Assembly: GCF_000177335.1 (NCBI RefSeq)
Contig: NZ_ADFP01000084.1
Span: 1 to 50,003, forward strand
DNA from: Pyramidobacter piscolens W5455
GTDB lineage: Bacteria; Synergistota; Synergistia; Synergistales; Dethiosulfovibrionaceae
DNA: 50,003 bases
Direction of reading: 5' to 3'
Part shown: piece after piece, positions 1-50,003 of the stretch
Numbering within the stretch: the stretch's first letter is position 1
Layout: the number at the start of each line of letters is the position of its first letter
The notes under the pieces: generated by a model
Database searches by the model: none
What the model was told of the DNA's origin: nothing
The model's input: the letters and a program-made list of their open reading frames with translations, nothing else
Position numbers and translations under genes: made by a program

Positions 1-45
1 TTTCCCTGCGTCTTGAAGTCTTTAATAGGTAAGAACTTTTAAAGA

Positions 46-81
46 AAAAATCCTCCTGCTCTGAACGGCGGGAGGATTTTT
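46..81 (+). terminator. Rho-independent terminator upstream of rpmG
   Basis: An 11-bp stem (AAAAATCCTCC with GGAGGATTTTT) ends in a T run. It closes the transcription unit to the left of the window, whose gene is not visible here, and insulates rpmG. Confidence 0.85.
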
Positions 82-117
82 CCCGGAATTTTTTTTCATT
101 GAGAGGGGGTGCACGTC

Positions 118-267
118 ATGGCAGACGAGATCGGCCTTACATGCACTGAATGCAAAAACCGCAACTACGTGACCTTCATCAACAAGAAGAACATGGACGG
201 CAAACTTCAGCTGAACAAGTACTGCAAGCACTGCAGAAAGCACACCTTGCACAAAGAGAGCAAGTAG
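118..267 (+). CDS. rpmG: Ribosomal protein bL33
   Basis: A 49-residue protein of the 50S subunit, the usual bL33 length. Four cysteines in two pairs (CTEC near residues 9-12 and CKHC near 36-39) are the zinc-ribbon form of bL33. The ATG follows a GAGAGGGGGTG Shine-Dalgarno at about 8 bases. It lies just before tRNA-Trp, secE and nusG, a common bacterial order (rpmG-trnW-secE-nusG-rplK-rplA). The 3-prime end of the gene also carries a promoter for the genes that follow. Identification is from sequence pattern and context and is very secure. Confidence 0.95.
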
Positions 268-275
268 TGTATAAT
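247..275 (+). promoter_or_regulatory. Sigma-70 type promoter inside the end of rpmG
   Basis: TTGCAC at 247-252, a 17-base spacer and a perfect TATAAT at 270-275. The predicted start lies a few bases before tRNA-Trp, so this promoter probably drives tRNA-Trp, secE and nusG. Confidence 0.75.
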
Positions 276-288
276 TCCAGGTTGTCGC

Positions 289-365
289 AGGTCCGTAGCT
301 CCAATTGGTAGAGCGTCGGTCTCCAAAACCGAGGGTTGAAGGTTCGAATCCTTCCGGGCCTGCCA
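289..365 (+). tRNA. tRNA-Trp (anticodon CCA)
   Basis: A full cloverleaf: acceptor AGGTCCG with CGGGCCT, anticodon stem TCGGT/ACCGA, loop CTCCAAA with anticodon CCA, T-loop GTTCGAATC, discriminator G and an encoded CCA end. It sits between rpmG and secE. Confidence 0.97.
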
Positions 366-407
366 TTTATATTGTGACCAAAACAAAAAGAATAGGGGGC
401 CAAGGTT

Positions 408-590
408 GTGGATAAGCTCAAAAACACGCTTCGCGAAGCGCGCGCCGAACTCAACAAGATCACTTGGCCTGGCAAACAGCAAGTCTGGTATTCTACTCTG
501 GTCGTGATCTTTGTAACGCTCCTTGTGGCGACGTATCTCGGGATCGTCGATCTGATCCTGACGGGAGTTTTTTCAAAGATTCTTGGATAG
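408..590 (+). CDS. secE: Preprotein translocase subunit SecE
   Basis: A 60-residue single-span SecE of the short bacterial type, part of the SecYEG channel. The amphipathic N-terminal segment with the typical EL-x-K-x-TWP motif (residues 14-21) precedes one transmembrane helix (about residues 27-55). The start is GTG, preceded by an AGGGGG ribosome-binding site at about 8 bases. It is followed by nusG, the standard neighbour. A hairpin with a T run lies in the 75-base gap before nusG. Confidence 0.96.
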   Translation: MDKLKNTLREARAELNKITWPGKQQVWYSTLVVIFVTLLVATYLGIVDLILTGVFSKILG

Positions 591-631
591 GATCTTTTTG
601 CCGGGCATCCAATTCCATTGCAGGGAGGTTC

Positions 632-662
632 AGGGGGCCGATGTTTTTCGGGTCCCTTTTTT
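632..662 (+). terminator. Terminator-like hairpin between secE and nusG
   Basis: AGGGGGCCGA (632-641) can pair with TCGGGTCCCT (648-657), with one mismatch and one wobble, and is followed by six T. It ends four bases before the nusG start codon, so it could attenuate nusG transcription or hide its translation start. No regulator is evident. Confidence 0.5.
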
Positions 663-665
663 ACT

Positions 666-1211
666 ATGACCGAAAAAAAACACGAATGGTTCACTGTCCA
701 GACCTATTCTGGATATGAAAACAAGGTCAAAGCCAACCTGGACCAGCGGATTGCTTCGATGGGCATGGAGAACAAGATCTTCCGCGTTCTCGTGCCGACG
801 GAAGAACGAGTCGTTGTCAAGGATGGAAAGTCGCGACGCATTTCCCATAAACTCTTCCCCAGCTACGTGCTGGTGGAGATGATCATGGACGAGCAGTCGT
901 GGTATGTCGTGCGTCACACGCCCGGCGTGACGGGGTTCATCGGCGCCGGCAACCATCCGCTGCCGATCACCGACAGCGAGATCGACGAAATCCTCGTCAA
1001 GATCGGCGAGAAAGAGGCCGCGCCGGCGCCCAAGGTCGAGATCGACTGCGAAATCGGCGACCGCGTCCGCGTGGCGACCGGTCCTCTGACCGGCATGGAG
1101 GGGCCCGTGACGGAGATCTCGCCCGGCAAGGGCAAGGTGAAATTCAGCGCCAACGTCTTCGGGCACGACACTGAAATCGAAATGGATTATGCAGAGCTGG
1201 AAAAGCTCTGA
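666..1211 (+). CDS. nusG: Transcription termination/antitermination factor NusG
   Basis: From ATG 666 the product is 181 residues, the typical NusG length. An N-terminal NGN domain (about residues 5-110, with the W-F-T-V-Q-T-Y-S-G-Y-E-N start and the KLFPSYVLVEM strand) is followed by a KOW domain (about 125-180, VRVATGPLTGMEGPV). NusG binds RNA polymerase and couples it to Rho and ribosomes. No strong ribosome-binding site stands directly before ATG 666. An in-frame TTG at 618 would add 16 poorly conserved-looking residues, and the well-placed AGGGAGGT/GGGGG sequences at 623-637 sit before an ATG at 641 in another frame. The 666 start is chosen from family length. Confidence 0.93.
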   Translation: MTEKKHEWFTVQTYSGYENKVKANLDQRIASMGMENKIFRVLVPTEERVVVKDGKSRRISHKLFPSYVLVEMIMDEQSWYVVRHTPGVTGFIGAGNHPLPITDSEIDEILVKIGEKEAAPAPKVEIDCEIGDRVRVATGPLTGMEGPVTEISPGKGKVKFSANVFGHDTEIEMDYAELEKL

Positions 1212-1289
1212 TAAATAAGTCCGCCGCCGTCCCTTGGGGATGGAAACGGGCTCACTAAATCTGCGCGTTAGCGAGAGGAGTCTTTAAGT

Positions 1290-1715
1290 ATGGCAAAGAA
1301 AGTCATTGGCGTGGTCAAACTCCAGCTGCCCGCTGGCAAAGCCACACCTGCGCCGCCCGTGGGACCCGCGCTTGGCCAGTACGGTGTGAACATCATGGAG
1401 TTCGTGAAGCAGTTCAACGCGAAAACGGCGTCTCAGCCGGGGATGATCATCCCCGCCGTGCTGACCGTTTACGCGGACAGAAGCTTCTCCTTCATCCTCA
1501 AGACACCGCCTGCAAGCGTTCTGATCCGTAAGGCTGCGGGAATCGAAAAGGGATCGGGCGCGCCGAACAAGAGCAAGGTCGCGAAGCTGACGATGGCCCA
1601 GGTCATGGAGATCGCCAAGGTCAAGCTGCCCGACATGAACGCCAACGACGTGGAAGCCGCCGCCGCCATGGTGGCCGGCACCGCCCGTTCGATGGGCGTC
1701 GACGTCACCGAGTAG
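1290..1715 (+). CDS. rplK: Ribosomal protein uL11
   Basis: A 141-residue uL11 of the GTPase-associated centre. The N-terminal domain has the [16 protein letters not shown] signature (about residues 23-40), and the C-terminal rRNA-binding domain carries the KTPPAS motif near residue 71. It lies between nusG and rplA as in most bacteria. Lysines near the N terminus are the likely substrates of PrmA, whose gene is at 35.5 kb. A GAGAGGAG ribosome-binding site precedes the ATG. Confidence 0.98.
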
Positions 1716-1775
1716 CCGCTGCAAAGCGCATCGTGGAAGGCGAAAGCCGTTATCACCACAAGGAGGAAAAACACA

Positions 1776-2492
1776 ATGGCAAAGATTGGCAAGAGACGCG
1801 CCGAGCTTCTCAAGAAGCTGGAGCCCCTCAAAGCGTACGGCCTCGAGGAAGGCATTGAGCTGGCCCTTTCGGCCGCGAACGCGAAGTTCGACGAGAGCGT
1901 GGAAATCCACGTCCGTCTGAACGTCGATCCCCGTCAGGCGGATCAGCAGGTCCGCAGCACCGTCGGCCTGCCCAACGGCACCGGCAAGACGAAACGCGTC
2001 GTCGTCCTGACTTCCACCGACAAGAACGTGGAAGCCCAGGAAGCGGGCGCCGATTACGTCGGCAGCACCGATCTGGTCGACAAGATCAAGGGCGGCTGGA
2101 TGGACTTCGAAGCCGTCGTCGCGACGCCCGAGATGATGAAGTTCATCGGGCCTCTCGGCAAAGTGCTCGGCCCCCGCGGGCTGATGCCCAGCGCCAAAGC
2201 CGGCACGGTCACGGCCAACGTCGGCTCGACCGTCAAGGAGATCAAGGCCGGCCGCGTCGAGTATCGCGTCGACAAGTTCGGCATCCTGCACAACGCCATC
2301 GGCAAGGCCAGCTTCGGCAAGGACAAGATCCTCGAGAACGTCAAGGCCTATTACGCCGCGGTGCTCAAATCCCGTCCCGTCGCCGTCAAGGGCGCTTACG
2401 TGAAGTCCCTGACGCTGTCCACGTCCATGGGATTGGGCGTGCGCATCGACGCCGCCGACGCGGAAAAAATCTGCGCGGCTGTCGCCGAATAA
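1776..2492 (+). CDS. rplA: Ribosomal protein uL1
   Basis: A 238-residue uL1 of the L1 stalk. It contains the highly conserved [14 protein letters not shown] segment (about residues 130-145) and the two-domain uL1 layout. An AAGGAGGAAAA ribosome-binding site precedes the ATG. In many bacteria uL1 represses the rplKA mRNA; no L1 operator was identified here. A strong terminator follows at 2509, so rplJL form a separate unit. Confidence 0.98.
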
Positions 2493-2508
2493 GGTTGCGC
2501 CCTTCGTC

Positions 2509-2541
2509 AACCCCTCGCGAAAGCGAGGGGTTGATTTTTTT
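2509..2541 (+). terminator. Terminator after rplA
   Basis: A perfect 10-bp stem AACCCCTCGC/GCGAGGGGTT is capped by a GAAA tetraloop and followed by a run of T. It separates rplKA from rplJL. Confidence 0.9.
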
Positions 2542-2559
2542 TATCCCTTCGGGTATAAT
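2531..2559 (+). promoter_or_regulatory. rplJL promoter overlapping the rplA terminator
   Basis: TTGATT (2531-2536), a 17-base spacer and TATAAT (2554-2559). The -35 box uses the last bases of the terminator stem and its T tract, so termination and initiation signals share DNA. Confidence 0.75.
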
Positions 2560-2565
2560 CCACAA

Positions 2566-2712
2566 CTGTGAACTTAAGACAGTGGGTACCTTCGGGTACA
2601 AAGGCTTGCCGCCCACCGAGGTTCGGAATGTAAAACGACTTCATGCCGCGCCGCGCGCGCGTATTTGGGCGTTCAATCTTCCCTGCCTGCGGAGGCGGGG
2701 AAGATTTTTTAT
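2566..2712 (+). ncRNA. L10-type ribosomal protein leader
   Basis: A roughly 150-base untranslated leader lies between the rplJ promoter and rplJ. It carries a TGCCGCCCACCGAGGT segment (about 2608-2623) resembling the L10-binding core of L10 leaders, and ends in an intrinsic terminator. By analogy with the known family, free L10(L12)4 would bind here and favour termination. Assignment is from motif, position and terminator; no covariance search was run. Confidence 0.7.
2675..2711 (+). terminator. Attenuator terminator in the rplJ leader
   Basis: A 14-bp stem (AATCTTCCCTGCCT with AGGCGGGGAAGATT, one wobble) with a GCGG loop is followed by six T, only about 20 bases before the rplJ start. It is the probable regulatory output of the L10 leader. 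Confidence 0.85.
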
Positions 2713-2730
2713 TTGAGGAGGTGAATCGAT

Positions 2731-3261
2731 TTGCCCGCACAGTATAAAGTCGATCAGGTTGCCGAACTGAAAGAGCTGTTCAACGGCGCCGAGGCGGTTT
2801 TCGTCGCCGAATACCGCGGTCTGACGGTGGCTCAGGCTTCCGCGCTCCGCAAGGCGATCCGCGCCGCCGGCGGCCAGGCCAAAGTTGCCCGCAACCGGCT
2901 TGCCGAGATCGCTCTCGACGAAGTGGGACTGGCCAAGGACGTGAAGATGATGAAAGGGCCCAACCTGTACGTCGTCGCCGCCGCCAACAGTCCCGCCGTC
3001 GCCAAGGCCATCAAGGATTTCAGCGAAGTGAAGGAAAACGCCGCGTTCGTCATCAAGGGCGGCGTGATGGGAAAGAACCTGCTGGGGCTCGACAACGTCA
3101 AGGCTCTGGCCTCCATGCCCTCCCGCGAAGAACTCGTCGCCAAGGCGGTCGGCTCCATCGCCAGCCCGCTTCGCGGCCTTGTTACCGTTCTGTCCGGCCT
3201 GCCCCGCGGCCTCGTTACCGCGCTGTCCGCGATCGCCGACAAGAAAAAGGAAGCCGCATAA
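2731..3261 (+). CDS. rplJ: Ribosomal protein uL10
   Basis: A 176-residue uL10, the base of the L7/L12 stalk. The N-terminal half has the VAEYRGLTV segment (about residues 25-33) and the AKVARNRL motif (about 50-57). The C-terminal helix that binds bL12 dimers covers the last 40 or so residues. The start is TTG, supported by GAGGAGGTG seven bases upstream. It is followed by rplL after a 93-base gap, the universal pairing. Confidence 0.97.
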   Translation: MPAQYKVDQVAELKELFNGAEAVFVAEYRGLTVAQASALRKAIRAAGGQAKVARNRLAEIALDEVGLAKDVKMMKGPNLYVVAAANSPAVAKAIKDFSEVKENAAFVIKGGVMGKNLLGLDNVKALASMPSREELVAKAVGSIASPLRGLVTVLSGLPRGLVTALSAIADKKKEAA

Positions 3262-3354
3262 ACGCAGCGTAAGCGCGTTTTGCGCGCGAACGATTGAAAA
3301 ACCGGCGGCTTGATGAAAGCCGTCTGAACAAATTTCCCGAGGAGGAAAATTATT

Positions 3355-3732
3355 ATGACCAAAGATGAGATCATTTCCGCGATTGAAAGCATGTCCGTTC
3401 TTGACCTGGCTGACCTTGTGAAGGCCCTCGAAGAGAAGTTCGGCGTTTCCGCCGCCGCTCCCGTGATGATGGCCGCCGGCGCCGCCGCTCCGGGCGCCGC
3501 CGCTCCCGCCGCCGAGGAGAAGACCGAGTTCGACGTGGTGCTGAAGGAAGTCGGCGCCCAGAAGCTCCAGGTCATCAAGGTCGTCCGCGAAGTCACCGGC
3601 CTTGGCCTCAAGGACGCCAAGGATTTTGTCGAGAACCCCGGCAAGCCCATCAAGGAAGGCCTGTCCAAGGAAGACGCCGAAGCTCTCGTCAAGCAGTTCG
3701 AAGGCACCGGCGCGACCGTCGTGCTCGCTTAA
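3355..3732 (+). CDS. rplL: Ribosomal protein bL12
   Basis: A 125-residue bL12 (L7/L12). An N-terminal dimerisation domain (about residues 1-35) is joined by an Ala/Gly/Pro-rich hinge (about 36-55, with repeated [10 protein letters not shown]) to the C-terminal factor-binding domain ([13 protein letters not shown] through [12 protein letters not shown]). It recruits translational GTPases. A GAGGAGG ribosome-binding site precedes ATG 3355. A very strong terminator ends the unit. Confidence 0.98.
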
Positions 3733-3760
3733 TCGTCCGCTGCGAAAAAAAATACGTCTG

Positions 3761-3800
3761 AAAAACGGGATCCCGCTGCTGGCGGGATCCCGTTTTTTTT
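3761..3800 (+). terminator. Terminator of the rplJL unit
   Basis: AAAAACGGGATCCCG pairs with CGGGATCCCGTTTTT over 15 bp. Each arm contains the self-complementary CGGGATCCCG. Eight T follow. Confidence 0.93.
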
Positions 3801-3808
3801 GTTATGAT
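3800..3808 (+). promoter_or_regulatory. Possible extended -10 promoter for the amidohydrolase gene
   Basis: TGTTATGAT matches an extended -10 element right after the rplL terminator. No good -35 is visible. The gene at 3837 needs its own promoter because the terminator isolates it. Confidence 0.35.
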
Positions 3809-3836
3809 GCGGGCGAAACGGCGAGGAGGAATGCTC

Positions 3837-4688
3837 ATGAGCCCGGTAATCGACGTGCACGTTCACGTGTACCCCGAACAGTTTGTCAGAGATCGGGAAC
3901 TGATCTCGAAAAAAGAGCCTCACTTCGATCTGCTCACCCACAACAAGGTCCATAAATGGGGCACGGCGGAGCAATTGATCCAGCGCATGGACGAAACGGG
4001 CGTCGATCAGTCGTGGATCTTCGGCTTCGCGTTCCGCGACCCGGGACTGTGCGCGATCTGCAACGATTACGTGATCGACGCCGTGCGCCGCTACCCCGGC
4101 CGCCTGAAGGGCTTCGCCTCGATCTCGCCGCTGACGCGGGGCTTTGCCGCCGAAGCGGAGCGCTGCGCCGACGCCGGGCTGATCGGCGTCGGCGAACTGT
4201 TCCCGCAGGGGCAGAATTTCGACCTCGGCGACCGGCGGCAGACGTGGCGGCTGGCCGCCGTGCTGGAGGAACGCGGGCTGCTGCTCAACGTCCATACCGC
4301 CGAACCGGTGGGGCACGATTACGACGGCAAGGGCAACGTCGGGCCGAAAGAGGCGGCGGCGTTCTGCCTGAACCATCCCGGCGTGAAGGTGATCTTCGCC
4401 CACTTCGGCGGCGGCCTCTGGCTGTACGAGACCATGCCGGAGATGAGACTTGCGCTCAAAAACGCCCGCTACGACACGGCCGCCTGGCCGTTCCTGTACG
4501 ACGCGCGCGTGCTTGCCGCGGCGAAGGCCGCCGGCGCGCTGGACAAGATGCTGTACGGCACCGACTGGCCGATCCTGGACCGCGAGCGCTTCGCGTCGCG
4601 GCTGCAGAGCTGCGGCCTGGACGAGCGGGAAAAAGAAACGTTCATGGGCGGCTCTGCGGCGCGTCTGCTGGCCGAAAGAGAAGGCTGA
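3837..4688 (+). CDS. Amidohydrolase 2 family metal-dependent hydrolase
   Basis: A 283-residue TIM-barrel protein of the amidohydrolase-2 (ACMSD-like) family. The metal site motif D-x-H-x-H (VIDVHVHVYP, residues 4-13), a later HT (NVHTAEP), an HFGG motif (IFAHFGGG) and the C-terminal GTDWP aspartate are all present. Family members decarboxylate or hydrolyse small carboxylated substrates; the substrate here cannot be told. ATG 3837 is chosen because GAGGAGGA lies about 7 bases upstream; ATG 3831 is too close to it. The gene stands alone between a terminator and the tRNA promoter. Confidence 0.85.
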   Translation: MSPVIDVHVHVYPEQFVRDRELISKKEPHFDLLTHNKVHKWGTAEQLIQRMDETGVDQSWIFGFAFRDPGLCAICNDYVIDAVRRYPGRLKGFASISPLTRGFAAEAERCADAGLIGVGELFPQGQNFDLGDRRQTWRLAAVLEERGLLLNVHTAEPVGHDYDGKGNVGPKEAAAFCLNHPGVKVIFAHFGGGLWLYETMPEMRLALKNARYDTAAWPFLYDARVLAAAKAAGALDKMLYGTDWPILDRERFASRLQSCGLDEREKETFMGGSAARLLAEREG

Positions 4689-4724
4689 GCGCGCCTCGAG
4701 CCCGGCGTTTTTGCGAAACCGAAC

Positions 4725-4753
4725 TTGACAGGTCCAAAGCATGATGATAGAAT
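4725..4753 (+). promoter_or_regulatory. Promoter of the tRNA array
   Basis: A perfect TTGACA (4725-4730), a 17-base spacer and TAGAAT (4748-4753), 30 bases before tRNA-Val. The same box pair (TTGACA-17-TAGAAT) recurs at 5416. Confidence 0.85.
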
Positions 4754-4782
4754 CTTCCTCGTGCTAGCGAGGCGGCATACAG

Positions 4783-4857
4783 GGGCGGTTAGCTCAGCGG
4801 AAGAGCGCCTGCCTTACAAGCAGGTGGTCACAGGTTCGATCCCTGTATCGCCCACCA
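4783..4857 (+). tRNA. tRNA-Val (anticodon TAC)
   Basis: Acceptor GGGCGGT/ATCGCCC, anticodon stem CCTGC/GCAGG with loop CTTACAA, T-loop GGTTCGATCC, encoded CCA. First of six tRNAs. Confidence 0.97.
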
Positions 4858-4864
4858 TCCAAAC

Positions 4865-4941
4865 GGGGTTGTAGCTCAGTCGGTTAGAGCGTCGGCCTGT
4901 CACGCCGAAGGTCGAGAGTTCGAGTCTCTTCAGCCCCGCCA
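4865..4941 (+). tRNA. tRNA-Asp (anticodon GTC)
   Basis: Acceptor GGGGTTG/CAGCCCC, anticodon loop CTGTCAC, T-arm with GTTCGAGTC, discriminator G, encoded CCA. Confidence 0.97.
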
Positions 4942-4946
4942 TGCAC

Positions 4947-5022
4947 GGCGAGATAGCTCAGTTGGTAGAGCAGGGGACTGAAAATCCCCGTGTCCCCAGT
5001 CCGATTCTGGGTCTCGCCACCA
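4947..5022 (+). tRNA. tRNA-Phe (anticodon GAA)
   Basis: Acceptor GGCGAGA/TCTCGCC, anticodon stem GGGGA/TCCCC with loop CTGAAAA, encoded CCA. Confidence 0.97.
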
Positions 5023-5028
5023 TCCGAT

Positions 5029-5103
5029 GCGGAAGTAGCTCAGGGGTAGAGCACAACCTTGCCAAGGTTGGGGTCGCGGGTTCAAATCCCGTCTTCCGCT
5101 CCA
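5029..5103 (+). tRNA. tRNA-Gly (anticodon GCC)
   Basis: Acceptor GCGGAAG/CTTCCGC, anticodon stem CAACC/GGTTG with loop TTGCCAA, discriminator T, encoded CCA. Confidence 0.97.
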
Positions 5104-5122
5104 TTTTCGACGTGAAGAGACC

Positions 5123-5196
5123 GGCGGCATAGCCAAGTGGTAAGGCAGAGGACTGCAAATCCTTTATCCCCAGTTCGAATCTGGGTGCCGCCTCCA
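5123..5196 (+). tRNA. tRNA-Cys (anticodon GCA)
   Basis: Acceptor GGCGGCA/TGCCGCC, anticodon loop CTGCAAA, T-loop GTTCGAATC, discriminator T, encoded CCA. Confidence 0.97.
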
Positions 5197-5202
5197 TAAA
5201 AT

Positions 5203-5278
5203 TCCTCGATAGCTCAGTCGGCAGAGCGGGTGACTGTTAATCACTAGGTCGCAGGTTCAAGTCCTGCTCGAGGAGCCA
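5203..5278 (+). tRNA. tRNA-Asn (anticodon GTT)
   Basis: Acceptor TCCTCGA/TCGAGGA, anticodon stem GTGA/TCAC with loop CTGTTAA, discriminator G, encoded CCA. Last tRNA of the array; a terminator follows. Confidence 0.96.
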
Positions 5279-5287
5279 GAACGTTTG

Positions 5288-5322
5288 CGGGCTTTCAGCG
5301 GTTGCTGAGGGCCCGTTTTTTT
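5288..5322 (+). terminator. Terminator of the tRNA array
   Basis: A 12-bp stem CGGGCTTTCAGC/GCTGAGGGCCCG (two wobble pairs) with a GGTT loop is followed by seven T. Confidence 0.88.
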
Positions 5323-5337
5323 GTTTTTGCAGCGTGG

Positions 5338-5374
5338 ATGTGGACGGAAGCCAGCCGGCTTCCGTCCACATTTT
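5338..5374 (+). terminator. Second strong hairpin after the tRNA array
   Basis: A perfect 15-bp inverted repeat (arms 5338-5352 and 5357-5371, loop AGCC) followed by a short T-rich tail TTTTAT. Probably a back-up terminator; a processing or spacer hairpin is possible. Confidence 0.6.
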
Positions 5375-5415
5375 ATCGCGCCGCCGCCCTCCGCTTTTCG
5401 AAAAGGACGCCGCTC

Positions 5416-5444
5416 TTGACAGGCTAACGGCTTTAAACTAGAAT
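5416..5444 (+). promoter_or_regulatory. Promoter of the amino-acid ABC operon
   Basis: TTGACA (5416-5421), a 17-base spacer and TAGAAT (5439-5444), 43 bases before the GTG of the first binding protein. Confidence 0.82.
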
Positions 5445-5486
5445 TCCTGATAGGAATAAACATCATAAAATATAGAGGAAAAGGCT

Positions 5487-6323
5487 GTGAAAAAGAAGTT
5501 TGTTTCTGTCCTGTCCGTCATGCTGTTCTTTGTCTTCGGCGCTTCGCTGGGCGCTTCCGCCGCGGGAAACGGCGCAGAAGAGCGGGTGATCCGCGTGGCC
5601 ACGCCCGGCAACTACGCGCCCTTCACCATGTACGAAGAGCTGACTCAGGAATGGTCGGGTTTTGAGATCGAACTGTGGCGGACGATCGGCGAAAAGACGG
5701 GTTATCGGATCCAGTTTATCCACATCGACACGCCGGCCGCTTTCGCCGAGGTGGATCTCGGGCGCGCCGACACCGTAGCCAAACAGATCAGCATCACTCC
5801 GGCCCGTCGGCAGAAATACGAATTCACGCAGCCCTTTTTCTTCAGTCCCTACTGTCTGACCGTGCGAGAGGACAACAACGAGATCAAATCCTGGAAGGAT
5901 ATGGAGGGCAAAACGCTCGCCCTTCGGGAAGGCAGCGCCATGAACGAGTTCGTCGCCGCGCTCGATCCCGACAACAAGGTGAAAAAAGCCATCTACGAGT
6001 CGGGCAACAGCGCGCTGCACGAGACCGCGATGGGGCGCGTCGACGCGTATCCGTTCGCGTACCTGATCCTGCCGTACCGTCTGAAGAAGAATCCCGAGCT
6101 GAAGCTCAAGTCCGTAGACGTCGAAAACCCCATTTATACGGAAATCAACGCCTATCCGTTTGCCCGCACCGAGAGAGGGCAGATGCTCCTGAAGCTGACG
6201 GACGAGATTCTGACTCGGATGATCGCGGACGGCAGCTACGCGGAGCTGTGCAAGAAATGGTTCGGTCTCGACGTGATGGAGACGAAACCGGCGAAGGAAT
6301 ATCGGGAGACGCTGGCGCGCTAA
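5487..6323 (+). CDS. Amino-acid ABC transporter substrate-binding protein (first copy)
   Basis: A 278-residue periplasmic binding protein of family 3 (polar amino acids and similar). It has an N-terminal signal peptide (about residues 1-25, ending A-S-A), then VIRVATPGNYAPFTMY, the typical start of the first lobe, and the family segments GFEIELWR, DTVAKQISITPAR and FFFSPY. The usual arginine of the ligand carboxylate site is probably in the SITPAR segment. The start is GTG with AGAGGAA upstream. A close paralogue follows 26 bases later, then permease and ATPase. Ligand specificity is not deducible. Confidence 0.92.
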   Translation: MKKKFVSVLSVMLFFVFGASLGASAAGNGAEERVIRVATPGNYAPFTMYEELTQEWSGFEIELWRTIGEKTGYRIQFIHIDTPAAFAEVDLGRADTVAKQISITPARRQKYEFTQPFFFSPYCLTVREDNNEIKSWKDMEGKTLALREGSAMNEFVAALDPDNKVKKAIYESGNSALHETAMGRVDAYPFAYLILPYRLKKNPELKLKSVDVENPIYTEINAYPFARTERGQMLLKLTDEILTRMIADGSYAELCKKWFGLDVMETKPAKEYRETLAR

Positions 6324-6349
6324 AGCGCCGCAGTTTTTAGAGAAGGGAA

Positions 6350-7177
6350 ATGATGTTCATGAACAGGAAACTGTTGGTCGCTCTGACGGCTGTCGTGACG
6401 ACGATTTTGGGCGCCGTCGCCTTCGCCGCGGAAGACAAGGTGATCCGCGTGGCGACGCCTGGAACTTACGCGCCCTTTACTATGTATGATGATGCTACGA
6501 AGGAATGGTCTGGTTTTGAAATTGAATTGTGGCGAGCGATTGGAAAAAGATTTGGTTACGATGTTGAGTTTTTGAGGTTCGACATCCCCGCCACTTTTGC
6601 CGAGCTCGATCTTGGCCGGGTCGATACGGTTGCCAAGCAGATCAGCATCACGCCGGCGCGCCAGCAGAAATATGACTTTTCGCGGCCGTTTTTCTTCAGC
6701 CCATACTTTCTGACCGTGGCCGAATCCAATGAAGAGATCAAATCGTGGAAGGATATGGCGGGGAAAACGATCGCGCTGGCTGAGGGAAGCGCTATGAACG
6801 AGTTTGTCGCGGCGCTGGATCCCGACAACAAGGTGAAAAAATTTGTGTACGAGTCCGATAAGAAGATTTTCTCCGAAGTGTCGGTCGGACGTATCGACGC
6901 CTGCCCTAGCGCGTTTATCGAGCTGCCTTACGAACTAAAGCGAAATCCCGCGCTCAAGCTGAAGTTTGTCGATCTGGACAATCCCATCTACACCGAAGTC
7001 AACGCCTACCCGTTCGCCCGCACCGAGCGAGGGCAGGCGCTTCTGAAGCTGGCAAACGAAGCTCTGACTCAGATGATTGACGACGGCAGCTATGCCGGGC
7101 TGTGCAAAAAATGGTTCGGCGTGGACGTGATGGAAACGAAACCGGCCAAGGACTACCAGGCTGCTCATTCGAAGTAG
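6350..7177 (+). CDS. Amino-acid ABC transporter substrate-binding protein (second copy)
   Basis: A 275-residue paralogue of the preceding protein, alignable over its whole length with long identical stretches (KVIRVATPG, SGFEIELWR, TVAKQISITPAR, EGSAMNEFVAALDPDNKVKK). It has a signal peptide (about residues 1-26). Three in-frame ATGs (6350, 6353, 6359) are candidates; AGAAGGGA upstream best fits 6353. Codon use shifts to A/T-ending codons at about 6478-6585, unlike the rest of the gene and the first copy. Tandem copies suggest two ligand specificities served by one permease. Confidence 0.92.
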   Translation: MMFMNRKLLVALTAVVTTILGAVAFAAEDKVIRVATPGTYAPFTMYDDATKEWSGFEIELWRAIGKRFGYDVEFLRFDIPATFAELDLGRVDTVAKQISITPARQQKYDFSRPFFFSPYFLTVAESNEEIKSWKDMAGKTIALAEGSAMNEFVAALDPDNKVKKFVYESDKKIFSEVSVGRIDACPSAFIELPYELKRNPALKLKFVDLDNPIYTEVNAYPFARTERGQALLKLANEALTQMIDDGSYAGLCKKWFGVDVMETKPAKDYQAAHSK

Positions 7178-7205
7178 CGTTTTCGTAAAAGATTGTTCCC
7201 GGACG

Positions 7206-7245
7206 ATGCGGCAGGCATTCTGAAAAATGACGCCTGCCGCATTTT
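7206..7245 (+). terminator. Intercistronic hairpin between binding protein and permease genes
   Basis: ATGCGGCAGGC/GCCTGCCGCAT, an 11-bp perfect stem with a 15-base loop followed by TTTT. It lies in the 100-base gap of an operon, so partial termination or mRNA protection would give more binding protein than membrane components. Confidence 0.65.
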
Positions 7246-7276
7246 GGCGGTTTATCGAAAAGAGGGGAAAGCGCGC

Positions 7277-7957
7277 ATGGTTTTTCAGTTCGACTATTTT
7301 TTACGGATGTTCACCATCATCTTTTCGGGATTCAAAAACACGGTTTCGATGGCGTTCGTCTCGCTCATTTTCGCGGTGCTGCTCGGCTTTGTCCTGGCGG
7401 CGTCGCGATACTACAATATTCCCGTGCTGAAGCAGTTTTCCGTCGTGTTCACGTCGTTTTTCCGCAGCACGCCCTTCATCGCGCAGCTCTTCGTCTTTTA
7501 TTACGGCTTTGCGCAGATCTCCGCGGCCGTCAGGGGGCTGTCCAGCTTCTGGGCGGTCGTCATCGTGCTCTCGCTCAGTTTCGCAGCCTACATGGGCGAG
7601 AACATCCGCGGCGCGATCAGTTCGGTGGACAAAGGGCAGTTCGAAGCGGGAATCTCCATCGGCATGACGCCGTGGCAGACGATCCGCCGCATCGTGATCC
7701 CTCAGGCGGCCCGCGTCGCCGTGCCGGGCATGGTCAATTCGTTCGCCAACCTGTTCAAGTCCACGTCGCTGGCCTTCACCGTCGGCGTGATGGACATGAC
7801 GTCGTGCGCCAAAAACGAGGTCAACCTGACGTACCGCTATCTGGAAGGATTCATCGCCCTGCTGATCATCTACTGGGTCATCCTCGCCCTCGTCTCCTAC
7901 GCCCAGTCGCTGCTGGAGCGCTACATGAACAGGCCCTACGTGCAGGAGGGGCGGTAG
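7277..7957 (+). CDS. Amino-acid ABC transporter permease
   Basis: A 226-residue HisM/GlnP-type inner-membrane permease. About five transmembrane helices are visible, with the EAA-loop EAGISIGMTPWQTIRRIVIPQA at about residues 128-149. ATG 7277 is chosen from GAGGGG about 10 bases upstream and from family length; an upstream TTG at 7193 would add an unlikely N terminus that reads through the hairpin. The gene ends directly against the ATPase gene. Confidence 0.93.
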   Translation: MVFQFDYFLRMFTIIFSGFKNTVSMAFVSLIFAVLLGFVLAASRYYNIPVLKQFSVVFTSFFRSTPFIAQLFVFYYGFAQISAAVRGLSSFWAVVIVLSLSFAAYMGENIRGAISSVDKGQFEAGISIGMTPWQTIRRIVIPQAARVAVPGMVNSFANLFKSTSLAFTVGVMDMTSCAKNEVNLTYRYLEGFIALLIIYWVILALVSYAQSLLERYMNRPYVQEGR

Positions 7958-8704
7958 ATGAGCCGGCTGCCCATATTGACGGTCTCCGGGCTGAAAAAAA
8001 GCTTCGGCGCGCTCGAGGTCCTGAAGGACGTCAGTCTTTCGGTCGCAGAGGGCGAGATCATCTCGATCATCGGCCCTTCGGGAACGGGTAAATCCACCCT
8101 GCTGCGATGCGTCAACTATCTGGAACGTCCCACCGCGGGAGTGATCGCCATCGATGGCGTCAGCGTGGACGCTTCCCGGAGCCGCCGCAGGGACGTTTAC
8201 GCGCTGCGCAGGAAGGCCGCGATGGTCTTCCAGAACTACAACCTGTTCCGCAACAAGACGGCGCTTGAAAACATCATGGAACCCATGACGCAGGTGCAGA
8301 AGATTCCCTGCGGCGAGGCCAGGGAAGAGGCTGAGAGGATCTTGAAGGTCATCGGACTGTTCGAGAAGCGCGACGTCTATCCGGCCCACCTGTCGGGCGG
8401 ACAGCAGCAGCGGATCGGCATTGGCAGGGCCATGGCCGTCAGGCCCAGAGTCATGCTCTTCGACGAGCCCACTTCTTCCCTCGATCCCGAACTGGTCAAC
8501 GAGGTGCTGGAAGTCATCCGGCAGCTGGCCTCGGAGCATCGCATGACGATGCTCATCGTGACGCACGAAATGCGTTTCGCGCAGGAGATCTCGGACCGCG
8601 TCCTGTTCATGGACAACGGGGGAATCGCCCTTGAAGGAACTCCACAGGAGATCTTCGGCGGCGATAACCCGAGAGTGCGCAAGTTCGTAGGCTCCGTGGC
8701 CTGA
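7958..8704 (+). CDS. Amino-acid ABC transporter ATP-binding protein
   Basis: A 248-residue GlnQ/HisP-type ATPase. Walker A is GPSGTGKST at residues 39-47, the signature LSGGQQQR starts at about residue 145, Walker B is LFDEP with D169 and E170, and a switch histidine lies in the VTHEM motif. It energises the preceding permease. Start ATG 7958 directly follows the permease stop codon, so the two are translationally coupled. Confidence 0.95.
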
Positions 8705-8770
8705 GGCGCGCCGGTGTCAAGCGCAGCGCAAGTGTCGGGGGGCTTCCGCCGGGAGACGGGGCCTGACGGC

Positions 8771-9724
8771 ATGGACCGCAATTTCGTCGAGGCTGCGGCC
8801 CGGCTCAGAAAAGAGCTTTACAAAGAGTATGGCGCCTTTTACTACGTGCCGATGGCGGAATCCCGCTCCGTGCAGCTTCCCGTCACCGTGGGGTGCAGCT
8901 ACGGCCGCTGCCTTTTCTGCGACCTGAACCACGGGCTGGCCTACCGGGAGCTTTCCTGTCCGGAGATACGGGACAAGGTCGGGAAATTGCGTTTTCTCCA
9001 CAAATACGACCGCCGGCCCGTGCGGCGCTGTCTTTTGTCCGGAGGGAACCCATTCTTTTTGCCCGCGGAGAAACTGCTGTGGATCGCCGGGGAGCTGCGC
9101 GGCGCCTTTCCCGAGTGCGAGTCCGTCTCCTGCTTCGCGCGGGCGGACGACGTGATGAAAAAGTCGGCGGAGGAGCTTGAGACCCTGCACGCGGCCGGAT
9201 ATGACCGCCTGTGTCTGGGGATCGAGTCGGGGTCGGAGCGGGTGCTCCGCTATCACGAGAAGGGCGTGGGGCGCGCCGGGAACGCCGAGGCCATGAGGAA
9301 GCTCGACGCCGCCGGGATAAGCTATTCAGTCTACGTCATCCTGGGGCTGGGGGGACGGGCTCTTTCCGACGAGCACATTGCCGAGACGGCAAGCCTGCTG
9401 AACGGAGCGCGTCCCTTCGAGCTGACGGTGGTGAACCTGGTGCTGTTCAGGGGAGCTCGTCTGGCGGAGCGCGTGCGGGCGGGCGAGTTCAAACGGCTTC
9501 GGCCGCTCGAGGCTCTGGGCGAGGGGCGGCGTCTTCTCTCGCTGCTGGAGATACCGACTGTCTACGATGGGACCCACAAGACCAACGCCTTTCCGCTGAA
9601 GGGGCGTCTGCCGGAGCACAAGGCGCTCCTGCTGCGCCGGATGGACTGGGCCATCGAGCGTCTGAGCCGCGGGAACGTGCAGGGATACGAGATGCGAAGG
9701 TGGCGCAACTGGTTCACGGAGTGA
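8771..9724 (+). CDS. Radical SAM protein
   Basis: A 317-residue radical SAM enzyme. The cluster motif reads CSYGRCLFC (C-x4-C-x2-C), one residue longer in the first gap than the canonical C-x3-C-x2-C; this spacing is known from a subset of uncharacterised radical SAM proteins. A glycine-rich SAM-contacting strand (LSGGNPF) and the IESGSERVL segment follow. No extra cluster or B12 domain is seen, so the reaction is unknown. It begins shortly after the ABC ATPase gene and may be co-transcribed. GTG 8714 is an alternative start giving 336 residues; neither has a clear ribosome-binding site. Confidence 0.8.
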   Translation: MDRNFVEAAARLRKELYKEYGAFYYVPMAESRSVQLPVTVGCSYGRCLFCDLNHGLAYRELSCPEIRDKVGKLRFLHKYDRRPVRRCLLSGGNPFFLPAEKLLWIAGELRGAFPECESVSCFARADDVMKKSAEELETLHAAGYDRLCLGIESGSERVLRYHEKGVGRAGNAEAMRKLDAAGISYSVYVILGLGGRALSDEHIAETASLLNGARPFELTVVNLVLFRGARLAERVRAGEFKRLRPLEALGEGRRLLSLLEIPTVYDGTHKTNAFPLKGRLPEHKALLLRRMDWAIERLSRGNVQGYEMRRWRNWFTE

Positions 9725-10039
9725 CGCCCTGCATCGGGAAAAAAATCGGCGTTTGCCGCGAACGTGAGGAAAAAACGCGCCGGTTCCGTTTTAATGAAAT
9801 CCGGAAATCCGAATCACTTCAATCGGCGGGGTTCTTGAGGTCGCCCCGGCCGCGCCGCCTTCCGCAGGCGTCGTTTCATTGCCGCTGTTTTTTCGTTATA
9901 TTCTCGCAATGTGCTGAATTATGAAAAAAATATCCTCGCACGCTCGTCAAGTGTGCTATAATGCCGCTAACTTTTCAGAAAAAACGGCGGGCGCTTTCCC
10001 GCCGCGTCTGAAAAACTTGTCGTCTGAGGAGCGAAGGAT
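9725..10039 (+). other. 315-base intergenic region before the NSS symporter gene
   Basis: No gene and no strong terminator were found. The right third is A/T-richer and contains an extended -10 promoter at 9954 and a GAGGAGCGAAGG ribosome-binding region just before ATG 10040. Confidence 0.6.
9954..9962 (+). promoter_or_regulatory. Extended -10 promoter of the NSS symporter gene
   Basis: TGCTATAAT is a perfect extended -10. The -35 position (about 9934) is poor, as expected for this promoter class. Confidence 0.65.
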
Positions 10040-11392
10040 ATGGAAAGAGAGAGTTTCAAGTCGAGGATCGGTTTCATCCTGGTCAGCGCCGGCTGCGCGA
10101 TCGGCATCGGCAACGTGTGGAAGTATCCCTGGCTGGTGGGGCAGAACGGCGGCGGCATTTTCGTGCTGTTCTACCTGCTGTTTTTGGTCTGCATGGGCAT
10201 TCCCGTGCTGACGATGGAGCTGGCCGTGGGGCGCGGCAGCCGCAAGAGCGCCGTCAAGGGCTACGAGACGCTGGAACCGGCCGGCAGCAAATGGCACGTG
10301 CACGGCTGGTTCTGCGTGGCGGGCAACTATCTGCTGATGATGTACTACACGACGGTTTCCGGCTGGATGCTGTCGTACTTCTTCAAGTTCACTTTCGGCA
10401 CGTTCGACGGCATGGCGGCCGAGAACGTGAACGGCGTTTTCGGCGGCATGCTCGGCGATCCCGAGGAGATGGCGCTGTGCATGGCGCTGACGGTGATCGG
10501 CGGCTTTCTGGTCTGTTCCATGGGGATGCAGAAAGGGCTGGAGAAGGTCACCAAGTGGATGATGCTCGGTCTGCTGGCGCTGATCGTGGTGCTGGCGGTG
10601 CACAGTCTGCTGCTGCCGGGCGCCGGGGAAGGGGCGCGCTTTTATCTGCTGCCCAGCGTGACGCGCATGAAGGCTTCCGGGCTCGGCAACGTGATCATGG
10701 CGGCCATGAACCAGTCGTTCTTCACGCTCAGTCTCGGCATCGCCTCGATGGAGATCTTCGGCAGCTACATGTCGGATCAGTTCACTCTCACCGGCGAGGC
10801 CGTGCGCATCGTGGCGCTCGATACTTTCGTGGCGTTCATGGCGGGGCTGATCATCTTTCCAGCCTGCTTCAGTTTCGGCGTGCAGCCCGACGCCGGCCCG
10901 TCGCTGATTTTCATCACGTTGCCCAAGGTCTTCATCAACATGGAGGGAGGCCGCTTGTGGGGCTCGCTGTTCTTCCTGTTCATGACCTTCGCCAGCTTCT
11001 CGACGGTGATCACCGTGTTCGAAAATATCCTGGCCGCCTGCATGGACAACTTCGGCTGGTCGCGTGCCAAGTCCGTGTGGTTCAACTGCGCCTTCGTGCT
11101 CGTGACCAGCGTTCCCTGCGTGCTGGGCTACAATCTGTGGAGCGACGTGCGCATTCTCGGCTCGCGCGACGTGCTCGACAGCGAGGATTTCGTCGTCAGC
11201 AACCTGTTGCTGCCGCTGGGGTCTCTGATCTATCTGCTGTTCTGCGTGACGAAATGGGGCTGGGGCTTCGACAAATATCTGGCGGAGTGCAACAAGGGCG
11301 CGGGCATCAAGATGAGCCGCCGCTTCAAACCTTATTTCCAGTTCGTGCTGCCGCTGCTGATCCTGGCGATCCTGATCCAGGGATTGATGTGA
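10040..11392 (+). CDS. Neurotransmitter:sodium symporter family amino-acid transporter
   Basis: A 450-residue integral membrane protein of the NSS (SNF) family, which couples sodium entry to uptake of amino acids. The N-terminal helix carries the family signature GFILVSAGCAIGIGNVWKYPWLVGQNGGG (about residues 10-38), with the unwound sodium and substrate site, and GRGSRKSA follows in the first cytoplasmic loop. About 11 to 12 hydrophobic helices are visible. GAGGAGCGAAGG precedes ATG 10040. It is monocistronic, ended by a strong terminator. The transported amino acid is not deducible. Confidence 0.93.
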   Translation: MERESFKSRIGFILVSAGCAIGIGNVWKYPWLVGQNGGGIFVLFYLLFLVCMGIPVLTMELAVGRGSRKSAVKGYETLEPAGSKWHVHGWFCVAGNYLLMMYYTTVSGWMLSYFFKFTFGTFDGMAAENVNGVFGGMLGDPEEMALCMALTVIGGFLVCSMGMQKGLEKVTKWMMLGLLALIVVLAVHSLLLPGAGEGARFYLLPSVTRMKASGLGNVIMAAMNQSFFTLSLGIASMEIFGSYMSDQFTLTGEAVRIVALDTFVAFMAGLIIFPACFSFGVQPDAGPSLIFITLPKVFINMEGGRLWGSLFFLFMTFASFSTVITVFENILAACMDNFGWSRAKSVWFNCAFVLVTSVPCVLGYNLWSDVRILGSRDVLDSEDFVVSNLLLPLGSLIYLLFCVTKWGWGFDKYLAECNKGAGIKMSRRFKPYFQFVLPLLILAILIQGLM

Positions 11393-11396
11393 TCAT

Positions 11397-11431
11397 AAAA
11401 AAAGACTCCCTGTGCGCAGGGAGTCTTTTTT
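11397..11431 (+). terminator. Terminator after the NSS symporter gene
   Basis: AAAAGACTCCCTG/CAGGGAGTCTTTT with a 4-base loop and T tail. With A runs on the other side it can also work for the convergent hyp operon. Confidence 0.92.
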
Positions 11432-11502
11432 GCGGCATAGGAAAAATGAAAGGCAGTCAAAGGCCGATGAAAACTGGATTATCGGCTTTCAGCGGCTTCA
11501 AT

Positions 11503-11518
11503 TGTTCCACGTGGAACA
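11503..11518. promoter_or_regulatory. parS-like chromosome partition site
   Basis: TGTTCCACGTGGAACA is a perfect 16-bp palindrome in a non-coding gap. It fits the conserved parS pattern TGTTNCACGTGNAACA bound by ParB/Spo0J. No parAB genes are in the window; ParB sites commonly lie at a distance from them, near the replication origin. Confidence 0.75.
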
Positions 11519-11586
11519 TCGCGCGTGAAAAATCGTTCACCGGCGCGCCGTTCGCTGTCGGAAGGCGCGCGTCGGAAGGAAATCTG

Positions 11587-12582
11587 TCAGCAGATTCGCG
11601 GCAGGATCTCGCCGACAGGCATGTCGACGATGCGGGAGCCGCCGAGCCGGGTCTTCAGCCCCACGAGTCCGGCATGTTCCGCCGTGACGGCGCCGATAAG
11701 GGCGGCGTCGCGCCCCAGCGGGTGACGGCGGAGCCGTGCGAGCGCGATTTCCGTTTCTGCCGGGGCGCAGGCGATCAGGGCGCAGCCTTCGCTGGCGAGG
11801 TAGAGCGGATCGAAACCGAGGATGTCGCAGATGGCGGCGACGGATGGATGGAGCGCGAGGCGTTCCTCTTCGATCTCCATGCCGAGGCCTGTGGCTTCGG
11901 CCCATTCGCAGAGCACGGTGCCGAGGCCGCCGCGCGTGCAGTCGCGCATGCAGCGCAGGCCGTCGAGCGGCAGCAGCGGTCCCAGCAGGGGCCAGAGGGC
12001 GGCGCAGTCGCTTTCCAGGCCGCCGCGGTCGAGCCCGTAGCGCAGCGCGGCGATGACCGCGCCGTGGCGGCCCGGCGGGGTGGAGAGAATCAACGCATCG
12101 CCGGGCTGCAGGCGGTTCATGCCCAGCGGCCGGGGCGTGACGGCACGGCCGAGGGCGGTGACGTTGAAAAATACGCCCTCGCAGGCGCCGCGAGGCACCA
12201 CTTTCGTGTCGCCGGCCGCCAGCGTCGCGCCGAGGGCTTCGCACTGCCGGGCGGCGCTCCGAACGAGGCGCAGCAATTCCGCGCGCGGCAGCCCTTCCTC
12301 GATGATCATGCCCAGCGTCAGCCACTGCGGCCTGACGCCGCGCACCGCCAGGTCGTTCGTGGCGCCGCAGACGGCCAGGTGTCCCATGTCGCCGCCGGGG
12401 AAAAACCGCGGCGAGACCGTGAAGCCGTCGGTGGTGACGGCCAGATTCCCTTCTATAAACGTGCAGTCTTCGCAGCCGCCTTTCTGGCCGTCGCAGGCGG
12501 CGAAGTTCTTTATCACGGAGGCGACGAGATCGGCCGTAAGGCGGCCGCCGCTTCCTTCGCCCAACGAGATCAGTTCGCTCAT
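11587..12582 (-). CDS. hypE: Hydrogenase maturation protein HypE
   Basis: A 331-residue PurM-like ATPase that dehydrates the C-terminal thiocarboxamide to thiocyanate for the CN ligands of NiFe hydrogenase. It starts with the glycine-rich GEGSGG segment (residues 8-13), has the GDTKVV motif, and ends in PRIC, the exact C-terminal cysteine tail that HypE uses as carrier. Start at 12582 is supported by GGGGAGGAAG just upstream and overlaps the hypD stop (ATGA). HypF, HypA and HypB are not in the window, and no hydrogenase structural gene is present. Confidence 0.96.
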   Translation of the reverse strand: MSELISLGEGSGGRLTADLVASVIKNFAACDGQKGGCEDCTFIEGNLAVTTDGFTVSPRFFPGGDMGHLAVCGATNDLAVRGVRPQWLTLGMIIEEGLPRAELLRLVRSAARQCEALGATLAAGDTKVVPRGACEGVFFNVTALGRAVTPRPLGMNRLQPGDALILSTPPGRHGAVIAALRYGLDRGGLESDCAALWPLLGPLLPLDGLRCMRDCTRGGLGTVLCEWAEATGLGMEIEEERLALHPSVAAICDILGFDPLYLASEGCALIACAPAETEIALARLRRHPLGRDAALIGAVTAEHAGLVGLKTRLGGSRIVDMPVGEILPRIC

Positions 12583-13661
12583 AGTCTTCCTCCCCGGCGG
12601 CCGTAACGGTACCACGCGCCGCAGCTTCCTTCCGACGAGACCATGCAGGGACCGGCGGGTTCCTGCGGCGTGCAGTTTTTTCCAAAAAGGGCGCACTGCG
12701 GCGGCGCGAGACGGCCGCGCAGCACCTCGCCGCAACGGCAGCCGGGAATGGGAACGTTGACGGCCGGCGGCAGCGCCAGCTTGGCGCGGGCGTCGCGACA
12801 CGCATAGGGCGCGCGCAATTTCAGCCCCGACTGCGGGATCGTCCCCAGCCCGCGCCAGACGCTGTCGCAGGGCGTAAAACATTCGTCGATCAACGCCCGG
12901 GCACGCGGATTGCCGCGATCGCGCACGCCGCTCGGATAGGCGTTGACGATGCGCGGTTCGCCGCCTACGATCTGCGAAAGCAGCGCGCACAGCGCCAACA
13001 GGATCTGCTCTCCTTCGAAGCCTCCCACGGCGCAGGCGACGCGGTACTTTTCGGCCAGGATCCCGTAAGGTTCCAGCCCGATGATGCTCGAGACGTGCCC
13101 CGGCAGCAGGAAACCCTTCACGCCGATCTGCGGGTCCTGCGCCAGCAGCTCGAGCGCGGGAAGGACCCTTTTATGCTCGGCCAGTACGGAAACGTTGCCG
13201 ACGCCGAGGCGTTTCGCTTCTTGAAGAAGCAGGGCCGTTTGCGGCGTGGTCGTCTCGAAGCCGATGGCGAAAAAAACGAATTCGCGCCGCGGCTCGCTCA
13301 GCGCCAGCGGGATCACGTCCATGGCGCTCATGACGACGCGCACGTCGCCGCCGCGGCCCGCCGCTTCGCGCAGCGAGCCGCCCCGTCCGGGAACGCGGAG
13401 CATGTCGCCGTAGCTGCACAGCGTCACGCCGGGAAGCGAGGCCGCCGCGATGGCCTGGTCGACGTCGGCCTGATCGGTGACGCAGACCGGGCAGCCGGGG
13501 CCGGAAAGCAGGGCGACGTCTTCCGGCAGCAGCGAACGCAGGCCGCTGCGGAAGATCGACACCGTGTGAGTGCCGCAGACTTCCATCAGCCTGACCGGGC
13601 CCGTGCGCCGGGCCAGTTCCGCCAGCGTCCGCGCGGCGCTAGAAAGGAAGCTGCCCTGCAT
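12579..13661 (-). CDS. hypD: Hydrogenase maturation protein HypD
   Basis: A 360-residue iron-sulfur scaffold on which the Fe(CN)2CO group is assembled with HypC and HypE. The hallmark motifs are present: EVCGTHT (about residues 25-31), SGPGCPVC (about 51-58), the central GFETTTP, and the C-terminal GRCRCGEVL and cysteine-rich region of the 4Fe-4S cluster. It overlaps hypC by 23 bases and hypE by 3 to 4 bases, so the three genes are translationally coupled. The start at 13661 follows the family N terminus. Confidence 0.95.
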   Translation of the reverse strand: MQGSFLSSAARTLAELARRTGPVRLMEVCGTHTVSIFRSGLRSLLPEDVALLSGPGCPVCVTDQADVDQAIAAASLPGVTLCSYGDMLRVPGRGGSLREAAGRGGDVRVVMSAMDVIPLALSEPRREFVFFAIGFETTTPQTALLLQEAKRLGVGNVSVLAEHKRVLPALELLAQDPQIGVKGFLLPGHVSSIIGLEPYGILAEKYRVACAVGGFEGEQILLALCALLSQIVGGEPRIVNAYPSGVRDRGNPRARALIDECFTPCDSVWRGLGTIPQSGLKLRAPYACRDARAKLALPPAVNVPIPGCRCGEVLRGRLAPPQCALFGKNCTPQEPAGPCMVSSEGSCGAWYRYGRRGGRL

Positions 13662-13884
13662 CGCCGGCGCCTTCCCGAATTTCGGCCCAGAGCGCTTCCA
13701 GTTCGGCGCCGTCGCGTTCGTCGACTTTTTCGATGGCGAAACCGGCGTGCACCAGCACGAGATCCCCAACGGCCGGCGCGTCCAGCAGGTCGACGCGGAT
13801 CGAACGGCGGATCGGGCCGGCCGAAGCGATCGCGCTGCCGTCGCCGCAAAGTTCTTCAATTCTGTGAGGCACTGCGAGACACAT
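13639..13884 (-). CDS. hypC: Hydrogenase maturation chaperone HypC
   Basis: An 81-residue HypC/HupF OB-fold chaperone. It begins MCLAVPHRI, with the essential Cys2 that binds the iron precursor, and has GDLVLVHAGFAIEKVDE (about residues 45-61), the family signature. GGGGGGCGG precedes the ATG. It heads the hypCDE operon, which is transcribed away from the divergent thioredoxin gene. Confidence 0.95.
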   Translation of the reverse strand: MCLAVPHRIEELCGDGSAIASAGPIRRSIRVDLLDAPAVGDLVLVHAGFAIEKVDERDGAELEALWAEIREGAGDAGQLPF

Positions 13885-14034
13885 CTGTCCGCCCCCCTTT
13901 TTCTGAGACTCTTCGTCAATTATACAACGGCGAAACGTTTTCGCCGCACGGCAGCCGCGTCCCGTCCGAAACGTTTTTCCAATTTGTTGCATGTTTGAAC
14001 TTTGAGACGTTTATATATTGTTCATTTTGCGTCA

Positions 14035-14062
14035 TTGACGTAGCCGATTCTGGCGTTAAAAT
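14035..14062 (+). promoter_or_regulatory. Promoter of the thioredoxin gene
   Basis: TTGACG (14035-14040), a 16-base spacer and TAAAAT (14057-14062), about 60 bases before the gene. The same -10 sequence and spacing occur at the grd promoter (14760). The 238-base gap also must hold a minus-strand hypC promoter; a TATAAT on that strand at 13919-13924 is a weak candidate. Confidence 0.7.
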
Positions 14063-14123
14063 GAGACGGTAAAGGCCGCATGAACTGCGCGGACAAAAAC
14101 ACCTTTCAAGGAGTGGATTTACT

Positions 14124-14450
14124 ATGGCAGTCGAACTTACGAAAGAGACGTATGAAGCGGCAATCGAAGCCAGCAAAAACAAACCCATGTTTATGGATTT
14201 CTGGGGCCCCAAGTGCACTCATTGCCTTGCCCTGATGCCCAGCGTCGAAGCTCTCGCCGAGAAATATGCCGACAAGGTCGATCTGTGCAAGGTCAACATC
14301 GCCGGCGGCCGCCGCGTCGCCATGGCCCTCAAGGTCATGAGCCTCCCTTCGTTCCTGTTCTTCAAGGACGGCGCCGAAGTGGCCCGTCTCAGCGGTGACA
14401 CGGTCACCATCGAGCAGATCGAAGAGAACGTCAAGAAGCTCTGCGAATAA
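14124..14450 (+). CDS. trxA: Thioredoxin with CTHC active site, probably serving glycine reductase
   Basis: A 108-residue single-domain thioredoxin. The active site reads W-G-P-K-C31-T-H-C34 instead of the canonical W-C-G-P-C, and the conserved cis-proline is in the LPSF segment. Thioredoxins of glycine-reductase organisms often have unusual active sites, and the gene sits directly before the glycine riboswitch and grd genes. It probably recycles the selenoprotein disulfide with TrxB (24.2 kb). It has its own promoter and terminator, so it can be made independently of the grd genes. A CAAGGAG site lies before ATG 14124. Confidence 0.9.
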   Translation: MAVELTKETYEAAIEASKNKPMFMDFWGPKCTHCLALMPSVEALAEKYADKVDLCKVNIAGGRRVAMALKVMSLPSFLFFKDGAEVARLSGDTVTIEQIEENVKKLCE

Positions 14451-14468
14451 CCTTGACCAACGAAAAGG

Positions 14469-14498
14469 AGCCCGCGCGGGAAAACGCGCGGGCTTTTG
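14469..14498 (+). terminator. Terminator after the thioredoxin gene
   Basis: AGCCCGCGCG/CGCGCGGGCT, a 10-bp G+C-rich stem with loop GGAAAA, then TTTT. Confidence 0.85.
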
Positions 14499-14759
14499 CG
14501 TTGGCGGGGACCGGAAATCGGCGCGGATGGAGTTTCCGCTGCGGGGATTTTTTTCGTGGATGAGCTTGTATTTTTGAATGAAAAATAAAGGTCGTAAATC
14601 TTTATGTTGTGACAGAATGCCGCAAGAAGATTTTCTCTTTCGAGACGTTTGTTTAAATTGCACAAAATAAATTTGCCTTTTTGCGGTTTTAGTGTATTCC
14701 TCGTACTTTTAGATCGGCTCCTCTTTCATAAAAAACATTACTGATCGATCGTAAAAAAC
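14499..14759 (+). other. A/T-rich spacer between trxA terminator and grd promoter
   Basis: No gene or clear structure was found. The segment is visibly A/T-richer than its surroundings, which is common around regulated promoters. Confidence 0.5.
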
Positions 14760-14787
14760 TTGATCTTTTTCTCGTTGGTTGTAAAAT
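14760..14787 (+). promoter_or_regulatory. Promoter of the grd operon
   Basis: TTGATC (14760-14765), a 16-base spacer and TAAAAT (14782-14787), with transcription expected to begin a few bases before the riboswitch. Confidence 0.7.
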
Positions 14788-14799
14788 GAACATGGCGAG

Positions 14800-14920
14800 A
14801 GAAATTCGGGAGAGAGATTCCGCCTCGTTTTATGAGGGGCGGACGCCGAAGGGGCAACGCAAAACGTTTTTTCATTGCGGAAACTCTCAGGCACAAAGGA
14901 TCCCGAGCGGACGCCGCTCT
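14800..14920 (+). ncRNA. Glycine riboswitch (single aptamer)
   Basis: The conserved blocks of the glycine (gcvT) aptamer occur in order: GGGAGAGA (14808-14815), GCCGAAGGGGCAA (14845-14857) and CTCTCAGGCACAAAGGA (14884-14900). P1 forms from TTCGGGA (14805-14811) and TCCCGAG (14901-14907). Only one aptamer is present. A small hairpin GAGCGG/CCGCTC (14905-14919) directly follows and shares bases with P1, as expected for a singlet switch with a vestigial partner. No terminator is seen before grdX, so control may act on translation. Glycine should turn on grd expression. Confidence 0.93.
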
Positions 14921-14976
14921 GAATATACGTGCAAATCGTACGACAGAGACTCATGACCACCAAAGAGGTGAGCGTG

Positions 14977-15366
14977 ATGCCCTGTCGCTTTATTTTGCTT
15001 ACGAACAATCCGCGCTATGAAGACCGCGCCGATTTGCCCGTGCGGTTCGTCGCCGGCGCCGGAAAAGACGTCATCGCGGCCGGGCGCGACCTGATCCACA
15101 AAGGATGGGCCCTGCAAAACCATCCTCTGTACGGCAACTTCCGTCCGCACCAGCAGCCGTTCCGCACGCTGTTGCTCAAAAAAGACGAAAACGCGGGTTT
15201 CGACGAATACGGCCTGGGTCTGATCGAAGAGGCCGGGCTCGTCTACGCGAACGATCCCCAGCCGCTGACGCCGGCGCAGACGCCGCCCCGGATGGCTGCG
15301 GACTGTTCCGAGATCGACTTCGAGCTGATGAAGGAGACGCTTCTCAAGAGCAATCTGATCCACTAG
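14977..15366 (+). CDS. grdX: GrdX family protein
   Basis: A 129-residue protein of the GrdX family, found next to glycine, sarcosine and betaine reductase genes; its biochemical role is unknown. The N-terminal LLTNNP motif (residues 6-11), the VRFVAGAGKDVIAAGRDLIH segment and the HPLYGNFRPHQQP loop match the family pattern. ATG 14977 is chosen because AGAGGTG lies six bases upstream; in-frame codons further upstream would run into the riboswitch. It is the first gene of the glycine-switched operon. Confidence 0.88.
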   Translation: MPCRFILLTNNPRYEDRADLPVRFVAGAGKDVIAAGRDLIHKGWALQNHPLYGNFRPHQQPFRTLLLKKDENAGFDEYGLGLIEEAGLVYANDPQPLTPAQTPPRMAADCSEIDFELMKETLLKSNLIH

Positions 15367-15523
15367 CGTTTTATCCGGGCACGGAGCGGTTCCCTCCGCT
15401 GGGCAGAGCGTGGAATCCCTTCTGGCCATGATCTAAACGATACAGGTACCGCGCGCCGCCGGATTTTCCGGCATCAGTGCCCCGAGGAGGGGCATGGGTA
15501 ACATTTAGAAGGGAGGAGTTATC

Positions 15524-16816
15524 TTGAAGCTTGAACTCCATAAGGTAAAGATTGACAAGATCGCGTTTGGGGAGGAATTCTCCGTCAAAGGCGGGGTGCT
15601 CACCATCAACAAGAAGGCCATCATCGACCATCTGATGGATGACGATCGTCTCGCCAGCGTCGATGTGGAACTGGCCCATCCGGGCGAGAAGACCCGCATC
15701 ATGCCCGTGAAGGACGTCGTCGAACCCCGCTGCAAGATCGAGGGGACCAACGAGGTGTTCCCCGGCATGATCGGCGACGTCGACACCGTCGGCGAAGGTT
15801 CCACGCTGGTCCTCGACGGCGCCGCCGTGGTCACCACCGGCCGCCTCATCGCCCCGCAGGAGGGCATCGTCGACATGTCCGGCCCCGGCGCCGAATTCAC
15901 GCCGTTCTCCAAGACCAAGAACATCGTTCTGGTCCTGAACCCCGTCGAGGGGCTCGAGAACCACAACCGTGAGACGAGCTGCCGCATGGCCGGCCTGAAG
16001 GCCGCCGTCTTCATCGCCCAGCAGATCAAGAAGGCCGGATTCACGGCCGACAAGGTCGAGAGCTATGAGGCTCCCTGCTACAAGGACGCCCTGGCCGCCT
16101 ATCCCGAGCTTCCCAAGGTCGTCTACATCTACATGCTGCAGACCCAGGGCCTGCTTCACGACACCTACGTCTACGGCGTCGACGCCAAGAAGATCATCCC
16201 CTCGGTGATCAACGCCACCGAAGTCATGGACGGCGCCATCTGCTCCGGCAACTGTGTGTCCGCCTGCGACAAGAACAGCACCTACGTGCATCTGAACAAC
16301 CCCATCATCAAGAGCCTTTACGAGCACCACGGCAAGGATCTGAACTTCATCGGCGTCGTCATCACCAACGAGAACGTGACGCTGGCCGACAAGAAGCGCA
16401 GCAGCTCCTACGCCGTCAAGCTGGCCCAGACTCTTGGCGCCGACGCGGCCGTCATCTCCGAGGAAGGCTTCGGCAATCCCGACGCCGACCTGGTCATGAA
16501 CTGCTGGAAGTGCGAGCGCAAGGGCATCAAGACGGTCCTCGTCACCGACGAGTACGCCAACCGCGACGGCGCCTCCCAGTCTCTGGCCGACACCTGCCCC
16601 GAGGGCAACGCCTGCGTCACCGCCGGCAACGCCAATGCCACCATCACCCTGCCTCCGATGGACAGAATCATCGGCGACACCCAGTTCGCCGACGTCATGG
16701 CGGGCGGTTTCTTCGGCTCGCTGAAGGAAGACGGCAGCATCTTCGCCGAGATCCAGATCATCACCGGCGCCACCAGTGAAGTCGGTTTCACCAAACTGGG
16801 CGCTTACACGATCTAG
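15524..16816 (+). CDS. grdE: Glycine/sarcosine/betaine reductase component B, proprotein (GrdE type)
   Basis: A 430-residue proprotein of the substrate-specific component B. In the known family it is cleaved at a conserved cysteine to give a pyruvoyl-bearing small subunit that forms a Schiff base with the substrate amine. Here the conserved segment AICSGNCVSACDKN has Asn243-Cys244, the likely cleavage pair. The start is TTG with GGGAGGAG at the right distance. The 157-base gap after grdX holds two short hairpins (around 15465 and 15478-15494). Glycine specificity is inferred from the riboswitch; sarcosine or betaine paralogues look alike. Confidence 0.93.
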   Translation: MKLELHKVKIDKIAFGEEFSVKGGVLTINKKAIIDHLMDDDRLASVDVELAHPGEKTRIMPVKDVVEPRCKIEGTNEVFPGMIGDVDTVGEGSTLVLDGAAVVTTGRLIAPQEGIVDMSGPGAEFTPFSKTKNIVLVLNPVEGLENHNRETSCRMAGLKAAVFIAQQIKKAGFTADKVESYEAPCYKDALAAYPELPKVVYIYMLQTQGLLHDTYVYGVDAKKIIPSVINATEVMDGAICSGNCVSACDKNSTYVHLNNPIIKSLYEHHGKDLNFIGVVITNENVTLADKKRSSSYAVKLAQTLGADAAVISEEGFGNPDADLVMNCWKCERKGIKTVLVTDEYANRDGASQSLADTCPEGNACVTAGNANATITLPPMDRIIGDTQFADVMAGGFFGSLKEDGSIFAEIQIITGATSEVGFTKLGAYTI

Positions 16817-16875
16817 TTCGCGGCCAAGACGCGCGATCCCTTTTGCCAGGGACAGACTCTTAAGGAGGGGAACTT

Positions 16876-18186
16876 ATGACTTATAAAGTAGTTCATTATA
16901 TCAACCAGTTCTTCGCCGGCATCGGCGGAGAAGAAAAGGCCGACATCGCGCCCGAAGTGCGCGAAGGCGTCGTCGGCCCCGGTATGGCTCTGAAGAACGC
17001 TTTCAAGGGCGAGGCCGAAATCGTCGCCACCATCATCTGCGGCGACTCCTATTTCGCCGAAAACATGGATGCCGCTTCCGACTTCGTGGTCGAGGCCGTG
17101 AAGAAGTACAACGCCGACGGCTTTGTCGCCGGCCCCGCCTTCAACGCCGGCCGTTACGGCACCGCCTGCGGCGCCGTCTGCAAGGCCGTGGGCGAGAAGC
17201 TGGGTATTCCCACCGTTTCCGCCATGTACGTCGAGAACCCCGGCGTCGATCTGTACAAGAAGTACACCTACATCGTCAGCGCCGCCGACAGCGCCCGCGG
17301 TCTGGGCAAGGCCGTGCCCGCCATGGCCAGCATCATCCTGCGCCAGATGAAGGGCGAAAAGCTCGGCACGCCCAAGGAAGAGGGCTACATCGAGCGCGGC
17401 GTGCGCGTCAACAAGTTCTACGACGAAGTCGGCGCCGAGCGCGCCGTGAAGATGCTGATCAGCAAACTCAAGGGCGAGGCGTTCGAGACTGAGTACGCCA
17501 TGCCCGTGTTCGACCGCGTCGAGCCCCGGCCGGCCCTCAAGGACGTCACCAAGGCCACGATCGCGCTGGTCACTTCTGGCGGCATCGTGCCCTTCGGCAA
17601 CCCCGACCACATCGCCGCCTCCAGCGCCCAGAACTACGGCGAGTACAGCATCGCCGGCGTCGATGACCTGAAAGAGGGCGAATATCAGACCGCTCACGGC
17701 GGCTACGATCAGACCTATGCCAATCAGGATCCCGACCGTGTCCTGCCCGTCGACGTGATGCGCAAGCTGGAGAAGGAACACAAGATCGGCAAGCTCTACG
17801 ATTATTTCTACGCCACCGTCGGCAACGGCACCGGCGTCGCCAACGCCAAGCGCTTCGGCACCGAAATCGGCAAGAAGCTGCACGGCAAAGTTGACGCCGT
17901 TATCCTCACCTCCACCTGAGGCACCTGCACTCGTTGCGGTGCAACGATGGTCAAAGCTATTGAGGAAAACGCCAACGTCCCCGTGGTTCACATGCTGACG
18001 ATCGTGCCGATCTCCCTGAGCGTCGGCGCCAACCGTCTGATCCCCACGGTCGCCATTCCTCACCCGCTCGGCAACCCCGCGCTGAAGCCCGAGGAGGAGT
18101 TCGCGCTCCGTTACCGCCTGGTCACCCGCGCCCTCAAGGCCCTGCAGACTCCCGTGACCGAGCAGACCGTTTTCACGGAGGACTAA
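16876..18186 (+). CDS. grdB: Glycine reductase component B selenoprotein (GrdB type), UGA read as selenocysteine
   Basis: A 436-residue selenoprotein read through an in-frame UGA at 17917-17919 (residue 348). The context is T-S-T-U-G-T-C-T-R-C-G-A-T-M, the U-x2-C-x2-C motif of GrdB, and the frame stays open to 18186 with strongly family-like sequence after the UGA. The selenol takes the carboxymethyl group from the substrate bound to the GrdE pyruvoyl and passes it to selenoprotein A. A hairpin of SECIS type begins 11 bases after the UGA. AAGGAGGGG precedes the ATG. It lies 59 bases after grdE; grdA, grdC and grdD are absent from the window. Confidence 0.95.
17931..17947 (+). promoter_or_regulatory. 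Bacterial SECIS element in grdB mRNA
   Basis: TCGTTGC/GCAACGA forms a 7-bp stem with a GGT apical loop, starting 11 bases after the UGA. That distance and the GGU in the loop match the upper stem of the E. coli fdhF SECIS, so SelB should be able to bind. Confidence 0.85.
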
Positions 18187-18221
18187 ACGCCTCTCGACGG
18201 TCGGAGAAATATTCGAAACCT

Positions 18222-18260
18222 AAAAAAGAACGCCTTTTTTGTGAAGGCGTCCTTTTTTTT
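18222..18260 (+). terminator. Terminator of the grd operon
   Basis: ACGCCTT/AAGGCGT stem flanked by A and T runs, ending in eight T. Confidence 0.85.
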
Positions 18261-18327
18261 ATGAGCGAATATGGATATAATATGAAAAAGATCGGGGATT
18301 TTTATTTTCTGAGAAGGGGTGCGAAAG

Positions 18328-19389
18328 TTGAAAGATCTCAAAATCCTAACGGGGTGTGTCGCCGTACTGACCGTGATTGCCGTGGGGGTCGTGCTTCAGG
18401 CGGCGCAAAACGTCTTTCTGCCTCTGGTGATCGCCTGGATCATTTCATATATGATGGCGCCGGGCGTGCGTTTCATGACGCGCCTGAAGGTACCGGTCGA
18501 AATAACCACGTTTCTGCTGCTGGCGCTGCTGCTGTACATCACGTCGCAGGCGGGCAGTTTCCTGAGCCAGCTGTTCGCCGGTTCGGCCGACAAGTTCATG
18601 AACTATTACGAACAGCTCGTCGCCATCTGGAACCAATTCTCGGCCAAATACAACATCACCGCCACCTATCTGCGGGGCGTGGATTGGGGGGGAGCCCTGC
18701 GCTCCTACATCATCGCGCTGTCGGGTTCGATCGTGACGATCCTGTCCAAGACGGTGATGGTGATCGTCTTTCTGATGTTCATCCTCTTCGGCAGTCCCTA
18801 CGTGGAGTATAAAATGCGCAAGGCGTTCCCGCAGAAGAGCGCTCAGGTCATGAACATTCTCGATTCGATCTCGACGCAGATCGGCCGTTTCCTTTCGGTG
18901 ATGACGCTGATCAGCGGCGCGACGGGGATCCTGATCTGGCTGGGGCTGAGCTGGATCGGCGTCGATTTCGCGCCGACGTGGGGCGTGCTGGCGTTTTTCC
19001 TGAACTTCATTCCCACGGTCGGCTCAATCGTCGCTTCGGTCCCGCCGATCCTGATTTCGATCGTACAGTTTTACCCCGCGGCGGCCAGCGCTGTGTTCGG
19101 CATTCCGCCGCAGGTCTTTATGACGATCGGCGTGATCCTGGCGGTGCAGGTGACGATCGGCAACATCATCACGCCCAAGGTGATGGGCGACAGCATGAAT
19201 CTCAGCCCGGTCATGATCCTGGTTTCGCTGCTGCTCTGGGGCTGGCTCTGGGGCGTGGCGGGGGCGCTGCTCTCCATGCCGATCGCCGGCATCATCAAGA
19301 TCATCTGCGACAACGTCGATCAGCTGAAGATGGTCGGCGTGCTGATGAGTTCCGGCCAGTCTTTTGAAAGAGAGTTCAAGTCCGAATAG
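18328..19389 (+). CDS. AI-2E family (PerM-type) membrane protein
   Basis: A 353-residue integral membrane protein of the AI-2E/PerM family. Seven to eight hydrophobic helices are visible, with the family segments FFLNFIPTVGSIVASVPP (near residue 228) and GNIITPKVMGDSMNLSPVMILVSLLLWGWLWGVAGALLSMP (about 280-320). Family members have been linked to autoinducer-2 export or sodium/proton exchange; the substrate here is unknown. TTG 18328 is preferred, as AGAAGGGG lies 8 bases upstream; GTG 18319 abuts that site and is less likely. Confidence 0.88.
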   Translation: MKDLKILTGCVAVLTVIAVGVVLQAAQNVFLPLVIAWIISYMMAPGVRFMTRLKVPVEITTFLLLALLLYITSQAGSFLSQLFAGSADKFMNYYEQLVAIWNQFSAKYNITATYLRGVDWGGALRSYIIALSGSIVTILSKTVMVIVFLMFILFGSPYVEYKMRKAFPQKSAQVMNILDSISTQIGRFLSVMTLISGATGILIWLGLSWIGVDFAPTWGVLAFFLNFIPTVGSIVASVPPILISIVQFYPAAASAVFGIPPQVFMTIGVILAVQVTIGNIITPKVMGDSMNLSPVMILVSLLLWGWLWGVAGALLSMPIAGIIKIICDNVDQLKMVGVLMSSGQSFEREFKSE

Positions 19390-19554
19390 CGTTCCGCCGG
19401 GAGCGGCGCGCGGATCTGCGATGGGAAAAAGAGGCGGAGGTGTTTTTTCGAGAGAAAGGAAAGAGGGTGGGTGTGGATGAACTGAAGCGAAATTTTTACG
19501 AGAAAGAAGCTGCCTGACGAAAAAGAGCCCGTCGCCTTTTCTGCGGATGCCGGC

Positions 19555-20124
19555 ATGGCGGCCGGCGAAAAGGCGGCGCCCAGTGCCGACGGCGAAGTCG
19601 GTCTCCAGGCTGCCGAAGCCGGAGCGGAATGGCGAGGCGGCGCAGCGGAGAATAAAACGGCTCCCGTCGCGCCGGAGCCCCCTCTCTGCGACGTGACAGT
19701 GCGCATGCGCATCAACGATACGGGCGACATCGCCAAAGCGGCGCTTTATCTGGCGCTTTCGGAAGGGATCGGCGAAGAACGCCGCATCAAGGAGGCGCTG
19801 AGCGCCTGCGGCTGGTGCGGCGTTGCCACCGAAGTGGGCGGCATTTCCGGCGAGCTTGCCGTGAAGGCCAGCCGCGCTTTGGTTGGCGCGGCGCTGAACA
19901 GCGGCGTGGTGTGCAAGAGCACCGCGGAAATGCACGCGCTCATGCACGCGGCGCAGGAAGCGTTCAACGTGTTCATTCCCGGCGGCCTGCTTGAAATGAG
20001 TATCGGCGCCAAGATCGCCATCGTGCGCAATGCTCAGTGGCTCGCCGTGGCCGTTGCCGGCGATGCGGCCTTCCATGCCGTCGCCCATCACGGGCGCGTC
20101 GGCGTCGGCGTCATGCACCTGTGA
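19555..20124 (+). CDS. hutP: HutP family RNA-binding regulator
   Basis: The C-terminal 145 residues match HutP, the histidine-dependent RNA antiterminator of Bacillus hut mRNA: TEVGGISGELAVKASRALVGAALNSGVV, the metal/ligand HALMH segment, KIAIVRNAQWLAVAVAGDAAFHAVAHHGRVGVGVMHL. About 45 Ala/Glu-rich residues precede this domain and look disordered. ATG 19555 has no good ribosome-binding site, and the frame is open upstream to a TGA at 19483. A better-spaced start (GTG 19473 after AGGAAAGAGGGTG) lies in another frame and ends at a TGA at 19515, so the true N terminus may need a frameshift. No hut genes are nearby, so the target is unknown. Confidence 0.8.
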   Translation: MAAGEKAAPSADGEVGLQAAEAGAEWRGGAAENKTAPVAPEPPLCDVTVRMRINDTGDIAKAALYLALSEGIGEERRIKEALSACGWCGVATEVGGISGELAVKASRALVGAALNSGVVCKSTAEMHALMHAAQEAFNVFIPGGLLEMSIGAKIAIVRNAQWLAVAVAGDAAFHAVAHHGRVGVGVMHL

Positions 20125-20192
20125 TTTATCCCGGCCTTCGGCGCGCGGAAGATTTTTCGCTTTGCGGCTCTTGCGCGATGGCGCAAGTTGTG

Positions 20193-20211
20193 TTACATTC
20201 TACCAATGTAA
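20193..20211. promoter_or_regulatory. Operator-like inverted repeat upstream of rpmE
   Basis: TTACATT-ctacc-AATGTAA is a perfect 7-bp inverted repeat. It overlaps a possible extended -10 (TGTTACATT) whose -35 would be TTGCGC at 20171. A zinc-responsive repressor is an attractive guess because bL31 genes are often Zur-controlled, but the motif was not matched to any known regulator. Confidence 0.45.
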
Positions 20212-20247
20212 ATGGAAGATCTTTGTACGCTAGGAGGTGCACAAAGT

Positions 20248-20481
20248 ATGAAAAAGGATATTCATCCCAATTACGTCGAATGTCAGGTGACTTGTGCCTG
20301 CGGCAACCATTTCGCGACCCGCGCCACGGTCCCGGAGATCAAGGTCGGCGTGTGCTCGGCCTGCCATCCCTTCTTCACGGGCAAGAAGAGCCGCGTCGTT
20401 TCCGAAGCCGGCCGCCTCGAGAAGTTCAACAAGAAGTACGCCGGCATGAACTACGGTCAGAGAGAAGAAAGTTCGGACTAA
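20248..20481 (+). CDS. rpmE: Ribosomal protein bL31, zinc-binding type
   Basis: A 77-residue bL31 of the C+ type. It starts [11 protein letters not shown] and has the zinc cysteines in C-x-C (residues 14 and 16 or so) and C-x2-C ([10 protein letters not shown], near 34-37). AGGAGGTG stands about 9 bases before ATG 20248; an upstream in-frame ATG at 20212 reads through this site and is rejected. The C-terminal tail is somewhat extended and charged. It is monocistronic, ended by a strong terminator. Confidence 0.96.
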
Positions 20482-20510
20482 AAAGACGGGGCCTGTGCCC
20501 CGTCTTTTTT
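20481..20510 (+). terminator. Terminator after rpmE
   Basis: AAAAGACGGGGC/GCCCCGTCTTTT with loop CTGT and T tail, starting at the stop codon. Confidence 0.92.
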
Positions 20511-20610
20511 CAGCCGTGTTGTGCGCCCCGCCGGGGCGTCGCCGCATAAATATGCCGGGCGTTTTTCGAGCGCTTCTTCCGCGCCCGGCGTTCAAAGGAG
20601 GTTTTGAACG

Positions 20611-21255
20611 ATGGAGATCAGAATTATCAACAAGACGCCCGATTTCCTGCGCACGATCTGGACGGCGGGGCGCACCTGCCACAGCGCCATGGCGCCGCAG
20701 GAGCTCTTCGATCTGGACGAGAGCGAGAGCAAAATGCTCAAGCTGGTGGACTTCCTGCTGAAAGCCCGCCATCTCAGCACGCTGGAGCACTGCTCCGTGA
20801 CGTACGCCGTGGCCGGCGCGTCGCGCACGCTGCTGGCGCAGTACAGCCGCCACCGCATCGGCGTGTCTCTGTCGGTGCAGAGCCAGCGCTACGTCTCCGA
20901 AGGCACGGAAAAGCGCGGACAGACGTTCGAGTACGTCACGCCGCCTTCGATCGCCGCCGCGCCTGACAAGTTGTCCGCCTATCAGGCCGCCATGGCCGAC
21001 GCTCAGAGGAGTTACGACGAACTGATCGCCGCCGGCGTCCCCATGGAAGACGCGCGCTTCGCGCTGCCCGGCGGCATCTGCACCAATTTCGTCACCACGC
21101 TGAACCTGCGCTCGCTGCTCGACGTCTACGAAAAGCGCGTGCTCGTCTCCGGCGCGCAGTGGGAAGTGCGCGAGATGGTGCGCCGCATGGCCGAGCTTCT
21201 GGTGGAGCGGGAGCCGTGGCTGGAGGGCGTTTTCAAAGGAGTTTCGCCAAAGTGA
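20611..21255 (+). CDS. thyX: FAD-dependent thymidylate synthase ThyX
   Basis: A 214-residue flavin-dependent thymidylate synthase that makes dTMP from dUMP with methylene-tetrahydrofolate and NADPH. The signature region is R80-H81-R82 followed by IGVSLSVQ-S-QRY. That gives eight residues between RHR and the serine, where the textbook motif has seven; it may be a lineage variant. The LEH-x-SVTYAV segment and the C-terminal R-x-L-x-GAQWEVR-x-M region fit the family. AAAGGAGG precedes ATG 20611. Its stop overlaps the start of the next gene, linking it to DUF1385-prfA-prmC. Confidence 0.93.
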   Translation: MEIRIINKTPDFLRTIWTAGRTCHSAMAPQELFDLDESESKMLKLVDFLLKARHLSTLEHCSVTYAVAGASRTLLAQYSRHRIGVSLSVQSQRYVSEGTEKRGQTFEYVTPPSIAAAPDKLSAYQAAMADAQRSYDELIAAGVPMEDARFALPGGICTNFVTTLNLRSLLDVYEKRVLVSGAQWEVREMVRRMAELLVEREPWLEGVFKGVSPK

Positions 21256-22220
21256 TTTTTTCTTCGCTGAAAAAGTTTTTCGCGGCGCTGACCGCCTCGC
21301 TGGCGGCTCTCGCCGCGGAAACGGAAGGCGGGGGCCCCGCGCCCATGCCCGTCGGCGGCCAGGCCGTCATCGAAGGCGTGCTCATGAAGGGCTACACCCG
21401 CTGGGGACTGGCGGTGCGCCGCGCCGACGGCGAGATCGTCACCGAGCACTGGCCCGCCAAAAACTGGAACAAGACGGGATGGGGCAAAATTCCCGTCGTG
21501 CGCGGTTTCCTCAACATGATCGAGATGCTGCGCGAAGGCTTCAAGGCGCTGTCCAAGTCCGCCGGCATTTCCCTCGGCGAGGACGACGAGATGACGCCCC
21601 GCGACGTATTCTTGACCGGCCTGGTCGCGGCCGTCATGGTGATCGGCCTGTTCATCGTGCTGCCCGTCTACGCCGCCGACTGGATCCGCCGCGCCGCGGG
21701 CCTGTCGGCCTGGAGCGGCCATCTGATCGAAGGCTGCGTGCGCGGAGGAGTGTTTGTCGCCTATCTGGGCATGATCGGCCTGTGGAAGGACATGGCCCGC
21801 GTGCTTGCCTACCACGGCGCCGAACACAAGACCATCAATGCCTACGAGTCCCGCCGCCCCATGACGGTGGAGTCGGTGTGCCGCTGTTCGCGCCTGCACC
21901 CCCGCTGCGGCACGTCGTTTCTGCTCATCGTCGTGATCGTCAGCATCGTCGTCTTCTCCCTGGCCGGGCCCGGAGGCGTCGTCTGGCGCGTCGGCTCGCG
22001 CATCTGCCTGATTCCCGTGGTCGTCGGCGTATCCTACGAATTTATCCGCGCCATGTCGCGTTTGGGGCGCGCCGGGCGGTTCGTCATGGCTCCGGCCATG
22101 TCGCTCCAGTATCTGACGACGAGAGAGCCGGGGCCCGATCAGGTGGAAGTGGGCATCCGCTCCCTCGAAGAAGCTCTCGATTTGAAATTCGATTCTGACC
22201 GCACGGAGGCCGTCCGATGA
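21252..22220 (+). CDS. DUF1385 family membrane protein
   Basis: A 322-residue protein of the DUF1385 family, of unknown function, which in many bacteria is encoded beside prfA and prmC as here. It contains the [13 protein letters not shown] motif (about residues 36-48), [13 protein letters not shown] (about 186-198) and a C[13 protein letters not shown] segment with histidine and cysteines that could bind metal. Two to four membrane helices follow ([29 protein letters not shown]). GTG 21252 overlaps the thyX stop and has AAAGGAG nine bases upstream. It overlaps prfA by 4 bases. Confidence 0.88.
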
Positions 22221-23293
22221 ACCTTGAACCAAAACTGCGCGAACTGGAAGCGATTTACGCCGAACTTGAAAAAAAGATGGCCGACCCCGCCGTCGTCTCC
22301 GACATCAAAGAGATGCAGAACCTCGGCAGGAAACATTCCGAACTGGAGGAAGTCGTCGGCGACTACCGCCGCTACCGGCAGGTCCGGGATGAGATCGCCG
22401 AGGCCAAAGAGCTGGTCGGCGGCGGCGACCACGAGCTGGCGGAACTGGCCAAGATGGAGCTGGAAGAAAAAGAGCCGCTGCTCGGCAAGATCGAGGAGCA
22501 GCTGCGCGTCGCCCTGCTGCCCAAGGATCCCAACGACGAGAAAGACGTCATCATGGAGATCCGCGCCGGCACCGGCGGCGACGAAGCCAGTCTGTTCGCG
22601 GCCGACCTGTTCCGCATGTACTCGCGCTACGCCGAGCGCGAGGGCTGGAAGCTCGAGATCGTCGACGAGAACGAGACCGAAGTCGGCGGCTATAAGGAGA
22701 TCGTGCTGCAGATCCACGGTCGCGGCGTGTACAGCCAGCTCAAGTACGAGAGCGGCGTGCACCGCGTGCAGCGCGTCCCCGCCACCGAAGCGGGCGGACG
22801 CATCCACACCTCGGCGGCGACCGTCGTCGTCATGCCCGTCGCCGACGACATCGACATCGAGATCCGTCCCGAAGATCTGAAGATCGATACGTACCGTTCC
22901 AGCGGCGCCGGCGGCCAGCACGTCAACATGACCGACTCGGCCGTGCGCATCACCCATCTGCCCACCGGGCTGGTCGTCACCTGCCAGGACGAGCGCTCGC
23001 AGATCAAAAACCGCGCCAAGGCCCTGCAAGTGCTCAAGACCCGCCTCTACGACGCCGAGGTGGAGAAGCAGCGCAGCGCCGAATCGGCCGAGCGCAAGGG
23101 CATGATCGGCTCCGGCGACCGCTCCGAGCGCATCCGCACCTACAACTATCCGCAGAACCGCGTCACCGACCACCGCATCGGCCTGACGCTCTACAAGCTC
23201 GAATACATGATGGACGGCGACCTTTACGAGATGATCAAAGCGCTCGTCATGGCCGAACAGGCCGCCAAGCTCGAAGCTCTCGATGGCGTATAA
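22217..23293 (+). CDS. prfA: Peptide chain release factor 1
   Basis: A 358-residue class I release factor reading UAA and UAG. The catalytic GGQ is at residues 232-234 in [11 protein letters not shown], and the domain 2 PxT-type recognition loop lies near residue 185 in the RVPATE segment typical of RF1. The gene starts in the DUF1385 stop (ATGA) and its 3-prime end overlaps prmC, whose product methylates the GGQ glutamine. RF1 does not read UGA, which fits use of UGA as a Sec codon in grdB. Confidence 0.97.
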
Positions 23294-24143
23294 GCCCGGC
23301 ACGCTGGGCGCGCTGCGCGCGCTTTTGGCCGCCGAGCTGAAGGATCTGGATTCGCCGCGCCTCGAAGCCGAGCTGATTTTGGCGCATTGTGCCGGCAAAG
23401 ACCGCGCCTGGGTCCACTCCCGCCTTCCCGACGCCGTCCCCGCCTCCGTGGCGGAAGCGGCGCTTTCGGCCTGCGCGCGGCGCAAGAAGCGCGAACCGCT
23501 GCAATACATCCTGGGCTGTTGCGATTTCGACGGACTTTCGCTGCTCGTCGAAGCGGGCTGCCTCGTGCCGCGCCCCGAGACGGAACTGCTGGTGGAATGC
23601 GCGGCGGAAAACTTCGACGGCGGCGCCTTTCTCGACTGGGGCACGGGGACCGGATGCATCGCCGTGGCGCTGCTGAACCGATTCCCCGCGGCCCGGGCGC
23701 TGATGGTGGAAAAAAATCCCGCCAGCCTGAACTGCGCGCGCCGCAATCTGGAAAAATTCGGCTTCTCTCCTCGCGCCCGCCTGATCGCCAGCGAGACGCC
23801 CGAAGACATTCCCGCCTGCGAAGTCTCGCTCGTGGTGTCCAATCCCCCCTACGTCCCTTCCGGCGAAATAGAACGTTTGATGCCCGAAGTGTCGCAGTAC
23901 GAACCGCGGCTGGCCCTCGACGGCGGTCCCGACGGGCTGGAGCCGTACCGCCGGCTTTTTGAGCTTTGCGCGCGCGTGCTGCGCCGGGGCGGCTTTTTTT
24001 GCGTCGAGTACGGCGGCGGCGCGCAGACGGAAGCGCTGCGCGCGCTCGCGCCGAAGGCTTTTCGTGAAACGGTTCTCTTGCGCGATATCGCTGGTTGTGA
24101 TAGAGTGATCGGGTGGCGATTTGCCGATGTTTTGCCGCAATGA
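23283..24143 (+). CDS. prmC: Release factor glutamine methyltransferase PrmC
   Basis: A 286-residue SAM-dependent methyltransferase (HemK family) that modifies the glutamine of the GGQ motif in RF1 and RF2. The N-terminal helical domain (about 1-80) is followed by the Rossmann fold, with motif [12 protein letters not shown] (about 118-128) and the catalytic N187-P-P-Y190. The start overlaps the end of prfA by 11 bases, which is the usual pairing. Confidence 0.95.
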
Positions 24144-24158
24144 AAATTTTCTTGAGTT

Positions 24159-24167
24159 TGATATAAT
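24159..24167 (+). promoter_or_regulatory. Extended -10 promoter of trxB
   Basis: TGATATAAT is a perfect extended -10 in an A/T-rich gap, 70 bases before trxB. The -35 region is weak. Confidence 0.6.
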
Positions 24168-24237
24168 CTCGAATATGTTTCTTGTTTACACCCGCTGTTC
24201 GTCAGCGGAGATCTCCGTGCAGAGAGGAAGATTTTAG

Positions 24238-25161
24238 ATGGAAGAAAGAGATGTTGTCATTATTGGCGGAGGCCCTGCCGGAATGGCCGCGGCCGTTTAC
24301 TGCCGGCGCGCCGGACTGAAAACGGTCGTGCTGGAGCGGGGCAACTGGGGCGGCGCGATCAACCGCACCGAAGAGATCGAGAACTACCCCGCCATCAAGC
24401 ACAGCAGCGGCCCCGAGATCGGCAAGATGTTCGTCGAGCACGCCAAGGCTTTCAACGCCGAGATGGTCGACTGCACCGTCAACAGCATCAAGGAAGACGG
24501 CAAGTTCAAGGTCGTTAGCACCAGCAAGGGCGATTACAAGGCCAAGGTCGTCATCGTGGCGACCGGCGCCGAGTTCCGCAAGCTGGGCTGCCCCGGCGAA
24601 GCCGAATACACCGGCAAAGGCGTGAGCTACTGCGCGACCTGCGACGCTGCTTTCACCGAAGGCGTCGACGTGGCCGTGGTCGGCGGCGGCAACACGGCCG
24701 TCGAAGAGGGCTGCTACCTGACTCAATTCGCCAATAAAGTCTACATCATCCATCGCCGCGACCAGTTCCGCGCCGACGAGATGGCCGTCGAGCGCATGCT
24801 CAAGAACCCCAAGGTCCAGCCCGTCTACAGTTCGGTCGTCGAGTCCATCGAGGGCGACGGCGACTTCGTGCAGAAGGTCGTGCTGAAGAACGTCAAGACC
24901 GGCGAGATCAGCGACCTGCCCGTCGAGTTCGTCTTCATGTTCGTCGGCACCGAGCCCAACAACGAACTTGTCAAGGATCTCGTCAAATGCACCGAAAAGG
25001 GCGGCTGGGTCGTGGCCAACAGCAACATGGAAACCAGCGTCCCCGGCATCCTCGTCGCCGGCGACGTGCGCGACACGCCCCTGCGCCAGGTCATCACCGC
25101 CGCTGCCGACGGCGCCGAAGCCGGCATGTCCGCTTACAAGTACATCGCCGAAAACTTCTAG
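24238..25161 (+). CDS. trxB: Thioredoxin reductase
   Basis: A 307-residue flavoprotein. The FAD dinucleotide fold is GGGPAGMAAAVY (residues 10-21), the redox-active disulfide C132-A-T-C135 lies in the NADP domain, a second fold is GGGNTAVEEG, and the C-terminal FAD motif is GIL-x-AGDVRD. It reduces thioredoxin with NAD(P)H. No other reductase is in the window, so it is the likely partner of the CTHC thioredoxin at 14.1 kb and of the glycine-reductase branch; ferredoxin-dependent relatives are possible. It has its own promoter and terminator. Confidence 0.94.
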   Translation: MEERDVVIIGGGPAGMAAAVYCRRAGLKTVVLERGNWGGAINRTEEIENYPAIKHSSGPEIGKMFVEHAKAFNAEMVDCTVNSIKEDGKFKVVSTSKGDYKAKVVIVATGAEFRKLGCPGEAEYTGKGVSYCATCDAAFTEGVDVAVVGGGNTAVEEGCYLTQFANKVYIIHRRDQFRADEMAVERMLKNPKVQPVYSSVVESIEGDGDFVQKVVLKNVKTGEISDLPVEFVFMFVGTEPNNELVKDLVKCTEKGGWVVANSNMETSVPGILVAGDVRDTPLRQVITAAADGAEAGMSAYKYIAENF

Positions 25162-25180
25162 CTTTTCCGAGTAACCGGAC

Positions 25181-25221
25181 AAAATCCCGCGAACCCCGTT
25201 TCATCGGTTCGCGGGATTTTT
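25181..25221 (+). terminator. Terminator after trxB
   Basis: A 15-bp perfect stem (25181-25195 with 25206-25220), 10-base loop, and five T in all. Confidence 0.92.
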
Positions 25222-25241
25222 GCGTTCGGCGAAGATCCTGC

Positions 25242-25279
25242 AAAAAGGGAGAGGCAAACGTTCTTCGTTTGCCTCTCCC
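25242..25279 (-). terminator. Minus-strand terminator
   Basis: A perfect 14-bp stem (arms 25247-25260 and 25266-25279) with loop TTCTT. Only on the minus strand is it followed by a T run (TTTTT). It would stop leftward transcription before trxB, as a second barrier for the minus-strand accessory operon. Confidence 0.7.
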
Positions 25280-25436
25280 CATGCTGTCTCCGTATCTCTC
25301 CGTATCCCTCGCCTGTTCCGGATAAAAGCCCCCTGGGCTGCTCATGCCCCGCGTTTTTTCCGCCGGAACCGAGCGGAACGGAAACGTGCGGCGTTCGTTT
25401 GAGGAGCGTCCGCGGCGGCCGGAAAAAGATTCTCTG

Positions 25437-25687
25437 TTTTATACTGATTCTTGCTAGAAAGTATCAGCATAGTTTTCGAGCGGCTGAACTCCCCGGCAAC
25501 CCCTTGCGTTCGGCATTTTAATTAATACTATTTCTTTATAGAAAGTATTAACATGGTTTTCTGGGCGCTGAGGGGAGTTCAGTCGCTCAGGACTACCTCG
25601 ACCGCTGCGCGGTCCGTGCAGCTCGCTTTGTGAATCTCCCCCGCAGCGCCTCTGTGCTCGGCTTTTTTATTGAGAAATAGTATAAGT
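25437..25687. repeat. Structured intergenic repeat region with three related dyads
   Basis: Two direct copies of a roughly 47-base unit start at 25441 and 25525 (about three quarters identical). Each begins with a dyad of form ATACT-N2-TTCT-N4-AGAA-A-GTAT. A third, shorter copy is inverted at 25672-25686. Between them are CTGAACTCCCC (25484-25494) with its exact inverse at 25572-25582, and further G+C-rich inverted repeats. A related copy lies beyond the operon at 29021-29036. A non-autonomous mobile element or a cluster of operator sites are both possible. The 690-base gap (25162-25853) has no convincing gene. Confidence 0.6.
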
Positions 25688-25741
25688 TGCACTGTCTATA
25701 AATAGAATCCGAAATTCCATATAGTTTATGATTGAACCAAC

Positions 25742-25787
25742 AAAAAACAGAAGCTTCTCTTGCAAAAAAGGGGCTTCTGTTTTTTTA
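25742..25787. terminator. Bidirectional terminator below the NhaC-family gene
   Basis: AAAACAGAAGC (about 25745-25755) pairs with GCTTCTGTTTT (25772-25782), with further internal pairing CTCTT/AAGGG; A and T runs flank it on both strands. It ends the minus-strand accessory operon about 70 bases after the last stop codon. Confidence 0.85.
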
Positions 25788-25853
25788 CAGCGTCATGTTC
25801 CCAAACGAAGAACCTTAAAAGGAACTGCTGTCCTTATATTGTTTTAAATAGCT

Positions 25854-27320
25854 TCATATTTGCTTAGCGGACACGATATCTTTCTTTAGGTGCACTTGAG
25901 GCTCTGAAGGCAGACCAAACAGAGGAATGAAACGATCCCAGCCAGTGATGGTGAGTATCATCATGGAAAACACGGCGATCAAGCAAAGATAATTCTTGGA
26001 AATGATTTCCATGGGCGTGAATTTGTGAAGTGGATAAACGGCCATGGCAAGTCCTGTGTAGAAAATCATATAGCCGTGCCAGGGGATCAGCTGAGAACCC
26101 AGTACGCCGAAAGCGTCGGAGAGAGTGGCGTTGCGTAGTCTCAGTTTGTAGAGGTCAGAGTCGCTGCCTTCCACGTTTTCCTCTACCATCTCGCGAATCA
26201 CGGGGCCTACAGTGACGATTTGACCGGTGCAGTCACCCAAAGCGGCGTTGCAAAGCAGGCAGAGCAGGCCGTTATTGAACAGCAAGGTACGTACGTTACG
26301 TGCTGTAGCGAGGATTAAGCGCGAAATTGGTTCGAAGGCGTTCATAAGCTTCATGATCCCGCCGAAGGCCCCAGTCCACATGGACATCGCCACCGACCAA
26401 GAACCTGCGTCGGCAAAACCTTTCTGTACGAGGTTCAGGAACAGATCCACAGACTGCACGGTGCCGGCAAGTAACCCCAACACCAGCGCGGAAAAGAGCC
26501 CGGCGAACAAACAGGCCATGGTTGAAACGCCGTACACCGCGAGGGCAACCACCAATACAAGAGGAATGATCATATATAGGGGCACACCGCTCTGGACTTG
26601 CTGAAGCAACGCCACAGCAGAAGCTCGCTTCGTCCTGAGCACTTCCCAAATCTCCGGAGGAATAGTGGCGATAGCCTTGGTAGCGTCGGAGGATTCGCTG
26701 GGCAGCCCCATGTTGGAAGCCGCCACGTAGAAAAGCGCCGAGGCCAAGATAAGGCATAACAATGACCATACTCCCTGATGGCGCACGCGGTCGACTACCT
26801 CCACGTTTTGGATGCCAGAACTGAGCACAGTGGTGTCGGAGATCAGTCCGATGTTGTCGCCGAAGCAGGAGCCTCCGGCAATGGCGGCTACTGTAAGCAC
26901 GGGATCTCCGCCAGTGATGTGGCTAAGCCAAACGAAGACGGGAACACAGGCGGCAAAAGTCCCCCAAGAGGTTCCCGTAGCCGTAGACAAGACAGCCGTG
27001 AGAAGCAGAGCGACCACGGCGACAGTTTTGCCTGAAACGCCAAGGTTCATGGACAAGCTGATTATGGAAGCGCCAACGCCAGTGGCCATAAATATCTCAC
27101 CCATGGCATAGGCAACCATAAGCAGGAAAAGAATCAACATCAGTTCCTTGGCATTGTTGATTGCAGCATCGGTGATTTCCTGCAGGCTTTTGTGATCCAG
27201 CAGAAAGGCCAGCAGCGCAGCTAAAACGGTAGCGAGCGGAGCTGCAATGAGGATATCCATGCCCCTGAGAAGCATAGCTACAAGCGAGATAATCGGCGTT
27301 AATTTCAAAAAAGCGATCAT
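25854..27320 (-). CDS. NhaC family sodium/proton antiporter-like transporter
   Basis: A 488-residue protein with 11 to 12 membrane helices in the NhaC/ion-transporter superfamily. The segments TGTSWGTFAACVPV and GGSCFGDNIGLISDTTVLSS (about residues 125-175) are typical of the family. NhaC relatives exchange sodium for protons or for organic acids and amino acids (for example malate/lactate). Its place at the end of a ridA-PLP enzyme operon suggests that it moves that pathway's substrate or product. AGAAGGAGGG precedes the ATG at 27320. G+C is clearly lower than in the flanking genes. Confidence 0.85.
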   Translation of the reverse strand: MIAFLKLTPIISLVAMLLRGMDILIAAPLATVLAALLAFLLDHKSLQEITDAAINNAKELMLILFLLMVAYAMGEIFMATGVGASIISLSMNLGVSGKTVAVVALLLTAVLSTATGTSWGTFAACVPVFVWLSHITGGDPVLTVAAIAGGSCFGDNIGLISDTTVLSSGIQNVEVVDRVRHQGVWSLLCLILASALFYVAASNMGLPSESSDATKAIATIPPEIWEVLRTKRASAVALLQQVQSGVPLYMIIPLVLVVALAVYGVSTMACLFAGLFSALVLGLLAGTVQSVDLFLNLVQKGFADAGSWSVAMSMWTGAFGGIMKLMNAFEPISRLILATARNVRTLLFNNGLLCLLCNAALGDCTGQIVTVGPVIREMVEENVEGSDSDLYKLRLRNATLSDAFGVLGSQLIPWHGYMIFYTGLAMAVYPLHKFTPMEIISKNYLCLIAVFSMMILTITGWDRFIPLFGLPSEPQVHLKKDIVSAKQI

Positions 27321-27475
27321 GAAAGTCCCTCCTTCTTGTTCGACAGTTTGAAAAGGGCCCATGCCCTTGTACTACTCTAATCAAGGAACTGCTTTAGTGC
27401 GTTGTTTCAAAGATATGAGTTGCCTGAGCCACGGAGCTGTGCTGTTGTGTTTTCTAATCGGTGGTTCCCTAAAAC

Positions 27476-28468
27476 TTAAAAAACTTCTTCTATAAAACCC
27501 TGCTGAGCGAAAAGGGCCGGAACTCCGCCCGTGTGGATAAAGCACAGACCATCGTTGGAAGGGAGACTGTTCCGGCGTGCCAGGTCAATCAGACACGCAA
27601 AGGTTTTGCTCGTGTAGATGTTTTCCAATACCATTCCCTCAAGTGAAGCGGCAAGGCGAAGTGCCTCCAGAGAAGCGTGTGTCGGCACGTTGTAGCCGTC
27701 GCCAAGATAGTTGTCGTAGATAACTGCGCTGTTCATACACTGTGCGACCGTACAGTCGAGCCCTGACCAGGCGATGGACTTTTCGCAAATCGCGCTGATT
27801 TTCGCTTCAAGCTCATGTCGGTTATATTCCACGCTTGGCAGGTGGACTGTGAAGGGATTGCCTAAAACTGCGTTTCCCATGAGGAACCCCGCTTCGGTGG
27901 TTCCCATGGAACCGGGCAGGAAAACGTGACGGATTGGCAAAGCCCTTGCTTTGACCTGATCGTGGAGTTCCAAGGCCCCCGTGAAATATCCCAGGGCGCC
28001 TACGGTAGGGTCGCCGATCAGGTACGGATGCAGGCCTTGACGTTCTAACTCAGCACAGCTTTCTCGAGCGATGCGGCCTCGTTCCTCCTCATCTACGGGG
28101 CCGATAAAATGGATTTCCGCGCCGAAAAGCTGATTTAGCAAAAGATTGCCTTCGTATTTTGCAGGGCGCTCAGAACTGTGCAGAATGAGGAGCTTCATCC
28201 CAGTTTTTGCCGCAGCTGCTGCGGCTAGCCGGCATTGGTTTGAAACGGGCGCGCCGGCCACTACCAACACATTTGCTTTTTTCTCGAGAGCGGCTCCTAG
28301 CCAAAACTCTAAGCTACGAATTTTATTGCCGCCCAGCCCCAAGGGCATACAATCGTCACGCTTGGCATAGATATTGGGCCTACTCAGATAAATCTCCAGA
28401 CGTTTTAACTCTTCCAGCGGAGTAGGCTGCTCTATAAGAGGCAGCCGAGGGATCTGAGACAGTTTCAT
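27476..28468 (-). CDS. D-cysteine desulfhydrase / ACC-deaminase family PLP enzyme
   Basis: A 330-residue fold-type II PLP enzyme. The PLP lysine is in GLGGNKIRSLEF (Lys near residue 49), and a later glycine-rich phosphate-binding loop SMGTTEAGF and the C-terminal IHTGGVPALFA match D-cysteine desulfhydrase (DcyD), ACC deaminase and L-cysteate sulfo-lyase (CuyA). All are close relatives, so substrate assignment is open. Beta-elimination by such enzymes gives 2-aminoacrylate, and the gene lies 7 bases after ridA, which fits that chemistry. A 155-base gap separates it from the transporter gene. Confidence 0.85.
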   Translation of the reverse strand: MKLSQIPRLPLIEQPTPLEELKRLEIYLSRPNIYAKRDDCMPLGLGGNKIRSLEFWLGAALEKKANVLVVAGAPVSNQCRLAAAAAAKTGMKLLILHSSERPAKYEGNLLLNQLFGAEIHFIGPVDEEERGRIARESCAELERQGLHPYLIGDPTVGALGYFTGALELHDQVKARALPIRHVFLPGSMGTTEAGFLMGNAVLGNPFTVHLPSVEYNRHELEAKISAICEKSIAWSGLDCTVAQCMNSAVIYDNYLGDGYNVPTHASLEALRLAASLEGMVLENIYTSKTFACLIDLARRNSLPSNDGLCFIHTGGVPALFAQQGFIEEVF

Positions 28469-28475
28469 GGCGGCC

Positions 28476-28859
28476 TTAGCGCTTCAGAGCGATAGCTTCT
28501 ATTTCCAAGAGACTTCCCTTCGGCAGTTTGTTCACTTCCACACAGGAACGGGCAGGGGCTTTGTCCGTGAAGTACTCGGCATAGAGCCTGTTGACTTCGG
28601 CAAACTGCGCCATATCGGCAATGAAAACTGTAGTTTTCACCACCTGGGCCAATGAAGAGCCTGCAGCCTCCAAGACAGCTTTTAGATTCTTTAGAGCCTG
28701 ATGGGTTTGCGACGTAATGTCCTCGCCTGCTAAAGTTCCTGTTTCCGGGACCAGAGGGATCTGTCCCGAAGCGAAGACAAAGGAATCCGCGGTGATTGCT
28801 TGGGAATAAGGACCGATGGCAGTCGGAGCCGCCGATGTGCTTACAACGCTTTTTTTCAT
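28476..28859 (-). CDS. ridA: RidA family enamine/imine deaminase
   Basis: A 127-residue RidA (YjgF/YER057c/UK114) protein, which hydrolyses 2-aminoacrylate and related imines to keto acids and ammonia. It has the family start AIGPYSQAI (about residues 15-23), FASGQIPL, and the catalytic arginine near residue 105 in the PARSCVEV segment. AAAGGAAGG precedes the ATG at 28859; the frame is open further upstream but without family similarity. It is directly followed by the PLP enzyme gene. Confidence 0.94.
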
Positions 28860-29107
28860 GGGGAACCTTCCTTTTATTATGCTGATTTTTGATAGAACGG
28901 CTTGGTCGTGAGTGCTTAGCGCCACAAGGGATTCCCGCGCGGGGTTATCCCGCCTGCCGCGCAAGGCTGCGTGACTCACTTTGGGATCTCCCACGGGGTG
29001 TTCTTGCTATTCGGTGTTTCAAGCAAGAATAGTATCGGATAGAGCGGCGCTTCCCTTTTCACAAAAAGATGCCGAATAAACCAATAGGACGGATAGAAAT
29101 GCCCCGT
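28860..29107 (-). promoter_or_regulatory. Structured 250-base leader/promoter region of ridA
   Basis: No gene. A G+C-rich stretch (28915-29000) with several short inverted repeats lies between two A/T-rich parts. At 29001-29036 an inverted repeat TTCTTGCT/AGCAAGAA contains, on the minus strand, GATACTATTCTTGCTT, which matches the dyad repeat at 25441 with one base missing. A CATAAT near 28880 on the minus strand is a weak -10 candidate. Confidence 0.45.
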
Positions 29108-29779
29108 TCACTTTTGGATTTTGCCGTTTTTCGAGGCTTTTTTCGTCTCATCAATATAGGTATAAAGAGTATATTTGGAAACATCAAGGCGATCTGCCAC
29201 AATTTCAACAGCGCCTTTCACGAGGAACAAACCGCGGCGATCCAATTCTTTCACAATAGCTAGTTTTTCCGCTCGGTCAGTCTGAGAAAAGGGGAGGACA
29301 TGTTGATCCAGCACGGATTTCATGATGCCTTCCGCTATTTCTGTGATGTCGTTACTGTAATGCTCTTCCTGTTCGGATTCTGCTTCCGGTACTGAGCAAA
29401 GATCTTCTACTATTTTGCTGATGTAATAATAGTCATCAAGGCAATAATTGACGCATAAACATCCTCTTATATGACCTTGCTCATCCCTAAGAAAAGTAGT
29501 CGATGATTTCAGCTTTCGCCCGTTTTGCGTTGAGGAAGAATAAATATATCTGTCCTTGACTGCGTCGCCATAAGTCTGAAGAAGACGGAGCACATAATCG
29601 GTGATCGGCGCTCCTACGACTCTTTTTGTTAAATTCCCCGATATGGCAATGAGAGATGATTGAGGCTGCCGTAAATCATGCAAGGCCACTTCACAGCCCC
29701 TTCCGAATTGAAGGGCTATGGTATCGACGATGGGAACGAAAGGACGAAAAAACAAATCGATGTTTTCTTTACACTGCAC
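29108..29779 (-). CDS. YheO-like PAS/helix-turn-helix transcriptional regulator
   Basis: A 223-residue protein of the YheO/DauR type. A PAS_6-like sensor domain covers about residues 10-120 (FRPFVPIVDTIALQFG, CEVALHDL, SLIAISGNLTKR and GAPITDYVL are typical), followed by a C-terminal HTH (about 175-215, LDRRGLFLVKGAVEIVADRLDVSKYTLYTYI). Members control amino-acid catabolism, including D-arginine use. It lies upstream of ridA on the same strand and is the likely regulator of that operon. The start is GTG with AAGGGAGG upstream. Low G+C, like the rest of the block. Confidence 0.87.
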   Translation of the reverse strand: MQCKENIDLFFRPFVPIVDTIALQFGRGCEVALHDLRQPQSSLIAISGNLTKRVVGAPITDYVLRLLQTYGDAVKDRYIYSSSTQNGRKLKSSTTFLRDEQGHIRGCLCVNYCLDDYYYISKIVEDLCSVPEAESEQEEHYSNDITEIAEGIMKSVLDQHVLPFSQTDRAEKLAIVKELDRRGLFLVKGAVEIVADRLDVSKYTLYTYIDETKKASKNGKIQK

Positions 29780-29802
29780 TTTTAAGCCTCCCTTTTAACG
29801 AT

Positions 29803-29831
29803 ATTGTAGCTTAGGTAGGTTTATAAGTCAA
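29803..29831 (-). promoter_or_regulatory. Promoter of the YheO-like regulator gene
   Basis: On the minus strand, TTGACT, a 17-base spacer and TACAAT. The leader to the GTG would be only about 20 bases. Confidence 0.75.
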
Positions 29832-30520
29832 CAAATTTTTTTTGAACAAAAAATTTTGTGTTTAAATGAGATATTCTGTTGAAAAAAAAGCTCGATCGCA
29901 AACGTTATGAAATTTCGGATTCCAGTTATAAACAGAGCAGCTCACATTTGAAGTATTCGTGCTGCCGTAATGGCATGCCTCGTTCAAAAACGTCATGTTG
30001 TCTCGAGGGTAGAAAACGTAAAACTTTTGCTATGAAAAAGGGAAGGCATGAACTGGCTTACAGCGTATGGAATGGAATTGAAGACGTGCTGTCGCCAGAG
30101 CATCCAAAGTCGGGAAAAAGAAACGCTTTGTCCCCGAGCAGCGCTACACGGTGCCTCCCTCTTGTACGGAATAGTGCCTTCTACGGCTGCGTTTTTCACA
30201 CGCGTTGTCCTCTGGCCCAAAAACGATGCTTTGCGGAAACGCCGCCGCTGCGCCGCCTCGAAAGCGGGCGGCGCGTCGCCTGCCATCTGGCGGAATGAGC
30301 CTCCGCGCCCACATAACGAAAAATCGCCGCCGCGCCGCAGAAGAATCCGCGCGAGGCGGGGCGAAAAGCTTGATGATTCCGGGATCATCAAGCTTTTTTC
30401 ATGGAAAACATCCCGCGCGGATCGCGTTCCATGGAAAGAACGTTCAGGGTATTTCGAGCCCTGCGACCGTGTGTGTTTTGATCATTTGTTTGAACAAATA
30501 AAAAATATGTCTGACCAGAC
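29832..30520. other. Roughly 700-base region without a recognised gene
   Basis: The left part (to about 30000) is A/T-rich. The middle (30230-30360) is very G+C-rich with runs of CGCCGCC and GGCGGCG. A perfect terminator stands at 30364-30399. Open frames on both strands (for example 29879-30298 plus) show no family features, good start sites or normal composition. A small RNA, a decayed gene or simple spacer are all possible. Confidence 0.4.
30364..30399. terminator. Orphan bidirectional terminator
   Basis: A perfect 14-bp stem AAAAGCTTGATGAT/ATCATCAAGCTTTT with a 6-base loop and T runs on both strands. No recognisable gene ends here. Confidence 0.85.
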
Positions 30521-30549
30521 TTGACATTAAATCTACTTCCTGCTATTCT
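30521..30549 (+). promoter_or_regulatory. Promoter of the hrcA-grpE-dnaK-dnaJ operon
   Basis: A perfect TTGACA (30521-30526), 17-base spacer and TATTCT (30544-30549). Two small inverted repeats (ATTTGTT-TG-AACAAAT at 30484-30499 and GTCTG-AC-CAGAC just before the -35) lie directly upstream. Confidence 0.85.
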
Positions 30550-30568
30550 CTCATGCGTAATAGATGCG

Positions 30569-30595
30569 TTAGCACTCCTTTTGCTTGAGTGCTAA
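30569..30595. promoter_or_regulatory. CIRCE operator
   Basis: TTAGCACTC-N9-GAGTGCTAA, an exact match to the CIRCE inverted repeat bound by HrcA. It lies between promoter and hrcA, so the whole operon is autoregulated by heat-released HrcA. Confidence 0.98.
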
Positions 30596-30618
30596 TAACT
30601 GGAAGGAGGTGCGAGGCT

Positions 30619-31659
30619 GTGTTGACCGAACGACAGCTTGAAATCATTTTCGCCGTGGTGTACGAGTACATCAAGACCGGCGAACCGGTGGGATCGCGCA
30701 CGATTTCGCGCAAATTCCTCAAGAGCCACAGCGCGGCGACGATCCGCAACGAAATGTCCGATCTCGAGGAGATGGGCTATTTTTCCCAGCCGCACTCGTC
30801 GGCGGGGCGTCTGCCCACTTCCATGGCCTACCGGGTCTACGTCAATTCGATTTTGCACCGGCCCTCGTCGCCTCCGCCGGAGATCAGCCGCTGGGTGCAC
30901 CGGGTCGCGGATCAGCTGCAAAGTCTGGACGAGCGTCTGGCCGAAGCGGCCCGTTTTTTGGCGCGCTTCACGCGCTGTTTCAGCGTCGCCGCGGTTTCCG
31001 CGCTCGAAGGGCTGAAGCTGCGCAAAGCCGATTTCATCCGGCTGGCGCCGGAGATCCTGCTGATCCTGCTGGTGGTGGAAAACGGCGCGGTGCATCACAG
31101 CCGCGTGCGCGTTTCGCCCGACGTGACGCAGGAGCAGCTGGAACGGCTGGCCTCGGTGATCGATCACATCGCGGGAGGGGTGCCGTGGAACGGCGCGCGC
31201 GGCGAACTGCTCGAGTATCTTTCGAGGGCGATGGCCGAACGCTGGCGGGATATCGAGGATATCTTTATCGCCATCGACGAGATGATGAGCGACGACGGTC
31301 TGACCCTTTCCACCGGCGGCATGCGCGAGGTCTTCATCGCCGACGGCGGCGAGGCGTCCGACGAGCGGCGCGGCCGCATCCAGGCCATCTCTTCGCTGAT
31401 GGATACGCGCGAGGACCTGGAAGACTTCATTTCCGATTACGCCGCTTCCGAAGGGCTGAAAGTGACCATCGGCGACGAAAACGAACGTCCCGCCATGCAG
31501 AACTGTTCGGTGATGATGTCTACCGCCACCGGCGGCGGGCGCAAGGCCGTGGTCGGCTTGGTGGGGCCGCTGCGCATGAATTACGAGAACTCGATCGCGG
31601 TGCTGGAAGCCGTTTTGAACGGCCTGAACCGTCCCGTGACCGAGAAGGAGGAACCATGA
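30619..31659 (+). CDS. hrcA: Heat-inducible transcription repressor HrcA
   Basis: A 346-residue repressor that binds CIRCE and is inactivated on heat shock. The N-terminal winged helix has LTERQLEIIFAVVYEYIKTGEPVGSRTIS and SAATIRNEMSDLEEMGY-x3-PH-x-SAGR-x-PT (about residues 1-75), the strongest HrcA signature. The C-terminal domain ends with the VGPLRMNYENSIAVLE segment. GTG 30619 has GGAAGGAGGT upstream; TTG 30622 is an alternative. It heads the class I heat-shock operon, in the order hrcA-grpE-dnaK-dnaJ known from Bacillus. Confidence 0.97.
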   Translation: MLTERQLEIIFAVVYEYIKTGEPVGSRTISRKFLKSHSAATIRNEMSDLEEMGYFSQPHSSAGRLPTSMAYRVYVNSILHRPSSPPPEISRWVHRVADQLQSLDERLAEAARFLARFTRCFSVAAVSALEGLKLRKADFIRLAPEILLILLVVENGAVHHSRVRVSPDVTQEQLERLASVIDHIAGGVPWNGARGELLEYLSRAMAERWRDIEDIFIAIDEMMSDDGLTLSTGGMREVFIADGGEASDERRGRIQAISSLMDTREDLEDFISDYAASEGLKVTIGDENERPAMQNCSVMMSTATGGGRKAVVGLVGPLRMNYENSIAVLEAVLNGLNRPVTEKEEP

Positions 31660-31660
31660 T

Positions 31661-32248
31661 ATGGAAGACGATTTGAAGAAAACGACGGCGGAGAACCCCG
31701 CAGCGGAAGAGCAGGCCGAGAAGCAAAGCGCGCCCGAAGCGGAAACGTCCGCGGACGCGGAGCAGCGGAAAATCGACGAGCTGACGGCGCAGTATCAGCA
31801 GATGCGCGAGCTCGCCGCCCGCGCGCAGGCCGACGGCATCAACTACCGCAACTGGGCCGAACGCGAGATGAAGCGGCTCAAGGCTTACGGCAGCGAACGC
31901 GCGATTCTCGCCATGCTGCCCGTTTTCGACAACCTCGAACGCGCTCTCGATTCGGCCGAGGCCGATCCGGCTTCGATCAAGGAAGGCGTGCGCATGGTCC
32001 GGCAGCAGTTCGCCGACGCGCTCAAGGATCTTGGCGTGACGGAGCTGGATCCCGCGGGCAAACCGTTTTCGCCCGCGGAGCACGACGCCATGGGCATGGT
32101 GCCGGTGAGCGACAAATCTCAGGACGGGCTCGTCCACACGGTCGTGCGCAAGGGGTTTCAGATGGCCGAAAAAGTCATCCGTCCGGCTCTGGTCATGGTG
32201 GCCCGTTACGCCGAAAACAAGCCGGAAGGGAACGGGGAACAACAGTAA
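31661..32248 (+). CDS. grpE: Nucleotide exchange factor GrpE
   Basis: A 195-residue GrpE that releases ADP from DnaK. An acidic, Glu/Ala-rich N terminus (about 1-45) leads to the long coiled-coil dimer helix (about 45-115, NYRNWAEREMKRLKAYG) and the C-terminal beta domain with the G-V-T-x-L-x-P-x-G-x-x-F-x-P-x-x-H-D-A-M-G pattern and the final V-x-R-P-A-x-V-x-V-A segment. It starts one base after the hrcA stop codon, with AGAAGGAGG inside hrcA as ribosome-binding site. Confidence 0.96.
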   Translation: MEDDLKKTTAENPAAEEQAEKQSAPEAETSADAEQRKIDELTAQYQQMRELAARAQADGINYRNWAEREMKRLKAYGSERAILAMLPVFDNLERALDSAEADPASIKEGVRMVRQQFADALKDLGVTELDPAGKPFSPAEHDAMGMVPVSDKSQDGLVHTVVRKGFQMAEKVIRPALVMVARYAENKPEGNGEQQ

Positions 32249-32319
32249 CAGGGTAATAAGCGGGAAAGACCGCAGCGACATATAAAAGCAGAACAAAATT
32301 TTTCATGAGGTGATTTATT

Positions 32320-34155
<1,836 letters not shown>

Positions 34156-34168
34156 TCGGGCGTAGGCA

Positions 34169-35326
34169 ATGGCTGGAACGCATCGGGACTACTACGAAGT
34201 TCTTGGCGTCGCCCGCGACGCGACGACCGTCGAGATCAAGCGGGCCTTTCGCCTGAAAGTCCGCGACTGCCACCCCGACACTCATCCTGACGATCCCGAA
34301 GCGGAACAGAAATACAAGGAGATCAACGAGGCTTTTTCCGTCCTCGGCAATCAGGAAAAACGACAGCGTTACGACCGCTTCGGCACCGCCGACGACACCG
34401 GCAATCCCTTTGCCGGCGCCGGGCCCGAGGACATCTTCGGCGACCTTTTCGGCAGCATGTTCGGCGGCTTCGGCGGTCCCCGTTCGCGCCCCAACGCCCC
34501 TGCCCGCGGCAGCGACCTGCAGATGGTCCTTTCCATCACCCTCGAAGAGGCGGCGACCGGCGTGGCGAAGAGAGTCGCCATTCCCCGCTGGGAACCTTGC
34601 GACCATTGTCACGGCAGCGGCTCCGAGCCGGGGCACGAACCGCGGGAATGCCCCACCTGCCACGGCGCCGGCGAGGTCCGGACCCGCGTGCGCACCCTCT
34701 TCGGCGACACGCTCAGCGTCAGCACCTGCCCCACCTGCGGCGGCCGCGGCACCGTGGTGGAAAAAGCCTGCACCGAGTGCGGCGGCGAAGGCCGCATCCA
34801 CCGCCGCCGCGAGCAGGAGATCAAGATCCAGCCCGGCGTCGACACCGGCACGCGCCTGCGCGTTCCCGGCGCCGGCGAACTGGGAGCCAACGGCGGCCCC
34901 CCCGGCGACCTGTACATCGTCATGCAGGTCAGGGATCATCCGCTGTTCCAGCGCGACGGCAACGACCTGCACCGCACCGTCTCCATCCCCTTCCCGCTCG
35001 CCGTCATGGGCGGCCCGTCGACCGTCGGTACCCTGATCGACGGTGACGTTTCCTTCGACATCCCCGAGGGAACCGCCCCCGGCCAGACCATCCGCGTCAA
35101 AGGCAAGGGCATGCCCCGTCTGCGCGGATCCAGCCGCGGCGATTTGTTTCTGCACGTCACCGTCGACGTCCCCAAAGGCAGCGTTCTGTCCGAGCGCGCC
35201 GCCGAGCTGGTGAAACAGCTCGCCGAGGAAATGGACGTCGCTACCGGCGAAAAGGAAGGCTTGTTCGACAAACTCTTCGGCAACAAGAAAACCGCCGCCA
35301 AAAAGAAAAGCGCGAAAAAGAAATAA
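34169..35326 (+). CDS. dnaJ: Co-chaperone DnaJ (Hsp40)
   Basis: A 385-residue type I Hsp40. The J domain (about 5-70) has the HPD triad (CHPDTHPD). A short Gly/Phe-rich stretch (GSMFGGFGG) precedes four C-x2-C-x-G-x-G zinc repeats (CDHCHGSG, CPTCHGAG, CPTCGGRG, CTECGGEG; about 145-210), then the two client-binding beta domains. The C-terminal tail is rich in lysine. It is the last gene of the heat-shock operon, 13 bases after dnaK, and is followed by a terminator. Confidence 0.97.
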   Translation: MAGTHRDYYEVLGVARDATTVEIKRAFRLKVRDCHPDTHPDDPEAEQKYKEINEAFSVLGNQEKRQRYDRFGTADDTGNPFAGAGPEDIFGDLFGSMFGGFGGPRSRPNAPARGSDLQMVLSITLEEAATGVAKRVAIPRWEPCDHCHGSGSEPGHEPRECPTCHGAGEVRTRVRTLFGDTLSVSTCPTCGGRGTVVEKACTECGGEGRIHRRREQEIKIQPGVDTGTRLRVPGAGELGANGGPPGDLYIVMQVRDHPLFQRDGNDLHRTVSIPFPLAVMGGPSTVGTLIDGDVSFDIPEGTAPGQTIRVKGKGMPRLRGSSRGDLFLHVTVDVPKGSVLSERAAELVKQLAEEMDVATGEKEGLFDKLFGNKKTAAKKKSAKKK

Positions 35327-35337
35327 ACGGACGATAT

Positions 35338-35378
35338 GGATCCCGAAGCAGTTTCTTTCTGTTTCGGGATCCTTTTTC
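35338..35378 (+). terminator. Terminator of the heat-shock operon
   Basis: GGATCCCGAA pairs with TTCGGGATCC, with inner CAG/CTG pairing and a T-rich loop; five T follow. Confidence 0.9.
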
Positions 35379-35434
35379 TGTGGATTCGTTTTTGTCGTCT
35401 TGCAAGAGCAGCTGCTGTCCTTTAACGATGTTTT

Positions 35435-35443
35435 TGCTATAAT
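35435..35443 (+). promoter_or_regulatory. Extended -10 promoter of prmA
   Basis: TGCTATAAT, a perfect extended -10, 37 bases before prmA; no clear -35. Confidence 0.65.
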
Positions 35444-35479
35444 GTTTTAGGGGATTTTTTCAGGTCGGGAGGCAGGAAA

Positions 35480-36349
35480 ATGGCGAACAACGACAACTTC
35501 TGGTGGTACATCACGCTGCGCGGGCCGGCGGGGCTGGAGGACGTGCTCAGCTCGGCGGCGGAGAGCACGGGCTGCATCGGCTCGACGGTGACGAACGAGG
35601 GCGACGCCGTCGATCTGCAGGTTTATTACCGCGCCAATCAGGATCTGGGCGAGTGGCTGAAGATGCTGCAGCCGTATCTTGAGCCGTGGAACGAGATCGA
35701 GATCAAGGACATGGGGCGGGTGGAGAACCGCGCCTGGAACACGGAGTGGATGGACGCCTTCCCGCCGCTGAACGTGGGGGAGAAGCTGGTCGTCATGGCG
35801 CCGTGGCACGCCGGCAAGGAAGATCCCGGCCGTCTGCCCATCTTCATCTATCCCGGTTCGGCGTTCGGCACGGGCTACCATCAGAGCACGCAGGCGGTGC
35901 TCGAACTGATGGAGCGCTGGCTGAAGCCGGGCGACGTGGTGGCCGACATCGGCTGCGGCACGGCGATCCTTTCCATCGCGGCGCTGAAGATGGGGGCGGA
36001 GCGCGCCTACGCCCGCGATCTCGATCCGTCCGTCGTGCGCGAGGCGGTGCGCAACACGCTTGAGCTGAACGGCATCGCCGGGGAGAAACTCGACATCGCC
36101 GTCGGCGATCTGCTCAAAGGCTTTGAACATAAAGTCGATCTGCTGCTGGCCAACATCCTTTACGAGTCGAACGTGGCCCTGCTGCCCGACGTGGCGGGCG
36201 CGCTCAACCCCGGCGGGCGGGCGATCTTTTCGGGGTTGGTCGTCGAAGAGGGCGAAAAGTTCAAAGCCAAACTCGAAGAGAACGGCTTGCGTCTCGTCGA
36301 CGAGGTGCGGCTGGACGACTGGTGCGGGCTTGCCGTCGCCAAAATCTGA
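35480..36349 (+). CDS. prmA: Ribosomal protein L11 methyltransferase PrmA
   Basis: A 289-residue SAM-dependent methyltransferase that trimethylates uL11 (encoded at 1.3 kb). The substrate-binding N domain (about 1-100) has the W-N-T-E-W segment. The catalytic domain has PGSAFGTGYHQST, motif I VVADIGCGTAILSIAA and the NPPY-like LLANILYESN. A G-G-x-A-x-FSG-x2 segment near the end also fits. It starts a unit with mtaB, HIT protein, rpsU and yqeY, an order known from Firmicutes, but without rsmE. Confidence 0.93.
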   Translation: MANNDNFWWYITLRGPAGLEDVLSSAAESTGCIGSTVTNEGDAVDLQVYYRANQDLGEWLKMLQPYLEPWNEIEIKDMGRVENRAWNTEWMDAFPPLNVGEKLVVMAPWHAGKEDPGRLPIFIYPGSAFGTGYHQSTQAVLELMERWLKPGDVVADIGCGTAILSIAALKMGAERAYARDLDPSVVREAVRNTLELNGIAGEKLDIAVGDLLKGFEHKVDLLLANILYESNVALLPDVAGALNPGGRAIFSGLVVEEGEKFKAKLEENGLRLVDEVRLDDWCGLAVAKI

Positions 36350-37640
36350 GCCGCTGCGGGGGCGCCGCGTTGCCATACAGGCGCTGGGCTGCCGCACGAA
36401 CCTTGCCGAGGCGGAAGCGCTGGCTTCGGCCTTTCAGCGCCGCGGCGCGCTGATCGTGGACGAGCCGCCCTACGACGCGGCCGTGATCGTGACCTGTTCG
36501 GTGACGGCCGTGGCCGACCGCAAGAGCCGCCAGCTGATCAACCGCTGCCGCCGCGCGGGCGAAAACGTCTGCGTCGCCGTGTGCGGCTGCTGGGCGCAGG
36601 GCGTCGGCGAGAAAAAAGCCGCGGCGATGGGCGTCGATCTGCTGATCGGCAACCGTTTCAAAGGCGAGCTGCCCGACCGCGTCGCTCGGTGGCTGGAAGA
36701 TCGCGCCCGCTCCTTTGAAGCCGTGCGGGGCGACATGGGGCGGCGCTGGGACTCTTTGGAGCTGGATCGTTCTCCCTATTTCGGCCGTGCGTTCGTGAAA
36801 GTGCAGGACGGCTGCGACCATCGCTGCACCTACTGCATCGTCCCCGTTCTGCGCGGCCCGTCGGTCAGTCGGCCCGTTGCCGACATTCTTGCCGAGGCGC
36901 GCCGCTGCGCGGCGGCCGGCCAGTTCGAACTGATCCTGACGGGCGTGCATCTGGGGCTTTTCGGCCGCGACAGCGGCGAATCCTTTGCGGCCCTGGTCCG
37001 CGCGCTGGACAGCGTCGAAGGGATTCAGCGCCTGCGGTTCGGTTCTCTGGAACCGTTTTCCATCGGCGACGACCTGCTCGAAGCGCTGGCGCAGTCGCCG
37101 CGGTTCTGCCGTCACCTTCATCTGCCCGTGCAGTCCGGCGACGACGAAATCCTGCGCCGCATGGGGCGCGGGCACACGGCTGCGGATTATCTGAAGCTCG
37201 TCGAACGTCTTCGCGCGGCGCTGGGAAGCGACCTGCACATCTCCACCGACGTGATGTGCGCGTTCCCCGGCGAGAGCGAGACGGCCTTCGAGAACACGCT
37301 GGCGCTGCTGAAAGCCGCGCGCGTCGGCCGCGTGCACGGCTTCCATTATTCGCCGCGCCCCGGCACGCCGGCGGCGGCCATGTCCGGGCAGATCCCGACG
37401 GAGATCGCGCTCGCCCGCGCCGAACGCCTGAAAAAAGCCGGGCGGGAATGTTTGGCCGCCGAGGCGCGGCGCTGGATCGGCCGCGAAGTGGAAGTGCTTT
37501 TCGAAGGGGCGCACCGCGGGCGGGCGCAGGGATATACGCGCGGCTATTTCGAATTCCGTCCCGAGAGGGAAAGTATTTATGACGAACTGCGAAAAATGAC
37601 GGTAGTATCGAGCAAAAACGGGGTTCTTTGGGGCCGTTAG
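36330..37640 (+). CDS. mtaB: tRNA N6-threonylcarbamoyladenosine methylthiotransferase MtaB
   Basis: A 436-residue radical SAM methylthiotransferase that makes ms2t6A37 in tRNA. The N-terminal UPF0004 domain has LGCRTN (near residue 17) and TCSVTAVAD with cysteines for the second cluster. The radical SAM motif is C162-x3-C166-x2-C169 (GCDHRCTYC), and a C-terminal TRAM-like domain ends the protein. MtaB rather than MiaB or RimO is inferred from LGC-x-TNLAE and the neighbourhood. TTG 36330, 20 bases inside prmA, is the only in-frame start that keeps the N terminus; the site is weak. Confidence 0.88.
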   Translation: MPSPKSEPLRGRRVAIQALGCRTNLAEAEALASAFQRRGALIVDEPPYDAAVIVTCSVTAVADRKSRQLINRCRRAGENVCVAVCGCWAQGVGEKKAAAMGVDLLIGNRFKGELPDRVARWLEDRARSFEAVRGDMGRRWDSLELDRSPYFGRAFVKVQDGCDHRCTYCIVPVLRGPSVSRPVADILAEARRCAAAGQFELILTGVHLGLFGRDSGESFAALVRALDSVEGIQRLRFGSLEPFSIGDDLLEALAQSPRFCRHLHLPVQSGDDEILRRMGRGHTAADYLKLVERLRAALGSDLHISTDVMCAFPGESETAFENTLALLKAARVGRVHGFHYSPRPGTPAAAMSGQIPTEIALARAERLKKAGRECLAAEARRWIGREVEVLFEGAHRGRAQGYTRGYFEFRPERESIYDELRKMTVVSSKNGVLWGR

Positions 37641-37672
37641 GAAGAAAAAGACCGGCTGTCGATAATTGCCTA

Positions 37673-37702
37673 TTGTCGGAAGCAGTTCAAGAGTGATAAA
37701 AT
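37673..37702 (+). promoter_or_regulatory. Possible promoter before the HIT protein gene
   Basis: TTGTCG (37673-37678), 18-base spacer, TAAAAT (37697-37702). Confidence 0.5.
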
Positions 37703-37725
37703 AATCGCTATGCGAGGTGACGACG

Positions 37726-38061
37726 ATGGAATCCTGTCCGTTTTGCGCAATCGTGCAGAAGCGGCTTTCCGCGGAGATCGTGTACGAGGATGAGAATGCC
37801 TTGGCTTTTCGCGACATCAGGCCGCAGGCGCCCGTTCACGTGCTGATCGTGCCGAAGGAGCATGTCGATTCTGTCGACGAGGTACAGGATCCCGCCCTCT
37901 GGGGCCGGCTGATGCCGGCCGTCAAGGCGACGGCGGCGAAGCTCGGCGTGTCCGGCGGATACCGGCTCGTCGTCAACTGCGGCGAATCTGCTGGTCAGAC
38001 AGTCCCCCACCTTCATATCCATTTACTAGCGGGGCGAGGGCTCCAATGGCCCCCGGGTTAA
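37726..38061 (+). CDS. HIT family (HinT-like) purine nucleoside phosphoramidase
   Basis: A 111-residue HIT protein that binds and hydrolyses nucleotide phosphoramidates such as AMP-amines. The N-terminal C-x2-C (CPFC) and the histidine triad H95-L-H97-I-H99 followed by LLAGR are clear. ATG 37726 is chosen because GAGGTGA lies about 7 bases upstream; GTG 37717 is inside this site. It is followed by rpsU and yqeY, as in many Firmicutes. Confidence 0.94.
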   Translation: MESCPFCAIVQKRLSAEIVYEDENALAFRDIRPQAPVHVLIVPKEHVDSVDEVQDPALWGRLMPAVKATAAKLGVSGGYRLVVNCGESAGQTVPHLHIHLLAGRGLQWPPG

Positions 38062-38099
38062 AAGTTTGATGCAGGTGGAGCAGAAAGGAGGGAATTGTT

Positions 38100-38279
38100 T
38101 TGACGACAGTCGTTAGAAAAGACAACGAATCGATCGAAGACGTCCTTCGTCGTTTTAAGAGAGACGTCTCCAAAGCGGGAGTCCTTCGCGAGGCCCGTAA
38201 GAAAGAACACTACGAGAAACCCAGCGAGGCGAGAAAGCGCAAGCGCCAGGAACTCTCTCGCAGAAAAGTCAGGGGATAA
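38100..38279 (+). CDS. rpsU: Ribosomal protein bS21
   Basis: A 59-residue very basic protein of the 30S subunit, in line with bS21 length. The start [20 protein letters not shown] and the Lys/Arg-rich C terminus ([17 protein letters not shown]) are typical. The start is TTG with a strong AAAGGAGGG seven bases upstream. It sits between the HIT gene and yqeY, a classical context. Confidence 0.96.
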
Positions 38280-38285
38280 GCAGCC

Positions 38286-38741
38286 GTGAGCGCGTTAGCC
38301 GATCGGGTCTCCGCCGATCTGAAAGCGGCCATGAAAGAGCATCGGGAGCTCGAGCTTTCCGTGTTCCGCATGCTCAAGGCCGAACTTCAGAAATTTCAGG
38401 CTGACAAGGGCGTCAGCTACGAACTGAGCGACGACGACGTGATTTCCCTCGTCGGCCGCCTGGTGAAGCAGCGCCGGGAAGCGGCGGAGCAGTACAAGGC
38501 GGCGGGCGCGGACGACCGCGCCGAGAGCGAGCTCGCCGAGATCGAAGTCCTTGACGCCTACCTTCCTGCCCAGCTCAGCGCCGAGGAAGTGGAGGCGCTC
38601 GTCCGCGAAGCGGCCGTCGAAGTCGGCGCCGCCACGCCCAAGGACATGGGCAGAGTGATGAAGGCTGTCATGCCGAAGTTGAAAGGCCAAGCTGACGGCA
38701 CGCTTGTCAAGGACGTGGTGATGCGCGTCCTGCAAGGTTGA
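38286..38741 (+). CDS. GatB/YqeY domain protein
   Basis: A 151-residue YqeY family protein, related to the tRNA-binding tail domain of GatB. Its role is unknown, possibly in tRNA-linked amidation or protein synthesis. The helical signature is visible in LVKQRREAAEQYKAAGRDD-like segments (about residues 60-78), IEVLDAYLPAQLS (about 85-97) and the final GKxDGxxVxxVV pattern. GTG start; AGGGGA at the end of rpsU serves as ribosome-binding site. A terminator follows. Confidence 0.92.
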   Translation: MSALADRVSADLKAAMKEHRELELSVFRMLKAELQKFQADKGVSYELSDDDVISLVGRLVKQRREAAEQYKAAGADDRAESELAEIEVLDAYLPAQLSAEEVEALVREAAVEVGAATPKDMGRVMKAVMPKLKGQADGTLVKDVVMRVLQG

Positions 38742-38751
38742 GTATTGCTTG

Positions 38752-38789
38752 AAACGGGTCTGGAGTTTTCCTCCGGATCCGTTTTTTTT
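38752..38789 (+). terminator. Terminator after yqeY
   Basis: AAACGGGTCTGGAG (52-65) pairs with CTCCGGATCCGTTT (71-84) over 14 bp including wobbles; a long T run follows. Confidence 0.85.
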
Positions 38790-38845
38790 GAAGGCGTTGC
38801 AAAACGAGTTTCGGATTGATCGAAGGAAAGGAGTTGTCGGAATCG

Positions 38846-39358
38846 ATGAGATGCCCTCAGTGTGGTTCCATGGAGACCCGCGTGATGGAAACGCGCACCG
38901 CCGAAGAGGGGCGCACGATCCGCCGCCGCCGCGAGTGCACGGCCTGCGGGTTCCGCTTCACGACCTACGAACGCGTGGAAGAGCGAAAAGTGCTGTGGAT
39001 CTCCAAGAAAGACGGCCGCCGCGAGGCCTTCGACCGCAGCAAGCTGGTCCGCGGCATCAGCCGCGCCTGCGAGCGCCTTCCCATTTCCCTCGACACCATC
39101 GAGGACATGGCCGCCCGCATCGAAACGCGCCTGCGCGAAAGCGGCGACGAAGTTTCCAGCATGGCGATCGGCGAACTGGTCATGAAAGAGCTGGCCGAGA
39201 TCAACAAAGTGGCTTACGTGCGCTTCGCTTCGGTATACCGCGAATTCACCGACCTCTCCAGCTTTCAACGGGAAATCGCCAAGCTGGTCTCCCGCGCCGG
39301 GCAGCCGGAAACAGCCGGCGAAGAGAAAGAGGAGAAGAAAAACTCCCCGAAGAAGTGA
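38846..39358 (+). CDS. nrdR: Transcriptional repressor NrdR
   Basis: A 170-residue nucleotide-sensing repressor of ribonucleotide reductase genes. The N-terminal zinc ribbon starts MRCPQCGSMETRVMETR and closes with CTACGFRFTTYER (about residues 1-48). The ATP-cone domain follows (about 49-140, SKKDGRREAFDRSKLVRGI). The C terminus is a charged, Glu/Lys-rich extension. ATG 38846 fits the family N terminus; AAAGGAG is 12 bases upstream, slightly far. No nrd genes or NrdR boxes were identified in the window. Confidence 0.95.
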   Translation: MRCPQCGSMETRVMETRTAEEGRTIRRRRECTACGFRFTTYERVEERKVLWISKKDGRREAFDRSKLVRGISRACERLPISLDTIEDMAARIETRLRESGDEVSSMAIGELVMKELAEINKVAYVRFASVYREFTDLSSFQREIAKLVSRAGQPETAGEEKEEKKNSPKK

Positions 39359-39473
39359 AATTTTCCGTCCTTAATGCGCACAGATCGGTCTTTATGTGAG
39401 ATAATGAACCGGTTACACCGACAAAAACGTCGTCGCGGCTTTTCCTGCGGCGAAAAGGAGAGAGAGTCCTGCT

Positions 39474-40046
39474 ATGCGTTCTCTGAACGTTCCCAACCTC
39501 TTGAGCCTGTCGCGCATCTTTTTGGCTCCGTTCGTGATGGTTCTGCTGCTGTACACGCGCATCGGCCGGGGCATTCCTTTTCTCAGCGCTTACGGCCTTG
39601 ACCTGACCTACAGCGACCTGCTGGCCGGTCTGGTCTTTATTATTGCGGCGCTGACCGATACGGTCGATGGTTACATCGCGCGCAAGAAAGGGCTGATCAC
39701 CAATCTCGGCAAATTCATCGACCCGCTCAGCGACAAGGTGTTGGTCATGGCTGCCCTGATCGCGCTGCTGGAGCTGCACCGCCTCAGCGGCTGGATGGTG
39801 ATGATCATCGTCGCCCGTGATTTCATGGTCAGCGGCCTGCGCATGGTGGCCGCGGCCGAAGGGCAGGTTATCGCCGCGTCGCGGCTCGGCAAGCTGAAAA
39901 CTGTTTCTCAGATCGTCGCCATCGTGATGATGATCTTCAGGATCCCCTATGCGATCTACGTGATGTATTTCAGCATCGTGCTCACCGTCTGGTCGGGCGT
40001 CGTCTACGTGGCCAACGGCTGGGAACTGATCACCGACGCTGACTGA
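39474..40046 (+). CDS. pgsA: CDP-diacylglycerol--glycerol-3-phosphate 3-phosphatidyltransferase
   Basis: A 190-residue membrane enzyme that makes phosphatidylglycerol phosphate. The CDP-alcohol phosphotransferase motif is complete: D62, D65-G66, A69-R70, G79, D83 and D87 with the usual spacing. The N terminus NVPNLLSLSRIFLAP is typical of PgsA, and about six membrane helices are visible. AAAAGGAGAGAG precedes ATG 39474. A weak extended -10 (TGAGATAAT at 39397) may serve as promoter. Confidence 0.95.
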   Translation: MRSLNVPNLLSLSRIFLAPFVMVLLLYTRIGRGIPFLSAYGLDLTYSDLLAGLVFIIAALTDTVDGYIARKKGLITNLGKFIDPLSDKVLVMAALIALLELHRLSGWMVMIIVARDFMVSGLRMVAAAEGQVIAASRLGKLKTVSQIVAIVMMIFRIPYAIYVMYFSIVLTVWSGVVYVANGWELITDAD

Positions 40047-40139
40047 TTTCGCAAATATCAAGGCTTGCCTGTGCGGCCTTTGTGAAAAAATACGTTCCGG
40101 ACTCGCGTCACCCGGTCTTTTACGAGAGGTGGAAAGTTT

Positions 40140-42929
<2,790 letters not shown>

Positions 42930-42938
42930 GAGGCGGTC

Positions 42939-44756
42939 ATGAAAAAGTTTGCTCTCGCGTTGCTTCTGGCGCTCTGCCTGCCGGCGGCGTCCCTGGCGCT
43001 GCCCCTGACCTCGGCGGACATCGCCAAAATGGTGCAGGATTGTCCCACGCTCGAGGAGTACAAAGGCGTCGAGCCCGCGGTGATTTGGAGCCGCAAGCAG
43101 CTCTATACGCAGGATTCGCAGGGGCGTGCCGTCAAAAGCACGGCCTATGTGATCCTCTGCGGAGCCACGGCTCGTCTCGGCTGGATTCAGGATCAACTCG
43201 TCGCTCCCAACGGCGGGCATATCGAACTCGAACAGGCGGCGATCTTCGATCCCGGCACGGCGGAGCTTTTGCATAACCTTCCTTATGACCGGGATGAACT
43301 GGCCGAGCACGGACGGCTTATCGTCAATTTCCCGAAAATGGACGACGTCTATGTGCTCGTGCTCAGCTATCGCCAGACCTTTGCCGAACCGAACGTGATG
43401 GAAGACATCGCCTGGCTCGGTTCCGAATATCCCACCTGGGAGGGCAGCGTGCAGATTCGCGTTGCCAAGGATCAGGCGCTGGACTGGGAGTCGAGCACCG
43501 ACGCCATTCCCACGATCGACGTGGACGAGACGTTTCGCCGTTACGGCTGGTTCTATTTCAAACAGCCGGCCAATCGCGGCATGCGCGGCATGCTTGAAAG
43601 CTCCGACCCCTATGTGGTCTTCAGCCTTACGACCGGCCCTGCCACTGCCGTGGCCATGATGCACACCCTTGAGGAGCGTCGCTGGCCCGATCTCCCGGCG
43701 AAGTATGTGGTCGGTGAAAGCAGCTCCCGCGACAACGTTCTGAAGACCATCGAGAAGTTCTGGCGCAGCGCCGACCGGCTTCCCGGCCGCGGTACGTGGC
43801 GCAGCGCCCGGATGATTCCTGCCGGCGGTCCCTGGACCACGTGGGAATCCATGTACCTTCTGGCGTCCTGGCTGCAGAAACAGGGCTGGAAAGCCGAAGT
43901 CTGGTTTCAGCACGTGCTGCCGCAGGACCGCGAATCCATCTCCTGCGCGCCGGCGCTGACCCATCCGGTGTTTCTGCTCAGCGAGCCGGGCGCCCAAAAA
44001 AGCTGGTACTACGTGCCCGGACAGCCGGGGGAACCCGGCAAGCTGCCCGTGTCGCTGCGCGGCAAAACCCTTTACGCCGCCGGCGCGAAAAAACTGCGCC
44101 GCCATTCGATCGGCGGTACCCGTTTGGAGAAAAACCGCCTTTCCATCGCCTGGAATCTTGACGTCGACGCCGACTGCATCGTCTCCGGCACGGTCGATAT
44201 CCGCGTGCGCAACAACTGGGTCGAGACGTGCGAGTCGCTGGCGGACGGACGCAAGGATCAGATCTATTCGCTGTTCCCCGGGCTCGAAGGTTGGATCGAC
44301 CTCGATCAGGATCTCGATATCTCGCCGCTGGGCAGCCAGGGTTTCAAACTGGTTCTGCCCGTCAAGGCGCGGTCCGGCATCGAAGGACAGCAGGGGCTGA
44401 TGATCGGTCTGCCCTCGATCGCTCCCGGCCCGATGATGCGCCTGCTTGACGTGGCCAGCAGCGCCGTGCTGAAGTATCCCTTCGTGGTGGAGCAGTCCTA
44501 TCGGGTGCAGCTTCCAAAGGGCTATCGTTCCATGGGGGCGCCGCTCAAAATGGAGCAAGGAAGCATGGTCAGCAGCTACACGAGCCAGTACCGCATCAAT
44601 CAACGCAAGAATCAGCTCGAGGGCGAAGAGAAGTTGATCCAGTCCTCTGCGCGAGTCGATGTGCCGTATCTGGGCGGCTTCAAACGCGTGATCGAAACGT
44701 GGGGCACCTGGAAGGCCGCCGGCCTGGCCTTGATGCCTGTCGGCCGCTCGAAGTAA
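42939..44756 (+). CDS. Secreted DUF3857/transglutaminase-like protein lacking the catalytic cysteine
   Basis: A 605-residue exported protein with a clear signal peptide (about 1-20, cleavage after LALA). The first 250 residues resemble the DUF3857 beta domain in layout (ESEYPT-like LGSEYPTWEGSVQIRV). The middle (about 260-330) looks like a transglutaminase core, but where G-x-C-x-D-x-A is expected it reads GGPWTTWESMYLLASWLQKQGW, so the nucleophile is missing. A beta-rich C domain follows. It starts 10 bases after secA (AGGAGG). Function unknown; a non-catalytic binding role is possible. The fold assignment is tentative. Confidence 0.6.
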   Translation: MKKFALALLLALCLPAASLALPLTSADIAKMVQDCPTLEEYKGVEPAVIWSRKQLYTQDSQGRAVKSTAYVILCGATARLGWIQDQLVAPNGGHIELEQAAIFDPGTAELLHNLPYDRDELAEHGRLIVNFPKMDDVYVLVLSYRQTFAEPNVMEDIAWLGSEYPTWEGSVQIRVAKDQALDWESSTDAIPTIDVDETFRRYGWFYFKQPANRGMRGMLESSDPYVVFSLTTGPATAVAMMHTLEERRWPDLPAKYVVGESSSRDNVLKTIEKFWRSADRLPGRGTWRSARMIPAGGPWTTWESMYLLASWLQKQGWKAEVWFQHVLPQDRESISCAPALTHPVFLLSEPGAQKSWYYVPGQPGEPGKLPVSLRGKTLYAAGAKKLRRHSIGGTRLEKNRLSIAWNLDVDADCIVSGTVDIRVRNNWVETCESLADGRKDQIYSLFPGLEGWIDLDQDLDISPLGSQGFKLVLPVKARSGIEGQQGLMIGLPSIAPGPMMRLLDVASSAVLKYPFVVEQSYRVQLPKGYRSMGAPLKMEQGSMVSSYTSQYRINQRKNQLEGEEKLIQSSARVDVPYLGGFKRVIETWGTWKAAGLALMPVGRSK

Positions 44757-44791
44757 AAAAATGCATGAAAACGATGGGAGTATAAATTATT

Positions 44792-46471
44792 ATGTCAGAC
44801 AACACGAGTGCGCTGAAGGCTCTTGTTTGGGGAGCGCTTGAAGCGATCGCAAGGGAAAAGGGCAAGGATCCCGCTTCGCTGGGCGAGCTCCATTTCGAGC
44901 GCCCCAAACAGGAGAACCACGGCGACTGGGCGACGAACGCCGCCATGCAGAATTGCAGACCGCTGGGCTGCAAACCGCGCGACCTGGCCGAGGACATCGC
45001 GCGCCGCATCGGTTCGGACAGGCGTATCCGCCGCGTTGAAGTGGCCGGTCCCGGTTTCATCAATTTCTACCTGTCGAATCTGTGGATGGGCGATATCGTC
45101 AGAGACGTGCTGGCGGCCGGCAGCGATTACGGGCGCGTCGATCTCGGCAAGGGACGCAAAGCTCAGGTCGAGTTCGTCAGCGCCAATCCCACCGGACCGC
45201 TCCACGTCGGTCATGGCCGCGGCGCGGCGGTCGGCGACGTGACGGGCAACATCCTTTCGTTCGCCGGCTGGAACGTGGAGAAAGAATACTACGTCAACGA
45301 CGCCGGCCTGCAGATGAACATTCTCGGCCGCTCCACGCAGTCGCGATATTTCGAGCTGCTCGGGCGTCCCGAGAAGTTCCCTTTTCCCGAGGAGTCCTAC
45401 AAGGGGCGCTACATCTACGATATCGCTCAGGAAGTGGTCGACGCCCGCGGCGAGGAGTTTCTCGAACGTCCGCTGGAAGAGTCGTTGCCGTTTTTCAGGA
45501 CTTACGCGGCCGGGCGCATCCTCGAGCAGATCAAGAACGAGCTGGGCGAATTCGGCGTCACGTTCGACAATTTTTTTTCCGAGAAGTCGCTGTACGATCG
45601 CGATCTCGTGGCCGCCGCCGTGCAGACGCTGAAAGAGCGCGGACATCTCTACGAGCAGGACGAGGCGCTTTGGTTCCGCAGCACCGAGTACGGCGACGAC
45701 AAGGACCGCGTGCTGATGCGCTCCAACGGCGTGCCCACGTACTTCACGTCGGACATCGCCTATCACAAGGAAAAGTTCGACCGCGGCTTCGAGCGCGTCA
45801 TCGACGTGTGGGGCGCCGACCATCACGGTTACGTGCCGCGCATGAAGGCGGCCATCGAGGCGCTGGGCTACGATCCCAAAAAGTTCACGATCCTGCTGAT
45901 TCAGTTCGTCAACCTGCTGCGCGACGGCGAGCAGGTGAAGATGTCCACGCGCAGCGGACAGTTCGTGGAGCTGCAGGAAGTGGTCAGGGAAGTGGGCGTC
46001 GACGCCGCGCGCTATTATTTCCTGATGCGCCGCAGCGACAGCCATCTCGATTTCGATCTCGAGCTGGCCAAGAGCCAGTCGGCGGACAATCCCGTCTATT
46101 ACGTGCAGTACGCTCATGCCCGCCTGTGCAGCATCCTGCAGAAGGCGGCCGAGAAGGGAATCGCCGTGCCCGGCGTTTCGGCGTTCGATCCCGACGTCAT
46201 CGCCACGCCCGAGGAAAAACGCCTGTTCACCAAGCTGGCCCAGTTCCCCGAGGAAGTGGGGCGCGCCGCGGCCGACCTCGAACCCCATCGCATCGTCAGC
46301 TACGTTTACGAACTGGCGGGCGATTTTCATTCGTATTACAACAACGGCGGCCGCATCCTCGAGGAGTCCGGCGCGCTTCGGGACAGCCATCTGCTGATGG
46401 TCGCCGCCATCCGCACGGTGATCGCCAACGCCCTGCGCCTGCTTGGCATCAGCGCGCCCGAGAAAATGTAG
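44792..46471 (+). CDS. argS: Arginyl-tRNA synthetase
   Basis: A 559-residue class I aminoacyl-tRNA synthetase. The N-terminal ArgRS additional domain (about 1-100) is followed by the HIGH motif in NPTGPLHVGHGRGAAVGD (about 127-144), the KMSKS-like KMSTRSG (about 385-391), and a DALR anticodon-binding domain at the C terminus (from about 440, with QYAHAR). Length and motif order are standard. Its end is two bases from the DivIC-like gene. Confidence 0.97.
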   Translation: MSDNTSALKALVWGALEAIAREKGKDPASLGELHFERPKQENHGDWATNAAMQNCRPLGCKPRDLAEDIARRIGSDRRIRRVEVAGPGFINFYLSNLWMGDIVRDVLAAGSDYGRVDLGKGRKAQVEFVSANPTGPLHVGHGRGAAVGDVTGNILSFAGWNVEKEYYVNDAGLQMNILGRSTQSRYFELLGRPEKFPFPEESYKGRYIYDIAQEVVDARGEEFLERPLEESLPFFRTYAAGRILEQIKNELGEFGVTFDNFFSEKSLYDRDLVAAAVQTLKERGHLYEQDEALWFRSTEYGDDKDRVLMRSNGVPTYFTSDIAYHKEKFDRGFERVIDVWGADHHGYVPRMKAAIEALGYDPKKFTILLIQFVNLLRDGEQVKMSTRSGQFVELQEVVREVGVDAARYYFLMRRSDSHLDFDLELAKSQSADNPVYYVQYAHARLCSILQKAAEKGIAVPGVSAFDPDVIATPEEKRLFTKLAQFPEEVGRAAADLEPHRIVSYVYELAGDFHSYYNNGGRILEESGALRDSHLLMVAAIRTVIANALRLLGISAPEKM

Positions 46472-46473
46472 CC

Positions 46474-46782
46474 ATGAAACTGCGCTGGGTGGCCTTTTGG
46501 GCAGTGGTCGTCATGTCGGCGGCCATGCTCGTCACGTCGGTGCTGAACGAATTCCGCCGGCAGCGGCGCATGGCCGAGCTGATGCAGGAAAAGGTCGAAG
46601 CGCTGCGCCAGGCGCAGGACAAGCTGAGCCGCATGCGCGACCGCGTCGAGTTTTTCAAGACCGAAGAAGGTCAGGCCTGGATCGCGCGGGAAAAATTGAA
46701 CATGGCTTTCAGCGGCGAAGAAATTTATAAGATCGAAGGAGAACTCCCGGACGATGAAAAGTCGGCGCCGGAATCAAAATAG
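46474..46782 (+). CDS. DivIC/FtsB-like septum formation initiator family protein
   Basis: A 102-residue bitopic protein. A short cytoplasmic N terminus, one membrane helix (about 5-25), a coiled coil (about 26-65, rich in Glu/Arg/Gln), and a C-terminal motif AREKLNMAFSGEEIYKI, which mirrors the A-R-E-x-L-x-x-x-x-P-G-E-x-x-Y conserved in DivIC/FtsB. Such proteins join FtsL and FtsQ/DivIB at the division site. ATG 46474 follows argS directly, so it is probably co-transcribed. Confidence 0.82.
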   Translation: MKLRWVAFWAVVVMSAAMLVTSVLNEFRRQRRMAELMQEKVEALRQAQDKLSRMRDRVEFFKTEEGQAWIAREKLNMAFSGEEIYKIEGELPDDEKSAPESK

Positions 46783-46805
46783 GATTCCCCTTCCCGATCG
46801 GACAT

Positions 46806-46862
46806 AAGGGCCCCCAAAAGTCCTGAACGTCTCTCACACGTTCAGGATTTTTGGGGGCCCTT
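46806..46862 (+). terminator. Very long hairpin terminator
   Basis: Arms of 25 bases (46806-46830 and 46838-46862) are complementary with a single wobble; loop CTCTCAC. The stem contains GGGCCCCC/GGGGGCCC and an inner AAAA/TTTT. It ends the argS unit; the arms are longer than a normal terminator. Confidence 0.75.
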
Positions 46863-47156
46863 CATCGTATGTGGCTTTCGTTAAAAGCCCTACGGTCTTT
46901 CGGCCTTTGGGGAGCGGTAAAGGTGCGTCGAAAATTGATATTATATAAAAATCGATGATCAAAAAATATTAGCGCTTTACAAAATCGTTTTCATGAATAT
47001 AATATAGCCCAACGCGATTTATTTATTGCGCATGACGGCGGGATCACAATGATGTATGGTTCAGGAGGGGGGATGAACCGAAAATCGGTCCGGCTGGAGC
47101 GACGCGCAGCGGAAAACCGCGTTCGCGGAACGCGTGAGGAAAGGGGATTAAATTTC
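46863..47156 (+). other. Intergenic region before the M20 gene
   Basis: An A/T-rich part (46930-47030) holds a promoter; the rest shows no structure of note. The reading frame of the M20 gene is open upstream from ATG 47049, but that segment is not like the family. Confidence 0.5.
46976..47003 (+). promoter_or_regulatory. Promoter of the M20/DUF3100 operon
   Basis: TTTACA (46976-46981), 16-base spacer, perfect TATAAT (46998-47003). Confidence 0.72.
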
Positions 47157-48476
47157 ATGACGAAACAGGAACTGAAAGACTTGGCGTGCGGGATCATCGA
47201 TGGGAATCGCGACCGGATCACGGCGCTGAGCGACAGCGTTTTCGCCGAGCCCGAGACGGGCTGGAAGGAGTTCAAGACGGCGGAGAAGATCAAAAAAGTT
47301 TTCGAATCCCTGGGGTACCCGACGGCCGACAAACAGTGCATCACGGGCGTGATCGCGCAGGTCCGCGGCAAGGAAAAGAAGCTGAAGATCTCGGTGATGG
47401 GCGAGCTGGACGCACTCGGCGTGCCCGACAGCCCCTTCGCCGATCCCAAGACGGGCGCCGCGCACATGTGCGGGCATCACTGCATGATCGCCGCGCTGTC
47501 CGGCGTGGCCTACGCGCTGCACGACCGCCGCGTCATGGACGAACTGAGCGGCGACGTGGCGCTGATGGCCGTGCCCGCCGAGGAGTTCATCGAGATGGGC
47601 TACCGCGGCCGGCTGCGCCGCGAGGGGAAGATCAAAATGTTCGGCGGCAAACAGGAGTTCATTTACCGCGGCCTGATGGACGACGTCGACATGATGGTCA
47701 TGCAGCACACCACGCCGACCGAAGGCGAGCAGGAGACGCCGATCAAGGCCAACGTTGGCGGCACGTCGAACGGCTTCGTCAGCAAGGAAGTTTTTTACGC
47801 CGGCAAGGCGGCCCACGCCGGCGGTTCGCCCCACAACGGCGTCAACGCGCTCAACGCGGCCAAGATCGGTCTCGTCGCCATCGACGCGCAGCGCGAAACG
47901 TTCCGCGACGAGGACCATATCCGCGTCCATCCCATCGTCACCAAGGGCGGCGATACCGTCAACGTCGTGCCGGCGGACGTGCGCATCGAAACGTATGTGC
48001 GCGGCGCCTCCGTCGAGGCGATCCTGGACGCCTCGCGGAAGGTCAACCGCGCGCTGAAAGCCGGCGGTTACGCCGTGGGGGCGGAAACGGTCATCGACGA
48101 AGTGCCCGGCTATCTGCCGATGAAGCCGTGCGGCGCGCTTCAGGATCTGATGTACGCCAATCTTGTTCAGCTTTTGGGAGAAAATGCCGTCGGACATTCT
48201 GCGCCTCACAGCGGCGGCAGCACGGACGCGGCCGACGTGGCGGCGCTGATGCCCGTGGTCCACGCCTACATCGGCGGCGCGGCCGGAGTGGCGCACAGCA
48301 AGGATTATCATATCGTGGACAAGGAACTGGCGTACATCGTCGCCGCCAAGGCGCTGACGATGACGGTGATCGACCTGCTGGCCGACGGCGCCGAGATCGG
48401 CCTGAAGATCAGGGCGGACTTCAAGCCCCAAATGACCAAGCAGGAATACATCGACACGTGGGTCAACATGAAATGA
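47157..48476 (+). CDS. M20 family (AbgB-like) amidohydrolase
   Basis: A 439-residue M20 metal-dependent aminoacylase/amidohydrolase. The metal site segments are GELDALGVPDSPF and HMCGHHCMIAAL (about residues 80-115), VPAEEF with the general-base glutamates, KAAHAGGSPHNGVNALNA (dimerisation-domain histidine, about 217-234), and a late AHSKDYHI. The sequence GHH occupies the place of the more usual GHD or GHN. Relatives hydrolyse N-acyl or p-aminobenzoyl amino acids. AGGAAAGGGGA lies before ATG 47157. Two membrane proteins follow, likely partners in uptake or export of the substrate. Confidence 0.88.
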   Translation: MTKQELKDLACGIIDGNRDRITALSDSVFAEPETGWKEFKTAEKIKKVFESLGYPTADKQCITGVIAQVRGKEKKLKISVMGELDALGVPDSPFADPKTGAAHMCGHHCMIAALSGVAYALHDRRVMDELSGDVALMAVPAEEFIEMGYRGRLRREGKIKMFGGKQEFIYRGLMDDVDMMVMQHTTPTEGEQETPIKANVGGTSNGFVSKEVFYAGKAAHAGGSPHNGVNALNAAKIGLVAIDAQRETFRDEDHIRVHPIVTKGGDTVNVVPADVRIETYVRGASVEAILDASRKVNRALKAGGYAVGAETVIDEVPGYLPMKPCGALQDLMYANLVQLLGENAVGHSAPHSGGSTDAADVAALMPVVHAYIGGAAGVAHSKDYHIVDKELAYIVAAKALTMTVIDLLADGAEIGLKIRADFKPQMTKQEYIDTWVNMK

Positions 48477-48518
48477 GCGCGAGAGGGCGGCAAAATTTTA
48501 CGTGACGGGGTGAAAAGA

Positions 48519-49394
48519 ATGCAGGATTTCTTCAAGGATTGGAAAGTACATGCGCTGTGCGTCGTCATTGCACTGATCGCCGAGGCTCTCGGCGTAAGGA
48601 AGCTGCAGATCACGCCGGCGGTCGGTTTCAGTCTGTTCCCGATGCTGTACGCCATGGCCGTCGGCATCGTCATGGGAGCGTGGAAGCTCTTTTCGCTGGA
48701 GACGATGAAGCAGGCGTCGGCCTATACCACGATTTCGGTCATGTTCCTGACGGCGAAGGTCGCCTCCGACATCGCTCCCGGGCTTTATAAAATTTATGCG
48801 GAAGGCAAACTTGGCGGAACGGCGCTGGCTTTGATCCTGCAAGAGTTCGGCAACATGGGCACGGCGATTCTCGGCGTGCCGGCCGCCGTCTTTCTGTTCA
48901 AAATGGGCCGCGCCGCCATCGGCTGCACCGTCTCCACGTCGCGCGAAGGCACCATCGCCATTATCGGCGAGCTGTACGGCCTGGACAGCGACGAGGGGAT
49001 CGGCGTCATGGGCGGTTATGTGACCGGTACCGTGCTGGGCACGATTTTCTTCGGGCTGATGGCCTCTCTCTGCGCCCGTTCCGGCCTGTTCCATCCTTAC
49101 GCGCTGGGAGCCGCCTGCGGCGTCGGTTCCGCCTCGATGATGTCCGCCTCGCTTGGCGCTCTGCAAGTTGAATTTCCCGAGATGGCGAAGGACATCCAGA
49201 CTTACGCCTACACTTCCCAGGCGCTGACGAACGCCGACGGCATGCTGATGAATCTGCTTCTGACGCTGCCCATGACGAATTGGCTGTATGAAAAGTGCGC
49301 CGGAATCCGCGGCCTGGAGATCAAAGCGCGGCCTTTGCCCGACCTTGGCGGAGCGGAAGAAAAGATCGAAGCGGAAGACATCGAGGAAAGCTGA
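48519..49394 (+). CDS. DUF3100 family membrane protein
   Basis: A 291-residue integral membrane protein of the DUF3100 family, with seven to eight hydrophobic helices, conserved glycine-rich stretches (GNMGTAILGVPAAVFLFKMGR near 113-133, YALGAACGVGSASMMSASLGAL near 203-224) and a charged C-terminal tail. Function unknown; the family is often found beside M20 hydrolases, so a transporter for their substrate or product is plausible. ATG 48519 is preferred, with GGGGTGA seven bases upstream; GTG 48510 lies inside that site. Confidence 0.82.
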   Translation: MQDFFKDWKVHALCVVIALIAEALGVRKLQITPAVGFSLFPMLYAMAVGIVMGAWKLFSLETMKQASAYTTISVMFLTAKVASDIAPGLYKIYAEGKLGGTALALILQEFGNMGTAILGVPAAVFLFKMGRAAIGCTVSTSREGTIAIIGELYGLDSDEGIGVMGGYVTGTVLGTIFFGLMASLCARSGLFHPYALGAACGVGSASMMSASLGALQVEFPEMAKDIQTYAYTSQALTNADGMLMNLLLTLPMTNWLYEKCAGIRGLEIKARPLPDLGGAEEKIEAEDIEES

Positions 49395-49407
49395 GGAGGC
49401 GATCGTC

Positions 49408-49899
49408 ATGACCAGAATGTGGATGCTTATGAAAGGCTGGATCGTATCCGGCGTCGTCGCGGCGTTCTGCAACTATGTCTACACGCTGAGGCTGAACGAT
49501 CCCGCCAGAGTGGTCAGGCCGCTCGAAGCCGCTCCCGGACTGTTGATCTTCCTGGGCATCATCGTGCTGGCCCAGTTGATCTATCAGGGCATGAAGGCCG
49601 CCGCTCCGCGCGTGAAGTCCCCCGCGGTCCTGTACATCACGTTCATCGGGATCCTCGTGACGTGGCCGGGGCTGCTTCCCTGCGCCGATTTCGTCAACAG
49701 ATCGGTCGGCAAAATCTATCTGCTGCCGCTGTGCACGCCGATTTTGGCCTATTCCGGCATCGCCGCCGGCAAGGATCTGAAGACTTTTAGGGAACAGGGC
49801 GCCGCCATCGTCCTGACCACGCTCGTCGCTCTGGTGGGCACGTTTGTCGGCTCTGCGATTATCGCCCAGCTGGTCATGAAATGGACCGGCGTGTTTTAA
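49408..49899 (+). CDS. Small five-helix membrane protein, partner of DUF3100
   Basis: A 163-residue hydrophobic protein with five predicted membrane helices and no recognised family. The helices are at about 10-26, 43-62, 72-90, 103-121 and 130-155. GAGGAGG stands before ATG 49408, 13 bases after the DUF3100 gene. Together the two could form one transport complex. A strong terminator follows, so the operon is M20-DUF3100-this gene. Confidence 0.8.
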   Translation: MTRMWMLMKGWIVSGVVAAFCNYVYTLRLNDPARVVRPLEAAPGLLIFLGIIVLAQLIYQGMKAAAPRVKSPAVLYITFIGILVTWPGLLPCADFVNRSVGKIYLLPLCTPILAYSGIAAGKDLKTFREQGAAIVLTTLVALVGTFVGSAIIAQLVMKWTGVF

Positions 49900-49917
49900 A
49901 GAAAATGCTTTTTGGAA

Positions 49918-49960
49918 AAACAGCCCGCCGCCCGATGGAATTTCGGACGGCGGGCTGTTT
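49918..49960 (+). terminator. Terminator of the M20/DUF3100 operon
   Basis: AAACAGCCCGCCG (49918-49930) pairs with CGGCGGGCTGTTT (49948-49960), 13 bp, with extra inner pairing. Confidence 0.9.
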
Positions 49961-50003
49961 CGACGGGACGGATTTTTTATCCCCGTTTTCGCGGAGACGA
50001 AAG

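Follow-up and report, generated by a model that had tools for sequence, protein, structure and literature searches.

The glycine reductase system of Pyramidobacter piscolens W5455 is divided between unlinked loci, and one of these lies behind a glycine riboswitch. We analysed a 50,003-nucleotide stretch of this genome, hereafter the window, in which the riboswitch precedes the genes grdX, grdE and grdB. Our interpretation is that a glycine-responsive leader controls the glycine-specific part of the reductase, and that components A and C/D, encoded elsewhere, serve four different B modules. We put the probability of this at about 85%. Our comparisons show the sequence elements, the genes present, their unlinkage, how far the arrangement is conserved and the direction in which it has changed.

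Amino acid-fermenting anaerobes, including fluoroacetate-destroying rumen strains, gain ATP with glycine reductase. GrdB and GrdE bind glycine and release ammonia, passing the carboxymethyl group to the selenoprotein GrdA. GrdC and GrdD then release the GrdA-bound carboxymethyl group as acetyl phosphate. In the proposed mechanism, a leader RNA with one glycine aptamer, a K-turn-type leader/linker pairing and a ghost P1 helix would control production of GrdX (accessory), GrdE (a pyruvoyl proprotein) and the selenoprotein GrdB. The ancestral single operon has been dismantled in the genus, with grdA and grdC-grdD now at two other loci.

A component B operon with its own terminator

The initial annotation placed a promoter, a riboswitch, grdX-grdE-grdB and a terminator between positions 14760 and 18260. 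Model matches and scans confirm each element, and the coordinates proved correct. All three genes are on the plus strand. The first, grdX (14977-15366), matches NF038093 with 81.8 bits (cut-off 40). Next, grdE (15524-16816; PF09338, 662.9 bits) encodes the component B proprotein from a TTG start; the nearest named records are from Pyramidobacter sp. C12-8 (97%) and two Pyramidobacter MAGs (91%). The component B selenoprotein is encoded by grdB (16876-18186), assigned by its tree position and by TIGR01917 (652 bits, cut-off 602). An in-frame TGA, at 17917-17919, specifies selenocysteine in the motif TSTUGTCTRCG. Directly 3' of this UGA is a bacterial SECIS element (SECIS_4, RF01990; 17920-17957, plus strand; 60.6 bits, gathering score 38). 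A GrdE-family protein is thus paired with a GrdB that exceeds the glycine cut-off and has both UGA and SECIS, as expected for component B of glycine reductase.

That the operon could instead encode component B of sarcosine reductase (GrdG/GrdF) is very improbable. The top raw scores do come from NF040793 and NF040794, but these values (577 and 667 bits) fall below the respective cut-offs of 780 and 800, whereas the glycine model TIGR01917 is above its own. Furthermore, the window GrdB groups with GrdBs of complete riboswitch-bearing grd operons, apart from the sarcosine-type clade represented on contig C14 of the same genome.

As originally proposed, the operon ends after grdB. An intrinsic terminator occupies 18230-18260 on the plus strand (stem 18230-18250 plus a T-run), followed by a gene for an AI-2E-type transporter at about 18319-19389. 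Downstream of grdB, grdA, grdC and grdD are absent; all three are on other contigs, so that this is not a complete glycine reductase operon. A grdA remnant between grdE and grdB is excluded because the gap is only about 60 bases.

Just 5' of the riboswitch, trxA (14124-14450, plus strand) is a separate transcription unit. It encodes a thioredoxin with active site KCTHC (PF00085; NF047697 115.7 bits, short of the cut-off of 140). An inverted repeat 3' of trxA, at 14469-14494 (10 pairs, 9 of them G-C), is a candidate trxA terminator; note that the terminator scan lists it for the minus strand only and that the plus-strand reading is by eye. The grd-linked trxA of most other families is part of the operon and separates grdX from grdE. 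On the minus strand, divergent from and 5' of trxA, are hyp-like genes (11587-13992), with HypC, HypD and HypE recognised by eye in the translations. Elsewhere in the window there is a cluster of six tRNA genes (4783-5275), with an L10 leader upstream at 2555-2719.

The leader RNA and the likely mode of control

Transcription probably starts from a sigma-70-type promoter, TTGATC-16-TAAAAT (14760-14787, plus strand), detected by pattern scan at a position conserved in leaders. By itself the match is weak, with 1 found and 1.1 expected. However, 32 of 33 leaders of the order, the window's own included, have a comparable -35/-10 pair no more than 60 bases 5' of the aptamer, compared to 6.3 expected from shuffles.

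The glycine aptamer and its leader/linker pairing extend from 14795 to 14913 on the plus strand, as defined by RF00504, RF03166 and covarying helices. RF00504 itself matches 14799-14913 (plus strand) with 54.1 bits (gathering score 32, E 1.9e-8). This is the sole match genome-wide; hence, no second RF00504 aptamer that might control grdA or grdC was found. The RF03166 model (glycine-GGAnGA), which includes the P1 of a second aptamer, aligns at 14795-14950 with 58.9 bits, below its gathering score of 110. This alignment, together with the leaders of family f1, delineates a ghost of the second aptamer at 14917-14950 (plus strand), with P1 helix CUCUG/CAGAG. The helix is invariant in 12 family-f1 leaders. 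Given only the alignment of these 12, RNAalifold recovers the aptamer helices, the leader/linker pairing and the ghost P1 helix. Compensatory changes occur in 9 of the 28 pairs.

A single aptamer, followed by the remnant P1 of a second, is the arrangement of type-1 singleton glycine riboswitches, 93% of which precede glycine-cleavage genes (PMC6944388). Our leader has this 3' remnant. However, the published examples are mostly at glycine-cleavage genes, and the main text of that paper does not refer to a reductase, whereas here the RNA precedes a glycine reductase operon. By eye, a longer sequence separates the two P1 strands in several other families and resembles a full second aptamer. In two genomes, RF00504 matches a second time, immediately adjacent to the first. 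Since longer, second aptamer-like sequence occupies the ghost position in other families, comparison of the leaders suggests that the window leader is a reduced tandem and, in the terms of PMC6944388, a type-1 singleton.

Directly 3' of the ghost P1, a predicted hairpin (14952-14979, plus strand) pairs the grdX Shine-Dalgarno sequence (AGAGGUGA, 14964-14971). Its folding z-score is -3.2 in the window, between -2.9 and -4.1 across the genus, and -1.8 on average over 30 leaders. The stem sequence differs between genera but pairing is maintained; leaders of genus g5 do not have the hairpin. The plus-strand scan found no terminator-like site separating the aptamer from grdX, and we therefore rejected a transcription-terminator platform. 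Because the Shine-Dalgarno hairpin is present, and no terminator-like site precedes grdX, control at grdX translation is most likely.

We infer, from the aptamer sequence, that the RNA binds glycine and that the operon is under direct glycine control. The sense of the switch is harder to deduce. Folding models predict the Shine-Dalgarno hairpin in free, aptamer-folded and aptamer-plus-ghost states alike. We found no clean switching fold, since there is no mutually exclusive pairing. With the hairpin predicted in every state, and absent from genus g5, an ON switch is presumed by analogy with Clostridioides difficile. In that organism the grd operon has a glycine riboswitch and glycine raises grd transcription (PMC11477304).

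An alternative, which we consider unlikely, is that the RNA acts as an OFF switch, or is a relic that has lost its switching. The compatibility of the Shine-Dalgarno hairpin with a folded aptamer fits such an explanation, as do the RF00504 scores of Pyramidobacter leaders, which are among the lowest for first aptamers of the relatives compared. In addition, one close genus (g3) has the operon without a detectable riboswitch. Conversely, across the family the core of the aptamer, its leader/linker pairing and the ghost P1 either do not vary or covary, and the C. difficile response, at an operon that also bears a riboswitch, is an increase (PMC11477304). By this analogy, the leader would be an ON switch, acting most likely on grdX translation.

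Placement of glycine aptamer RNA before grdX and glycine reductase genes is shared with C. difficile, where the riboswitch is upstream of the grd operon (PMC11477304, PMC10880999). There, a single operon contains trxA and trxB as well as grdABCDEX; in the window, the leader is followed by grdX-grdE-grdB only, and trxA is a separate upstream unit.

Unlinked A and C components and four B modules

The initial annotation inferred that component B is unlinked from the A and C parts, and suggested searching the genome for the remainder of the system. That search located grdA, grdC, grdD, selA, selB, tRNA-Sec and three further GrdE/GrdB-type modules. The assembly is a draft of 140 contigs. Single copies were found of grdA, on contig C92 (PF04723; NF040748 258.8 bits, cut-off 130), grdC (C47:24090-25517) and grdD (C47:25632-26771). 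The selenocysteine machinery includes selA and selB, together on C71, and tRNA-Sec on C51; four more large ORFs near selAB were checked, and none is selD. As judged from grdA, grdC, grdD, selA, selB and tRNA-Sec, the genome as a whole does encode a complete glycine reductase system.

With 140 contigs, one might suspect that the split is an artefact of draft assembly, or a rearrangement in one strain, and that grdA, grdC and grdD really belong to the same transcript. We regard this as extremely improbable, and reject an assembly artefact on the evidence of a near-closed relative, G005 (two contigs). A single 2.78-Mb contig of G005 carries grdA (413.3 kb), the riboswitch (735.7 kb) and grdC (1158.2 kb). 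Hence, grdA is about 320 kb, and grdC about 420 kb, from the riboswitch. The order trxA, riboswitch, grdX, grdE, grdB is identical in all six genomes of the genus, which, G005 included, keep the loci apart. The terminator 3' of grdB also argues against a longer transcript. The worry about rearrangement, raised in the initial annotation, can thus be set aside.

Beside the glycine module of the window, the genome has B modules on contigs C14, C91 and C11. The C14 module gives sarcosine-type scores and includes a second grdX, the gene for an SLC6-type symporter and a divergent CdaR/PucR-type regulator. On C91, betaine-type GrdH scores accompany a BCCT transporter and a two-component system (histidine kinase/LuxR pair). 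These substrates, sarcosine-type and betaine-type, are putative, being assigned from family scores below the curated cut-offs and from the neighbouring transporters. The C11 module is fluoroacetate-type, with FarE (937.8 bits, cut-off 675), a UGA-containing GrdB, and TetR and GntR-type regulators.

In the stretches read around the C14, C91 and C11 modules, no own grdA, grdC or grdD was found close by. Because these genes are single-copy, and no module has its own copies nearby, a single A and a single C set would have to be shared by all four. Gene content therefore supports a single A and C set common to all four, as the initial annotation had anticipated for other component B variants.

In addition to these features, the second GrdX-family protein (C14, 4631-5089; 92.5 bits) is encoded between the grdB-like gene and the sodium symporter gene. 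To our knowledge, GrdX has no known function. On C11, an orphan GrdB-type C-terminal half (7117-7938), in which cysteine replaces selenocysteine (STCGTSTRCG), lies just 5' of farE and the UGA-containing GrdB gene; G004 and G005 have similar partial matches. The FarE gene, at 8116-9384, scores well above the cut-off, and a lactate permease gene and the TetR and GntR-type regulator genes are nearby. Since FarE exceeds its cut-off, and the nearest named relative is the fluoroacetate-degrading C12-8, the window strain may also degrade fluoroacetate.

A broader proposal, which we advance tentatively and think rather less probable than not, is that selection has repeatedly converted a reductase operon under glycine control into a hub-and-spoke layout. 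The hub, outside riboswitch control, would consist of the single-copy A and C/D genes. The B modules would be spokes with their own sensors (riboswitch, CdaR/PucR, two-component system, TetR/GntR) and, in some cases, a transporter, and the Stickland acceptor would be chosen via B expression only. Should glycine not control the A/C hub, and each B module have its own sensor, expression of B would decide which substrate is reduced. Competition for one GrdA would then be a possible limit, under which glycine or betaine, for example, might lower fluoroacetate breakdown.

Repeated loss of the single operon in related genomes

We mapped seven proteins on the loci of related genomes. In 17 genomes, from several other families, grdC-grdD are within the riboswitch operon; 15 of these also have grdA there, and two (G017, G026) do not. 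The complete layout is riboswitch-grdX-trxA-grdE-grdA-grdB-grdC-grdD. Sister genus g2 has a unit that reads trxA, riboswitch, grdX, grdE, grdA, grdB. Sister genus g3, represented by G007, has the same genes in the same order (trxA-grdX-grdE-grdA-grdB) and no glycine riboswitch was detected at its grd operon (G007:C1, 9500-10800), even at E up to 1. In Pyramidobacter, grdA is also missing from the riboswitch unit. The arrangement in genus g5 (family f3) is riboswitch-grdX-grdE-grdB, and in three genomes trxA-grdA-grdC(-grdD) form a cluster of their own; in G015, of the same genus, the trxA-grdA-grdC cluster is split further. The riboswitch units of G027 and G033 are likewise without grdA.

Riboswitch-associated GrdBs fall together in the GrdB tree (86% SH-aLRT), apart from betaine-, sarcosine- and FarB-type proteins. 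On this tree, which was built by a quick search on one gene and stands in for a species tree, the presence of grdA in the unit requires at least five changes. Taken together, the gene orders show the complete operon to be the ancestral state. Repeated dismantling within one order offers a natural comparison of operon and hub layouts.

Where operons are split, the aptamer is found with grdX-grdE-grdB. We found no case of an aptamer with grdA, grdC or grdD alone, in a comparison that sets aside the second copies in G006, G008 and G010, contig C63 of G033, and G042. G011 has no riboswitch match, but its grdE starts only 348 bases from the end of its contig, which makes the absence uninformative.

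A glycine riboswitch on grd genes (PMC11477304, PMC10880999) and a shared A/C set (PMC10838667) both have precedents, and the window operon is a known system in rearranged form. According to PMC10838667, many bacteria have several B complexes that supply one common reductase system, and P. piscolens has a far operon. Our system resembles the one set out there for Cloacibacillus porcorum MFA1 and P. piscolens, with substrate-specific B modules, a proposed common A and C, and a far operon in the genus. However, its text does not mention a riboswitch, and we saw no treatment in it of splitting of the glycine operon. Distribution across the Synergistales, and repeated dismantling, look unreported. 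Our literature search found no account of a grd riboswitch in Synergistota or of repeated operon break-up; note that it left subscription journals mostly uncovered and is weak evidence of novelty.

The solitary grdA may be a gene that moved, or one left when an operon copy was lost after duplication. Their positions give no support to a common origin of the family's solitary grdA genes, as this genus and the sister genera share no flanks. More than one grdA is present in 1 of 12 split genomes, compared with 10 of 16 that have grdA in the unit (Fisher p 0.006, uncorrected for kinship). In a sister genus, a second glycine aptamer (G008 6536-6626, with equivalents in G006 and G010) lies about 2 kb 3' of grdB.
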